Assembly (NCBI GenBank): GCA_003249095.1
Contig: QBMS01000016.1
Location: 1-48,443, forward strand
Source: Snowella sp.
Lineage (GTDB): Bacteria > Cyanobacteriota > Cyanobacteriia > Cyanobacteriales > Microcystaceae
Reading direction: 5' to 3'
Length of the DNA stretch: 48,443 nucleotides
Every line of letters starts with the position of its first letter. Within the stretch, counting starts at the first letter, position 1. The position numbers and the translations under genes are program-made. Below, piece after piece: positions 1 through 48,443 of the stretch. The notes beneath the pieces were generated by a model that saw only the letters and a program-made list of their open reading frames with translations, was not told where the DNA came from and made no database searches.

Positions 1-1
1 C

Positions 2-676
2 CTCTATTCCCATCCCGCCCAACTAGAAGATAATCGCGATTGCGTTTTATGTATGACCTGTTTAAAAGCCTGTCCCCATCGTTCCGTCGAAGTGAATTTA
101 CGTCCTCCTGGTATTGAACTGTGGACGACCCATATCCCCCGTAGCTATGAAGTTGCACTCTTATTTTTGTTATTAAACAATATTTTTTTGCGTCGTTTAC
201 CAGAAATTAATTTTGAATGGGGATTACATCTCAACTTTGAGAAATTTACCTTACATTCCTTAGCTGCAATGCTTGCCTTGAGTGTCCCCATCCTAATCCC
301 TCTATTAGCCCAACAAATCATTAAACTTTTTTCCACAGGAAAACGGACAACTTTTCTAGAATTAGCCTACGGTTATTTGCCCCTCGTTTTAGCAGGTAAT
401 TTAGCCCATTACTTACGCTTAGGACTAGGAGAAGCGGGGACGATTATTCCCTTAACCTTGGCTACCTTTGGCCTATCTGCTCAAAATCTACCCGTTTTAA
501 TTGCCCATCCTGCTGTAGTTGCTTTTTTACAAGGTTCCGTTCTGATTTTAGGCGTTATTTGTTCGCTTATTCTGACTCAAAAAATTGCTCGTCAACCCTT
601 TACCCTTCTAATTCCTCAGCATTTAGCGAATCTTACCTTAGCTTCCTTAATGTGGATGGTGATTGTTGGTTATTAA
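2..676 (+). CDS. 4Fe-4S ferredoxin-type membrane protein, C-terminal part
   Basis: The reading frame is open from base 2 and enters from outside the window, so only the C-terminal part (about 224 residues) is seen. Near its left end it carries a classic [4Fe-4S] motif, C-VL-C-MT-C-LKA-CP, the last cluster of a ferredoxin-like domain. It is followed by about 190 residues with several hydrophobic segments (roughly LLFLLLNNIF, the SLAAMLALSVPILIPLLA stretch, a YGYLPLVLAGNLAHYL stretch and two near the C-terminus). The layout resembles polyferredoxin-type membrane electron carriers (NapH/CcoG/NosR-like). That places it in the membrane as an electron-transfer protein, but the substrate cannot be inferred from this half. 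An internal ATG at 53 lies inside the Cys motif and is not the true start. Confidence 0.75.
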   Translation, partial: LYSHPAQLEDNRDCVLCMTCLKACPHRSVEVNLRPPGIELWTTHIPRSYEVALLFLLLNNIFLRRLPEINFEWGLHLNFEKFTLHSLAAMLALSVPILIPLLAQQIIKLFSTGKRTTFLELAYGYLPLVLAGNLAHYLRLGLGEAGTIIPLTLATFGLSAQNLPVLIAHPAVVAFLQGSVLILGVICSLILTQKIARQPFTLLIPQHLANLTLASLMWMVIVGY

Positions 677-706
677 ATTCCAACGTCAAAAATTTAAGTC
701 AACAAT

Positions 707-1195
707 TCAAAACAATAGGTCTAGATCACGAGTGATTTTTCTCCGCATAATCAAACAATTTTTGACTTCATTTTCACGAATATAACTTAATTCATCGGTC
801 AAAGAATTCATTAACAATAAACCCCGATGGCTTTCCCGTTTGAGCGAATCTTCCGCGTTCATCCTGATTTCTAATTGGAGTTGTTCTTCTAAATTAAAAG
901 TTAACCCATAATCCCAAATTCGTATCTCTATTAGGTTTTCAAAAATGTCCACAAATACCTCAATCGGAGTTTCTCTTGGTAAATTTAGATGGGCATATTT
1001 AACCGCATTCGTAAATCCTTCAATGAGGATAATTTGCATCGGTAGAAAAATCCCCTGACTCAGTAGCTCTCCGCAATTATATTCAAACCAAGGAATAATT
1101 TTTTGGAGACCAGCTAAATCAGACTCCATCGATAGAGAAAATTCTCTTAGAAGTTTTCCTTTTGATTGCTCAAGATTATGTTTAGGAAGCACCAT
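707..1195 (-). CDS. Anti-sigma-factor-type serine kinase (HATPase, RsbW/SpoIIAB-like)
   Basis: This 162-residue protein has the GHKL ATPase fold of partner-switching anti-sigma kinases. The N box is seen in EGFTNAVKYAH, the ATP-lid Asp/Gly in IWDYG, and the G2-like stretch in HRGLLLM. Proteins of this family phosphorylate a Ser on a STAS-domain antagonist and bind a target protein or sigma factor. Its start ATG overlaps the end of the upstream STAS-sugar transferase gene by 14 bp, which implies translational coupling. The most direct inference is that its substrate is that STAS domain. It is cytoplasmic, with no membrane segment. Confidence in the family is high; the physiological target is inferred. 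Confidence 0.85.
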   Translation of the reverse strand: MVLPKHNLEQSKGKLLREFSLSMESDLAGLQKIIPWFEYNCGELLSQGIFLPMQIILIEGFTNAVKYAHLNLPRETPIEVFVDIFENLIEIRIWDYGLTFNLEEQLQLEIRMNAEDSLKRESHRGLLLMNSLTDELSYIRENEVKNCLIMRRKITRDLDLLF

Positions 1196-2201
1196 TATTT
1201 TTTGTGAAAATAATCAAAATTGTTTTCCAAATTAGTTGAAGATCATACCAATGACTCCAATTACTCTGATAACGTAAATCTAGCTTGATGACATCTTCAA
1301 AGCTTTTTACACTCGAACGTCCATTCACTTGCCATTCCCCTGTCATCCCAGGCTTAACATCCAGACGTTGCCAAGCAGGAACTTCATAATTTTCCACTTC
1401 ATCGGGGGTGGGAGGACGGGTTCCGACTAAACTCATTTCTCCCTTTAAGACATTCCAAAATTGAGGCAATTCATCTAAACTCGTGCGACGCAAAAATTTA
1501 CCGACTTTCGTAATACGAGGATCATTTTTATTTTTAAAAAAAGCCCCTTCTGCTTCGTTTACGACTTGATTTTTTAAGGCTTCTGCGTTGGTACACATGG
1601 AACGAAATTTAATCATTTTAAATCGTTTACCTAGCCAGCCACAGCGAGTTTGTCGGAAGAAAATCGGCCCAGGATCATCTAATTGAATCGCGATCGCAAT
1701 GGGAATAAATAAAAGTCCTGTGATCCCTAACCCCACTAAACTGCCGATAATATCTAAAAATCGTTTGAAGTAGGAGCGGATAGAGGGATGGGTCTGGGGT
1801 GGTGGTTCAGAGGAAGATGATCGAGATTTATACCTAATATTGGAATTATTGGAATCTGGGACAGAGCGAGTTTCCTTTAAATCGGAAACAATCGTAAAAA
1901 TCTGGTCTAATCCCGTCATCGTCAATACGGACATGATAGTAGGATTGATTTTTAAAAGAATAAAGCTAATCTTTCTGGATTGAGTGACTTTAAAAACATA
2001 AACCAATGAACCAATTCCACTACTGTCAATAAATTGAGTTTGATTAAAGTCCAGGATGATTTCTTTTAAATCAATATTTTCAGCCAGGATTTTGTCAGCA
2101 ATTTCCTTAAATCTAACGGCTTCTAAAACAGATAACCGCTTAGGAATAAAAATGGTCGAGGAACAATTAATCAATTCGATAGGGAAATCTAAGTTTGACA
2201 T
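1182..2201 (-). CDS. STAS domain fused to a polyprenyl-phosphate sugar transferase
   Basis: This 339-residue protein is a fusion. Residues 1-115 form a STAS (anti-sigma antagonist) domain containing the FIDSSGIGS motif, whose Ser60 or Ser61 is the expected phosphorylation site. A Ser/Pro-rich linker (about 120-140) leads to a bacterial sugar transferase (about 145-339) with one N-terminal membrane helix and the family blocks KFRSM, DPRITKVGKFLRRTSLDELP, GEMSLVGTRPP and KPGMTGEWQVNGRS. The transferase (WcaJ/PglC superfamily) loads the first sugar phosphate onto undecaprenyl phosphate in exopolysaccharide synthesis at the inner membrane. The downstream gene is a HATPase kinase overlapping by 14 bp, so the enzyme itself may be the output of a partner switch. 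The domain calls are firm; the regulation is inferred. Confidence 0.9.
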   Translation of the reverse strand: MSNLDFPIELINCSSTIFIPKRLSVLEAVRFKEIADKILAENIDLKEIILDFNQTQFIDSSGIGSLVYVFKVTQSRKISFILLKINPTIMSVLTMTGLDQIFTIVSDLKETRSVPDSNNSNIRYKSRSSSSEPPPQTHPSIRSYFKRFLDIIGSLVGLGITGLLFIPIAIAIQLDDPGPIFFRQTRCGWLGKRFKMIKFRSMCTNAEALKNQVVNEAEGAFFKNKNDPRITKVGKFLRRTSLDELPQFWNVLKGEMSLVGTRPPTPDEVENYEVPAWQRLDVKPGMTGEWQVNGRSSVKSFEDVIKLDLRYQSNWSHWYDLQLIWKTILIIFTKNNGAS

Positions 2202-2371
2202 TTCAATTATTTTTATTCATAACAGTCCTAGACAAGGTCGTAATTCAAAAATATTATTAAGCGGGTCATTATCGCGCTATGCAGTCCGATCAGGTATGGG
2301 CAAGGCGTTAAAGTTTCCTGTTAATCAAGCTTTGACCCTACTTCACTGGGGTGAATATCGCTATCATGATT

Positions 2372-3007
2372 TTATGAGATGGTCTGTTTGGTTTTAGCTT
2401 TCGCTTTCGCCGCACTTTGTCTGAGGGCCTGTAATCGAGACTCGTAATATTTACGTTGACGACGGTTTGGCGTTTGTTCAATTAAGGACTTAAAGGCACT
2501 CCCCAGACTTTTGTAGGCATTGGGTAAGGTATAACCAAAACGGGTGGCTAGAGCGATCGCCTTTTCGTCGGCTTCAATAGCTTCCTTGAGTTTTTTATCA
2601 CCATTATTTTTTTGCCAGAGGCGATACCCAGAAATCCCACAGAGAGAGAGGGCGAGTAAAAGTAAGAGACCATCTTGAACCCAGAGTTCTCCCACTGCTC
2701 CCCCTAAACCGATCGCCAAAGCGGCCATTTCCCAACCTTCACGGGGAATGGTGTCATTTTGTATACGGGCAACTTCATGCCAAAACAAGAGATTGCGCTG
2801 ATCAATCGCCAAATTTTCCCACTTCGTCAGGTCAATCTGAATTTCAATTTCATCTCTACCCAATTCTTCAGAACGGAGGAGGGGCGGGTTAATCTCCGTT
2901 GTTCCTTCCACCATTACCCAACTTTGCAATTCTGGTGGTAATAAACTTTTGAGTCGCCGCAATTCACTCATTTCGGCTCTAGCGGTGGCGGAGGTATAGG
3001 AAGTCAT
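2372..3007 (-). CDS. DUF3318 family protein
   Basis: This 211-residue protein is of a type conserved in cyanobacteria. It starts with a soluble region (SELRRLKSLLPPELQSWV) and has a middle part, NLLFWHEVARIQ, in which His-Glu falls in a hydrophobic helix. Two hydrophobic segments follow around residues 95-130 (AALAIGLGGAVGEL and GLLLLLALSLCGISGY). A basic, helical C-terminus ends in a Lys/Ala run. It is probably an integral membrane protein with cytoplasmic ends. No enzymatic function is known for the family and none is visible here. It lies alone between the sugar transferase and the LCP gene, all transcribed leftward, with gaps of about 170 bp on each side. Confidence 0.75.
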   Translation of the reverse strand: MTSYTSATARAEMSELRRLKSLLPPELQSWVMVEGTTEINPPLLRSEELGRDEIEIQIDLTKWENLAIDQRNLLFWHEVARIQNDTIPREGWEMAALAIGLGGAVGELWVQDGLLLLLALSLCGISGYRLWQKNNGDKKLKEAIEADEKAIALATRFGYTLPNAYKSLGSAFKSLIEQTPNRRQRKYYESRLQALRQSAAKAKAKTKQTIS

Positions 3008-3182
3008 AGTTATTTTAAATAATTTAGATCACAATAGAAGATTCTTAAATCAATTTTAGCTTGAAGAGTCTCTTAGTAGCAGAGTGTGAATTACCCATCA
3101 ATCATAGCGGTAAATTTATAAAATCGAGCTATCAAATCAATTTTCATAAAAGTCCTCATTCCCAATGGGAAGATTCCATCCC

Positions 3183-4607
3183 TTACTCTTGAAACATCGC
3201 TGTTTTTTGCCAATCTTTACCGAGTTGAATCGTGACATCGGACACAAGATAGCCCGTACTCTCGACCAATATTTCCCCAAAACCTAAATTAGCTCGAACA
3301 TTGGCCGCGCCCAAGGCATCCCCATTCTGGGCAACAATACGGGTTGATTGGAGGGGTTCACGCCAGTTACTCGCCACTAAAACCCTGCCGTAGCCCAATC
3401 TATTCAAATGACGAACTAAAGCTTGGACGGCTTCGGGATTATCGCATCCATCCTGAATAGCGATGCGGATTTTCATGGGATCGGGGGATGTTGATTCAGA
3501 TTGCAATTCTTCTCCGTCTAAGCTGCTGGATTCTGTGGCATGACCGAAATATTGGGACATTAGGGTTTGGATTTTTCTTTGGTTCGGCAACCAATAGCTA
3601 ACTTCTCGCCTACCGTTACTACTGAAATCCCCAGGCAACATTAACATCTGTACATCGTTGCGCTTGGTCTGGGCCGCTAATCCCGCGATCGCAAATAACT
3701 CCTCAGTCGTCAAGTTTGTATCTATATAGGCCTGTACAATCGAGAGAATGTCAGGAATTTTGAGTAAGGTTTGAGGTTTTAAGGCTTGTTCAACCAAAGC
3801 CCTGGTGAGCATCTGTTGGCGTTGTATCCGTCCAATATCCCCTAAACTATCCTTTCTAAAACGGAGTAATTGCAGGGTTTTATTTCCGTCGAGATGTTGT
3901 TGGCCTTCCTTCAGATTGATGTAAAGATGTTGGCTATCATCTTGGTATTTCATGTCTTTGGGGACATAAACGGTCACGCCGCCCAGGGCATCCACTAATT
4001 TTTCAACAGCTTGGACATTAACTCGAATATAGCGATCAATGGGAACATCCCCCAATAAATGACTGGTGCTTTCTGCGGCCAAAGACGGCCCACCCAGGGC
4101 ATTGGCTTCGTTAATTTTTCTCAGACCGTGATCTCTGATTTCGGCTTGGGTATCGCGGGGAATGGATAAAACCGAAAGTTTATTTTGGATCGGGTCGAGG
4201 CGGACTAACATCATGGTGTCGCTGAGTCCGCTGACCGAATTGACGAGGGAAAAATAACGTTCATTTTCCTTGGGTTTACTTTGAACATCGGACGTTAAAA
4301 CTTTTGTGCCTAAAACCAGAATATTGACGGGGCGACTCAGTTGGGGAATATTGAGGTTTTTATAGGAAATCGTTTCTTCTTTACCAAAAACAGCCGCTTG
4401 GGCAGGGGTAAGCTTGGCTTGTCTAAGGGGAACAGAGGCCAGGGAAAAGGCTAGTAACGCGCCTCCTACGGCCGAAATACCCGCGATCGCAGTGAGAGCC
4501 AAACTAATCCAGAGCCACCTTGCCCGATGCCCTTTTTTGTTTTTTCGGGGGTTTTTCCTGGCAGAGGGTCTAGAGGAAGTACGGACGGATTTTTTGTTGA
4601 CGGTCAC
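3183..4607 (-). CDS. LytR-CpsA-Psr (LCP) family cell-envelope ligase
   Basis: This 474-residue protein has a basic Ser/Lys/Arg-rich N-terminus, one signal-anchor helix (about residues 29-57) and an LCP catalytic domain (about 90-260) with VNILVLG, SDTMMLVRLDP, SIPRDT and a KINEANALGG block. A LytR_C domain (about 375-470) begins at KIRIAIQDG. LCP enzymes transfer glycopolymers from undecaprenyl-pyrophosphate to peptidoglycan or related acceptors on the outer face of the plasma membrane. The conserved Arg and Asp residues that hold the lipid pyrophosphate are present in SIPRDT and LRFRKDSLGDIGRIQRQQ. The frame begins at a GTG with GAGG upstream. The gene lies near the sugar transferase, in keeping with a surface-polysaccharide role. 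Confidence 0.88.
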   Translation of the reverse strand: MTVNKKSVRTSSRPSARKNPRKNKKGHRARWLWISLALTAIAGISAVGGALLAFSLASVPLRQAKLTPAQAAVFGKEETISYKNLNIPQLSRPVNILVLGTKVLTSDVQSKPKENERYFSLVNSVSGLSDTMMLVRLDPIQNKLSVLSIPRDTQAEIRDHGLRKINEANALGGPSLAAESTSHLLGDVPIDRYIRVNVQAVEKLVDALGGVTVYVPKDMKYQDDSQHLYINLKEGQQHLDGNKTLQLLRFRKDSLGDIGRIQRQQMLTRALVEQALKPQTLLKIPDILSIVQAYIDTNLTTEELFAIAGLAAQTKRNDVQMLMLPGDFSSNGRREVSYWLPNQRKIQTLMSQYFGHATESSSLDGEELQSESTSPDPMKIRIAIQDGCDNPEAVQALVRHLNRLGYGRVLVASNWREPLQSTRIVAQNGDALGAANVRANLGFGEILVESTGYLVSDVTIQLGKDWQKTAMFQE

Positions 4608-4703
4608 AGAGGCCTCGCGAAAGAGAGAAGGAGAATCAACCGTTAAACTCTTAATTAACTAACATACACCAGGATTCCCCACTTGATTCAAGGTTCTAGA
4701 CAC

Positions 4704-4740
4704 CGCGATCGCGCAGTGTTGCTAGGCGATCGCGTTTTTT
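4704..4740 (+). terminator. Hairpin built from two HIP1 sites followed by T6
   Basis: CGCGATCGC at 4704-4712 pairs with GCGATCGCG at 4726-4734, and TTTTTT follows directly. The stem consists of two copies of the HIP1 octamer. It has the form of a rho-independent terminator on the plus strand, although no plus-strand gene ends just upstream; it would block read-through into apcF. Confidence 0.45.
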
Positions 4741-4902
4741 CCCTTAGCCCCCAAAACAACAGAGAAAGAATACCTATAGATTTGTGTCGTATAGATTGAG
4801 GGGACTTGACTTGTGTTCACTCGGAAATGATGATATTAGATAAACTAAAAAATTCGGCTTCTGGGTAAGCCACACCCAAACTGCTGTTAGGAGAACAATT
4901 TA

Positions 4903-5412
4903 ATGAGAGACGCGGTTACGACCTTAATTAAAAACTATGATGTTACTGGCCGATATCTAGACCGAAACGCGATGGACGAACTCAAAGCTTACTTTGACTC
5001 TGGTTCAGCCCGCATCGCCGCCGCCAGTCTGATTAATACCAGTTCATCCGATATTGTCAAAAAAGCAGCCGCTTTATTATTTGAAGAAGTTCCCGAACTC
5101 ATTCGTCCTAGTGGGAATGCCTATACAACCCGTCGTTTTTCGGCGTGTTTACGAGACATGGACTATTATCTCCGTTATGCTACCTATGCGTTGGTTGCAG
5201 GGGATAACAATGTTTTAGATGAAAGAGTTTTATACGGATTACGAGAAACCTATAACTCTTTAGGTGTTCCCATTGGCCCGACAGTACGGGGTATCCAAAT
5301 TATGAAAGATATTATCAAAGAAATGGCCAATGAAGCGGGTTTAAGCAATACGGCTTTTATTGACGCGCCCTTTGACCACATGACTCGTGAAGTCAGTGAA
5401 ATTTCAGTTTAA
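4903..5412 (+). CDS. apcF: Allophycocyanin subunit beta-18
   Basis: This 169-residue phycobiliprotein has the length and sequence of ApcF, the minor beta-type allophycocyanin of the phycobilisome core. The chromophore-binding Cys lies in RRFSACLRDMDYYLRY, where phycocyanobilin is attached at Cys82-type position. The N-terminus MRDAVTTLIKNYDVTGRYLD is typical of ApcF and differs from ApcB (MQDAITAVINSSDVQGKYLD-like). ApcF pairs with ApcE as a terminal emitter that passes energy to photosystem II. A strong Shine-Dalgarno (TTAGGAGA) precedes the ATG. It is monocistronic here, closed by two hairpin terminators. Confidence 0.95.
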   Translation: MRDAVTTLIKNYDVTGRYLDRNAMDELKAYFDSGSARIAAASLINTSSSDIVKKAAALLFEEVPELIRPSGNAYTTRRFSACLRDMDYYLRYATYALVAGDNNVLDERVLYGLRETYNSLGVPIGPTVRGIQIMKDIIKEMANEAGLSNTAFIDAPFDHMTREVSEISV

Positions 5413-5446
5413 CAACAAAAATTCAGTTCAGATAATTGAAGTTAAG

Positions 5447-5485
5447 GAGAGATTTGGCAATATTTTGTTGAATCTCTCTTTTTTT
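5447..5485 (+). terminator. Rho-independent terminator of apcF
   Basis: GAGAGATT (5447-5454) pairs perfectly with AATCTCTC (5471-5478), followed by a T run to 5485. It lies 35 bases after the apcF stop. Confidence 0.85.
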
Positions 5486-5519
5486 CATTTTTAATTTATG
5501 GACGCACTAACTTTAACTT

Positions 5520-5539
5520 GGGGCTTCGGCTCCTTTTTT
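5520..5539 (+). terminator. Second terminator with TTCG tetraloop
   Basis: GGGGC-TTCG-GCTCC (one G-U pair) followed by TTTTTT. This back-up hairpin insulates the DUF4062 island from apcF; it closely resembles the groEL terminator at 15169. Confidence 0.75.
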
Positions 5540-5628
5540 GTTGACTTACTGCTTTTCGATTAGGCAAACGTATGTAAATTATTGTGCTAAATTAAATATG
5601 TCATAAAATATCCCATTTTATCTTATTT

Positions 5629-7257
5629 ATGCCGATAGAATCTAAAGTTTACCGTATTTTTATTGCCAGTCCTAGTGATATTAGGGACGAAAGGGAGATT
5701 GTTCGTAAACAGATTGCTCGTTGGAACTCACTTCATGCTATTAGCTATCAAATGTTTTTACATCCTGTGGACGGGGAAGATTCAGCACCGAGTCTTGATG
5801 AGCGTGGACAGGCGATTATTAACAAATTAGTTGATGATTGCGATTTTCTTATTGGTATTTTCTGGACTCGATTGGGAACTCGAACTCCCGAAGCAGAATC
5901 GGGAACGGCTGAAGAAATTGACAGGGCGCGTAGCAAGGGAAAACGCTGCATGGTGTATTTTTGTGAGAAGTCTCAATCTCAAATCGATCAAATTGAATAT
6001 GAAAGACTTCAGAAGTATAAAGAAGAATTACAGCCAAATGGATTAATTAATAATTATGAAACTCTAGAAGATTTTAATGATAAAGTTTTTGGTCATATAA
6101 CTTCTACTGTTCTTGAAATTTTTAACGAAAATAATCAGCGACTTGCTATCGAAAATCGAGCGAAAGAAACGGAAGATGCTATCGGTTTAAACATAACAGG
6201 AAGTGGAGGAGATGTCAATATTAAAAATCTCTTGATCAATCCATCTTCTTCTAGTACCAATCTCTCATTTAATACTTTATTAGAAGCCAAATTTTCTGTG
6301 AGAGCATTATTGGAATCACGCTTTGGCATTCAGGATATGGAGGACATTAAAGATCAAGAAATTGCTAAAATCCAATCAACTTTAAGCTCTCCTCAAATGG
6401 CAGAATTGTTTAATCAAAGAACAACAGTTGAAACTATTTCTACGATCACAACGATCATGGAAAAAGCAACAACTTCCTCAATATATGCCTTAGCAATGAT
6501 TGGACGCTATGCTGATGATGGTTCTCCTGATTGGTTAGATATTGTAGGAGACTGGATTGAAAGACTTAGCACGGAAACTCCGATGACTGACTTGCGTATG
6601 CGTTGGGCTAGTCCACTTAAACGTTATCCTGCACTTTTATTACTTTACTCGCTTGGCATTTCATCTGTACGCGCTGGAAAAATAAACTTTTTAAAAGAAG
6701 TTTTTTCTCGAAAAGCTTTTTCAAGTGAATATGACTTCTTTTTATCACAGTTACTTAATCCCATATCTATTTTTAGCCATAACATAGGCAAAATAATAGA
6801 ACCTGGATTCGAGAGGCTTTATACTCCAGTAAGCGAACATCTAGCCTCTGTAGCGAAAAACTTACTTTATTTAAGTGAAGAAGAAGACTATTATTTGCAA
6901 TGGTTTGATTTTTTTGAATTGTTATTTTCATTAAAAATGACTCAACAAATCTCAAAGACTTATTTTGGCTCTTTTTCGTGGAGGTTAGAAAATGACAGTC
7001 GCACACAAAGATTTATTTTTAAACGAATTCAAGATATAGCCATTAGTCATGGAAAAGATGGAGAAAGATTGTTAGATTTTTTTGATGGAGAAATAGAATT
7101 CAATAAGACGGCTACTCAATTTGATCAAAATGCTGCTAAACATTTCAGAGATCATCTTTGGGGAAGTCATCCATACTACATTAGCCAACTAATTAAACTT
7201 TCCCAAGAAGGAACTAGAGTATCTAATTATTCTGATTTACAAAAGTCATGCAAATAA
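5629..7257 (+). CDS. DUF4062 (TIR-like) domain protein, candidate signal-producing immune sensor
   Basis: This 542-residue protein starts with a DUF4062-type domain (residues about 6-170): YRIFIASPSDIRDEREIVRK, then DDCDFLIGIFWTRLGTRTP, then ESGTAEEIDRARSKGKRCMVYF. DUF4062 is, from memory, placed in the same superfamily as TIR domains. Glu95/Glu96 in SGTAEEI sits where TIR NADases keep their catalytic Glu (S-x-W-C-x-x-E-L), so NAD-derived signalling is plausible but unproven. A Gly/Ser/Asn linker (about 188-212) leads to a roughly 330-residue helical C-terminal region with no recognised domain, which may sense the trigger. The start ATG at 5629 precedes the conserved strand by the usual few residues. 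A TM-macro gene follows 45 bp downstream. Base use is AT-richer than the flanking apcF and protease genes, suggesting transfer. Confidence 0.8.
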   Translation: MPIESKVYRIFIASPSDIRDEREIVRKQIARWNSLHAISYQMFLHPVDGEDSAPSLDERGQAIINKLVDDCDFLIGIFWTRLGTRTPEAESGTAEEIDRARSKGKRCMVYFCEKSQSQIDQIEYERLQKYKEELQPNGLINNYETLEDFNDKVFGHITSTVLEIFNENNQRLAIENRAKETEDAIGLNITGSGGDVNIKNLLINPSSSSTNLSFNTLLEAKFSVRALLESRFGIQDMEDIKDQEIAKIQSTLSSPQMAELFNQRTTVETISTITTIMEKATTSSIYALAMIGRYADDGSPDWLDIVGDWIERLSTETPMTDLRMRWASPLKRYPALLLLYSLGISSVRAGKINFLKEVFSRKAFSSEYDFFLSQLLNPISIFSHNIGKIIEPGFERLYTPVSEHLASVAKNLLYLSEEEDYYLQWFDFFELLFSLKMTQQISKTYFGSFSWRLENDSRTQRFIFKRIQDIAISHGKDGERLLDFFDGEIEFNKTATQFDQNAAKHFRDHLWGSHPYYISQLIKLSQEGTRVSNYSDLQKSCK

Positions 7258-7302
7258 GTTTAATTTGTAATTTTACTTATAAAATCATCATAAATCTATC
7301 TT

Positions 7303-8181
7303 ATGAATAAAATTTTTGAAAAAGCCAAGATTTTCATCATTCTTTTTAAAAAGGTCGGTTATAAAAGATTACTGACTTCTTTTTCGAGTATCTTTGGGGG
7401 ATTTTGGTTATTTCTGGAACCTGCCAGTTTTTTCTTTCCTGAAAAACTTAAATTTGGATTATCTGGTTACTTATTTCTTGCAGGTATATCTTTTATTATT
7501 GCCCTCGCTAAAAATCGACCAAGAAGATGTTTTTCCAGTCGTTTATCATCACCTGATGTAGAAATCGAAGTTAAAATTGGTGATTTGTTTGATGAGAAAT
7601 CACATTTAGTTATTGGATTTAATGATGTTTTTGATACAGAAATTGGAGAGATTATCAAACATTCAAGTATTCAAGGCCAGTTTCTAAGCAAAATTTATCA
7701 AAATGATTGTAATAAACTTGATTATGAAATCAATCAAGAACTTAAAATTGAAACCTATGATAATCAGCGTAAATATGAATCCAATAAAACTCAAGGCAAA
7801 ACCTGGCGTTATCCAATCGGAACAACTATTACACTTGGTTCTGAGAAAAGACGATACTTTTTAGTAGCCTATGGATATATGTCTAATAATTTAGTAATTC
7901 AGTCTAAGCCAAGTGATATATTGGAATCATTAAATAAGCTTTGGAATGAAGTACGAAATAAATGTCACGGCTACCCTGTAGCGATTCCTTTGATTGGAAC
8001 TGATATTTCCCGTAGTGGTCTGTCTCGAATGCAATCCATAAAACTAATTATTACATCGTTTATTTTGGCATCAAAGAAAGAATACATTACAAAGAAACTA
8101 ATAGTGACAATTTATCCAGAAGATTTAGAATCTATTGATTTCTATTTAATAGAAGAGTTTTTATCCTCAGTTTGTTTTTAA
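7303..8181 (+). CDS. Two-TM macro-domain (DUF6430-like) protein, ThsA-type membrane effector candidate
   Basis: This 292-residue protein has two hydrophobic helices near the N-terminus (about residues 22-46 and 50-69) and then a cytosolic DUF6430/macro-like domain (about 85-285). Motifs are VIGFNDVFDT, SSIQGQF and AIPLIGTDISRSGLS, the last corresponding to the ligand-binding P-x-x-G-x-G loop of macro domains. TM-macro proteins with SIQGQF are known as ThsA effectors of type II Thoeris, where a TIR enzyme makes an ADP-ribose-derived signal that the macro domain binds, leading to membrane damage. The gene lies 45 bp behind the TIR-like DUF4062 gene on the same strand, matching that logic. It is very AT-rich. 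The domain call is fairly secure; the immune role is inferred. Confidence 0.8.
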   Translation: MNKIFEKAKIFIILFKKVGYKRLLTSFSSIFGGFWLFLEPASFFFPEKLKFGLSGYLFLAGISFIIALAKNRPRRCFSSRLSSPDVEIEVKIGDLFDEKSHLVIGFNDVFDTEIGEIIKHSSIQGQFLSKIYQNDCNKLDYEINQELKIETYDNQRKYESNKTQGKTWRYPIGTTITLGSEKRRYFLVAYGYMSNNLVIQSKPSDILESLNKLWNEVRNKCHGYPVAIPLIGTDISRSGLSRMQSIKLIITSFILASKKEYITKKLIVTIYPEDLESIDFYLIEEFLSSVCF

Positions 8182-8239
8182 AAATATTCTTGGGTGGTAG
8201 CCGATTTAGCTATCTACTCAAAAACAAAAAATGCGATCG

Positions 8240-9460
8240 CTATTTTGGATTAAGGTTTTTGATCAGAGTCGCCAAAGGTAAAAACGGGGGATAGGTTCCT
8301 TCGGCTTTGATTCGTTGAATTTCAGTGTCGGGAATGGGGAATTTGTGTTTCAGAGCCAACACTTTGATAATATCTCCCCGATCAATCACCCCTGCTACCG
8401 CTCCCGCAGGAGATAAAACCGTCAAAATGCGATCGCTGAAGGGATTTTTTTCTAACAAATCGACAACGGTAACGAGAGGCGTTTTTTCAGAAACAGAAGG
8501 AATTTCCGTGAGGGGTTGGGCAATATCTTTGAGCGTCAACCAGTCCCACTCACTGCGCTCAATATTTTGTAAAGTTTCAAGCCGTACTAATCCCCGATAA
8601 CGACCTTCCGAAGCGGCATAGTAGAGACAATTTTCCTGGGGATTTTTAACCATATAGGCATCGATAAATTCCTTGAGGGTCAGATTGGCATCAACTACAC
8701 GGAAATTGCGGGTCATCACCTCAGCCGCCAAAATACTTAATAAACTATCCTGTAAATCCGTTAAACGGTCGTAGGCATCGGCATTGCGCCAGACAAACCA
8801 ACCAATCAGAGCCAACCAAGCTCCACTAAAGTCGCCGAAGGACAAAATTACCAATAAACCTAAACCCAAACCCAGACCGCCCATGAATTTACCACTTCTA
8901 GCGGCCCAACGCACTCCCGTAAAGCGATCGCCCGAAATTTTCCAAATTAGGGCTTTGAGGACTTGCCCGCCATCCAGGGGTAAGCCAGGAATTAAATTAA
9001 AAAATCCTAAAAATAAATTAATTCGACTCAAATCATCGGTTAAATAACTCAACAGTGCCGATTCTTGATTCAAGTTCCCCAGAGTAAAAAAAAGGATCCC
9101 TAAGGCAAAACTGACTAATGGCCCCGCGATCGCCACAGAAAAAGCCCCCATCGGCGTTTTAGATTCCCGTTCAATAGAGGCAACCCCTCCAAAGAGAAAA
9201 AGGGTAATCGAATTCACCGTGATGCCCTGGGAACGAGCCACTAAACTATGGCCCAATTCGTGTAATAAAACCGAAGCAAAGAGCAATAAGGCCATCACAA
9301 AACCCAATAACCACCCCAACCAGGGAGAATTTCCTTGTAAAACTCCACCATTAATTTCCCCCGCATTAACTAGGGTAACTAATCCCAAAATCAAAAACCA
9401 AGAAGAATCAAGATAAAACGGGATACCTAAAATTGAACCAAATTGCCTCTTTTTTTCCAT
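8240..9460 (-). CDS. Site-2 protease family (M50) zinc metalloprotease with CBS domains
   Basis: This membrane protease has about six hydrophobic segments, the zinc motif HELGH (residues 67-71) in a transmembrane helix, and the second metal motif NLIPGLPLDGGQ around residues 160-171. A pair of CBS-like modules fills residues about 240-370 (AAEVMTRNFRVVDANLTL and later GAVAGVIDRGDIIKVL). Family members cut transmembrane substrates, often anti-sigma factors. I place the start at the ATG at 9460, where AGGAGG sits four bases upstream; a TTG 18 bases further up is in frame but lacks a ribosome site. It is 19 bp behind the FHA gene in a pgl-FHA-protease operon. The substrate is unknown. Confidence 0.9.
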   Translation of the reverse strand: MEKKRQFGSILGIPFYLDSSWFLILGLVTLVNAGEINGGVLQGNSPWLGWLLGFVMALLLFASVLLHELGHSLVARSQGITVNSITLFLFGGVASIERESKTPMGAFSVAIAGPLVSFALGILFFTLGNLNQESALLSYLTDDLSRINLFLGFFNLIPGLPLDGGQVLKALIWKISGDRFTGVRWAARSGKFMGGLGLGLGLLVILSFGDFSGAWLALIGWFVWRNADAYDRLTDLQDSLLSILAAEVMTRNFRVVDANLTLKEFIDAYMVKNPQENCLYYAASEGRYRGLVRLETLQNIERSEWDWLTLKDIAQPLTEIPSVSEKTPLVTVVDLLEKNPFSDRILTVLSPAGAVAGVIDRGDIIKVLALKHKFPIPDTEIQRIKAEGTYPPFLPLATLIKNLNPK

Positions 9461-9479
9461 GAATCCTCCTGGTATCAAA

Positions 9480-10112
9480 CTAGGTCAATTGAAAAATAAA
9501 GGTCATTAAATCTCCTTTTCCTAAAGCAATGCGATCGCCCGCCCGCAACCGATGGCGATTACCTTTAATCAATGTGCCGTGATTAATATAGGTTCCATTG
9601 GCACTGCCCACATCCTCAATGTAATAGGCATCTCCTTCTAGGCGAATATCCGCATGAATCCGAGAAACAATATCCGAATTCGGGAAGCCCGACACATCTA
9701 TATCAGGGGGAATTTGCTCATTGGGTTTCCCGATATGAATGACTGCTAATCCCTGGGGAAAATCGAGTTGAGTTTGGGTCTGTAAGTGGAGCAGGCTGGC
9801 AGATTGGACTTGCAGTTGAGTCACTCCCATGACAGCAGGAGTCGCGATCGCTTGGACTGGGGGTTGGGCGATCGCAGGAATTTCTGGGGTAATATTGGGC
9901 GTTTCTACTTTACTCGTCACGGAACTTTCGGCAGCAACAACAGGAGGTTGAGCGGTTACACTGTTACCACAACTGCCACAAAAGGTTGCATCCGTTTGAA
10001 TGGCGGCGTTGCAATGGGGACAATGAATCATTTGGGGTAGCAGAGTGTAGCAGGCTTCGCACTGGGTCGCGCCTTCGGGGTTGGTATGGTTGCAATTAGG
10101 ACAAATCAACAT
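9480..10112 (-). CDS. Double zinc-ribbon and FHA domain protein
   Basis: The 210-residue protein begins with two rubredoxin-like zinc ribbons, CPNC...CEAC (residues 4-20) and CPHC...CGSC (31-49). A Pro/Ala/Val-rich linker follows (about 53-105). The FHA domain (about 125-208) has SDIVSRIHADI and GSANGTYIN, the phosphothreonine-binding loops. Such proteins read Thr-phosphorylated partners, as in kinase or sigma-factor signalling. It sits between pgl and the site-2 protease with gaps of about 18-19 bp, so the three are probably one transcript. A functional link with the protease is inference only. Confidence 0.88.
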   Translation of the reverse strand: MLICPNCNHTNPEGATQCEACYTLLPQMIHCPHCNAAIQTDATFCGSCGNSVTAQPPVVAAESSVTSKVETPNITPEIPAIAQPPVQAIATPAVMGVTQLQVQSASLLHLQTQTQLDFPQGLAVIHIGKPNEQIPPDIDVSGFPNSDIVSRIHADIRLEGDAYYIEDVGSANGTYINHGTLIKGNRHRLRAGDRIALGKGDLMTFIFQLT

Positions 10113-10130
10113 AAATTGAGTGGAGGTAAA

Positions 10131-10859
10131 TTATTTAAACGCGGCTCCTGCTGATTCATCCAATAACCAGAATAATTCTCCCTGGGGTCGGATAAATCGG
10201 GCGGGATAGGTTTGGGGATCGGAGGTTTCAGCAAAAATTTCAGCTAGTGCAGGCTGTTTACTGGCTCCTGCTACGAGGAAAATCACACACCGTCCCTGAT
10301 TAATTAATGGCACGGTAAAGGTTAAACGGGGTTGACCATCTTTATTGCCGACGGTGATCAGGCGATCGCAGACTTGCAAGGCTTGGGTGTGGGGAAACAG
10401 GGAGGCAGTGTGGCCATCATCCCCTAGCCCCAAAAGAATCACATCAAAGGCAGGAAATTCTCCCGCCGCCACCTGAAAATATCGAGCCAATTCATTTTCA
10501 TAGGACTGGGCATCAATTTGCGGATCACCCGCTTCTGTGGACATGGGGTAAATATTCTGCTCAGGAATATCAATTTGGTCTAACCAGGCCTGACGGGCCA
10601 TGCGTTCGTTACTGTCGGGATGATCACTGGGAACGTAGCGTTCATCTCCCCAAAAGATGTGAATCTTTGACCAAGGCAGGGGTTGGGATGCCAGGGCTTC
10701 GTAGAGGGGCTTCGGGGTGCTTCCCCCAGATAGGGCAATGGTCGCTTCTCCTCTGGTTTCAACCGCTTCTTGGAGTTTTTCAACCACCAATTTCAGCGAT
10801 CGCGCAATCAACGCCTCTTTATTCGGTAAAATCTCAACCCCTGGTTTCATCTGAGTCAT
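10131..10859 (-). CDS. pgl: 6-phosphogluconolactonase
   Basis: The 242-residue enzyme hydrolyses 6-phosphogluconolactone to 6-phosphogluconate, step two of the oxidative pentose phosphate pathway, which supplies NADPH at night in cyanobacteria. Family motifs are present: ALSGGSTPKPLY (sugar phosphate site), FWGDERYVP, and GLGDDGHTASLFP containing the catalytic His. Length is usual for the family. The frame can start at ATG 10859 or at the ATG three codons later. It is the first gene of a leftward operon with the FHA and protease genes. Confidence 0.95.
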   Translation of the reverse strand: MTQMKPGVEILPNKEALIARSLKLVVEKLQEAVETRGEATIALSGGSTPKPLYEALASQPLPWSKIHIFWGDERYVPSDHPDSNERMARQAWLDQIDIPEQNIYPMSTEAGDPQIDAQSYENELARYFQVAAGEFPAFDVILLGLGDDGHTASLFPHTQALQVCDRLITVGNKDGQPRLTFTVPLINQGRCVIFLVAGASKQPALAEIFAETSDPQTYPARFIRPQGELFWLLDESAGAAFK

Positions 10860-11283
10860 CCTGAATTAGCGAAAAGGTCTATAAATTAAGAATTTTGCCA
10901 TAGACAAAGCAGAGTGTTTTCCCCATCTATTTAGAAAATCTCCCAATTTATCCCCCTATTATATTAAAATTTCACCATTGGAAAGCCCATACTGCCCATA
11001 ACTTCATTAAAAATAATGTTCATCTCGATCCATGACAATCACTACGGGGGTCTGTTGAAAGATTTATCTTAAAATAAGCTTTATTCGCGGGATTTTATCA
11101 GAATCTTCAGGATTTTCCAGAACTTTAGAAAAGGCTCAGGGCCGATAAAATGGTGACACCTGTCATTTATAGTGGTAAATTGACCTATTTTGTTGCGAAA
11201 AGATAATCTTTATTTTGTCTAACTATTTAAAAATCGCAAATTCAGCTTCAAATAAGACTTCAATAGATTAAAATCCAAAAATC
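10860..11283. other. Divergent intergenic region between pgl and the HpsJ-like gene
   Basis: This 424-bp AT-rich spacer separates two divergent genes. I see no credible coding frame. The rightward promoter candidate at 11180-11207 lies within it; nothing else stands out. Confidence 0.5.
11180..11207 (+). promoter_or_regulatory. Candidate sigma-70-type promoter of the HpsJ-like gene
   Basis: TTGACC (11180-11185), a 16-bp spacer and GATAAT (11202-11207). Transcription would begin near 11214 and leave about a 70-base leader before the ATG at 11284. Confidence 0.4.
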
Positions 11284-12105
11284 ATGAATAATTCAACTTT
11301 AACGGTACTGTGTGTCAAACTTTTTGGCGTAGTTTTTATTCTCTCTTCGTTGCTGGATTACGTTACTCTCCTTATTCCCCTCAATTTTCAAGATCCCCAG
11401 TGGCAGTTGGGACTCGTGACCAGTTTGGTTGATCGGGGCATTGTGCCGATGGTCGGGGTCGGCATGATTATGGTGGCCTATTGGATTGAATCGGTTATTA
11501 ATGCGAATAACCCTAAAAATTCATCTTCTGGTTTTGATTTACGGCTTCCTACTTTTGTATTGTCGGCAATCTTGGGATTGATGTTTTTATTGATTGTGCC
11601 TATTCATCTCAATAATTTGAATCAAGCTAAATCGGAAGCTTTGACGCAGATAGAAAAAGGAGCCAGCCAAGGGAAAGAGCAAATACAAGGATTTCTGAGA
11701 CAGGTGAATAGTCTTTCCCAAAATCCAGAGGTGTTGAATCAACAAATTGAACAGCGTGCTAAAGTGATTGAGAGTGGACAGTTCCAAGGAAATCCCCTTC
11801 CTCCTGAGCAATTGCAGTTAATCCAAAACGAAAAAGCTCAATTGCAGGGATTACGAGATTTATCAAAAAATCCCGCCGCCTACAAAAGCAAGATTGCTGA
11901 AATCAAAAAACAACTGGAAACTCAATTACAAGAGCGTCAATCCAAAGCCGAAGGGGAAGCCACCAGCCAGGCAGTTAAGCAGGGATTACGCACGGGTTTA
12001 AATAGTTTGATGTTGGCGATCGGTTATGCCACTGCGGGGGCATTGGGATTGCGTAATATTATATCTGAAATTCAATCTAGACCTAAAGCTCCTCGTTCAT
12101 CGTGA
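11284..12105 (+). CDS. HpsJ-like membrane protein
   Basis: This 273-residue protein has four likely membrane helices: residues about 8-30 (LCVKLFGVVFILSSLLDYV), 50-70, 87-107 (FVLSAILGLMFLLIVPI) and near 240-258. A long Gln/Lys/Glu-rich helical, partly coiled-coil region (about 108-230) lies between helices three and four. The arrangement matches the HpsJ family, named after hormogonium polysaccharide secretion proteins and also found in unicellular cyanobacteria. Its exact role here is not known; a link to envelope or polysaccharide export is by family only. It precedes nusB on the same strand with a gap of 158 bp. Confidence 0.65.
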   Translation: MNNSTLTVLCVKLFGVVFILSSLLDYVTLLIPLNFQDPQWQLGLVTSLVDRGIVPMVGVGMIMVAYWIESVINANNPKNSSSGFDLRLPTFVLSAILGLMFLLIVPIHLNNLNQAKSEALTQIEKGASQGKEQIQGFLRQVNSLSQNPEVLNQQIEQRAKVIESGQFQGNPLPPEQLQLIQNEKAQLQGLRDLSKNPAAYKSKIAEIKKQLETQLQERQSKAEGEATSQAVKQGLRTGLNSLMLAIGYATAGALGLRNIISEIQSRPKAPRSS

Positions 12106-12263
12106 GAGAGTTCCGACGGGAGTCGATCGCGTTTGCTTGAGCTTCAAGTCCAAATTGCGATCGCGGATTAGGATGAGATTCAGACTAAACTGAACCTTTG
12201 ACTCCCACTTCTTATTTTTTCAATCTTTCTCCATCCCTGGGATCATTCCCACTTTAAATTTTT

Positions 12264-12926
12264 ATGTCTCTCCGCCAACAACCCCGACGTATTGCCCGTG
12301 AATTAGCCCTGTTGAGTCTCAGTCAAATTAAAAATAATCCTGAAAAATTAGAAAAAGAAGATGCTAATTCTTTGGTTTTAGCGGCGATTCGGACTTTGAC
12401 TAGCGAAATTCATGAGATTTTAGAAACGGCTTCAGATGAGGTAAGTCGGAGTAATGAAAGACTTTTGAGCAGTGAAATTCGTGCCAATTCCCTAGATGGT
12501 GCAAAGGCCATGATCAAAGAAGCGATCGATATGACCCAAGTTGCCATTAATCGCCTGGCGATCGCCGTCGAACTACCAGAAATGATTCAATTGGCTAGCC
12601 AGTACGAAGTAAGGGAATATACCTTAGAACTGATTGGAACGGTTCATCGTCGTCGTCAAGAAATTGATCAGCAATTGGCAAACTCCCTGGTCGATTGGCA
12701 ATTAAATCGTTTACCGAAAATTGATCAGGATATTTTGCGATTGGCATTGGCAGAATTGATCTTTCTTCAGGTTCCCCAGAAGGTCGCGATTAATGAGGCG
12801 ATCGAATTAGCTAAACGTTACTCCGATGAGGAAGGCCACCGATTTATTAATGGGGTTTTACGACGAGTCAGCAATCAATTGTCCAACAAACCTAACCCCA
12901 ATGCCCCTGTTTTGCCATCTACTTAA
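12264..12926 (+). CDS. nusB: Transcription antitermination factor NusB
   Basis: The 220-residue protein carries the NusB RNA-binding fold in its C-terminal 120 residues, with the signatures [17 protein letters not shown]-like (here [20 protein letters not shown]), [16 protein letters not shown] and FINGVLRRV. The N-terminus [15 protein letters not shown] is the usual NusB opening. Cyanobacterial NusB is longer than the E. coli form (139 residues) because of an insert after helix one, as seen here (residues about 20-105). NusB binds boxA RNA with S10/NusE and promotes antitermination and rRNA processing. It lies just upstream of the heat-shock groESL operon but is separated by that operon's own promoter. 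Confidence 0.93.
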
Positions 12927-12968
12927 GGTGTCATCGGGGCATCACAAATTTTAGGCTCAGACCCCAAA

Positions 12969-12984
12969 GTTCGGGAAACCACAC
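12969..12984 (+). promoter_or_regulatory. K-box upstream of groES
   Basis: GTTCGG-GAAA-CCACAC matches the cyanobacterial groE K-box consensus GTTCGG-NNAN-CCNNAC at every fixed base. The K-box is associated with light- and heat-responsive groE transcription that is independent of HrcA. Confidence 0.8.
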
Positions 12985-13023
12985 TTAACGAAGGCTTGCG
13001 GGACGGGACTTAAATTGGTTACA

Positions 13024-13050
13024 TTAGCACTCATGAGGTGAGAGTGCTAA
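13024..13050 (+). promoter_or_regulatory. CIRCE operator (HrcA binding site)
   Basis: TTAGCACTC (13024-13032), nine bases, GAGTGCTAA (13042-13050): a perfect CIRCE inverted repeat 53 bases before the groES ATG. HrcA repression of groESL is the known role. A possible -35 (TTGCGG, 12996) and -10 (TACATT, 13020) overlap its left edge, so HrcA would block initiation. Confidence 0.97.
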
Positions 13051-13103
13051 ATCTCCATTCTCTCGACTCCCCTATTTTATCTTCATCAGGAGGATGATTA
13101 TTC

Positions 13104-13415
13104 ATGGCAGCTATCAGCATTAATGTCTCTACTGTAAAACCCTTGGGCGATCGCGTCTTCGTTAAAGTTAGCCCCTCGGAAGAAAAAACCGCTGGTGGTA
13201 TTTATTTACCCGATAACGCCAAAGAAAAACCCCAAATCGGTGAAATTGTTGCCGTTGGGCCTGGCAAACGTAACGATGACGGTAGCCGCTCCCCCTTGGA
13301 TGTGGGCGTAGGTGATAAAGTCCTTTATTCCAAGTATGCAGGAACCGATATCAAATTAGGTGGCGATGAGTATGTTCTGCTCACCGAAAAAGATATCCTA
13401 GCTTCTGTGGTTTAA
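13104..13415 (+). CDS. groES: Co-chaperonin GroES
   Basis: This 103-residue protein has the full GroES sequence: [27 protein letters not shown] at the start, the mobile loop in that [11 protein letters not shown] stretch, and a C-terminal [13 protein letters not shown]. It forms the heptameric lid of the GroEL chamber in the cytoplasm. A strong AGGAGG lies 11 bases before the ATG. It is the first gene of the operon with groEL, 84 bp apart, under K-box and CIRCE control. Confidence 0.98.
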
Positions 13416-13499
13416 GCCGATTTTACGGCTCCGATTCCTTGCTTTTAACTGAGTAAAACTTTCTAAATTTCACCTTTTTCCTACAACGGTACAATTCCT

Positions 13500-15128
13500 A
13501 TGGCTAAATCCATTGTTTATAACGACGAAGCTCGTCGCGCCCTCGAAAGAGGGATTGATATCCTCGCAGAAGCAGTTGCTGTTACCCTCGGCCCCAAGGG
13601 TCGTAATGTTGTCCTAGAAAAAAAATTTGGTGCCCCTCAAATTATTAATGACGGGATCACCATTGCTAAAGAAATTGAATTAGACGATCATATCGAAAAT
13701 ACAGGGGTTTCCCTGATTCGTCAAGCGGCTTCTAAAACCAATGATGTTGCTGGAGACGGAACCACCACCGCAACGGTTCTCGCCCATGCCATTGTCAAAG
13801 AAGGTTTACGCAACGTCGCCGCAGGTGCTAATCCTATCGCCATCAAACGCGGTATCGACAAAGCGACTGAATTCTTGGTTGAACGGATTGCTGAACACGC
13901 TAAACCCGTTGAAGATTCCAAGGCGATCGCCCAAGTAGGTTCGATCTCTGCGGGTAACGACGAAGAAGTGGGTCAAATGATTGCCAATGCGATGGATAAA
14001 GTCGGCAAAGAGGGCGTAATTTCCCTTGAAGAAGGCAAATCCATGACCACCGAATTGGAAATCACCGAAGGGATGCGTTTTGACAAGGGTTATATCTCTC
14101 CCTACTTTGTCACCGATCCTGAGCGCATGGAAGCCGTTTTAGAAGATCCTGCGATCTTGATCACCGACAAAAAAATCAACTTAGTCCAAGATTTAGTTCC
14201 TGTTCTTGAGCAAGTTGCCCGTCAAGGCAAGCCCCTCTTGATCATTGCTGAAGACATCGAAAAAGAAGCCCTTGCAACCTTAGTGGTGAACCGTCTGCGC
14301 GGTGTCTTGAATGTCGCAGCCGTTAAAGCTCCTGGTTTTGGCGATCGCCGTAAACAAATGTTAGAAGACATTGCGATTCTGACAGGCGGTCAAGTCATCA
14401 GTGAAGATGCAGGTCTAAAACTAGAAACCACCAAGATCGAAAGTCTCGGTAAAGCCCGTCGCATCAACATCACCAAAGACTCCACCACCATTGTTGCCGA
14501 AGGAAATGAAGCTGGGGTTAAAGCCCGTTGCGAACAAATCCGTCGTCAAATGGATGAAACCGAGTCTTCCTACGACAAAGAAAAACTCCAAGAACGTCTG
14601 GCTAAATTAGCGGGCGGTGTGGCAGTGATCAAAGTAGGCGCGGCAACGGAAACCGAAATGAAAGACCGTAAATTGCGCCTAGAAGATGCGATCAACGCAA
14701 CCAAAGCCGCAGTTGAAGAAGGTATCGTTCCTGGTGGCGGTACAACCTACGCTCACCTTGCTCCTCAGCTCGAAGACTGGGCCAACACACACTTGACCCA
14801 TGAAGAGTTAACAGGTGCTTTAATCGTTGCTCGTGCCTTACCTGCTCCCCTAAAACGGATTGCAGAAAATGCAGGACAAAACGGTGCGGTTGTCGCTGAA
14901 CGAGTCAAAGAAAAAGACTTCAATGTTGGCTTCAATGCGGCTAACAACGAATACACCGACATGATTGCGGCGGGTATTGTTGACCCTGCTAAAGTAACCC
15001 GTTCTGCTCTGCAAAATGCGGCTTCTATTGCAGGTATGGTCTTAACCACCGAATGTATTGTGGTTGACAAACCTGAGAAAGAAAAAGCTCCTGCTGGCGC
15101 CCCTGGTGGCGGCGACTTCGACTACTAA
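13500..15128 (+). CDS. groEL: Chaperonin GroEL (groESL-linked GroEL1 type)
   Basis: The 542-residue ATP-driven chaperonin carries the P-loop-like [17 protein letters not shown], the [11 protein letters not shown] phosphate-binding segment, and [15 protein letters not shown] near the C-terminal equatorial domain. The tail is Gly/Ala-rich but ends GGGDFDY in place of the GGM repeats of E. coli GroEL, as in cyanobacterial GroEL1. Two cyanobacterial paralogues are usual; the one in an operon with groES is GroEL1. A TTCG-loop terminator follows the stop. Confidence 0.97.
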
Positions 15129-15168
15129 GTTTAGTTAGTCTAATAATTTTCTCAATAACTTTAAATGG

Positions 15169-15188
15169 GGGGCTTCGGCCCCTTTTTT
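15169..15188 (+). terminator. Rho-independent terminator of groESL
   Basis: GGGGC-TTCG-GCCCC (15169-15182) followed by TTTTTT. It lies 40 bases after the groEL stop. Confidence 0.92.
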
Positions 15189-15346
15189 CTTTAACCTTGT
15201 TTAAAGGTTGTTTGGAATTCGGGGAAGGGGGGTTACAAACTTTTTCTTCATTAATTGATGTCAGTTTATAGATAAGAGCCAGTTCATACCATTTCTACCC
15301 ATAGCTCTTGAATTATGGAACGCTTACCAAGTATAGATTTTAAAGA

Positions 15347-15419
<73 letters not shown>

Positions 15420-15655
15420 TTTTTTTTCATGCTTAACTAGCTTAACAAACATATGGACGTTTGACAAGCAGAAAGTTTATTTTTTCTGCCGACCATTGGA
15501 AGGTTGTTGTGATCGCTTGATTTAATCTAGTCAAGAAAGAACATTTGTAAGGTCGAGGAGAATCACCAAGCTCTTGAGTTAAGATTAAGTTTGAGCTGAT
15601 TGCCCTCCCGCATTTATCCTGTTTGATTCTATGATCTAATGGTTTGAGCTAGTTC

Positions 15656-17647
15656 ATGAGTTTAACCCCTAAAAAAAAGCTAAAATTACCGAATTTATCC
15701 CCTTTGAGCAGTTTGTTGTTGGCTTCAGCGGGTGTTGTTTTACTGATTGCTTTTTTTTTCCCACGATCGCCAGAAAAAATTCCGTTACAGCCCTATAGCC
15801 AATTTCTCAATGACGTAGACAAGGGAAGAGTCGCCCGCGTCAAGGTCGGCGATCGATTGATCCTCTACCAACTCAAACCTTCTTTACTGCAACCTGGGGC
15901 AGATATGTTTAAGATGCCCAGTAATCCCTTGAAAACGGAGACGGAATCCAACAATCCCTTTCATAGTACGGGGGACATGAGTGAAAATACCAATAGTCCG
16001 ACGGAGAGCAACGAAGAACCATTATTGGGAACTATTCCCCTCTACGATCCCCAACTTCCCGAACGGTTACAAAAAAAAGGAGTTCTCTTTGAAGCGGCCC
16101 CCGCGCCTTCCCCCAATTGGATTTCAACCCTGTTAGCCTGGGTTATTCCGCCCCTGATTTTGGTTTTTGCGATGCAGTTTATTTTGTATCGGGGAGAGGA
16201 TAAGCATTCGTTAGCCTTTGGCAAGAGTAAGGCGAAAATGTATGTGGAGGGAGAATCGGAAAAAATTACGTTTGTTGATATTGCGGGGGCGGAAGAGGCA
16301 AAGACGGAATTAGTGGAAATTGTAGAATTTTTAAAAAATCCTGAACGGTTTCATAAAATTGGCGCACGTATCCCCAAGGGGGTTTTATTGGTCGGGCCAC
16401 CAGGGACGGGAAAAACCCTATTGGCTAAGGCGGTGGCGGGAGAGGCCCAGGTAACGTTTTTTAGTATTTCTGCTTCGGAATTCGTGGAATTGTTTGTGGG
16501 GACGGGGGCCGCACGGGTACGCGATTTATTCATCCAAGCGAAAGAACAGGCCCCCTGTATTATTTTTATTGATGAGTTGGATGCGATCGGCAAGTCTCGT
16601 AGTGGCGGTCAATCTTCGAGTGGGAGTAATGATGAACGGGAACAAACCCTCAATCAGTTATTGACCGAAATGGATGGTTTTAATGCCAGTGATTCGACGG
16701 TGATTGTTCTAGCGGCCACTAATCGCCCTGAAACCCTTGATCCTGCTTTATTGCGTCCAGGTCGATTTGACCGCCAGGTATTAGTCGATCGCCCTGATTT
16801 AGCGGGAAGATTGGCGATATTAGAGATCTATGCCAAAAAAATTCAACTCGAAGCGGGAGTGGAATTAAAGGGTATTGCAACCCAAACCCCAGGATTTGCG
16901 GGGGCGGATTTAGCCAATTTGGTCAATGAAGCGGCTCTTTTGGCGGCCCGTGATCAACGAGAAAAGGTTGTTCTCAAGGATTTTCAAGAGGCGATCGAGC
17001 GGGTGATTGCGGGTCTAGAAAAGAAAAGTCGAGTTTTATCGGAACAGGAGAAAAAAATTGTTGCTTACCACGAGGTTGGTCATGCCATTATTGGAGCAGT
17101 TATGCCAGGGGGCGGTAAGGTTTCTAAAATTTCCATTGTGCCGCGTGGTCTATCCGCTTTGGGTTATACCCTTAAATTACCTACAGAAGACCGCTTTTTG
17201 ATGACAGAAATCGAGTTCCGTCAACAAATCGCCATGTTACTAGGAGGGAGAGCCGCAGAAGCGTTGATCTTTCAGAGTGTGACCAATGGAGCTTCGGATG
17301 ATTTACAACGGGCAACGGATATTGCCGAGCAAATGGTGACGCTCTATGGCATGAGTAAAGCTTTAGGCCCTTTAGCTTACGAAAAACGGTCTGCTAATAA
17401 TTTTTTAGGAAATGGGCAAGCTAGTCCCCGCCGTTCCTTGAGTGAAGATACGGGTAGGGCGATCGATGAGGAGGTGAAACAGATTGTAGAAGTTGCCTAC
17501 GAGCAAGCGTTACACATTCTTCAGGATAATCGAGAGCTATTGGAAACGATGACGAGTCAACTATTAACAACAGAGGTTTTAGAAGGCGATGAATTACAAT
17601 CTTTATTAAATCGGGTTCGTCCTTTGGAAGTTATCAGCCAAAATTGA
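15656..17647 (+). CDS. ftsH: ATP-dependent zinc metalloprotease FtsH
   Basis: This 663-residue membrane protease has two N-terminal helices (about residues 17-36 and 160-176) flanking a periplasmic or lumenal domain. An AAA+ module carries Walker A GPPGTGKT, Walker B IIFIDELDAIG, and the SRH region ATNRPETLDPALLRPGRFD; the peptidase has zinc motif HEVGH. A Ser/Asn/Thr-rich insert (about residues 95-122) makes the lumenal domain longer than in the thylakoid FtsH2/FtsH3 forms. The overall length is near that of cyanobacterial FtsH1. FtsH1/FtsH3 type complexes act in the plasma membrane, but assigning the paralogue needs a tree. A 68-residue membrane protein follows 43 bp downstream. Confidence 0.95.
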   Translation: MSLTPKKKLKLPNLSPLSSLLLASAGVVLLIAFFFPRSPEKIPLQPYSQFLNDVDKGRVARVKVGDRLILYQLKPSLLQPGADMFKMPSNPLKTETESNNPFHSTGDMSENTNSPTESNEEPLLGTIPLYDPQLPERLQKKGVLFEAAPAPSPNWISTLLAWVIPPLILVFAMQFILYRGEDKHSLAFGKSKAKMYVEGESEKITFVDIAGAEEAKTELVEIVEFLKNPERFHKIGARIPKGVLLVGPPGTGKTLLAKAVAGEAQVTFFSISASEFVELFVGTGAARVRDLFIQAKEQAPCIIFIDELDAIGKSRSGGQSSSGSNDEREQTLNQLLTEMDGFNASDSTVIVLAATNRPETLDPALLRPGRFDRQVLVDRPDLAGRLAILEIYAKKIQLEAGVELKGIATQTPGFAGADLANLVNEAALLAARDQREKVVLKDFQEAIERVIAGLEKKSRVLSEQEKKIVAYHEVGHAIIGAVMPGGGKVSKISIVPRGLSALGYTLKLPTEDRFLMTEIEFRQQIAMLLGGRAAEALIFQSVTNGASDDLQRATDIAEQMVTLYGMSKALGPLAYEKRSANNFLGNGQASPRRSLSEDTGRAIDEEVKQIVEVAYEQALHILQDNRELLETMTSQLLTTEVLEGDELQSLLNRVRPLEVISQN

Positions 17648-17690
17648 TAAAATAGAACTGAATCTTTACTCAAAGTCGTTTATTGAATTT

Positions 17691-17897
17691 GTGGCAATTA
17701 TGGGTGGAATTATTGGATTGGTTTTAGGGCTTGTTTATATCGGGGGCATCTGGAAATTTTGGTCGGGTTATTCTCAGACAAATTTTAGCCGTAGTTTCCC
17801 CACTCGGATTACCCTCTCTTTGCTTTGGCCTGCTCTGTTGGTGATTAATCCCGCCTATCGTAAAAATTTTCAAAAGGCTTTAAAAGGCAGAAATTAG
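17691..17897 (+). CDS. Small two-helix membrane protein downstream of ftsH
   Basis: The 68-residue frame begins at GTG 17691; an ATG three codons later (17700) is the alternative start. Two hydrophobic stretches are seen (GGIIGLVLGLVYIGGIWKFW and ITLSLLWPALLVI), with a basic C-terminus ending KNFQKALKGRN. The pattern is that of small cyanobacterial membrane proteins without assigned function. The distance of 43 bp from ftsH on the same strand suggests co-transcription, so a role next to FtsH is possible but unproven. Confidence 0.65.
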   Translation: MAIMGGIIGLVLGLVYIGGIWKFWSGYSQTNFSRSFPTRITLSLLWPALLVINPAYRKNFQKALKGRN

Positions 17898-18269
17898 GCA
17901 GTTGTTGATAACCTGAGTTTATCCTTGCAAACAAGCACGTATCTACTCGATAGAAATTTCCTTAGCCTTGATCGCGAAAGCTCTACAACTGCGACTTCAA
18001 TCGTTGATAGCCCAAGGTTCTGGCGGTGCTATGTCCCAGTCTATCCAAATTTTTAAAGCGTTCGGTTACTGGCTCCATGTGAAAGTAGCGATCGCGTAGA
18101 AAGTTAATATCAAATATTGAGTAGAGGCAGTTTGGAAGGAATTCTGCCTTTTTTATTGTATTGTATGATAACGTATCCAAAAATCTTGGAATCTCTTCTA
18201 CAAGAGTTATATATTTGTCAATAGACAAGATATACTTATTTTTATTTCAGCTAATTGTGTCAGTTTAGT
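17898..18269. other. Intergenic region without a clear gene
   Basis: A leftward 81-codon frame (17983-18228) exists but opens with TTG, has no ribosome site and no family I recognise. I treat the region as non-coding or decayed. Confidence 0.35.
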
Positions 18270-18629
18270 ATGCCAAGTGCAAAACCTCCCTATAGAGGAA
18301 GATTCCAAGCTCAAGGAGAAGATATTGATATTTACCAGAAGGGCGGCTATAGTCATTCTTGGGCAAGGGATCAGCCTGTAACAGAAGTTGAAGGTTTAGA
18401 ATTCCTTGCTAATATTAAAAAAGAATGTAACGATTCTCAACAAAACCAAAGAAGCTCTGCCTTTGAAAAAGCCGAAAATTGTATTAAGAGAGCCAGTGAA
18501 ACAGGTGGAGTAGAACCAATGGGAAAACCTATTTCTATGAACTTTTTTGATCGTAAACGCACTATTAGAAATGCTCGTGTCGACCTTGAAATCCATCGTG
18601 GAAAAACATTTATTCCTTCTGGTAATTAG
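18270..18629 (+). CDS. Unrecognised 119-residue protein
   Basis: I do not recognise this protein. The best start is ATG 18270 (MPSAKPPYRGRFQAQG); an upstream in-frame TTG at 18255 is less likely. The N-terminal half is polar and has Tyr/Gly-rich YQKGGYSHSWARDQP. The middle is helical, and the C-terminal half contains FFDRKRTIRNARVDLEIHRG, which is rich in Arg. No signal peptide or membrane helix is present, so it is probably cytoplasmic. The next gene starts seven bases after its stop, so the two are almost certainly co-transcribed and probably act together. Base use is AT-rich compared with ftsH upstream. Confidence 0.6.
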   Translation: MPSAKPPYRGRFQAQGEDIDIYQKGGYSHSWARDQPVTEVEGLEFLANIKKECNDSQQNQRSSAFEKAENCIKRASETGGVEPMGKPISMNFFDRKRTIRNARVDLEIHRGKTFIPSGN

Positions 18630-18635
18630 GCCAAA

Positions 18636-20336
18636 ATGACAGCCCATCTCATTTCCCTACAAGAAATTCTCGACTCCGATGATCTTCATAAGATTATAGA
18701 TTCGCTTGAAGATATTTCTGTCAGACTTGATAGAATTGACGAAGATATTTTACACTTTTCAACCGTTCTTACTTTAGGAACACAAGAAAAAGCGGAAATT
18801 ATTTTAGGGATTTTAGGGCAAAAACTTATCCAAGCAGATCGTCAAATTAAAGATGAAGTTCTTTGGCTTCTATTAGCAACCGTCTTATCTCGTGAAACAA
18901 TTACAGTAAATAGCCCAACACGCATTAATATTTTAGGATTTATTTCCTGCGTGGAAGATTGGACATTACCGATTTTTGCACTATTAACGCCTGCTCTCGA
19001 TTCTTTTTTAATGACGAGTCTTGATCTGGATAAAACAACACAACTTATTGCTGAACAAACCTTAGATTTCATTTCAACCTGGGCAGAGAGTTACGCTAAG
19101 GCTCCCCGTACTTTAAAGCAATTAAGTCGGCTTAACGCTCTCGCACGTTCTGTATTAGATAAAGTTGATTGTTTGTCTCTTAAAGGAGAGTGGACTGAAG
19201 GTTTAGACGAGTTTTTAAAAATAGCTTCTAAGGAAAAATATACGGATCAACGAATTTGGTCATCAGCGAATAATCTTTTAGAGAAAATCTACTCACGTAA
19301 TAATGTAAGTTCTGATCACCGTTCTGTAAAAGATCTTCTTCTTCGACTAATTATGTCTTGTCTCGCTGCTATCGAAACGACTATAGACAATGCTGATGCT
19401 CGTCGTGATCGCGGTTTATCCGTTGTTGTGCGTATTGATAATCCTGAAAGCAATAACTCATGGTCAGTTGGGGCAAGTGCAATTGATAAAATAGAACGTC
19501 TTTTTGAAGAAATTGCAAATATGTTAGATATCAGAGGTATTTCTACATTTAGTCCTGTTCGATCAGTTCCAGGATCTTGGGTTCAATTTCTCCACATGAA
19601 TCTAAGTTCCAACGAATCAACCAAACTCGGAAAGGCGATTGCTCTTCTCTCATCAGAAGAAGATATTGACAATGAAGAGCGTCAAGACTTAGAAAAAAAT
19701 ATTAACAATGAAAAGCGTCAAGAAATTGTTCGCAGTTGGCGAGACTGTGCAACACTTCTTAAAAGAGAGAATCTCAAAGTAGATCTAGCTATTTCAACTA
19801 ACGAGCCAGAATTATACTTAGTTTCTTCTATTTCTACAGAAGATCTTCCCCCGATGGAGGATTCAGAACAGGCCAGAATTATAGTTCTTTCTCATGATGT
19901 TCCCCAAGCCGATAGTCTTGAAAAAGTTCTAATTCTTGTATCATTGTTCATTCAATACAAGTCTTCTATAGAAATTATCCGAGAAAAGTTTTTAGAAGAA
20001 AGTGAAAATAGCTCCAGGAATTTTTCCTACTATCGAAAAGCCTCGGAAATTCTTGGACTTATCGATTGGCGAAGTCACCCAACAAATGTGAGTGTTGTTC
20101 TTAACGGTTTACCAACAGAAGAAAAGAGAATGAGACTTCTAGCGAGTCAGTTTCTTTCATCAAATGTTGGATCATCATGGTTAAAATGGAGTAATGTCAA
20201 TGATCTTTCAGATATTCAGTCTGATAGTGCATATCAGTTTTTAATTGAAGTATGTCCATCACTTTCAGAAAATACAGCTACACGACGCGCCCAAACCCTA
20301 AAATCTTGGCTAGAGGTGTTTCATCAATATTGGTAA
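18636..20336 (+). CDS. Unrecognised 566-residue protein with a possible winged-helix C-terminus
   Basis: I do not recognise this as a whole. It is largely helical and soluble, with no signal peptide. The only suggestive part is the last 60 residues, SLSENTATRRAQTLKSWLEVF, which resembles small winged-helix modules (S/T-x-x-T-x-x-R-R-A-x-T-L-x-x-W) found at the ends of some restriction or defence-associated proteins. Residues about 345-370 contain a near-direct repeat (EDIDNEERQDLEKNI and NNEKRQEI). The gene starts 7 bp after the 119-residue gene. No nuclease, helicase or ATPase motif is visible. The AT-rich, two-gene, family-less layout between housekeeping genes suggests an accessory system, perhaps defence; this is inference. 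Confidence 0.6.
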   Translation: MTAHLISLQEILDSDDLHKIIDSLEDISVRLDRIDEDILHFSTVLTLGTQEKAEIILGILGQKLIQADRQIKDEVLWLLLATVLSRETITVNSPTRINILGFISCVEDWTLPIFALLTPALDSFLMTSLDLDKTTQLIAEQTLDFISTWAESYAKAPRTLKQLSRLNALARSVLDKVDCLSLKGEWTEGLDEFLKIASKEKYTDQRIWSSANNLLEKIYSRNNVSSDHRSVKDLLLRLIMSCLAAIETTIDNADARRDRGLSVVVRIDNPESNNSWSVGASAIDKIERLFEEIANMLDIRGISTFSPVRSVPGSWVQFLHMNLSSNESTKLGKAIALLSSEEDIDNEERQDLEKNINNEKRQEIVRSWRDCATLLKRENLKVDLAISTNEPELYLVSSISTEDLPPMEDSEQARIIVLSHDVPQADSLEKVLILVSLFIQYKSSIEIIREKFLEESENSSRNFSYYRKASEILGLIDWRSHPTNVSVVLNGLPTEEKRMRLLASQFLSSNVGSSWLKWSNVNDLSDIQSDSAYQFLIEVCPSLSENTATRRAQTLKSWLEVFHQYW

Positions 20337-20438
20337 AACACAGAGTGGATAGTAAACCTACCCTTGACATCAACTAGAAATTGGTATGGTTGGTGATCGC
20401 CGCTCAAATGAATCAAACTTGATGTAGCCCAACAATCT

Positions 20439-20747
20439 TTACTCAATAGAAACGGCTTTAACGTCGATCGCAGGAGCCGATTTTTCTGCGGTAGGTTCAT
20501 TTTCTATTTCCAGACTATCCGAGCCGCGAGACTTAAACTTTTCAAAAGCTAAGGAAGAAACTTCGGTGAGAAGCATCGATACCAACACAAAATCATCAAT
20601 CTCACCTAAAATCGGTAGAAAATCAGGAGAAATATCAAAGGGACTGAGGAGATAAACCAATGTGCCAAGCACAATCCACCAGCGATATCGGGGATTACGG
20701 ACAGCATTGCGATAAAAACCGTAGAGAGACTGGATGGGAAATTTCAT
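20439..20747 (-). CDS. YkvA family (DUF1232) membrane protein
   Basis: The 102-residue protein has the DUF1232 core, RWWIVLGTLVYLLSPFDISP followed by DFLPILGEIDDFVLV. This is a helical hairpin with a central PFD-x-x-PD motif, typically membrane-associated. The C-terminal 30 residues are acidic and variable. The family's biochemical function is unknown. The start at 20747 precedes the core by about 20 residues (MKFPIQSLYGFYRN), as usual for the group. Confidence 0.85.
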   Translation of the reverse strand: MKFPIQSLYGFYRNAVRNPRYRWWIVLGTLVYLLSPFDISPDFLPILGEIDDFVLVSMLLTEVSSLAFEKFKSRGSDSLEIENEPTAEKSAPAIDVKAVSIE

Positions 20748-20853
20748 AGCAGCATTTTGTGAAACTATCTGTATAACCTTATTTTCCCTAATTATGACTG
20801 TTTAGAGGGGTAGGGATAACCGATAGACCCAAATTAGGAGATTTTATATTTTT

Positions 20854-20880
20854 TTGACTTGTCCAACGACAAAGCGTCAA
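20854..20880 (+). promoter_or_regulatory. Nested inverted repeat upstream of petE
   Basis: TTGAC-TTGTC-CAAC-GACAA-AGC-GTCAA forms an inner perfect dyad (TTGTC/GACAA) and an outer one (TTGAC/GTCAA), 105 bases before the petE ATG. It is a candidate operator; copper-responsive control by a BlaI-type repressor such as PetR is known for petE in other cyanobacteria, but the site is unproven here. Confidence 0.4.
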
Positions 20881-20985
20881 ACTTCGTAGTAAGATATTTC
20901 TAGTGAAAAAAAAGACGGTGAGACTTGCCTTCAAAACAAGTGGTCAAACCGCTCTCAATAGAATTATTTTAGGAAATTAACACAG

Positions 20986-21366
20986 ATGTCTAAAAAATTA
21001 GGATTATTGTTAGCCAGCCTGCTTCTGATCGTGACGAGCTTTTTCTTATCGGTGAGTCCTGCCTCTGCGGATACTGTCAAGGTGAAAATGGGAACTGATG
21101 CGGGTGCTTTAGGATTTGAGCCTGCGACAGTTACTATCAAAGTTGGCGACACCGTTGAATGGGTAAATAATAAATTAGCCCCCCATAACGCTGTTTTTGA
21201 CGGTAGCAAAATAGATAGCGCGGTTGCAACCAAACTTTCCCACAAAGCCCTAGTTTTCTCCCCCGGTGAATCCTTCTCAACCACCTTTACGGAAGCGGGT
21301 GAATACCCTTACTACTGCGAACCCCATCGTGGTGCTGGCATGGTCGGAAAAGTCATTGTTGAATAA
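20986..21366 (+). CDS. petE: Plastocyanin precursor
   Basis: This 126-residue precursor has a Sec signal peptide (hydrophobic core about residues 5-22) cleaved after ASA (residue 28), giving a mature domain of about 98 residues. The type 1 copper ligands are all present: His67 (LAPHNAVF), Cys111 and His114 ([11 protein letters not shown]) and Met119. Plastocyanin carries electrons from cytochrome b6f to photosystem I in the thylakoid lumen. The gene stands alone with its own upstream dyad and a terminator. Confidence 0.97.
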
Positions 21367-21422
21367 ATTTTATTTTCCTGATTGTGGATGATTTTCCTAA
21401 CAGGTAAATACCTCAATAATTT

Positions 21423-21445
21423 AGCTCACGCCTGTGGGCTTTTTT
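21423..21445 (+). terminator. Rho-independent terminator of petE
   Basis: AGCTCAC-GCCT-GTGGGCT (one G-U pair) followed by TTTTT, 56 bases after the petE stop. Confidence 0.8.
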
Positions 21446-21545
21446 AGTGCCTATCTGAACTTTACTGAGAACATCCATCCCCGCGATCGCCGAAAAACCT
21501 CTATAATGACAAAAAATCAAAACATAGTGTGGTGAGAGAAAATTT

Positions 21546-22562
21546 ATGGCTGTTTCACTCAAACAAGCCTTAGTGGTGGGTAGTTATCTCGTTAAACAGA
21601 GATTAAAAGGGAACAAGCATTTTCCCCTAGTTTTAATGCTAGAACCCTTATTTCGTTGTAACTTAGCCTGTCAGGGCTGTGGAAAAATTCAGCACCCAAC
21701 AGAAATTCTGACCCAGAACCTCACGCCAGAGCAGTGTTTTGCTGCCGTAGAAGAATGCGGTGCGCCCGTTGTCTCGATTCCTGGGGGTGAACCCCTCTTG
21801 CATCCCCAAATTGATGAAATTGTTAAGGGATTAGTCGCCCGCAAAAAATTTGTCTATCTCTGCACCAACGCCATTCTGTTGGAAAAAAGTCTTTCCAAAT
21901 TTGAACCCTCTTCCTACTTGACCTTCAGCATTCATTTAGACGGATTAAAAGAACATCACGACAAATGTGTTGACCGAGCAGGGGTTTTTGATAAAGCGAT
22001 CCAAGCCATTAAAGCCGCTAAAGCCAAAGGATTCCGCGTTACGACCAATACCACCATTTTTGAAGGTTCTAAAGCGGAGGAAATCCAAGAATTTTTTGAT
22101 TTTCTGCAAACCTTGAACTTAGACGGTATGATGCTCTCTCCTGGTTATAGCTACGAGTGGGCCCCCGACCAGGAACATTTTCTGAAACGGGAGCAAACCC
22201 GCGCCCTGTTTCGAGAAATTCTCACTCCTTGGAAAACAGGCAAAAAACAGTGGAGTTTTAACCACAATCCCCTTTTTCTAGATTTTTTAATGGGTGAAAA
22301 GGATTACGATTGTACTCCCTGGGGAAGTCCTAGCTATAGCGTTTTAGGCTGGCAAAAACCCTGTTATCTGCTCAATGAAGGTCACTATCAGACTTTTCAG
22401 GAATTGATCGATAAGACCCAGTGGGAAAACTACGGGCCCAAGAGCCAGAATCCCCAATGTGCCGATTGTATGGTGCATTGTGGCTATGAACCGACTGCCG
22501 CCCTAGATGCCCTAAAACCCCAAAATATGGCGAGGGCCATGAGTAGCTTATTGAGTGCTTAA
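21546..22562 (+). CDS. hpnH: Adenosyl-hopene transferase HpnH (radical SAM)
   Basis: The 338-residue radical SAM enzyme binds [4Fe-4S] through CNLACQGC (Cys38, 42 and 45, the C-x3-C-x2-C motif). The S-adenosylmethionine-binding GGEP is present in [11 protein letters not shown]. The C-terminal Cys group [15 protein letters not shown] is typical of HpnH/SPASM-like tails. HpnH adds a 5'-deoxyadenosyl group to diploptene, the first step to extended (C35) hopanoids of cyanobacterial membranes. Length and the N-terminal helix ([17 protein letters not shown]) match the family. It is followed on the same strand by a lipid glycosyltransferase. Confidence 0.92.
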
Positions 22563-22725
22563 AATTGCTCGTTTAAGCGATAGTTATCAGGGTATAACTG
22601 CCCTGGTAACTTATTTCTGTCGAAAAATCTCCAGGCAAAGGCGATCGCTTTAGTCTATGATTATCGAAGTTATTTTTAAAACTTTTTTTATTCACTTTAT
22701 CTTTTAAATTTCTGGTTCATATTCA

Positions 22726-23877
22726 ATGCACATTGCTTGGCTAGGAAAAAAAACACCTTTTTGCGGAAATGTAACCTATGGTCGAGAAGTTACCAATGCC
22801 CTGCTCGATAGGGGATATAAGGTTAGTTTTCTTCATTTTGCCCAAGAAGATTCTCCTGATGAGAGTTGGCCAGATTACGCAGAAGTCTTGCTTCCTTTTT
22901 TATTTAAATCCACCATTTATACCATTCCTACCCCAAAATCTAGCAAAGTTTTAACCGACGCTCTGGAAAAACTCAAACCTGATTTAGTCCATGCTTCCTT
23001 AACCCTTTCTCCTCTAGATTTTCGGCTTCCTGAAATTTGTGAAGACCTAAAGATTCCTCTAGTTGCCACCTTTCATCCTCCTTTTGATAGTAAATTACGC
23101 AATCTTTCCTCCAGTACCCAATTTTTAACCTACCAACTCTACGCACCATTTTTAGCCCAGTACGATAAGGTGATTGTTTTTTCCCAACTACAACGTCACT
23201 TATTGGTTAAACTCGGTGTTCCTCGCAGTCGGTTAGTGATTATTCCCAATGGGGTGGATGTTGATAAATATTCTCCTGGACAATCGCCCATTAAATCCCA
23301 ATTTAAAGCTGAACGCTTATTTGTTTATTTAGGAAGAATTGCCCCAGAAAAAAACGTTGAATCCCTTTTAAAAGCTTGGCGACACTGTGAAATGGGGAAT
23401 GAATGTCAGTTATTAATTGTAGGAGACGGCCCGTTAAAACCTTCTTTGCAGATGAACTATGGGAAAGAATATGGCATTAATTGGTTAGGTTTTGTCGCAG
23501 ATGAAATGACTCGTATTAATATTTTGCGGGCAGCAGATGTTTTTATTTTACCGTCCTTAGTAGAAGGTTTATCCCTTTCCTTATTAGAGGCGATGTCCTG
23601 TGGTGCGGCCTGTTTGGCCACCGATGCAGGAGCCGATGGAGAAGTGCTAGAAGGAGGGGCTGGGGCGATTTTAGGAACCCAGGGAGTTACGACTCAGTTA
23701 AGAACGTTGCTACCTTTATTTCGAGATCATCCTGAAATTACGGAACTACTGGGGAAAAAAGCTAGAGAAAGAGTTTTAGAACGCTATACTTTTCATGAAA
23801 ATATTAATCGTTTAGAAAAGCTTTACACAAATCTATTACAATCCTATAATAAGTCCCTAGTATTAAATCATTTTTAA
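22726..23877 (+). CDS. dgdA: GT4 glycosyltransferase, probable digalactosyldiacylglycerol synthase DgdA (KtrE-like)
   Basis: This 383-residue GT-B enzyme has the N-terminal acceptor domain starting MHIAWLGKKTPFCGNVTYGR and the C-terminal nucleotide-sugar domain with YLGRIAPEKNVESLLKAW and LVEGLSLSLLEAMSCGAA (E-x7-E-type motif). In Synechocystis the gene adjacent to ktrB encodes a glycosyltransferase described both as DgdA, which makes digalactosyldiacylglycerol from MGDG, and as KtrE, needed for Ktr potassium uptake. The same adjacency is seen here: ktrB begins about 90 bp downstream. The assignment therefore rests on family plus synteny. A general GT4 enzyme is the fallback call. Confidence 0.75.
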   Translation: MHIAWLGKKTPFCGNVTYGREVTNALLDRGYKVSFLHFAQEDSPDESWPDYAEVLLPFLFKSTIYTIPTPKSSKVLTDALEKLKPDLVHASLTLSPLDFRLPEICEDLKIPLVATFHPPFDSKLRNLSSSTQFLTYQLYAPFLAQYDKVIVFSQLQRHLLVKLGVPRSRLVIIPNGVDVDKYSPGQSPIKSQFKAERLFVYLGRIAPEKNVESLLKAWRHCEMGNECQLLIVGDGPLKPSLQMNYGKEYGINWLGFVADEMTRINILRAADVFILPSLVEGLSLSLLEAMSCGAACLATDAGADGEVLEGGAGAILGTQGVTTQLRTLLPLFRDHPEITELLGKKARERVLERYTFHENINRLEKLYTNLLQSYNKSLVLNHF

Positions 23878-23965
23878 ATTACTGAATTTAGGAACAACCC
23901 AATAAAATAAATTCACTTTTTTCTGTGTTAGATATTCTATCACTTTGTCTCTAAATAGTAATCAA

Positions 23966-25312
23966 ATGACAATTTCTCGAACAATCTGTTTAGGCTTTAT
24001 CGCAGTAATTTCCGTAGGGACTTTACTGCTGATGATGCCTTTTTCCATCACAGAAGGGCATTGGGGGAGTTTTTTAGTCGCGCTATTTATGTCAACCTCG
24101 GCGGTTTGTGTGACAGGACTAGCCGTTGTTGATCCCAATACTTATTTTTCCTTTTGGGGCGAATTAATATTACTACTGTTGGTGCAGATTGGTGGTTTGG
24201 GATATATGACAATGACGACTTTTTTAATGTTATTAATTGGTCGTAAATTTGATTTACAGCAACGATTTGCTATCCAAGAATCCTTTGATCGTCCTTTTTT
24301 ACAAGGAAGTCGTAATTTAGTTAAATCCATTATTGCAACAACGCTAATTTTTGAATTAACAGGAAGTTTTTTCTTAACCTATAAATTCTCACAGGAGTAT
24401 AACTTAAGTGAGTCATTATGGTTAGGTATTTTTCATAGTGTTAGTGCCTTTAATAATGCAGGATTTAGTTTATTTAAAGATAATTTAATGGGCTATTCTG
24501 ACTCAATTATTGTGAATTTTGTGATTACGGGTCTAATTATTTTTGGGGGAATTGGCTATCAGGTTATTATTGAGATCTACCTATGGTTGGAACATCTCAA
24601 GGCAAAAAAGAAAACGCGATTTTATTTTTCCTTAAATTTTAAAGTGGTTATTAGAGCGACCTCCTTACTTTTAGTCTTAGGGACTATTGCTTTTCTCTTT
24701 ATTGAATCTCACAATCCTGATACGATCGCAGAATTTAATCTGAAGGATAAGTTGATGGCGGCCTGGTTCCAATCTGTGACGACCCGAACGGCAGGTTTTA
24801 ATACAATTGATAATGGAAAGTTAGCCGTTAATTCTTTATTAATTACGATGATTCTGATGTTTATTGGAGCAAGTCCTAGTGGTACGGGAGGAGGGATTAA
24901 AACAACAACAGTGAGTATTTTGGCGAATTGTACTCGTTCAGTACTCAGGGGAAAAGAATCCGTCATTGTATTTAAAAGAACGATTCCACCCCCTTTAGTT
25001 TTAAAGGCGATCGCGGTGGTATTTGGTTCTGTTATCACGGTTATTATTGTCACTAGTTTGATTACTTTCATTGAATTTAAGTTAACTTCGTCCGTTGCCG
25101 CAGTTGCTATTTTATTCGAGGTAGTTTCTGCTTTTGGCACAGTGGGTTTATCGATGGGAATTACCGCTAGTTTATCGGGTGTATCTCAATTGCTGATTGT
25201 GGCAATGATGTATATTGGTCGGGTAGGAGTAATCTTATTAATAGCGGCAGTGATTGGGGATCCGCGTCCTACTACGATTAAGTATGCGGAAGAAAATTTA
25301 TTAATCGGTTAA
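23966..25312 (+). CDS. ktrB: Potassium uptake protein KtrB (TrkH/KtrB family)
   Basis: This roughly 448-residue membrane protein has four M1-P-M2 repeats. Each P-loop shows its selectivity-filter Gly: SAVCVTGL, SAFNNAGFS, TTRTAGFN and SAFGTVGLS. The length and the lack of the TrkH N-terminal extra helices match KtrB. It forms the Na+-dependent K+ channel-like translocator in the plasma membrane, important in the early response to hyperosmotic shock. An ATG at 23966 is preferred over the upstream TTG at 23945; neither has a clear Shine-Dalgarno. ktrA follows 26 bp later. Confidence 0.94.
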   Translation: MTISRTICLGFIAVISVGTLLLMMPFSITEGHWGSFLVALFMSTSAVCVTGLAVVDPNTYFSFWGELILLLLVQIGGLGYMTMTTFLMLLIGRKFDLQQRFAIQESFDRPFLQGSRNLVKSIIATTLIFELTGSFFLTYKFSQEYNLSESLWLGIFHSVSAFNNAGFSLFKDNLMGYSDSIIVNFVITGLIIFGGIGYQVIIEIYLWLEHLKAKKKTRFYFSLNFKVVIRATSLLLVLGTIAFLFIESHNPDTIAEFNLKDKLMAAWFQSVTTRTAGFNTIDNGKLAVNSLLITMILMFIGASPSGTGGGIKTTTVSILANCTRSVLRGKESVIVFKRTIPPPLVLKAIAVVFGSVITVIIVTSLITFIEFKLTSSVAAVAILFEVVSAFGTVGLSMGITASLSGVSQLLIVAMMYIGRVGVILLIAAVIGDPRPTTIKYAEENLLIG

Positions 25313-25338
25313 TGATAATTTAATGACATCTTAAAACC

Positions 25339-26028
25339 ATGAAAAAAACGAACTTTCTCAAAATTCTTCGTCAGGATAATCGTCAATTTGCGGTTATTGG
25401 TTTGGGTCGTTTTGGTCGGTCTGTTTGTGAAACTTTACATCAAAGTGGTCATGAAGTTTTAGGAGTTGATCAGGATGAAAAACTCGTGGCAGAAGCTCTA
25501 GCGGCAAAAGTGGTTTCTAACGCGATCGCCTTGGATTCAACGGATGTGAATGCCCTGAAGGAAGCAGGAATTTTTGAGTTTGAAACCGTGATTGTTGCGA
25601 TCGGAAATTATCTTAAAGAAAGTATTGTAACGAGTTTAAATCTAAAAGAAGGCGGTGTAAAATATGTCGTAGCAAAGGTTTCTTCCGATACCCATGAAAA
25701 TATTTTAAAACGTCTGGGAGTTGATCTGATTGTTTTTCCTGAACAAGAAGCAGGACGAGATTTAGCCTACCGATTAACTAAACCCTCCATCGTTGACCGT
25801 TTTGAACTTGATCCCGAACACAGTATTGTGGAAATGTTAGTTCCCGAAAATTTTGATGGAAAAACTCTAGCAGAATTACAGCTACGAAAAAATTATGGGG
25901 TGAATCTTTTGGCGATCGGTAGTGATGAAAAATTTAAAATTAATCCCTCCCCTGAAGAGCGACTATCAAAAGGAATGATTATGGTTTTAATTGGTTCAAC
26001 GTGTGATATTCATGATCTTGCAGGATAG
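25339..26028 (+). CDS. ktrA: Ktr potassium uptake regulatory subunit KtrA (RCK)
   Basis: The 229-residue cytoplasmic gating subunit has an RCK_N Rossmann domain with the dinucleotide-binding GLGRFGRSVCETL and acidic D at the end of strand two (VLGVDQDEKL). An RCK_C (TrkA_C) domain runs from about residue 145 to the end. KtrA forms an octameric ring that binds ATP/ADP and gates KtrB. It starts 26 bp behind ktrB, so here both subunits are in one operon; in Synechocystis they are unlinked. Together with the DgdA/KtrE-like gene upstream this gives a KtrE-B-A cluster. Confidence 0.94.
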   Translation: MKKTNFLKILRQDNRQFAVIGLGRFGRSVCETLHQSGHEVLGVDQDEKLVAEALAAKVVSNAIALDSTDVNALKEAGIFEFETVIVAIGNYLKESIVTSLNLKEGGVKYVVAKVSSDTHENILKRLGVDLIVFPEQEAGRDLAYRLTKPSIVDRFELDPEHSIVEMLVPENFDGKTLAELQLRKNYGVNLLAIGSDEKFKINPSPEERLSKGMIMVLIGSTCDIHDLAG

Positions 26029-26146
26029 TTAATTTAAAGAGCTAGGGAATCATGATTAACGGTGAATATTACAATAAAGAAATTGCAAAATTGTTTTAAT
26101 TCGTATATTCTAAAAAACGATCTCAATATCAGAACCCCATTGAATC

Positions 26147-26533
26147 ATGACTAAGTACCTCAGCTTATTTTTTGCTGCTTTACTCTTTACTCTAATCTCC
26201 CTTGGCAATTTATTTCACTCTGTTGATGCAAATTCTAACGGAACGCTAATTACTCAAATTTCCGTTGTTAGTGTTGAAAAACTACCGATAGAAGCAAAAA
26301 GAACCTTAGACTTGATCAAAAAAGGCGGCCCCTTTCCTTACGATAGAGATGGTATTGTTTTTAGAAATCGCGAAAAAATTCTTCCTATTGCGCCTACTGG
26401 TTACTATCGAGAATATACTGTTCCGACTCCAGGAATTAAGAATAGGGGAGCGCGAAGAATTGTAACAGGGCAAAAGCAAGAAGCCTATTATACCCAAGAT
26501 CATTATCAAAGTTTTTATCGAATTAAGTATTAA
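26147..26533 (+). CDS. Secreted guanyl-specific ribonuclease (RNase Sa/barnase family)
   Basis: The 128-residue protein has a signal peptide (about residues 1-28, core FFAALLFTLISLGNLF) and a ribonuclease domain close to Streptomyces RNase Sa. Visible signatures are GPFPYDRDGIVFRNRE, YREYTVPTPGIKNRGARRI and YYTQDHYQSF. Catalytic residues by alignment are Glu89 (base), Arg100 and Arg104, and His119 (acid). It should cut RNA after G outside the cytoplasm, either as a nutrient enzyme or a toxin against competitors. The barstar-type inhibitor gene follows after one base, protecting the producer from enzyme that fails to be exported. Confidence 0.9.
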   Translation: MTKYLSLFFAALLFTLISLGNLFHSVDANSNGTLITQISVVSVEKLPIEAKRTLDLIKKGGPFPYDRDGIVFRNREKILPIAPTGYYREYTVPTPGIKNRGARRIVTGQKQEAYYTQDHYQSFYRIKY

Positions 26534-26534
26534 T

Positions 26535-26975
26535 ATGAAAAACCTAATTGATATCCTTAAAAAAAAGGATTCTTTCTATTTTTATCGAATTACTCCAGAG
26601 ACTAAAATCGATCAGTTATTGCAATCTGCTGAAGGCAATTCCTGGCAGTCTTTTTATATTAAAGGTGAAGATATTATAGATAAAGCAACTTTTCTAAATA
26701 CCTGGTCTAAAGCGATGAATTTTCCTGATTATTTTGGGAATAATTGGGATGCCTTTGATGATTGTATTCTTGATCTAGAATGGTGTAAGCCAACGCCTCG
26801 AATTATTATTTATGATCAACCCGAAAAATTTGCTCACCAAGATCCAGACGAATGGGAAACGGTCATAGATGTTCTGTTGATTGCTCTTGGTTATTGGGCA
26901 AAAACAGCAACGCCACTGTATATTGTTTTTCAAACGGAAGATCAACTTTTTGAGGCAATCGCCAAACTGAATTAA
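26535..26975 (+). CDS. Barstar family ribonuclease inhibitor
   Basis: The 146-residue cytoplasmic protein has the barstar fold signature FPDYFGNNWDAFDDCILDL, which provides the acidic surface that plugs the ribonuclease active site (the Asp residues correspond to barstar Asp35/Asp39). It is longer than barstar (90 residues) at its N-terminus. Its ATG is one base after the stop of the ribonuclease gene, so translation is coupled. It is the immunity partner of the secreted RNase. Confidence 0.92.
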   Translation: MKNLIDILKKKDSFYFYRITPETKIDQLLQSAEGNSWQSFYIKGEDIIDKATFLNTWSKAMNFPDYFGNNWDAFDDCILDLEWCKPTPRIIIYDQPEKFAHQDPDEWETVIDVLLIALGYWAKTATPLYIVFQTEDQLFEAIAKLN

Positions 26976-27058
26976 ATTTTTTAATCTAAACTAACTGAGT
27001 TCTGAATAAAGATTAATTATTTTCTGAAATCGGATTAGTATTTTGATTCAATTCAGGG

Positions 27059-27157
27059 CTATTTTGCCATAAAAAAAGCTTGTTGCGGAATACCAATATT
27101 AATACCTGCTTTTTCAAAAGCTTCTTTCATCCGTAACCGAAGTTCCCGCCCGACCAT
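27059..27157 (-). pseudogene. Remnant C-terminal tail of an MscS-type mechanosensitive channel
   Basis: Read leftward, 32 codons give VGRELRLRMKEAFEKAG then INIGIPQQ and a stop. This is the characteristic last stretch of small MscS-type channels (R-E-L-x-x-x-x-K-x-A-F-E-x-A-G-I-x-I-P-x-P-Q). No upstream part of the gene is present: cmpR begins right behind it. I call it a degraded fragment left by deletion or rearrangement. Confidence 0.65.
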
Positions 27158-27193
27158 CCATAGCCTATAAATTATTAGATTTAATTTAATAAC

Positions 27194-28114
27194 CTAAACA
27201 ACATTAACAAAATTTTGGGCTGCTTCCTTTCCTTCTGTTAAGAGATAATCTAAAAAAGTTTGAGCAACAATCGATAATTGTTTATTACGGGGATAGATCA
27301 CATACCAATGTTTTTGAATGGGAAAGCCTTCTACATCTAAAACAACTAAGGGGCCTTGGGGGCCTTCGAGGGCTAAAGAATGCCGAGACAAAATTGATAA
27401 GCCCAAACCGCCGACAATTGCTTGCTTAATCGCTTCATTACTCCCAATTTCCATTTCTACCCGCATTTTTAAGCGATTTTCAGCAAAAAAACTTTCTACT
27501 GCCATGCGCGTTCCTGAACCAGATTCCCTCATAATCAGAGGTTCTTCGATTAATCGTTCTAGGGAAATTAATTTTTCCTGAGCTAGGGGATGATTGCGAG
27601 GAGCAATGACAACAAGAGGATTATCTAAAAAATGACGCAGATTAATCTCTAAATCTTCGGGTGGTTGACCAATAAAATAAAGGTCATCTAAATTGTTAGC
27701 TAGGCGATCCAAAATTTGTTGACGATTAGCAATTTGTAGAGAAATATTAATGCCTGGATAACGTTGGCGGAAGGTTCCTAAAATACGCGGTACAAAATAT
27801 TTGGCAGTGGTGATGGCGGCTAGTTTCAAGTTTCCTTGTTTTAAACCTTTGATGTCGGCCAAGGTCATTTCTAAATCATTGAAGCGTTGGGAAATATCCC
27901 GCCCCACTTCCAAAACCGCTTTACCTGCATCGGTGAGATAAATGCGTTTGCCGATTTGTTCATAGAGGGGGACTCCGATCGCCTTGGTCAGTTGCTTCAT
28001 CTGCTGGGAAACCGTGGGTTGAGTCAAAAAAAGTTCTTCGGCAGCACGGGTAAAACTTCCATGCTGGGCGATCGCTTCAAAAATTTGTAATTGATGGAGG
28101 GTAGCTTGCTTCAT
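27194..28114 (-). CDS. cmpR: LysR-type regulator CmpR of the cmp operon
   Basis: The 306-residue LysR-type regulator has an N-terminal winged helix-turn-helix (LHQLQIFEAIAQHGSFTRAA, LFLTQPTVSQQMKQL) and a two-lobed effector domain (about 90-300). It is transcribed divergently from cmpABCD, 240 bp apart, which is the arrangement expected for CmpR; NtcB is the nearest alternative. CmpR activates BCT1 bicarbonate uptake under low CO2, binding metabolites such as ribulose bisphosphate or 2-phosphoglycolate in characterised species. Three copies of a TTTTATCTAT motif lie in the shared promoter region. Confidence 0.9.
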   Translation of the reverse strand: MKQATLHQLQIFEAIAQHGSFTRAAEELFLTQPTVSQQMKQLTKAIGVPLYEQIGKRIYLTDAGKAVLEVGRDISQRFNDLEMTLADIKGLKQGNLKLAAITTAKYFVPRILGTFRQRYPGINISLQIANRQQILDRLANNLDDLYFIGQPPEDLEINLRHFLDNPLVVIAPRNHPLAQEKLISLERLIEEPLIMRESGSGTRMAVESFFAENRLKMRVEMEIGSNEAIKQAIVGGLGLSILSRHSLALEGPQGPLVVLDVEGFPIQKHWYVIYPRNKQLSIVAQTFLDYLLTEGKEAAQNFVNVV

Positions 28115-28119
28115 TTTTT

Positions 28120-28134
28120 ATAGATAAAATCTAT
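28120..28134. promoter_or_regulatory. Dyad ATAGAT-AAA-ATCTAT in the cmpR/cmpA divergent promoter
   Basis: A perfect 6-bp inverted repeat starting 6 bases from the cmpR ATG. Its arm recurs as TTTTATCTAT at 28157-28166 and 28336-28345. It is a candidate CmpR or other operator in autoregulatory position. Confidence 0.45.
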
Positions 28135-28354
28135 GGCAACAATAAAATATTGGGTCTTTTATCTATTCTAGTTTTCCCCTATGATGAAAGTCAACAAATT
28201 GAGGAAACACCCCTGACAGACTCGATTATTTATGCGATTACTGCTTACTTTACGCTTTTGGTTCTGCTTTTTAGTCTCAAGTCCTTTCTGCCTTCTAGTC
28301 CAGATTCTTTAAATTGATCCTCATCAATACATAAATTTTATCTATTTTATTACC

Positions 28355-29701
28355 ATGAATCAGTTCAATCGCCGCAAATTTTTAATTACCGCAGGGATGG
28401 CGGCCAGCAGTTCCATCTTCTTAAAAGGCTGTTTGGGCAATCCTCCCGAAAGCATTAGTACGAGTACAACCGCGATCGCGAAACCTATTAAACTCACCCC
28501 AGAAACAACCCCAGAAACCACTCAAGTTAAATTGGGTTTTACGCCCATTTTTGAGTCGGCCCCGTTGATTATTGCTAAAGAAAAAGGCTTCTTTGCTAAG
28601 TATGGCATGACCGATGCGGAAGTTTCTAAGCAAGCAAATTGGGGTTCTGCTAGGGATAATGTCGAAATTGGTTCGGCGGGAGGCGGTATTGACGGCGGTC
28701 AGTGGCAAATGCCCATGCCTTATCTGATTTCTGAAGGCTTGATTACCAAAAATGGTATCAAAGTGCCGATGTATGTTTTGGCCATGTTAAACACCCAGGG
28801 TAATGGCATTGCGATCGCCAAAAGTCAAATGGGCAAAAATATTAGCCTCGATATGTCCAAAGCGAAGGACTATATCCAAGGATTACAAAAAGAGGGCAAA
28901 AAATTTAGAGCCGCCTATACTTTTCCGAAAGTTAATCAAGATTTTTGGATTCGCTATTGGTTAGCCGCAGGGGGAATCGATCCCGACAAAGATATAAGTT
29001 TGTTAACCGTTCCCGCCGCCCAAACCGTAGCCAATATGAAAACGGGAACAATGGAAGGCTTTAGTACGGGTGATCCCTGGCCAGGTCGTTTAATCAAAGA
29101 TGATATTGGTTTTGTTGCCGCTTTAACGGCTCAGATATGGCCGTCTCATCCTGAAGAATATTTAGGAATGCGAGCGGATTGGGTCGATAAAAATCCTAAG
29201 GCAACCAAAGCAATTTTAAAAGCCGTAATGGATGCCCAGCAGTGGTGTGACAAGCCCGAAAACCGTAAAGAATTAGCTCAAATTGTTGCTAAAGCAAGTT
29301 ATTTTAATGTTCCTGCGGCAACCTTAGAGCCGATGTTTATGGGCAAATACGTCATGGGAGATGGTCAGCCCGACATTGATGATTTTAATATGGCTGTTCG
29401 TTATTGGAAAACGGATCGCGGTAGCGTTTCCTATCCCTATAAGAGCCTTGATCTTTGGTTTTTAACCGAAAGTGTGCGTTGGGGTTTCTTACCTAAAACC
29501 TATCTGGAAACTTCTAAGAATTTGATTGATAAAGTTAATCGTTCTGATCTGTGGAAAGAGGCAGCAAAAGAAGCTGCTATTCCCGCCACCGATATTCCGA
29601 CAGGCGATTCGCGGGGAGTCGAAAAATTCTTTGATGGCAAAGTTTTTGATCCTGAAAATCCTAAAGCCTATCTGGATAGTCTCGCTATCAAAAAAGTTTA
29701 A
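28355..29701 (+). CDS. cmpA: Bicarbonate-binding lipoprotein CmpA of the BCT1 transporter
   Basis: The 448-residue substrate-binding protein opens with a twin-arginine signal ([10 protein letters not shown]) and a lipobox (LKGC), so it is exported by Tat and lipidated at the plasma membrane. The binding domain starts around residue 55 ([20 protein letters not shown]). The stretches [16 protein letters not shown] and [11 protein letters not shown] fit CmpA and differ from NrtA, its nitrate-binding paralogue. The C-terminus ends SLAIKKV as in known CmpA. It captures HCO3- for CmpBCD. First gene of the operon, next to cmpR. Confidence 0.93.
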
Positions 29702-29751
29702 TGAGTAACCCTTAACTATCAACTATTAACTCAATAAAGGAGCTTTACATT

Positions 29752-30582
29752 ATGGCAACTACTTTAAGAACAACCCGTCCTAGTCCCAATCCCTTCGCCA
29801 AATTCTGGCGCAAAAATTCCCAAAATATCTTACCCCCCATTGTCGGGATTTTAGGATTTCTGATTGTTTGGCAACTCTGTTCGATGACAGGATTGATTAA
29901 ATTACCCCCTCCAACGGATTTAATTACTAATGAACGGACTCGCATTTATTTAATGTATCCTTTCTTTAATCGTGGTGGTACGGATGTGGGTTTGTTCTGG
30001 CAAGCAATGGCTAGTCTGCAACGGGTGTTAATTGGTTATTCTTTGGCTGCTCTTGTCGGTATTTCTGTTGGTATTGTCATTGGCCTAAATTCATTTTGGA
30101 ATAAAGCTTTAGATCCTCTCTTTCAATTTTTGAGAACGGTTCCGCCTTTAGCTTGGGTTCCCTTAGCATTAGCGGCCTTGCAACAAAACCAACCTGCGGC
30201 ATTATTTGTAATTTTTATTACCTCAGTTTGGCCGATTTTAATTAATACGGCGGTTGGCGTTCAACAAATTCCCCAGGATTATATTAATGTTCGGAAAGTG
30301 TTACAACTTGCGCCTCAAAAGTTCTTTTTAAAAATTCTCATTCCTTCGGCGTTACCTTATATTTTCACGGGTTTACGGATTGCGATCGGTTTGGCTTGGT
30401 TAGCGATTATTGCGGCTGAGATTGTGATGTCGGGTATTGTCGGGATTGGTTTCTTTATCTGGGATTCCTACCAAAATAATTACATCAGTGACATTATTTT
30501 GGCTCTCGTTTATATCGGCGCGATCGGTTTAATTTTGGATAAGTTAATGGCTTTTGTTCAGACTTTGATTGTCAAAGAGTAA
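29752..30582 (+). CDS. cmpB: BCT1 bicarbonate transporter permease CmpB
   Basis: This 276-residue integral membrane protein has the binding-protein-dependent permease domain with about six helices. The EAA coupling loop appears as INVRKVLQLAPQKFFLKILI (approximate E-A-A-x3-G region). It forms the channel of the CmpABCD transporter in the plasma membrane. AAAGGAG lies nine bases before the ATG. It is 50 bp behind cmpA and 110 bp ahead of cmpC, where two hairpin repeats fill the gap. Confidence 0.93.
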   Translation: MATTLRTTRPSPNPFAKFWRKNSQNILPPIVGILGFLIVWQLCSMTGLIKLPPPTDLITNERTRIYLMYPFFNRGGTDVGLFWQAMASLQRVLIGYSLAALVGISVGIVIGLNSFWNKALDPLFQFLRTVPPLAWVPLALAALQQNQPAALFVIFITSVWPILINTAVGVQQIPQDYINVRKVLQLAPQKFFLKILIPSALPYIFTGLRIAIGLAWLAIIAAEIVMSGIVGIGFFIWDSYQNNYISDIILALVYIGAIGLILDKLMAFVQTLIVKE

Positions 30583-30601
30583 ATCAATAATGACAATTTT
30601 T

Positions 30602-30660
30602 GGGCGCACGCTATGCGCCCCTACATAAGATTTTCTGGGCGTAGGCAATACCCCCCTACA
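30602..30660. repeat. Two adjacent palindromic repeats between cmpB and cmpC
   Basis: GGGCGCACGCTATGCGCCC (30602-30620) forms a hairpin and is followed by CTACA; a second unit (30637-30660) starts GGGCGTAGGC and again ends CCCCCCTACA. Both have the CCCCTACA end common in dispersed cyanobacterial palindromes. They may stabilise or attenuate the cmp message. Confidence 0.7.
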
Positions 30661-30692
30661 AAACTATTATTCATTTTTAAGGATTTAAAACT

Positions 30693-32690
30693 ATGAGCGG
30701 TTTCGTTGCAATTGATAATATTGACAAAGTTTTTCCTCTCTCTGGCGGTGGTGAATATATCGCCCTCAAGGGAATTAATCTAGAAATTAAAAAGGGTGAA
30801 TTTATTTCTCTGATTGGTCACTCTGGTTGTGGTAAATCGACACTTTTAAATATGATTGCAGGTTTAGACTTACCGACGGAAGGAGTTGTTACTCTCGAAG
30901 GTCAACGCATCAAACAACCTGGCCCCGATCGCATGGTGGTTTTCCAAAACTATTCCCTTTTGCCTTGGTTAACGGTGCGTCAAAATATTGCTCTAGCCGT
31001 TGAAGAAGTGATGGCAGGAAGCACTGTCCAAGAACAAAATGACGTTATTGAACAACATATTGATCTCGTCGGTTTGCGTCATGCCGTAGAGAAATTACCC
31101 AAGGAATTATCAGGGGGAATGCGTCAACGGGTGGCGATCGCCCGCGCCTTGGCTATCCGTCCCAAAGTATTGCTACTAGATGAACCGTTTGGAGCCTTAG
31201 ATGCTTTAACGAGGGGGAATTTACAAGAACAATTAATGAAGATTTGTGAGGAATATCAGGTTACCTCGGTAATGGTGACTCACGATGTCGATGAAGCGGT
31301 TTTATTATCCGATCGCATCGTTATGTTAACCAATGGCCCCTGCTCTAAGATTGGCGGCATTTTGGAAGTCGATATTCCCCGTCCTCGCAAACGTATGGAA
31401 GTCGTTAATCATCCCAGTTACTACAGTTTACGTAGTGAAATTATTTACTTTTTGAACCAACAGAAACGAATCAAAAAATTACGCGCTAAAAAAGTTACGA
31501 CTATTGCCCGTCATGGTCTAGAAAAAGTCAATTTAGAAGTAGGTTATGTCCCTTTAACGGCTTGCGCTCCTCTAGTGATTGCCAAGGAAAAAGGCTTTTT
31601 TGTCAAACACGGACTGGATGAGGTCAATCTAGTACGGGAAACCAGTTGGCGCGGCATTGTGGACGGCATTGCAGGGGGTTATCTGGACGCGGCGCAAATG
31701 CCTTCGGGAATGCCCACTTGGTTAACCGCAGGCGGCCATCAGGAAGAATCCTTACCCGTTGTGACCGCTCTGACAATGACTCGCAATGGCAATGGTGTCA
31801 CCCTCAGTAAGGAATTATACGAAAAGGGTATTTATACTGCCGCCGATTTTAAAAAGGTATTACTGGAATCCGATGGGGAAAATCATACCCTTGGCATGGT
31901 ACACCCTTCTTCAATGCACAATCTTCTGTTGCGCTACTGGTTAGCGGCTAATGGTATTGATCCCGATCGCGATGTGAACCTGAAAACCATTCCCCCCGCT
32001 CAGATGGTGGCGGATTTGAAAGCAGGAACCATTGACGGTTATTGTGTCGGTGAGCCTTGGAATTTACGGGCGGCGATCGAAGGGGCTGGTTTCACCATTG
32101 CGACGGATTTGGAAATTTGGCAAGGTCATCCAGGCAAAGTGCTGGGAGTACGGGAAGATTGGGCGATCAAATATCCCAATACCCATATCGCCTTAGTGAA
32201 AGCTTTGTTAGAAGCCTGTGAATATTGTTCAAATTCCCAACACGAACAGGAAATACGGGAAATTTTAGCGGGTCGCAATTATCTGAGTACTTCTATTGAA
32301 TACATTCGCTTAGGAGATCCGAATCAATATACCTGTGACGTGAATAAGACTGTGGAATATGCCCATCACCTCTTTTTTGGAGACAATGTTAACCGTCCTA
32401 GTCGGACTGAACATCTCTGGATGATGACCCAAATGGCCCGATGGGGTGAGATTCCCTTCCCGCGTAATTGGGTAGAAATTTTAGAACGGGTTTGTCGTGT
32501 GGGTGTCTTTAGTACCGCCGCCAGGGAGTTGGACATAGATGTGAATTATCAACGGCAACCGATCGCCCTATTTGATGGCATTGAATTTAACGCCGATGAT
32601 CCCATTTCTTACCTCACCCATTTAGAGATTCATCGCAATTTCACCATGGCCGAAGTGCATTTAGATGGTCAAAGATTGCTTGTTTCTTAA
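30693..32690 (+). CDS. cmpC: BCT1 ATPase CmpC fused to a CmpA-like regulatory domain
   Basis: The 665-residue protein has an ABC ATPase in residues about 1-255: Walker A GHSGCGKST, signature LSGGMRQRVAIARAL, Walker B VLLLDEPFGALDA and H-loop VTHDVDEA. The C-terminal 380 residues are a CmpA-like solute-binding domain (LEVGYVPLTACAPLVIAKEKG onward) without a signal peptide, so it stays in the cytoplasm, where it is thought to sense intracellular substrate. This fusion is typical of CmpC and NrtC. It energises transport with CmpD. Confidence 0.95.
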   Translation: MSGFVAIDNIDKVFPLSGGGEYIALKGINLEIKKGEFISLIGHSGCGKSTLLNMIAGLDLPTEGVVTLEGQRIKQPGPDRMVVFQNYSLLPWLTVRQNIALAVEEVMAGSTVQEQNDVIEQHIDLVGLRHAVEKLPKELSGGMRQRVAIARALAIRPKVLLLDEPFGALDALTRGNLQEQLMKICEEYQVTSVMVTHDVDEAVLLSDRIVMLTNGPCSKIGGILEVDIPRPRKRMEVVNHPSYYSLRSEIIYFLNQQKRIKKLRAKKVTTIARHGLEKVNLEVGYVPLTACAPLVIAKEKGFFVKHGLDEVNLVRETSWRGIVDGIAGGYLDAAQMPSGMPTWLTAGGHQEESLPVVTALTMTRNGNGVTLSKELYEKGIYTAADFKKVLLESDGENHTLGMVHPSSMHNLLLRYWLAANGIDPDRDVNLKTIPPAQMVADLKAGTIDGYCVGEPWNLRAAIEGAGFTIATDLEIWQGHPGKVLGVREDWAIKYPNTHIALVKALLEACEYCSNSQHEQEIREILAGRNYLSTSIEYIRLGDPNQYTCDVNKTVEYAHHLFFGDNVNRPSRTEHLWMMTQMARWGEIPFPRNWVEILERVCRVGVFSTAARELDIDVNYQRQPIALFDGIEFNADDPISYLTHLEIHRNFTMAEVHLDGQRLLVS

Positions 32691-32707
32691 GCGATAAATA
32701 ATTGTAA

Positions 32708-32727
32708 GGACATAATATATTATGTCC
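32708..32727. repeat. Perfect 20-bp palindrome between cmpC and cmpD
   Basis: GGACATAATATATTATGTCC is a perfect dyad followed by CTACG. It resembles, in position and in its CCCTACG end, the two hairpins between cmpB and cmpC. Confidence 0.75.
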
Positions 32728-32790
32728 CTACGAGACTCTAAAATTGACCAGAAATTTCCGCAATTTTTTAATTAATGAATCTCAACTATC

Positions 32791-33633
32791 ATGCAAACCT
32801 TAGAATTTCTCACCCAACCCATGAACGCAACTCTCACTAAGACTGAATCATTTTTAACCATTGAAAATGTGTCCAAAGTTTATCAAACTCCTCGCGGCCC
32901 CTACACTGTTTTAGAAGATGTTAATTTAACAGTTAATGAAGGCGAATTTATCTGCGTGATCGGTCACTCTGGTTGCGGTAAATCCACTTTGTTAAACATG
33001 GTTTCAGGTTTTGCCCATCCCACAGAAGGTTCCGTTCGAGTTGGCGGTAAATCCATTGTGGAACCTGGCCCCGATCGCATGGTGGTTTTCCAAGGTTATG
33101 CTCTTTTGCCCTGGTTAACAGCCTTAGAAAATGTTTATTTAGCGGTAGATTCGGTTTATCCCAATAAATCAGAAGCCGAGAAAAAAGCGATCGCTAAAGA
33201 GCATTTAGCAATGGTGGGTTTAACGGAAGCAATGGACAAGAAACCACCGCAAATTTCGGGAGGGATGAAACAACGGGTTTCTATTGCTAGAGCTTTAGCC
33301 ATTCGTCCCCAGGTCTTAATTTTAGATGAACCCTTTGGAGCTTTAGATGCCATTACTAAAGAAGAATTACAGGAAGAATTATTGCAAATTTGGAACGATC
33401 ATCGTTGTACGGTGTTGATGATTACCCACGATATTGATGAAGCCTTATTTCTGGCCGATCGCCTAGTCATGATGACCAATGGCCCCCACGCTAAAATCGG
33501 GGAAATTATGACGATTCCTTTCTCTCGGCCCCGTGATCGCGATCGTATTATGGAAGACCCAGAGTATTACAAATTGCGTAACTATGCTTTGGACTTCTTA
33601 TATAATCGTTTTGCCCACGACGATACGGATTAA
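32791..33633 (+). CDS. cmpD: BCT1 transporter ATPase CmpD
   Basis: The 280-residue ABC ATPase has Walker A GHSGCGKST, signature QISGGMKQRVSIARAL, Walker B VLILDEPFGALDA and H-loop ITHDIDEA. It pairs with CmpC. The C-terminal stretch EDPEYYKLRNYALDFLYNRF is characteristic of CmpD/NrtD. That same 3' end recurs, with mostly synonymous differences, 3.4 kb downstream at 36922. A perfect hairpin terminator closes the operon. Confidence 0.94.
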   Translation: MQTLEFLTQPMNATLTKTESFLTIENVSKVYQTPRGPYTVLEDVNLTVNEGEFICVIGHSGCGKSTLLNMVSGFAHPTEGSVRVGGKSIVEPGPDRMVVFQGYALLPWLTALENVYLAVDSVYPNKSEAEKKAIAKEHLAMVGLTEAMDKKPPQISGGMKQRVSIARALAIRPQVLILDEPFGALDAITKEELQEELLQIWNDHRCTVLMITHDIDEALFLADRLVMMTNGPHAKIGEIMTIPFSRPRDRDRIMEDPEYYKLRNYALDFLYNRFAHDDTD

Positions 33634-33651
33634 AAGTTGGGAATAGGTGAT

Positions 33652-33684
33652 ACTCGCTTGGATGTATTTTTAAGCGAGTTTTTT
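33652..33684 (+). terminator. Terminator of cmpABCD
   Basis: ACTCGCTT (33652-33659) pairs with AAGCGAGT (33672-33679), then T6. A diverged version of this same terminator is found at 37038-37072. Confidence 0.88.
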
Positions 33685-33723
33685 AGATTTTGATTATTTT
33701 GTAAAAATAAATCACAATTTTTT

Positions 33724-35145
33724 TTAAAATGGCATATCTTCAACAAGAAGAGATTTAGCTTTTTCATCAAACTCAGTATATAATTTCCACTCTTCTAAGC
33801 CATAGGCGCAACGAGATGCAAGAGAACAAAAGTCATACCGAAGTTCATAGCTAAGCTGCTCATCTTCACAAAATTCAGATACAACTCTTAAACCTTTATC
33901 ATATTCTTTTTTATCTACCAATAACTGAGCATAAATTAAAATTTTTTCAATTTCTAACAAATTATTTAGATGTAGTGGCTCGATAGCTTTGATAGCATTA
34001 ATTAGAAACAAATCAGGCAATTCTTTCTTAGTAGTATAAAAACTTTTTGCAGTTGTCAAATAGCTTTCTGCTAAAATAACCTGTACTTCATCATCACTAG
34101 GAGAGGGCAGTGAGTCAAATAATTTCCATGCAAAAAGTTTCATTTTATTATCTTGTCTTCTTAACCTAAAGAATCGCATAGCCGCTCTATATGCTTCAGG
34201 ATCAGGATACATTGTTGTTAATTGAATAATTTTTTGTTCTGCTTCTTCGGGGGAGAGACGCAAAATTCCTTGACTAACTTTCTCAATTTCTGCAATAATT
34301 TTATCTTTTGCAATTTCTAAATCAAGAGCGTAGAAGAGCGTAACATAGTTATTCACTAATTCTTCATTAGTATCTGGTTTACTAATAGCTAAAAACTCAC
34401 TGAGTTCTAATGCTGGACAAGAAAACAGAAAAAATAGCTTGTCTTCTGGTGTTTCAAAAATTTGGCAGTATTTATCCTTAAAGCCCAATAAATCATCAGG
34501 TTTAGGAACACGGGAAACAACGACTTTTATATCAATATTTTTGCCTAATGCTTTAGAAATCTGACTATTTTGAATCAGTTTTTTAATATGCTTCGTAAAT
34601 TGAATACTTTCCGAGCTTAAAGAAGAAAGCACCACCACTTCATCCGCTAACTGTTGGGTACATAAACCTGCAATTTCTGTGATTCCTGTACGAGAATCAA
34701 TAATTACAAAATCTGCATTTAATTCTGATTTAAGACGAGCCAAAAATTGTTGAAAAAAACCAACTCCATCACGCTCTTCTGAAAAAACAACCCTCCAATC
34801 TAATTGATTTAATTGGCGATAGTAGTTTTCAGACAAATATTGACCTGCGGGAATTAACCAAAGAGTTGTTTTTTCAGTATTATCTAAAGGAACTGGAATC
34901 AAAATATCCTGTAGTGATTCCATTGCTTGGTTAGTTTGCTGAAATAACAAAATATAATCTAGTAAACCTTTTTGATTGCTGGATAATTCAGGCAATCCAA
35001 ATTTAGCATTAATGCCAGGGGCCTCTAAATCAAAATCAATGACAACCGTTTTCAGCCCTAACTTAGCTAAATAAACCGCAAAATTAGAAGCGGCTAAGGT
35101 TCGACCAACGCCACCCTTATAGGAATAAAAGGTAATAACTTTCAT
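33724..35145 (-). CDS. KGGVGR-motif variant ParA/MinD-like ATPase with helical C-terminus
   Basis: This 473-residue P-loop protein opens MKVITFYSYKGGVGRT: the deviant Walker A has Arg in place of the usual Lys (KGGVGRT for KGG-x-GKT), with DFDLEAPG as switch and a DFVIIDSRTG Walker B. The C-terminal 200 residues are helical and TPR-like. This KGGVGR group is common in cyanobacterial conflict or signalling clusters with toxins, TIR or CHAT proteins. I place the start at ATG 35145: it overlaps the TGA of the antitoxin gene as ATGA, a coupled pair, while the longer frame (35163) opens with TTG. It is the last gene of the toxin-antitoxin unit. Its role, such as sensing or positioning, is unknown. 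Confidence 0.85.
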   Translation of the reverse strand: MKVITFYSYKGGVGRTLAASNFAVYLAKLGLKTVVIDFDLEAPGINAKFGLPELSSNQKGLLDYILLFQQTNQAMESLQDILIPVPLDNTEKTTLWLIPAGQYLSENYYRQLNQLDWRVVFSEERDGVGFFQQFLARLKSELNADFVIIDSRTGITEIAGLCTQQLADEVVVLSSLSSESIQFTKHIKKLIQNSQISKALGKNIDIKVVVSRVPKPDDLLGFKDKYCQIFETPEDKLFFLFSCPALELSEFLAISKPDTNEELVNNYVTLFYALDLEIAKDKIIAEIEKVSQGILRLSPEEAEQKIIQLTTMYPDPEAYRAAMRFFRLRRQDNKMKLFAWKLFDSLPSPSDDEVQVILAESYLTTAKSFYTTKKELPDLFLINAIKAIEPLHLNNLLEIEKILIYAQLLVDKKEYDKGLRVVSEFCEDEQLSYELRYDFCSLASRCAYGLEEWKLYTEFDEKAKSLLVEDMPF

Positions 35146-35621
35146 GCTGCTATGGCTCCCCAAAAACCTTGTTTACGAATAATATTATTGACTGTAGATG
35201 ACTTATTTTGAGATTCTATCGGCACTAAATTTAAAGAAGATTCTGTTTGATCTTCACTTATTTGAAGTTCATTTTCATCCATTAGTTTTAATTCGGTGCT
35301 GACACGAGTAAATTCCTTGCCCTGCCAATAAATTAAGGCTTCAAAATCTGCTCCCAATGCGTCTAAATAGGCTAAAACAGATTCAAAAGTATGATCATTG
35401 TTAGCACTTTCCAGTTTAGAGACCCAACTTTGAGTGACCCCCAATTTTTCCGCAACCTCTTTTTGAGTCAATCCCGTTGCTTTACGAAGATTTCGCATCG
35501 CCTGAGTGAGATCAATGCGGAATAATTCTTGACATTCAATCAAGTGAGTTTCTGGTGTTTCTGGCAGAACCTCTTGGAAATAATCGAAAACATCACTTCC
35601 TTCGTGGTTATTGAGTGTCAT
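35142..35621 (-). CDS. XRE-family antitoxin (HigA-like)
   Basis: The 159-residue protein has a central helix-turn-helix of the XRE/Cro type (residues about 38-95): LRKATGLTQKEVAEKLGVTQSWVSKLE. The N-terminal 35 residues are acidic; the C-terminal tail is Gln/Ser/Glu-rich and longer than in plain HigA. It overlaps the toxin gene by 14 bp upstream and shares ATGA with the ATPase downstream. AAGGAG lies six bases before the ATG. By family it neutralises the HigB-like toxin and represses its own promoter. Confidence 0.88.
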   Translation of the reverse strand: MTLNNHEGSDVFDYFQEVLPETPETHLIECQELFRIDLTQAMRNLRKATGLTQKEVAEKLGVTQSWVSKLESANNDHTFESVLAYLDALGADFEALIYWQGKEFTRVSTELKLMDENELQISEDQTESSLNLVPIESQNKSSTVNNIIRKQGFWGAIAA

Positions 35622-35994
35622 AGTCGTCTCCTTGGTTGAGAATTGAATCCCTTCGCTGTAGGGCGATATTTAAATGTTGTTTCGGAATTTTACGATCTTT
35701 TTTCTTGTAACCATGTAATAAATAAATTTGCAGTCTTTCCTTGACAAAGCAAAGAAAAATACGAGGATTATTGGGCGTATTGGCTAAACGTAAAGCGTAG
35801 AGATTATCATCAACTTTTTCTAAAATATCCGATCGCTCTACCATTAACATAAAGCCCATTTCTTGTAAGCGTTTGAGACGAGCCTTGATTTGCTTTAACT
35901 CCGCCTGAGTAAGGACAGAAGCCTGTAAAAATTCCTTGACAGGTTCCGTGCCGTTGGCTTGACGATAGAATTTTATTTGCCATTGCTGACTCAC
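35608..35994 (-). CDS. HigB/Gp49-like RelE-superfamily toxin
   Basis: The 128-residue basic protein shows the phage Gp49/HigB pattern: WQIKFYRQANGTEPVKEFL at the start, DNLYALRLANTPNNPRIFLCF in the middle, and YLLHGYKKKDRKIPKQHLNIALQR at the end. Such proteins are ribosome-dependent mRNA interferases. The toxin precedes its antitoxin, the order typical of higBA, with a 14-bp overlap. The gene lies about 68 bp behind the PLD-like gene on the same strand. Confidence 0.9.
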   Translation of the reverse strand: MSQQWQIKFYRQANGTEPVKEFLQASVLTQAELKQIKARLKRLQEMGFMLMVERSDILEKVDDNLYALRLANTPNNPRIFLCFVKERLQIYLLHGYKKKDRKIPKQHLNIALQRRDSILNQGDDYDTQ

Positions 35995-36061
35995 CTCGAT
36001 TCGCCTCTAATTTATTATGACATATTTAGAATATTTTGTTAAAGGAGTTATTGAAAAAAGC

Positions 36062-36778
36062 TTAACAATGGCTGAACTCTTTGGCTAATCTGAGATTCAA
36101 GCGTAGGTCTGGAGCCTCCCGATAGATTTGGATCTGCTCATCCAGTAAATCAGGATCGCTTGTTTTCCAGCCAATCTCCCTTGGGGCATAGAGCGTTTCC
36201 CTCGAACTCAACACATTATGACTACTCATTAACGCAAATTGGCGATCGCAAACAAGATATTTCTCATGCGTTCCCAATAACTTTAATTCAAACTGTTCAG
36301 GATATTGATTTTTTAGTTTGACCAAATCAGGATAGGCATCATAACTTCTTGTACTATCCACCTGAACAACGCACTGACCATCTTTGCTAATTTGGATCAA
36401 CCGACCATCAGGATGTATTCCTCGAATATCGTAGCTGTATCCCCAGCCGATCGCTAAACGACAACCCCTATCCAGTAAGGCATTCATTCTCAAAAGAACA
36501 TCTTGGTCAATACTCCGCTTACTCAGCCAAGGACTGACAATGATCAATTGTTCCCTGGCCCAGTCCAATGCGTTTAGTAGCATTACTCGACTGGCCGAAC
36601 GACCTTTAACAATTTCAACAGACGCTTGTTGATTTTGCTGTGTCTGCTCACAGATATCCTTAAATAACTCCAGTAGTTGAATACCGTTGGGATGCTCAAT
36701 CAATTTATTTAGTAGCTCCAGGGAATTATCCGAATAACCACGAGATAAACCCTCTAATACCCGATACATCTGTCCCAT
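36062..36778 (-). CDS. Phospholipase D-like domain protein, single HKD
   Basis: The 238-residue protein has one HKD-type motif: HEKYLVCDRQFALMSSHN, with His, Lys, Asp and the downstream S-x-N, preceded by a typical strand LIIVSPWLSKRSI. One HKD per chain implies a dimeric active site, as in nucleases of the family (Nuc, BfiI). An N-terminal 75-residue helical region has no recognised domain. It is soluble, and therefore more likely a nuclease or nucleic-acid phosphoesterase than a lipase. It heads the leftward cassette of toxin, antitoxin and ATPase. Upstream lie two tandem dyads. Confidence 0.75.
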   Translation of the reverse strand: MGQMYRVLEGLSRGYSDNSLELLNKLIEHPNGIQLLELFKDICEQTQQNQQASVEIVKGRSASRVMLLNALDWAREQLIIVSPWLSKRSIDQDVLLRMNALLDRGCRLAIGWGYSYDIRGIHPDGRLIQISKDGQCVVQVDSTRSYDAYPDLVKLKNQYPEQFELKLLGTHEKYLVCDRQFALMSSHNVLSSRETLYAPREIGWKTSDPDLLDEQIQIYREAPDLRLNLRLAKEFSHC

Positions 36779-36848
36779 ACTCCAAAATCCCCTTTAAGAA
36801 TATCGCTCCTACATCATATAACACATCTCCCAAACACGCAACCTTATT

Positions 36849-36886
36849 ATTCTAAAAATAGAATGTTTTTATTCTAGAAATAGAAT
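36849..36886. promoter_or_regulatory. Tandem dyad operator upstream of the PLD-HigBA cassette
   Basis: ATTCTAAAAATAGAAT (36849-36864) and ATTCTAGAAATAGAAT (36871-36886) are two inverted repeats of 16 bp, 22 bp (two helical turns) apart, about 70 bases before the PLD gene start. They have the form of a cooperative repressor site; the cassette's own XRE protein is the obvious candidate. Confidence 0.55.
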
Positions 36887-36921
36887 ACTTGCGTTATCTT
36901 GCACTGTCGAGAAGAAACAAA

Positions 36922-37019
36922 GCGATCGCATTATGGAAGATCCAGAATATTACAAATTGCGTAACTATGCTCTTGATTTCTTATATAACCGTTTTGCCCA
37001 CGATGATGATGCGGCCTAA
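36922..37019 (+). pseudogene. Orphan 3' end of a cmpD-like gene
   Basis: Bases 36922-37019 match the last ~95 bases of cmpD (33539-33633) closely. Coded residues MEDPEYYKLRNYALDFLYNR are unchanged; nearly all base changes are synonymous (GAC/GAT, GAG/GAA, TTG/CTT, AAT/AAC), and only the last few residues differ. The match continues through the stop into the terminator. No upstream part of the gene exists; homology begins at a HIP1 octamer (36922-36929). The silent pattern means the copy diverged while still functional and was later truncated. Confidence 0.88.
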
Positions 37020-37037
37020 AAGCTGGGAATAGATGGT

Positions 37038-37072
37038 ACTCGTTTAGATTCATTTCTAGGCGAGTTTTTTTG
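37038..37072 (+). terminator. Terminator of the orphan cmpD-like 3' end
   Basis: ACTCGTTTAG (37038-37047) pairs with CTAGGCGAGT through two G-U pairs, followed by T7. It is homologous to the terminator at 33652 but keeps pairing despite sequence change. Confidence 0.8.
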
Positions 37073-37846
37073 TTTTTATAAAAGTTAATTTAACCAATTT
37101 TCTATTATCAATCTGGAGACGGCGATCGCCTAATCAATAACCCTCTCCTAAAATATGCTCTCCTAATCACTCACTCATAAAAACACGATCCCAAAGCTTA
37201 CGTACATATTTTTGAGCCTAGATGTTTTAGTATTTATAATACTTCATAAAGTTCATTATTAGGATTTAGCAAAGAAAATATAATTCGTTCTTTTTCAATG
37301 TCTAGTTGATGATGATCTTAAGTTAAATCCTAACAACACACTGTCGTTTTTGCTCCGAATTAAGCAACCCGTCAAAACTCATATTCTGTAATACTTATTG
37401 GGGTTAGTGATCGTACTTTTTGTGAGAAATGCGGGAAATATGGCGAAACAAAAAGCTGAAAAAGCGATGATTTTAGCGCAAGATTCTTTGATTTTGGGTC
37501 AGGTTTTAAATGATATTAAGATTTTTAAATGGATCATTGGCGATCTTCCCAAAGAGTTAGTTTTGAGTTAAAATTCTCTGTAGTTCATAAATAGGCACGC
37601 AAATTGGCATAATTAAGCTTGTTGTTATGTTATGTGAGAAATTTTCAGTAATGTCCTGAGTCTGTGGATAAGATCGTGCCTAATAAATAAACTCAGTGCC
37701 TTTCAAAAATAGGATCAACAGGTTTGGAACATTATCAATTAATTCGATATCAATGCGATCGCGGTTTAATTAAATTGATTTTCCTGTCAGGATTCAAGAC
37801 CGTTAAATCCTTAAATTAAGGGAATATTAGGATACTAAAAGAAAAA
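37073..37846. other. Intergenic region between the cassette remnant and bioF
   Basis: About 770 AT-rich bases without a recognised gene. The best frame is a 43-codon one at 37440-37571 (MAKQKAEKAMILAQDSLILG at its start), of unknown nature and possibly a remnant. No tRNA or other RNA gene is seen. Confidence 0.4.
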
Positions 37847-39004
37847 ATGATGAAAAAGTCTAAAATTGATCCCTACGATTGGATAGAGAAAACTCTCTCA
37901 ACGATTCATCAGGCTAACTGGTATCGATCGCCGAAATCCATAACCAGTCCACCAGGCCCCGTGATTGAAATTGACGGTCAATCTCTCATTAATTTTGCCA
38001 GTAATGATTATCTGGGTTTAGCCACTGATCCCCGTCTCAAACAAGCCGCGATCGCCGCCGTTCAGGAATGGGGAACGGGTAGCACAGGCTCACGGCTCCT
38101 CAGTGGCCATCGACCGATTCATCAAGCCCTAGAAAACGCGATCGCCGAATTCAAACAAACGGAAGCCGCTCTTGTTTTTAGTTCGGGTTATTTGGCCAAT
38201 CTGGGAACGATTACCGCCTTAGTGGGCCAACGGGATTTAATTTTAAGCGATCAATATAATCATTCCAGCCTGAAAAACGGAGCCAAGCTGAGTAGTGCGG
38301 TCATTATTGAATATGAACATCAAAATATATGGGATTTAGCTGAAAAATTGCAAAAAAACCGTCCTCAATACCGACGTTGCCTGATAGTAAGCGACAGTAT
38401 TTTTAGCATGGATGGCGATGCCTGTCCCCTCCCCGATCTGATTAATCTGGCCCAAACCCATGATTCTATGCTCCTCATTGACGAAGCCCATGCAACAGGA
38501 GTCATGGGAAAAACAGGCGCGGGAATTGTTGAGCATTTTGGCTGTCAAAGGGAAGGAATTATCCAAATCGGAACCCTGAGTAAAGCCCTGGGAAGCTTAG
38601 GGGGATATGTTGCAGGCAGTGCCAAATTAATCGATTATTTACGCAATCGTGCCGCCACTTGGATTTATACAACGGGTCTTTCTCCGGCCGATACCGCCGC
38701 CGCGATCGCCGCCATACAAGTTATTCACCAAGAACCCCAACGTCGCCAAAAATTATGGGAAAATGTCGCTTTTTTTAAACAACACTTGGGACAATTAGAT
38801 TTTTTTCCGACCGACTCCCCGATTCTATGTTTAAAATCAGGTAAAACAGAAGATGCTCTAAAACTTTCTGAAAAACTCCGTCAAGCAGGAATTTTTGTTC
38901 CCGCCATACGTCCCCCGACAGTTCCCAGTAGCCGATTGCGCTTCTCCCTCATGGCAACCCATGAGTTAGATCACATCCAAAAGCTCGTAACTGTCTTGCA
39001 ATAG
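37847..39004 (+). CDS. bioF: 8-amino-7-oxononanoate synthase
   Basis: This 385-residue PLP enzyme of the alpha-oxoamine synthase family has the Schiff-base lysine in [17 protein letters not shown]. The [10 protein letters not shown] segment holds the PLP ring, and [10 protein letters not shown] and [13 protein letters not shown] lie near the N-terminus. It condenses pimeloyl-ACP with alanine, an early step of biotin synthesis in the cytoplasm. Length and motifs fit BioF better than the related KBL or ALAS. It stands alone, with no other bio gene in the window. Confidence 0.9.
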
Positions 39005-39262
39005 AAGATAGAGGGGTTTGAGTTAACATGAGATTTCTTGCAAAAACGTATCCTAACTAGACAAGACATCACGAAGAAAAAAACTGCACAGACTATTCTG
39101 ACTAACGGTTTGGCATAACGTCTCCCGAAAATTCGGTCAATGTCTTAGGGCTTGAGCGTAAAAAAACTTAACACTAATCTATTTCATATCAACCATCAAA
39201 CAGGCAAAATAGGATCATCTTTTGTTTCGTCAGTCACCAATCTTTCATTTAATCCTTGCTCA

Positions 39263-42049
39263 ATGCGCTGTCTCAATTGTCATCAGGAAGAAATCCCCTC
39301 CACTGCGGAATATTGTCCCCAGTGTAAGATTCACTTTCCCTCTTTATTACGAGATGTGTTAGCGCAAGAAACCTTACTCCGCAATCAGACTTACCGTCTG
39401 GATTATGCCCTCGGAAGGGGAAGCTTTGGCATTACCTATCAAGCTCACCATACCGCTTTAAATGAAGTTTTTGCAATCAAGGAATTCTATCCGATTGAAT
39501 TTGCGATGCGTAATCAAGTCAATCAGTCGGTCATTATACCTGATAATTCTGAACATTCCTATCGTCGTGGGTTACAACGGTTCATGGGAGAGGGGCGCAT
39601 CCTGGCGAAGTTAAATCACCCCTATGTAGTCCGTGTCCACGATATGTTTGAGGACAATGACACTGCCTATATGGTGATGGATTTGGTCAAGGGTAGAACC
39701 CTCCGCTATATTCTCAAAAAACAGCAGGGCAATCGGTTTTCTTTGCCAAAAGTAGAAAGTATCGTGGGACAAATTGTTGAGGCCCTAACGGCAATCCATC
39801 AATCAGGAATTTATCACCTAGACCTCAAGCCTGAAAATGTCATTTTGACCCCAGAGAATAAGATTTGCTTGATTGATTTTGGGGCGGCAAGACAGGTGAT
39901 CGATTCTCGGCGCATGGAAACCCGTTTGTTTACGGAAAATTATGCGGCTCCTGAAATTATGACGGGGGGAGAATTGGGGCCTGAAAGTGATTTATTTGAG
40001 TTGGGCATGATGCTCCATCAATTATTGACGGGGAAACTTCCGCCCCCTGCGATGAAGCGTTTAAATGAGCATAAAAATTGGCATCCAGAGGGGTTAATTG
40101 CTCCCTGGGATACCCTAGTGATGACTGCTTTACAGCTAAATCGCAGCGATCGCCCTGCGAGTGTTCGAGAGTGGTGGGAAGCGGGTTTCCAGTCATTACA
40201 GGAAAGAAACGGTAACGGGCATTATACTGTCGCTCCAACCATAGAGACGCTACGGGGTCAATTTCCCCTATCGGATCTTCTTCAGGAGGGAATGCAGAAG
40301 CGTTTTGGACGGGGTGTCATCCGAAAAGTATTGACCCTTTCTCAAGATTTGGTGGTGGTCATTGCCGCAGGAGGAGCGACGCTTTTTCAGTTATCAACGG
40401 CGAAGGCGCTTTGGGAAGTGGATTGTCCCGTCGATTGTGGAACCCTGAGTCCCGATCATAAATTGTTGATTTTAGTGTTTCAGCAATGGGTTTATATTTG
40501 GGAAATGTCAACGGGCAGATTGGTACAACAATTTCAGGGCCATGAGCAACCGATTTGTCACGTAGTTTGTAGTAATCAAGATCAATTATTTTTCTGTGGA
40601 CAAAAGAGCGAAATTGTTACCTCCTGGGATGCCATCTCAGGTGAATCCTTAAAGCAATTTTTTAAACCGATGGGTGCGATCGCGCAACTAGCCGTGAGTG
40701 GGAGCGGAAAATATTTAGCAACGGGTAGCCTGGACGGAAATGTTTATCTGTGGGATGTAGAAAGAGGTCGGGAAATCTGCTCCCTCCAGGGACACGAACA
40801 AAGTATTGAAAGTTTGGTTTTTAGTCCCAATGAACAAATCCTCGCCTCTGGCAGTCGGGACAATACCATTCAACTCTGGTCAATTCCCACCACCAAACCC
40901 CTAAAAAGATTAAAAGGCCACCTTGACTGGGTAAAAAACCTAGTGTTTAGTCAGGATAATCGTTTACTCGCCTCTAGTTCTGGCATTCAGGATAAATCTA
41001 TTCGCCTTTGGCACTTGAGCGAAGGTCAGGAAATTCAACGCTTTCAGGGACACGAAAATACGATTATTTCCCTCGACTTTTGCCCGCAAAATCGCTATCT
41101 TGTCTCTGGTAGTTATGATCAAACCATTAAAGTGTGGGATGTCGTCCAGGGCAAGGAATATCGTTCCCTAAAACAACATCATAATTGGGTCTATGGAGTT
41201 GCCTGTAGTCCCAATGGCAAAAGAATTGCGACGGCAAATAATGATCGGATGATCCACCTCTGGAAAGTAACAGACGGCTCGGAAGCAGGGTTATTAGAAG
41301 GCCATCGAGATGCAGTAACGAGTGTGGCCTTTAGCCCAGATAATCAATATCTTTTGTCGGGGGGTTGGGATCATACCGTCAGATTATGGGATATTTCCCT
41401 CGGTATGGTAGTCAGAACCTTTTCGGAACATACCGATTGGATCAGTGCGGTTGCCATTAGTTCTAATTGTAAATATTTAGCTTCGGCCAGTCTGGATAAG
41501 ACGGTCAGAATTTGGGATGTGTCATCGGGATGGTTAGCGTTACTTGGCAATAAATCCCTACGCATTTTGAAGGGACATTTAGATCAAGTCACCAGTCTCG
41601 CCTTTAGTCCTGATAGTCGATTACTGGTGTCGGGCAGCAAGGATCAAACCCTGCGTCTATGGGAAGTGGATTCGGGACAGGAAATTCATAATTTTAGTGG
41701 TCATCACCACAATGTGAAATGTGTCGCCTTTAGTCCCGATGGGGAATTTCTAGCCTCTGGTAGTTGGGATGAAAGTGTTAGAATTTGGCATATTGCCTCT
41801 CAAAAACAGATTAAACCCTCCTTTATCCATTCCAGCTACGTTAATACCCTGGCTTATACTCCCGATGGTCAATTTTTAGCCGCAGGGGGACGAGATGGAC
41901 TAATTTTTATTTGGGATGTTCTATCGGGTAAGCAAATCCACAAATTACACGGTCACACGAATCGGATTAATTCTTTGGCCTTTCACCCCCAGAGTGGAGA
42001 ACTGATTTCGGCAGACCAAGATGGTGTGGTGAGGCTGTGGAGGATATAA
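39263..42049 (+). CDS. Serine/threonine protein kinase with about 14 WD40 repeats
   Basis: The protein is about 928 residues from ATG 39263; an in-frame TTG at 39152 would add 37 residues that do not resemble the family. It begins with a zinc ribbon (CLNCHQEE...CPQC), then a Hanks-type kinase: glycine loop GRGSFGITYQA, AIKEFYP lysine, catalytic HLDLKPENVIL (HLD in place of HRD), DFGAA, and APEI. From about residue 350, WD40 units follow; I count about 14, enough for two seven-bladed propellers, with GH...WD spacing clearest in the last ten. Such kinases act as soluble signalling scaffolds in cyanobacteria. Its partners are unknown. Confidence 0.92.
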   Translation: MRCLNCHQEEIPSTAEYCPQCKIHFPSLLRDVLAQETLLRNQTYRLDYALGRGSFGITYQAHHTALNEVFAIKEFYPIEFAMRNQVNQSVIIPDNSEHSYRRGLQRFMGEGRILAKLNHPYVVRVHDMFEDNDTAYMVMDLVKGRTLRYILKKQQGNRFSLPKVESIVGQIVEALTAIHQSGIYHLDLKPENVILTPENKICLIDFGAARQVIDSRRMETRLFTENYAAPEIMTGGELGPESDLFELGMMLHQLLTGKLPPPAMKRLNEHKNWHPEGLIAPWDTLVMTALQLNRSDRPASVREWWEAGFQSLQERNGNGHYTVAPTIETLRGQFPLSDLLQEGMQKRFGRGVIRKVLTLSQDLVVVIAAGGATLFQLSTAKALWEVDCPVDCGTLSPDHKLLILVFQQWVYIWEMSTGRLVQQFQGHEQPICHVVCSNQDQLFFCGQKSEIVTSWDAISGESLKQFFKPMGAIAQLAVSGSGKYLATGSLDGNVYLWDVERGREICSLQGHEQSIESLVFSPNEQILASGSRDNTIQLWSIPTTKPLKRLKGHLDWVKNLVFSQDNRLLASSSGIQDKSIRLWHLSEGQEIQRFQGHENTIISLDFCPQNRYLVSGSYDQTIKVWDVVQGKEYRSLKQHHNWVYGVACSPNGKRIATANNDRMIHLWKVTDGSEAGLLEGHRDAVTSVAFSPDNQYLLSGGWDHTVRLWDISLGMVVRTFSEHTDWISAVAISSNCKYLASASLDKTVRIWDVSSGWLALLGNKSLRILKGHLDQVTSLAFSPDSRLLVSGSKDQTLRLWEVDSGQEIHNFSGHHHNVKCVAFSPDGEFLASGSWDESVRIWHIASQKQIKPSFIHSSYVNTLAYTPDGQFLAAGGRDGLIFIWDVLSGKQIHKLHGHTNRINSLAFHPQSGELISADQDGVVRLWRI

Positions 42050-42098
42050 AGCCTTGTAGAATAGGAAGTCCAAGATCTAGTCTTTCCCTAAATTATTT

Positions 42099-42818
42099 AT
42101 GTCTGAAAATTTTGCTTGGTTAACCCCTAGTCATGGCGTGATGCTTGCACTCCTCTTATTTTTTGCGATCGCCCACAGTGGATTGGCGGCGTTACGGAGT
42201 TGGGGAGAAACCAAAATCGGGGCAAGGGCTTATCGAGTGTTATTTGCCCTAGTGAGTATTCCCCTAGCCGTTGTTTTAATCACTTACTTTTTTAATCATC
42301 GTTACGATGGGTTGCAATTGTGGCAGGTACAGGGTGTGAGTGGGGTTAAACCCTTGGTTTGGAGTTTATCGGCTCTTTCTTTTTTCTTGCTCTATCCCGC
42401 AACTTTTAATCTGTTGGAAATTGCCGCGATCGCCAAACCCGAAATCCATCTCTACGAAACGGGAATTATCCGTATTTGTCGCCATCCCCAAATGGTTGGC
42501 CAGGTAATTTGGTGCATTGCCCACACCCTTTGGCTGGGAACAACGTTTACGCTCCTAACTTCCCTGGGATTAATTGCCCATCACGTTTTTGCGGTCTGGC
42601 ATGGCGATCGCCGTTGGTTCAAAAAATACGGTGATGCCTTCCTCAAAGTCAAAGAAAGAACCTCGATTATTCCCTTCAAAGCGGTTCTGGATGGTCGCCA
42701 AACCCTCAGTTGGCAAGAATTTCTGCGTCCTTCCTATCTGGGGGTAACAGGATTTATTTTCTTACTCTGGTGGGGACATCCCTGGCTCATGCAGGTGACC
42801 GCTAAAGCTCCTTGGTAG
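42099..42818 (+). CDS. NnrU family membrane protein (Z-ISO-like)
   Basis: The 239-residue protein has about six membrane helices and the NnrU core with GIIRICRHPQMVGQVIWCIAH, where His residues can bind haem. NnrU homologues in plants and cyanobacteria include the 15-cis-zeta-carotene isomerase Z-ISO, a haem b enzyme of carotenoid synthesis. In a cyanobacterium that is the most likely role, though NnrU-type functions in nitrogen oxide metabolism cannot be excluded. Its last 17 bases overlap the stop of a decayed gene on the other strand. Confidence 0.8.
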   Translation: MSENFAWLTPSHGVMLALLLFFAIAHSGLAALRSWGETKIGARAYRVLFALVSIPLAVVLITYFFNHRYDGLQLWQVQGVSGVKPLVWSLSALSFFLLYPATFNLLEIAAIAKPEIHLYETGIIRICRHPQMVGQVIWCIAHTLWLGTTFTLLTSLGLIAHHVFAVWHGDRRWFKKYGDAFLKVKERTSIIPFKAVLDGRQTLSWQEFLRPSYLGVTGFIFLLWWGHPWLMQVTAKAPW

Positions 42819-43074
42819 ATTTTTTCCCAAATCGAGTTGTAATATTTTCCGCGATCGCTTTGGCTGTGACTTTATTATAGGTATGACTCGTTTGATTGCG
42901 GTCTTTAATCATATCCATCCAACTGTCACCATCCTCAATTAAGCCAACACTAAAAGCAATGCGGGTTGCATCCCTAGAACCATATATATCTTGAGTTCCC
43001 TGATCACGTAAATAATCTCGTAATAAATTCCAAGCAAGTTCATGGGTGTATTCAAAGGATTGAATTAAACCCCA
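42802..43074 (-). pseudogene. Truncated HI0074-type HEPN (nucleotidyltransferase substrate-binding) gene
   Basis: Read leftward the frame gives GLIQSFEYTHELAWNLLRDY, then IYGSRDATRIAFSVGLIEDG, WMDMIKDRNQTSHTYN and a stop at 42802. These are the conserved blocks of HI0074-like HEPN proteins that pair with MNT nucleotidyltransferases (R-x4-H HEPN motif in RNQTSH). The usual first 30-40 residues are missing: a stop codon lies just before, no start codon is present, and no MNT partner gene is nearby. The gene is therefore a fragment. Confidence 0.8.
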
Positions 43075-43082
43075 TTAAAATC

Positions 43083-43113
43083 ACAAAAAAAAGAGGTAGA
43101 AAGTCTTACCTCT
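43083..43113 (-). terminator. Terminator of the sigma factor gene
   Basis: On the minus strand AGAGGTA pairs with TACCTCT around an eight-base loop and is followed by a run of eight T. It lies about 60 bases after the sigma factor stop. Confidence 0.85.
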
Positions 43114-43169
43114 AGACAATTGTGGAAAATTAAATTTCTGGCTCAAAATTATTCAGACTTCAAAAGTAC

Positions 43170-44156
43170 CTAACTGGCGGCAATATACTCTTCCACGTTA
43201 GAACGTCGTCTCCGTAGGTGGGCTAGAGCTTGGTGTTCTAGTTGGCGCACTCGTTCTCGGCTGATATTGAGTCTTTGTCCGATTTTTGCTAGGGAAAGTT
43301 CTTTTCCATCGTCTAAGCCAAAACGCAGGGTGAGAACGGTTTGTTGTTGGGGAGTGAGTTCCGACAAGAGACTGTTTAAGTCCTGACGCATTAACTCCTG
43401 GGTAATATACAGATCAGGGGAAATGCCGTCATCTTCTAATAATTCGGATAACTCTGTATCCTGATTATCTCCCACTCGGACATCGAGAGAAATGGGTTGA
43501 CGGGCCATGCTCAGGTATTCCCGAATTTGGGAAGGTTCAATTTCTAGGATCTGGGCAATTTCGGCGGGTGTGGCATTTCGTCCCAGTTTTTGAGCCAGTT
43601 CTCGCTGAGTTTTTTTGATTTTATTCAGTTTTTCGGTGATGTGGATGGGTAAGCGGATGGTGCGCGATTGTTGCGCGATCGCTCTAGTAATGGCTTGACG
43701 AATCCACCAGTAGGCATAGGTCGAAAATTTATAACCCTTGGTGGGATCAAATTTTTCCACACCCCGTTCTAGCCCCAGGCTTCCTTCTTGGATTAGATCC
43801 AAAAATTCCATGTTGCGCTTCTGATACTTTTTGGCGATCGCAACGACCAGGCGGAGATTAGCCTCGATCATCTTTTTCTTAGCCCGATTACCAAATTGAA
43901 GAATACGATTAAATTCTTCGGCGTTAAGTTTTACCGAGTTCATCCATTCGAGTAAACTGGGTTCCCGTCCAAGATTTTCAGCTAGGCGATCGCGTTGTTC
44001 AATTAATGGCATCATCTTTTGAACTTGCTTGCCATAGACAATTTCTTGCTCATGCGTGAGTAAGGGAACCCGTCCAATTTCGTGCAGATAAGTACGAACC
44101 ATATCCGCCGAATAGAGAGGCTGTTTAGTAGTTTTGTTGAGATTAGCGGTGGGCAT
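43170..44156 (-). CDS. RNA polymerase sigma factor, RpoD-like group 2
   Basis: The 328-residue sigma-70 protein has regions 1.2 (DMVRTYLHEIGRVPLLTHEQ), 2 (FLDLIQEGSLGLERGVEKFD, then YKFSTYAYWWIRQAI), 3 and 4 (LTLRFGLDDGKELSLAKIG, SRERVRQLE). It lacks the long N-terminal region of the principal SigA and is thus a group 2 factor (SigB/C/D/E class), used in stress, nitrogen or dark adaptation. I cannot fix the paralogue without a tree; SigB is a reasonable guess. It is divergent from moaB with a 560-bp spacer and has its own terminator. Confidence 0.93.
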   Translation of the reverse strand: MPTANLNKTTKQPLYSADMVRTYLHEIGRVPLLTHEQEIVYGKQVQKMMPLIEQRDRLAENLGREPSLLEWMNSVKLNAEEFNRILQFGNRAKKKMIEANLRLVVAIAKKYQKRNMEFLDLIQEGSLGLERGVEKFDPTKGYKFSTYAYWWIRQAITRAIAQQSRTIRLPIHITEKLNKIKKTQRELAQKLGRNATPAEIAQILEIEPSQIREYLSMARQPISLDVRVGDNQDTELSELLEDDGISPDLYITQELMRQDLNSLLSELTPQQQTVLTLRFGLDDGKELSLAKIGQRLNISRERVRQLEHQALAHLRRRRSNVEEYIAAS

Positions 44157-44715
44157 TGGCGAGTTGACTCCTTAAACCAGCAGAAAGTCCGTCACTGTAC
44201 TTTGAGTTTTCCCAGAAATGATTGAAATCAATACACAAATAACAAAAACGAAGTCGATACGACTTTGACCTGCTCCCATAATAACCTATTCTTTTAGACG
44301 ATGGCAATTTCTGAAAGGTTCAACGGCTTAGGAAGAAATAATCAGCTAGGGAAGAAGTCGAATAATCGTCAGTTGTCATTTGTCGGGCATCTGGCAATTC
44401 TTTCTAAGGAATTTAGATTGAATTTGCAAGTAGAGTGATTACTTTCATAATCCCTTATAAAGGCTTATTGTGTAAGGGTTTAGCTGGTGAGATTGCCGAA
44501 CGAAAGGGAACGGCTCTCCACCATTTTTCAGAGAAGATCTATCTAAAGAGGTATGCTAGTCTATAGTGAATCAAGTAACCAATTCTGTTCAATTGTCGGC
44601 TCTTTTTTGGGTTTTTAAATGTTTTTTTAGGACGTTAAAATCAATTTAAAAAGTGTCCACTACTTTTTTGCTGACTATCACAATGTCCCTCGCTTTAATA
44701 GTTAGAGTTAGAAAA
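44157..44715. other. Long divergent spacer between the sigma factor gene and moaB
   Basis: About 560 bases with no convincing coding frame. The left half should hold the sigma gene promoter. Around 44435-44525 there are two hairpin-forming segments (see the ncRNA entry). Confidence 0.5.
44435..44525 (+). ncRNA. Possible structured RNA element upstream of moaB
   Basis: A first hairpin uses CCCTTA...TAAGGG. A second pairs TGGTGAGATTGCCG (44485-44498) with CGGCTCTCCACCA (44511-44523), with a small bulge and a purine-rich loop. The folding is compact and stands out from the AT-rich surroundings, but I know no matching RNA family, and strand is uncertain. Confidence 0.3.
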
Positions 44716-45255
44716 ATGATGACTGCCCTTCCCCATCCTGATACCGCCCGCATTCACCTACATTGTGCCATTATTACGGTTAGTGACACCCGTGACCTCG
44801 ATTCAGACCGTAGCGGTCAATTAATTGGTCAATATCTCAATCATATAGACCATATTGTGGATTCTTACCAGATTTTAAAGGATGATCCTGAACTCATTCG
44901 ATCGCAGGTAGAACAACTGAGTCTTGATCCCAATCTGGCAGTGATTATTTTAAACGGTGGTACGGGGATTGCCCCCAGGGATACCACCTTTGATGCGATC
45001 GCGGGTTTATTGGAAAAAACGTTACCTGGTTTTGGGGAAATTTTTCGTTTTCTCTGTTATCAAGAAATTGGTTCTAGGGCGATCGCCTCCCGTGCCGTCG
45101 CGGGGGTTTATCGAAACAAGCTCATTTTTTCACTACCTGGCTCATCGAATGCGGTCAAACTGGCTTTGGAGAATCTGATTCTGCCCGAATTATCCCATCT
45201 TGTCACCCAAATCAATCCCGATTACGCTCAATCAGCCCAAAACGATGAGGCTTGA
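44716..45255 (+). CDS. moaB: Molybdenum cofactor biosynthesis protein MoaB/MogA family
   Basis: The 179-residue protein has the molybdopterin-binding fold: CAIITVSDTRDLDSDRSGQL, ILNGGTGIAPRDTTFDAI (the GGTG loop) and the C-terminal FSLPGSSNAVKLAL. Family members adenylylate molybdopterin before Mo insertion. I choose the start at ATG 44716; the frame extends to a GTG at 44653, but the extra 21 residues are hydrophobic and not part of the family. It is convergent with the J-domain gene. Confidence 0.9.
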   Translation: MMTALPHPDTARIHLHCAIITVSDTRDLDSDRSGQLIGQYLNHIDHIVDSYQILKDDPELIRSQVEQLSLDPNLAVIILNGGTGIAPRDTTFDAIAGLLEKTLPGFGEIFRFLCYQEIGSRAIASRAVAGVYRNKLIFSLPGSSNAVKLALENLILPELSHLVTQINPDYAQSAQNDEA

Positions 45256-45293
45256 TGAATGCTTAGGCCATTTCTTACAAACTTAATATCATT

Positions 45294-45327
45294 AAGTCCC
45301 CCAGAATTGGGGGATTTAGGGGGCTTG
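45294..45327. repeat. C/G-rich palindromic repeat between convergent genes
   Basis: CCCCC-AGAATT-GGGGG (45298-45313) followed by ATTTAGGGGGC. This form of element is widespread in cyanobacterial intergenic DNA. It lies between two convergent stops and may act as a bidirectional terminator. Confidence 0.6.
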
Positions 45328-45357
45328 ATCAAGGTAGTTTTTTTGCGAGAAACATCC

Positions 45358-46098
45358 TTATTGGTGGATTGTCCCGTCGGGTAAGATGGTTCCCGTCAAA
45401 ATTGTCGCTGTTAATTTAACCATCAGACGATTGCCCGCCATCATCTTGGCTCCCCGCAAATCCGCCTCGCTGAGATCGGCTCCGCTCAAATCCGCACCGA
45501 TTAAATTCACTTCCCGTAGGTCGGCTTTTCTCAGATTTGCCCCCAGAAGATTCGCCCTAAACAAATTAGCCCCAAATAAATTAGCGGCTTCGAGGTTGAC
45601 CTTATGTAAAAAACTATCACTCAGATCGGCATGACTTAAATCAGCTTGGATTAATTTTCGCCCTGAAAAATCCTTCTCCCTTAAGTTAGCCCCCCGAAAA
45701 TCTGCCCCACTGAGATCCCGATGAAAAGGCCGTTGCACCGATGGCTCTGGAGGATTGGGAGGATTGGGGGGATTGGGAGGATTAGAGCGAGAAGAATGAC
45801 TCGAAGTATTGGTTTTATCTGATTTTTGCTCGGTTTTAGGTTTGGTTTTTGGCTCAGGTTTGGGTTCAGACGATGCGGTGGATGAAGCGGAATGGATTTG
45901 GGCTTGACGTAATTGGTCACGGGCATGGTTGATGTCCTTGAGACGGGCGATCGCTTTTTCCAATAGTCTTTCATTCCCTGATGGAATGCGATCGGGATGC
46001 CAAATAAACGCTAAGTCTCGATAGGCCTGATTAATCTCTTCTAGGGACGCGCCTAGTTCTAAACCCAGGATGCGATAATACGGTGCGAGATCTTTCAT
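45358..46098 (-). CDS. J-domain protein with C-terminal pentapeptide repeats
   Basis: The 246-residue protein starts at ATG 46098 with a G-rich ribosome site; the frame extends further up but only through residues unlike the family. A J domain fills residues 1-70 (YYRILGLELGASLEEINQAY, HPD in WHPDRIP). A Lys/Ser/Thr and Asn-Pro-Pro linker follows (PNPPNPPNPPNPP), encoded by a GGATTGGGA-type repeat at about 45752-45783. About 16 pentapeptide units (A-D/N-L-x-x) come next, forming a right-handed quadrilateral helix. The J domain should recruit DnaK; the repeat rod is a binding platform. The fusion is found in cyanobacteria; the client is unknown. Confidence 0.9.
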   Translation of the reverse strand: MKDLAPYYRILGLELGASLEEINQAYRDLAFIWHPDRIPSGNERLLEKAIARLKDINHARDQLRQAQIHSASSTASSEPKPEPKTKPKTEQKSDKTNTSSHSSRSNPPNPPNPPNPPEPSVQRPFHRDLSGADFRGANLREKDFSGRKLIQADLSHADLSDSFLHKVNLEAANLFGANLFRANLLGANLRKADLREVNLIGADLSGADLSEADLRGAKMMAGNRLMVKLTATILTGTILPDGTIHQ

Positions 46099-46322
46099 TT
46101 CGTTTACCCCCTTCTGTTTAAGCTGTTGACAAATCTTTCCTGGGCGATCGCGATTCCCCCCCCTAAATCGAGGATAGTCAAAAGATAAAAAATAAAGATG
46201 ATAAATTACCGTAATTTCACGGTTCAATAATCTACTAAATACTTTTTAGGATAGAACTAATTTTAGAAATTGATAAAAAATAATGGAAAATTCCATAAAT
46301 AATACAAAAATTTAATTTTTGC

Positions 46323-46350
46323 TTGACATTATACCTGAATTGGATAGGAT
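46323..46350 (+). promoter_or_regulatory. Candidate promoter of pilMN
   Basis: TTGACA (46323-46328), a 16-bp spacer and TAGGAT (46345-46350), about 70 bases before the pilM ATG. Confidence 0.45.
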
Positions 46351-46421
46351 AAGTTAGGGTTCTCTTACGTTCTGCTTTTTCCTCGGTTGCTCTATTAAAT
46401 CAGTCTTGATTACTTAAAAAT

Positions 46422-47558
46422 ATGTTGAGTCGTTTCAAAAGTTTACAAGGATTAAAAGGTTTAAATTTATCGAGTCTTCTGGGTAGAAAAAGCCAGGGAG
46501 TCGGTTTAGAGATTACCCCTGAGCGACTTAACTTAGTACAACTATCTAAGCAAGCTCAGGGCTATAAGTTAGGAAAATTCTGTACCACAGATGTGCCAGA
46601 AGGGATTTTCGAGGAAGGCAAAATTATCGATTCTCCTACCCTGGCTGAGTTGATCCAAGAATTATTTAAAGAGCATAAAATTACTGCCAAACGAGTTGCC
46701 ACAGCCGTTCCCATGCGGGAGGCGATTATTCGGATTATTCCTGTTCCCGCCGAATTAAATGAGCAAGAATTACGGGATATGGTCTTAAATCATGAAGCGG
46801 CCCTCTATTTGCCCTATCCGAGGGAAGAAGTCGATTTGGATTACCAAAAATTAGGTTTTTTTGAAGACGATGATGGAATTGAAAAAGTTCAGGTCTTATT
46901 AGTGGCGACTCGTCGGGAGGTGACGGATTCCTATTTGGATACTTTCCAACAGGCGGGTTTAGAGGTTGATGTCTTAGAAATTAATAGCTTTGCGCTCATT
47001 AGGACAATTAGGGAACAATTGCGCCAATTTGGTTCCAAGGAAGCCGTTGTTCTGGTGGATGTGGAGTTTGATAATACGGAAATTGCGATCGTGGTCGATG
47101 GGGTTCCCCAATTTTCACGGACAGTTCCCATCGGTACTTTTCAAATGCAAAATGCCCTATCAAGGGCCATGAATTTACCCCCATCCCGTAGTCCTGAAAT
47201 TTTGCAGGGGATGACCATTCCTGTCACTCAATTTGATACTCTGAGTACCCAGGGGACGGCGATCAACCCTGGGATGAGTGCTTTAATGCGGGTTTTGGGG
47301 GAATTAACCGATGAACTGCGTCGCTCTATCAATTTTTACTTAAATCAAAGTGAAGATTTAGAGGTTGTCCAGTTGCTACTGGCGGGGCCTGGCGGTGGTT
47401 TAGCTCAGTTAGATGAGTATCTGACCCAACGATTGAGTATTCCTGCTCTCCAGATTGATCCCATTACTTCTTTGGCGATCGATGTCGATCAGACTTTTTC
47501 CAATGTGGAACGCTCAAGCCTCGGAACCGTTCTAGGTCTAGGATTACGAGAGGTTTAA
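46422..47558 (+). CDS. pilM: Type IV pilus assembly protein PilM
   Basis: The 378-residue actin-like cytoplasmic ATPase-fold protein has GLEITPERLNLVQLSK (phosphate 1 region), VATAVPMREAIIRIIPVP, VLVDVEFDNTEIAIVVDG (phosphate 2) and LLAGPGGGLAQLDEYL (adenosine). PilM binds the cytoplasmic N-terminus of PilN and links the inner-membrane alignment complex to the PilB/PilT motors, needed for twitching and DNA uptake. A pilN gene follows 49 bp downstream, as in the conserved pilMNOQ order. Confidence 0.95.
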   Translation: MLSRFKSLQGLKGLNLSSLLGRKSQGVGLEITPERLNLVQLSKQAQGYKLGKFCTTDVPEGIFEEGKIIDSPTLAELIQELFKEHKITAKRVATAVPMREAIIRIIPVPAELNEQELRDMVLNHEAALYLPYPREEVDLDYQKLGFFEDDDGIEKVQVLLVATRREVTDSYLDTFQQAGLEVDVLEINSFALIRTIREQLRQFGSKEAVVLVDVEFDNTEIAIVVDGVPQFSRTVPIGTFQMQNALSRAMNLPPSRSPEILQGMTIPVTQFDTLSTQGTAINPGMSALMRVLGELTDELRRSINFYLNQSEDLEVVQLLLAGPGGGLAQLDEYLTQRLSIPALQIDPITSLAIDVDQTFSNVERSSLGTVLGLGLREV

Positions 47559-47607
47559 TTAAGGCGGATTTCGACAAACTATAGCCATTTGATATTTATG
47601 ATGCCCC

Positions 47608-48443
47608 ATGTATAGCTTAGACGTTAACTTTCTTACAGACCGAAACCTAGAAATCAAAGGCCCTGTGGTGGCTGCTACGGCGGACGGCCCTTCTCTCCAG
47701 CAACAATTACCGATCTATATCGGAGCGGGGGTGATGGTGGTTTTGCCCCTATTGGCGGGTTTATCCCTATTATTTGTGGGTTGGCAAAAGGAGCAAGCCC
47801 AGGCAAATATTCAAACGCTCGAAGCAGAACTCGCCAAACTCAATGCCCAAAATAAAAAGATTCAAGAAATAGAGGGCAAAATCAAGACTATTGATGATGA
47901 TATTGCAGGTTTGGTCGGAGTTTTTAATCAAATTAAGCCCTGGTCTGCCATTTTGCAGGATTTAACGGATCAGACTCCTGCGACCGTACAAATCAGTGGT
48001 ATCCAGCAAGCTGATCGCGTCTTAACCTTGACAGGATTTTCCCGAAATTACGCCGATCTCAATGACTTTCTTTTAACCTTGCAAAATTCCCGATTTTTTA
48101 AGGCGGATAGTACAAAACTAGTCACTGCAACGGCGAATCCTTTACCGATTACAGGAATTGAAACCGATAGCGGTGGAGGAGCAACGGCCCCTAAACAACC
48201 AGCATCAGGGGCAGCAGACAAGCCAGCAGGGCCGACTGTAACTGTTCCAACGGGGGTTAAATATACGATTACCACTGAGTTGAGTGATACGCCCGATAAT
48301 GAATTAATGAGCGAACTGACTCGTAAAGGCGCGATCGGTTTGGTGACCCGCTTTAAAATTCTGGAGCAAAAAGGGATTATGTCTTCTCAAAAACCCACCG
48401 ATCCCATCGTTTCACCCGCCCCACCAGGAACTCCCCCTCCCGC
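47608..48443 (+). CDS. pilN: Type IV pilus assembly protein PilN, N-terminal part
   Basis: The frame runs from ATG 47608 to the window edge (about 278 residues, incomplete). It begins MYSLDVNFLTDRNLEI, a PilM-binding cytoplasmic tail. One membrane helix follows (about residues 36-58, IYIGAGVMVVLPLLAGLSLLF), then a coiled coil (QANIQTLEAELAKLNAQNKK) and a PilN periplasmic ferredoxin-like domain (about 95-165). A Pro/Ala/Thr-rich tail comes next. It joins PilO in the periplasmic alignment complex. Cyanobacterial PilN is longer than that of Pseudomonas (about 200 residues) because of this tail. The stop lies beyond the window. Confidence 0.9.
   Translation, partial: MYSLDVNFLTDRNLEIKGPVVAATADGPSLQQQLPIYIGAGVMVVLPLLAGLSLLFVGWQKEQAQANIQTLEAELAKLNAQNKKIQEIEGKIKTIDDDIAGLVGVFNQIKPWSAILQDLTDQTPATVQISGIQQADRVLTLTGFSRNYADLNDFLLTLQNSRFFKADSTKLVTATANPLPITGIETDSGGGATAPKQPASGAADKPAGPTVTVPTGVKYTITTELSDTPDNELMSELTRKGAIGLVTRFKILEQKGIMSSQKPTDPIVSPAPPGTPPP

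Follow-up and report, generated by a model that had tools for sequence, protein, structure and literature searches.

The window, the whole 48,443-nucleotide stretch of contig QBMS01000016.1 from Snowella sp., contains four minus-strand genes between positions 33,724 and 36,778, as originally predicted. They encode a KGGVGR MinD/ParA-type ATPase of 473 aa (33724..35145), an XRE-type antitoxin of 159 aa (35142..35621), a Gp49/DUF891-type HigB toxin of 128 aa with a GTG start (35608..35994), and a stand-alone, single-HKD PLD-like protein of 238 aa (36062..36778). The predicted junctions were also found: toxin and antitoxin genes overlap by 14 bp (35608-35621), and the antitoxin stop overlaps the ATPase start in a shared ATGA. 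A TTG at 35163 is merely the first start that the ORF list assigns mechanically, and the ATG was taken for the ATPase instead. The arrangement is not a chance one, because it recurs.

Two plus-strand sequences bound this cassette. At its left edge lies the nrtD 3' end with a terminator-like hairpin (33539..33691), and at its right edge a partial duplicate of both (36922..37077). Named by eye, the neighbours of the module are nitrate-transport-type genes rather than replication genes. Upstream of higB, on the minus strand, stands an operator/promoter-like element, TATTCTAAATATGTCATAATA (36013..36033), with similar elements in the other triples, and upstream of the PLD gene are two tandem palindromes without assigned strand, ATTCTANAAATAGAAT (36849..36886; 36849-36864 and 36871-36886).

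Pfam searches support the toxin-antitoxin pair and refine its identity. The toxin matches Gp49/DUF891 (PF05973) with 46.6 bits against a cut-off of 23.9 and therefore belongs to the Gp49 branch; the predicted HigBA pair stands, but its toxin is not the Pfam HigB_toxin (PF09907). With the XRE antitoxin gene directly downstream, the two genes are predicted to form a type II Gp49/HigBA pair. The antitoxin exceeds the cut-offs of both HTH_31 and HTH_3, its HTH occupying approximately residues 39-94 ahead of a C-terminal extension.

The third protein scores 163.8 bits with NCBIfam AAA_KGGVGR (NF047398; cut-off 90), which bears out the predicted KGGVGR family. Its structure model (pLDDT 90) matches MinD with Z 24.4 and the plasmid Delta ParA 2oze with Z 19.5, and divides into an NTPase domain (approximately residues 1-276) and TPR-like helical repeats (approximately 277-470). 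The predicted TPR-like tail is upheld: the C-terminal half forms helical hairpins in the model, the family profile calls TPR, and Pfam TPR exceeds its cut-off in two relatives (L038 and L086), but Pfam detects no TPR in the window ATPase itself. Residues K10, R15, D37, D39 and D150 are invariant in all 25 aligned ATPases; we take them to be the signature Lys, the Arg at the P-loop Lys place and acidic switch residues. This fold raises the idea of a segregation device, in which a ParA-like ATPase and an HTH antitoxin acting as ParB-like centromere binder would stabilize a replicon or island and the toxin would serve as back-up. The antitoxin matches HTH_ParB weakly (20.9 bits, below the cut-off of 22.6), which fits that idea, yet the nitrate-transport-type setting noted by eye, the TPR repeats, the replacement of the P-loop Lys by Arg15 in 25/25 ATPases, and related ATPases that follow pairs whose second gene has no Pfam HTH match (judged on one representative) all argue against it, and we regard it as scarcely probable.

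The PLD-like protein has exactly one intact HxKx4Dx6(G/S)SxN motif (residues 171-188), in agreement with the single-HKD assignment, although its PLDc_2 score of 23.6 bits falls below the Pfam cut-off of 27, which the relative at locus L024 exceeds. At L024 a PLD gene 44-45% identical to that of the window lies 39 bp upstream of the toxin-antitoxin-ATPase triple, and in both organisms an operator-like element is similar before the PLD gene and before higB. An earlier view of the PLD gene as an unlinked neighbour, drawn from loci with little upstream sequence, was overturned by this locus. The suggestion of a four-part module is less well supported than the triple but has some ground in L024 and its operator-like element. 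The PLD gene was observed beside two of the seven triples, four of which (L009, L010, L012 and L023) were judged on only about 0.3-0.6 kb of upstream sequence. Matches to the PLD protein are common (134/291 cyanobacterial genomes) and often lie within proteins of 600-1100 residues, so presence in a genome is uninformative and only adjacency counts. Mokosh (MkoB/MkoC) combines a PLD domain with the system's helicase gene. Judged on the three genes downstream, identity with Mokosh was rejected: the PLD protein resembles MkoB (62.5 bits), but none of the three is a helicase gene, and the next upstream ORF is more than 1 kb away.

The neighbourhood search proposed with the original prediction finds the HigB-XRE-KGGVGR triple again at six further cyanobacterial loci (L009, L010, L012, L022, L023 and L024), two of them near-copies. 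A scan of bacterial genome contigs with the window ATPase as sole query gave 126 pattern matches and no confirmed relative; repeated with an ATPase alignment, it gave 318, and neighbourhoods were analysed for the best 80. Among these 80 of 318, the ATPase relatives follow at least five distinct toxin/antitoxin-like pairs. An upstream ORF ends within -41 to +3 bp of the ATPase start in 77 of the 80 loci, with the +3 (ATGA-type) overlap in 14; this ORF belongs to a recurrent cluster in 76, as does the gene preceding it in 71. Samples around two other genomes gave 2/247 and 1/199 positive genomes, centres counted, which are lower bounds because only 5-7 candidates were scored per genome. They added one new locus, L187, with a pair identical to that of L054. 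No matching phage records were found.

The 276 aa toxin-like protein of L035 finds its best Foldseek matches in CopC, OspC3, DarT and Tpt1 (E 0.005 and weaker), which we take to be ADP-ribosyltransferase-fold proteins, and one of twelve members of its class weakly matches PF07737 (E 0.002); the case for an ADP-ribosyltransferase fold is no more than suggestive. Among twelve members of the 120 aa proteins paired with MqsA-like antitoxins, none matches a Pfam family. At L025 an ATPase 48-49% identical to that of the window stands beside an upstream protein that has no Pfam match and is not joined to the HTH cluster; a HEAT-like reading of this protein by eye was rejected, as Pfam finds nothing. 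The ATPase of L011, a locus that seems to come from the same organism as L021, occurs without the pair, and a remnant of the antitoxin end is kept.

Antitoxins of different groups have a short C-terminal tail in common, identified by profile comparison. In the window it comprises the last 15 residues of the antitoxin (35145..35189, minus strand) with an invariant Trp-Gly, and is a candidate ATPase docking peptide. Leave-one-group-out tests, in which a profile trained without a group is scored on that group's tails against shuffles, recognize the left-out group in four of five cases (z 10.0, 4.6, 4.7 and 3.8, each with 0/500 shuffles). An earlier run gave z 5.4, 5.4 and 4.4, and training on HTH antitoxins only gave z 3.8 (1/2000). 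Transfer to MqsA-type tails is weak (z 1.8, 22/500; z 1.3, 94/1000 in another run), and of the 18 tails in the non-HTH test set only 4 attain a single-tail p of 0.05, while the inner -60..-30 windows of that set also score somewhat on the tail profile (z 1.7, 28/500). The L025 protein carries a similar tail (single-tail p 0.03).

Windows 30-60 residues inside the proteins, trained and tested alike, show no transfer between groups. The -90..-60 region did transfer for the HigA group (z 4.0, 0/500), presumably owing to HTH homology. A pooled motif search over all tails scored 540 against 30 shuffles (mean 319, highest 338) and was discarded, as the inner 30-60 windows also reached 540, because members of the same group are homologous there. 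The HTH antitoxins of four groups fall in one BLASTP cluster, and common descent could therefore account for their tails. Taken over all cross-group pairs, tail similarity follows ATPase distance no further than group make-up explains (740/2000 permutations as low). A post hoc test on the closest pairs only, with few independent swaps, does find such a relation (13 and 11 of 5000), and the same post hoc test at looser cut-offs finds none (1229 and 3201 of 5000).

Within the window's own antitoxin family, all seven members with an adjoining ATPase carry the Trp-Gly tail and none of the three without it does (Fisher p 0.008, the rows not being independent). The three genomes with tail-less members gave no ATPase match. 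More distant Gp49 antitoxins without an adjoining ATPase are tail-less in 20 of 20 cases, several of them near-copies, and measure 69-124 aa against 159-193 aa. In the window's family the tail and the ATPase are absent together, and the ATPase is therefore no independent neighbour. That the ATPase senses or licenses the toxin, as predicted, is a possibility only; taken together, the tail comparisons point to an ATPase that may act through the antitoxin.

Part of this conservation could instead be a translation signal, since in the window's family the Trp-Gly codons read TGGGG, which is Shine-Dalgarno-like and overlaps the likely ATPase ribosome-binding site; the loss of the tail along with the ATPase could have the same cause. 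In its full form, this explanation holds that the ATPase gene does no more than take its translation from the end of the antitoxin gene, that the tail codons are its ribosome-binding site, and that the pair stabilizes inheritance of the ATPase. The ATGA-type overlaps (14 of the best 80 of 318 loci) agree with it. However, the stop-to-start spacing varies from +3 to -41 in 77/80 loci while the motif still lies a median of two residues from the antitoxin C-terminus, and at L025 some 25 nt separate the Trp-Gly codons from the ATPase start, GAAGAG lying nearer. The tail profile also transfers between groups where windows 30-60 residues inside do not, and we consider this explanation quite improbable.

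We somewhat favour, from sequence comparison, a three-gene toxin-antitoxin module, here with a fourth gene, in which the ATPase would be a nucleotide-dependent switch that docks the tail of the antitoxin and acts as its custodian. The antitoxin would neutralize HigB and act as a repressor at the ATTCTA-type operator. Its C-terminal tail would be gripped by the TPR part of the ATPase, which probably works as a dimer with ATP bound, and this hold would keep the antitoxin folded or protected. A shift in nucleotide state, or competition for the tail, would then let the antitoxin fail and HigB arrest growth. In a few lineages the PLD protein may add a second nuclease, optional and co-regulated. Against a custodian stands the ATPase that exists without the pair (L011/L021).

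The same tail could also serve the opposite purpose. If the pair were silent alone, the ATPase could be a sensor that responds to infection or stress by detaching the antitoxin from the toxin via the tail, and its loss would leave a safe, silent pair. KGGVGR ATPases do follow TIR-like proteins, so named by eye, at L013, L014, L016, L017 and L018, and a caspase gene lies two genes ahead of one plasmid ATPase, settings in which defence effectors are typically found; the PADLOC candidate PDC-M28B also matches the ATPase domain. Yet no tailed antitoxin is found without the ATPase (0/3 in the family), whereas one ATPase does occur without the pair, small as these numbers are. In addition, PDC-M63 (AB), a two-gene system with an A component similar to the DUF6932 toxin class, was deleted from one E. 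coli strain with no phage phenotype (PMC12409345). Such a trigger is unlikely in our estimation.

A broader form of the custodian reading is possible, though we would put its chances somewhat below even: the TPR-bearing MinD/ParA-type ATPase may be an exchangeable, general antitoxin custodian that reads a short C-terminal tag, an arrangement that could be called ATPase addiction. Several kinds of HTH antitoxin would then bear the tag, and so would at least three proteins in the antitoxin position that sequence does not join to them (the L025 protein, the L027/L054 pair and the partner of the ADP-ribosyltransferase-like toxin), and many different toxins would stand under one nucleotide-gated switch. 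What keeps most toxin-antitoxin pairs silent, and what frees them, is a long-standing question, and a dedicated ATPase beside several toxin families with a common antitoxin tail would offer a directly testable handle on it. It would also connect toxin-antitoxin pairs to the KGGVGR systems with TIR-like effectors.

The literature searched, with preprints and most subscription journals outside its reach, does not contain the term 'KGGVGR', and the titles, abstract openings and passages covered yielded no description of HigB-XRE-KGGVGR triples. Several known systems share parts of the module. The toxin family is that of Tad-Ata/HigBA pairs of the Gp49 (DUF891) branch, DUF891 being named as the Tad toxin family in PMC2701414; cyanobacterial pairs of this branch without an adjoining ATPase differ in their short antitoxins. 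In the TIR-like plus KGGVGR pairs an effector-like gene is immediately followed by the same ATPase domain, which the PDC-M28B model matches too, but no antitoxin is seen there, and the ATPases are only 35-42% identical over the NTPase domain. In one of the ATPase-linked classes, the DUF6932 gene in the toxin position is matched by the PDC-M63 A model. The ptuXYZ operon joins a BECR RNase, a RelE-fold toxin, with a PtuA-like ATPase (PMC11980606), yet differs in ATPase family, gene order and partner nuclease.

The closest parallel is the TAC system of Mycobacterium tuberculosis (HigB-HigA-SecB-like chaperone), which, like the window module, is a HigBA pair with a third gene downstream. There, the antitoxin C-terminal extension ChAD marks members with the third gene (PMC6377645), as the tail does here, present in 7/7 antitoxins with the ATPase and in 0/3 close and 0/20 distant ones without. 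Growth arrest through competition for ChAD is reported in the same paper. Two differences remain: the third protein is not SecB but a MinD/ParA-type ATPase with TPR-like repeats, and window-type tails are similar across several antitoxin groups. By analogy, the best reading is that the ATPase may work like the TAC SecB chaperone, though unrelated to it.

The four leftward genes of the original prediction are borne out as minus-strand ORFs. A GTG-initiated toxin gene (35608-35994; Gp49/DUF891 family, HigB) is followed by an antitoxin gene of the XRE helix-turn-helix family (35142-35621) and an ATPase gene (33724-35145; family AAA_KGGVGR), whose ATG start lies within an ATGA shared with the antitoxin stop. 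The fourth gene (36062-36778) encodes a single-HKD PLD-like protein with an intact motif and a Pfam score slightly below the cut-off. The nrtD 3' end, together with a terminator-like hairpin, is present twice (91% and 79% identity), once on each side of the cassette, at 33539-33691 (protein end HDDTD) and at 36922-37077 (protein end HDDDAA, as in the relative at L154). L154, which has the closest nrtD found (protein 96% identical), shows no matching hairpin sequence 3' of that gene. Because all four genes are enclosed by this repeat, the layout fits their arrival as a unit.

All six loci examined have an ATTCTA/ATTCCA element 33-52 bp before higB; such an element also precedes the PLD gene in the window, as two palindromes, and in L024 (Geitlerinema sp. 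BBD 1991-9). Its chance expectation is 0.05 per 80 nt. Allowing up to two mismatches, the palindrome pattern has three matches in the window, two of them exact, a count of three that 2 of 100 shuffles reached. A PLD gene also accompanies the triple in L024, where it ends 39 bp before higB (44% identity over 225 residues); none was found in the stretches of the other triples, among which, besides L024, 5 kb upstream are covered for L022 only. Other stand-alone single-HKD PLD relatives (L124, L127, L128) lie directly 3' of a small protein, which in L124 and L128, the two scanned, is DUF4258-like with a score below the Pfam cut-off; this protein and the PLD perhaps form a separate toxin-like pair.

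The triple recurs. A profile search, with HigB and XRE profiles made from four triples, places both genes beside the ATPase in the window and in six other loci (L009, L010, L012, L022, L023, L024), L012 and L022 being near-copies. The ATPase is matched at 1e-30 in 3 of 50 genomes of the host's family, the window's genome counted, and at 1e-25 in 12 of 388 genomes of its class, four of which, the window's again counted, exceed 500 bits. L011/L021, apparently one organism, has a close ATPase (at least 48% identity) without the HigB/XRE pair; directly 5' of it stand ALVSDRGLWGGNVA and a stop, resembling the L009 antitoxin end, ELVSKQGLWGGGKAA. Since these antitoxin-end-like bases and the stop remain, the pair has probably been deleted. 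In L025 (Chloroflexota), an ATPase close to the window's (at least 48% identity) is preceded by a different protein without a Pfam match; of 265 aa (L025:5207-6001), it occupies the antitoxin position and has a similar C-terminal tail.

When an alignment of five ATPases served as query against named genomes, 318 loci were confirmed; the analysis covers the best 80. Upstream genes were called mechanically, by taking in each locus the longest ORF on the ATPase strand that stops close to the ATPase start. In 77 of the 80 this ORF ends from 41 bp before to 3 bp into that start; the exceptions are L021 (no ORF) and the more widely spaced L047 and L049, which have upstream genes like those of the 276 aa class and of its partner. 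By BLASTP, products of the nearest upstream gene in these best 80 form clusters of 57 (HTH-type antitoxins of several kinds), 17 and 2, with three singletons, and those of the second gene upstream form clusters of 19, 17, 17, 13, 3 and 2. Toxin-position representatives scored above the cut-off for DUF6932 (PF22014) and HigB_toxin (PF09907), and an antitoxin-position representative reached 26.8 bits for MqsA_antitoxin versus a cut-off of 30. Representatives of three toxin-position families gave no useful match, and two of these were scanned with 12 members each. The 276 aa family (L035:4553-5380 and 16 related loci) had a weak Pfam match in one of 12 members, and its model (pLDDT 92.6) best resembles, weakly, ADP-ribosyltransferase-fold proteins; the roughly 120 aa family, which has GRSFH as a conserved motif and precedes MqsA-like antitoxins (L086, L087 and 15 related loci), had a Pfam match in none of 12. 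The toxin positions hold at least five families unjoined by BLASTP, rather than five proven folds, since Gp49 and HigB_toxin are both RelE-like.

Outside the 80-locus set, nine plasmid records match. In H1 and H5, the MqsA cases opened, an MqsA-family antitoxin gene lies directly 5' of a 'ParA family' ATPase, and the same annotations are listed under the match in H2 and H4. For H7 the listing names a TIR protein, H3 has a caspase gene nearby, the neighbours of H6 and H8 are uncharacterised, and H9 is unannotated. Among 18 extra loci, five carry both MqsA-class genes (L178, L179, L188, L190, L191), L189 carries the antitoxin-like one, L187 repeats the toxin/antitoxin-like pair of L054, and the remaining 11 (L180, L181, L192-L200) fall outside these pair families. 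More distant KGGVGR ATPases in five loci are preceded by a TIR-like protein (TIR named by eye). The toxin-antitoxin association thus characterises a part of the KGGVGR family, not the whole. Four of the five TIR-like proteins (L013, L014, L016 and L018, but not L017) end in PRL plus one residue, which may be a further C-terminal tag recognised by KGGVGR ATPases.

In the window's antitoxin family (seven sequences), only Trp154-Gly155 is invariant past position 111. The tail was studied in 71 antitoxin C-termini, with near-identical tails and L047, L049, L073 and L074 removed, by training a 12-column profile with one group left out and scoring that group against shuffles of each tail. The profile transferred to DUF6932 partners (z 10.0), HigA (4.6), Gp49 partners (4.7), and partners of the 276 aa class with L027, L054 and L025 (3.8), with 0 of 500 shuffles each, and reached z 1.8 (22/500) in MqsA-like antitoxins. 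An earlier run gave, in the same order, 5.4, 5.4, 4.4, 3.8 and, for MqsA-like, 1.3 (94/1000); its z 3.8 group was scored after training on HTH antitoxins only (1/2000 shuffles; 4 of 18 tails singly at p<0.05). Inner windows (residues -60 to -30), used for both training and testing, showed no transfer in any of five groups, and the tail profile applied to them was null in four and borderline in partners of the 276 aa class (z 1.7, 28/500). Over 73 tails, the median distance between the profile's end and the C-terminus is 2 residues. With the profile trained without their own group, two of six ATPase-linked tails reached p 0.05 and four lay between 0.06 and 0.27, so single tails are weakly scored; the six MqsA-class extra loci gave p<0.05 in three (0.0015 to 0.044), 0.06 in two and 0.53 in one. 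Across groups, tail similarity did not follow ATPase distance overall and did so significantly for the closest pairs only, a point against a link between tail and ATPase.

Twenty Gp49 loci without an adjoining ATPase (L102-L121, several near-copies; antitoxins of 69-124 aa) had no tail-profile match at p 0.05, absence of the ATPase being judged beside each locus rather than genome-wide in every case; L122, the second HigB of the window's genome, was left out, its stretch having no antitoxin ORF. An antitoxin-alignment search of 388 genomes, with up to nine candidates scored per genome, found six, three of them new: the 150 aa antitoxin of L204, which adjoins a Gp49-like HigB, the 120 aa protein of L205, which has other neighbours, and the 247 aa protein of L206, whose end is different. 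All three lack the tail and have no ATPase close by, and an ATPase search of their genomes at 1e-10 found no match. In the window's antitoxin family the tail thus occurs in 7 of 7 with the ATPase versus 0 of 3 without (Fisher p 0.008, relatedness ignored). Were the ATPase a sensor pulling the antitoxin off the toxin, it would act as a trigger. Dependence of the antitoxin on the ATPase fits better than triggering, on small numbers, because ATPase-free pairs lack the tail and an ATPase without its pair exists. The favoured reading is custody, in which the ATPase would keep the antitoxin functional through its tail.

On an ATPase tree built by a quick method (83 rows, without L047), partner class changes 10 times, with 6 the minimum possible and 48 the shuffled mean. 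Swaps include DUF6932-type L042 and L080 grouped with HigB-type L043 and L045 (SH-aLRT 100), and L025 within the cyanobacterial clade (SH-aLRT 99). In the model of the window's ATPase (pLDDT 90, 25 aligned sequences), the N-terminal part is a MinD/ParA domain, for which the best Z is 24.4 across 239-240 residues, and the C-terminal part an array of helical hairpins. The C-terminal half of the family profile matches TPR proteins, including consensus TPRs, TOM70 and STI1; Pfam TPRs exceed the cut-off in the ATPases of L038 and L086, and none was found in those of the window, L021 or L024. The window's protein being Pfam-negative for TPRs, the TPR-like end originally predicted for it stands on alignment and model. 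C-terminal peptides are ligands of TPR domains, for example in Hop, and the antitoxin tail would be such an element as the proposed docking peptide of the ATPase.
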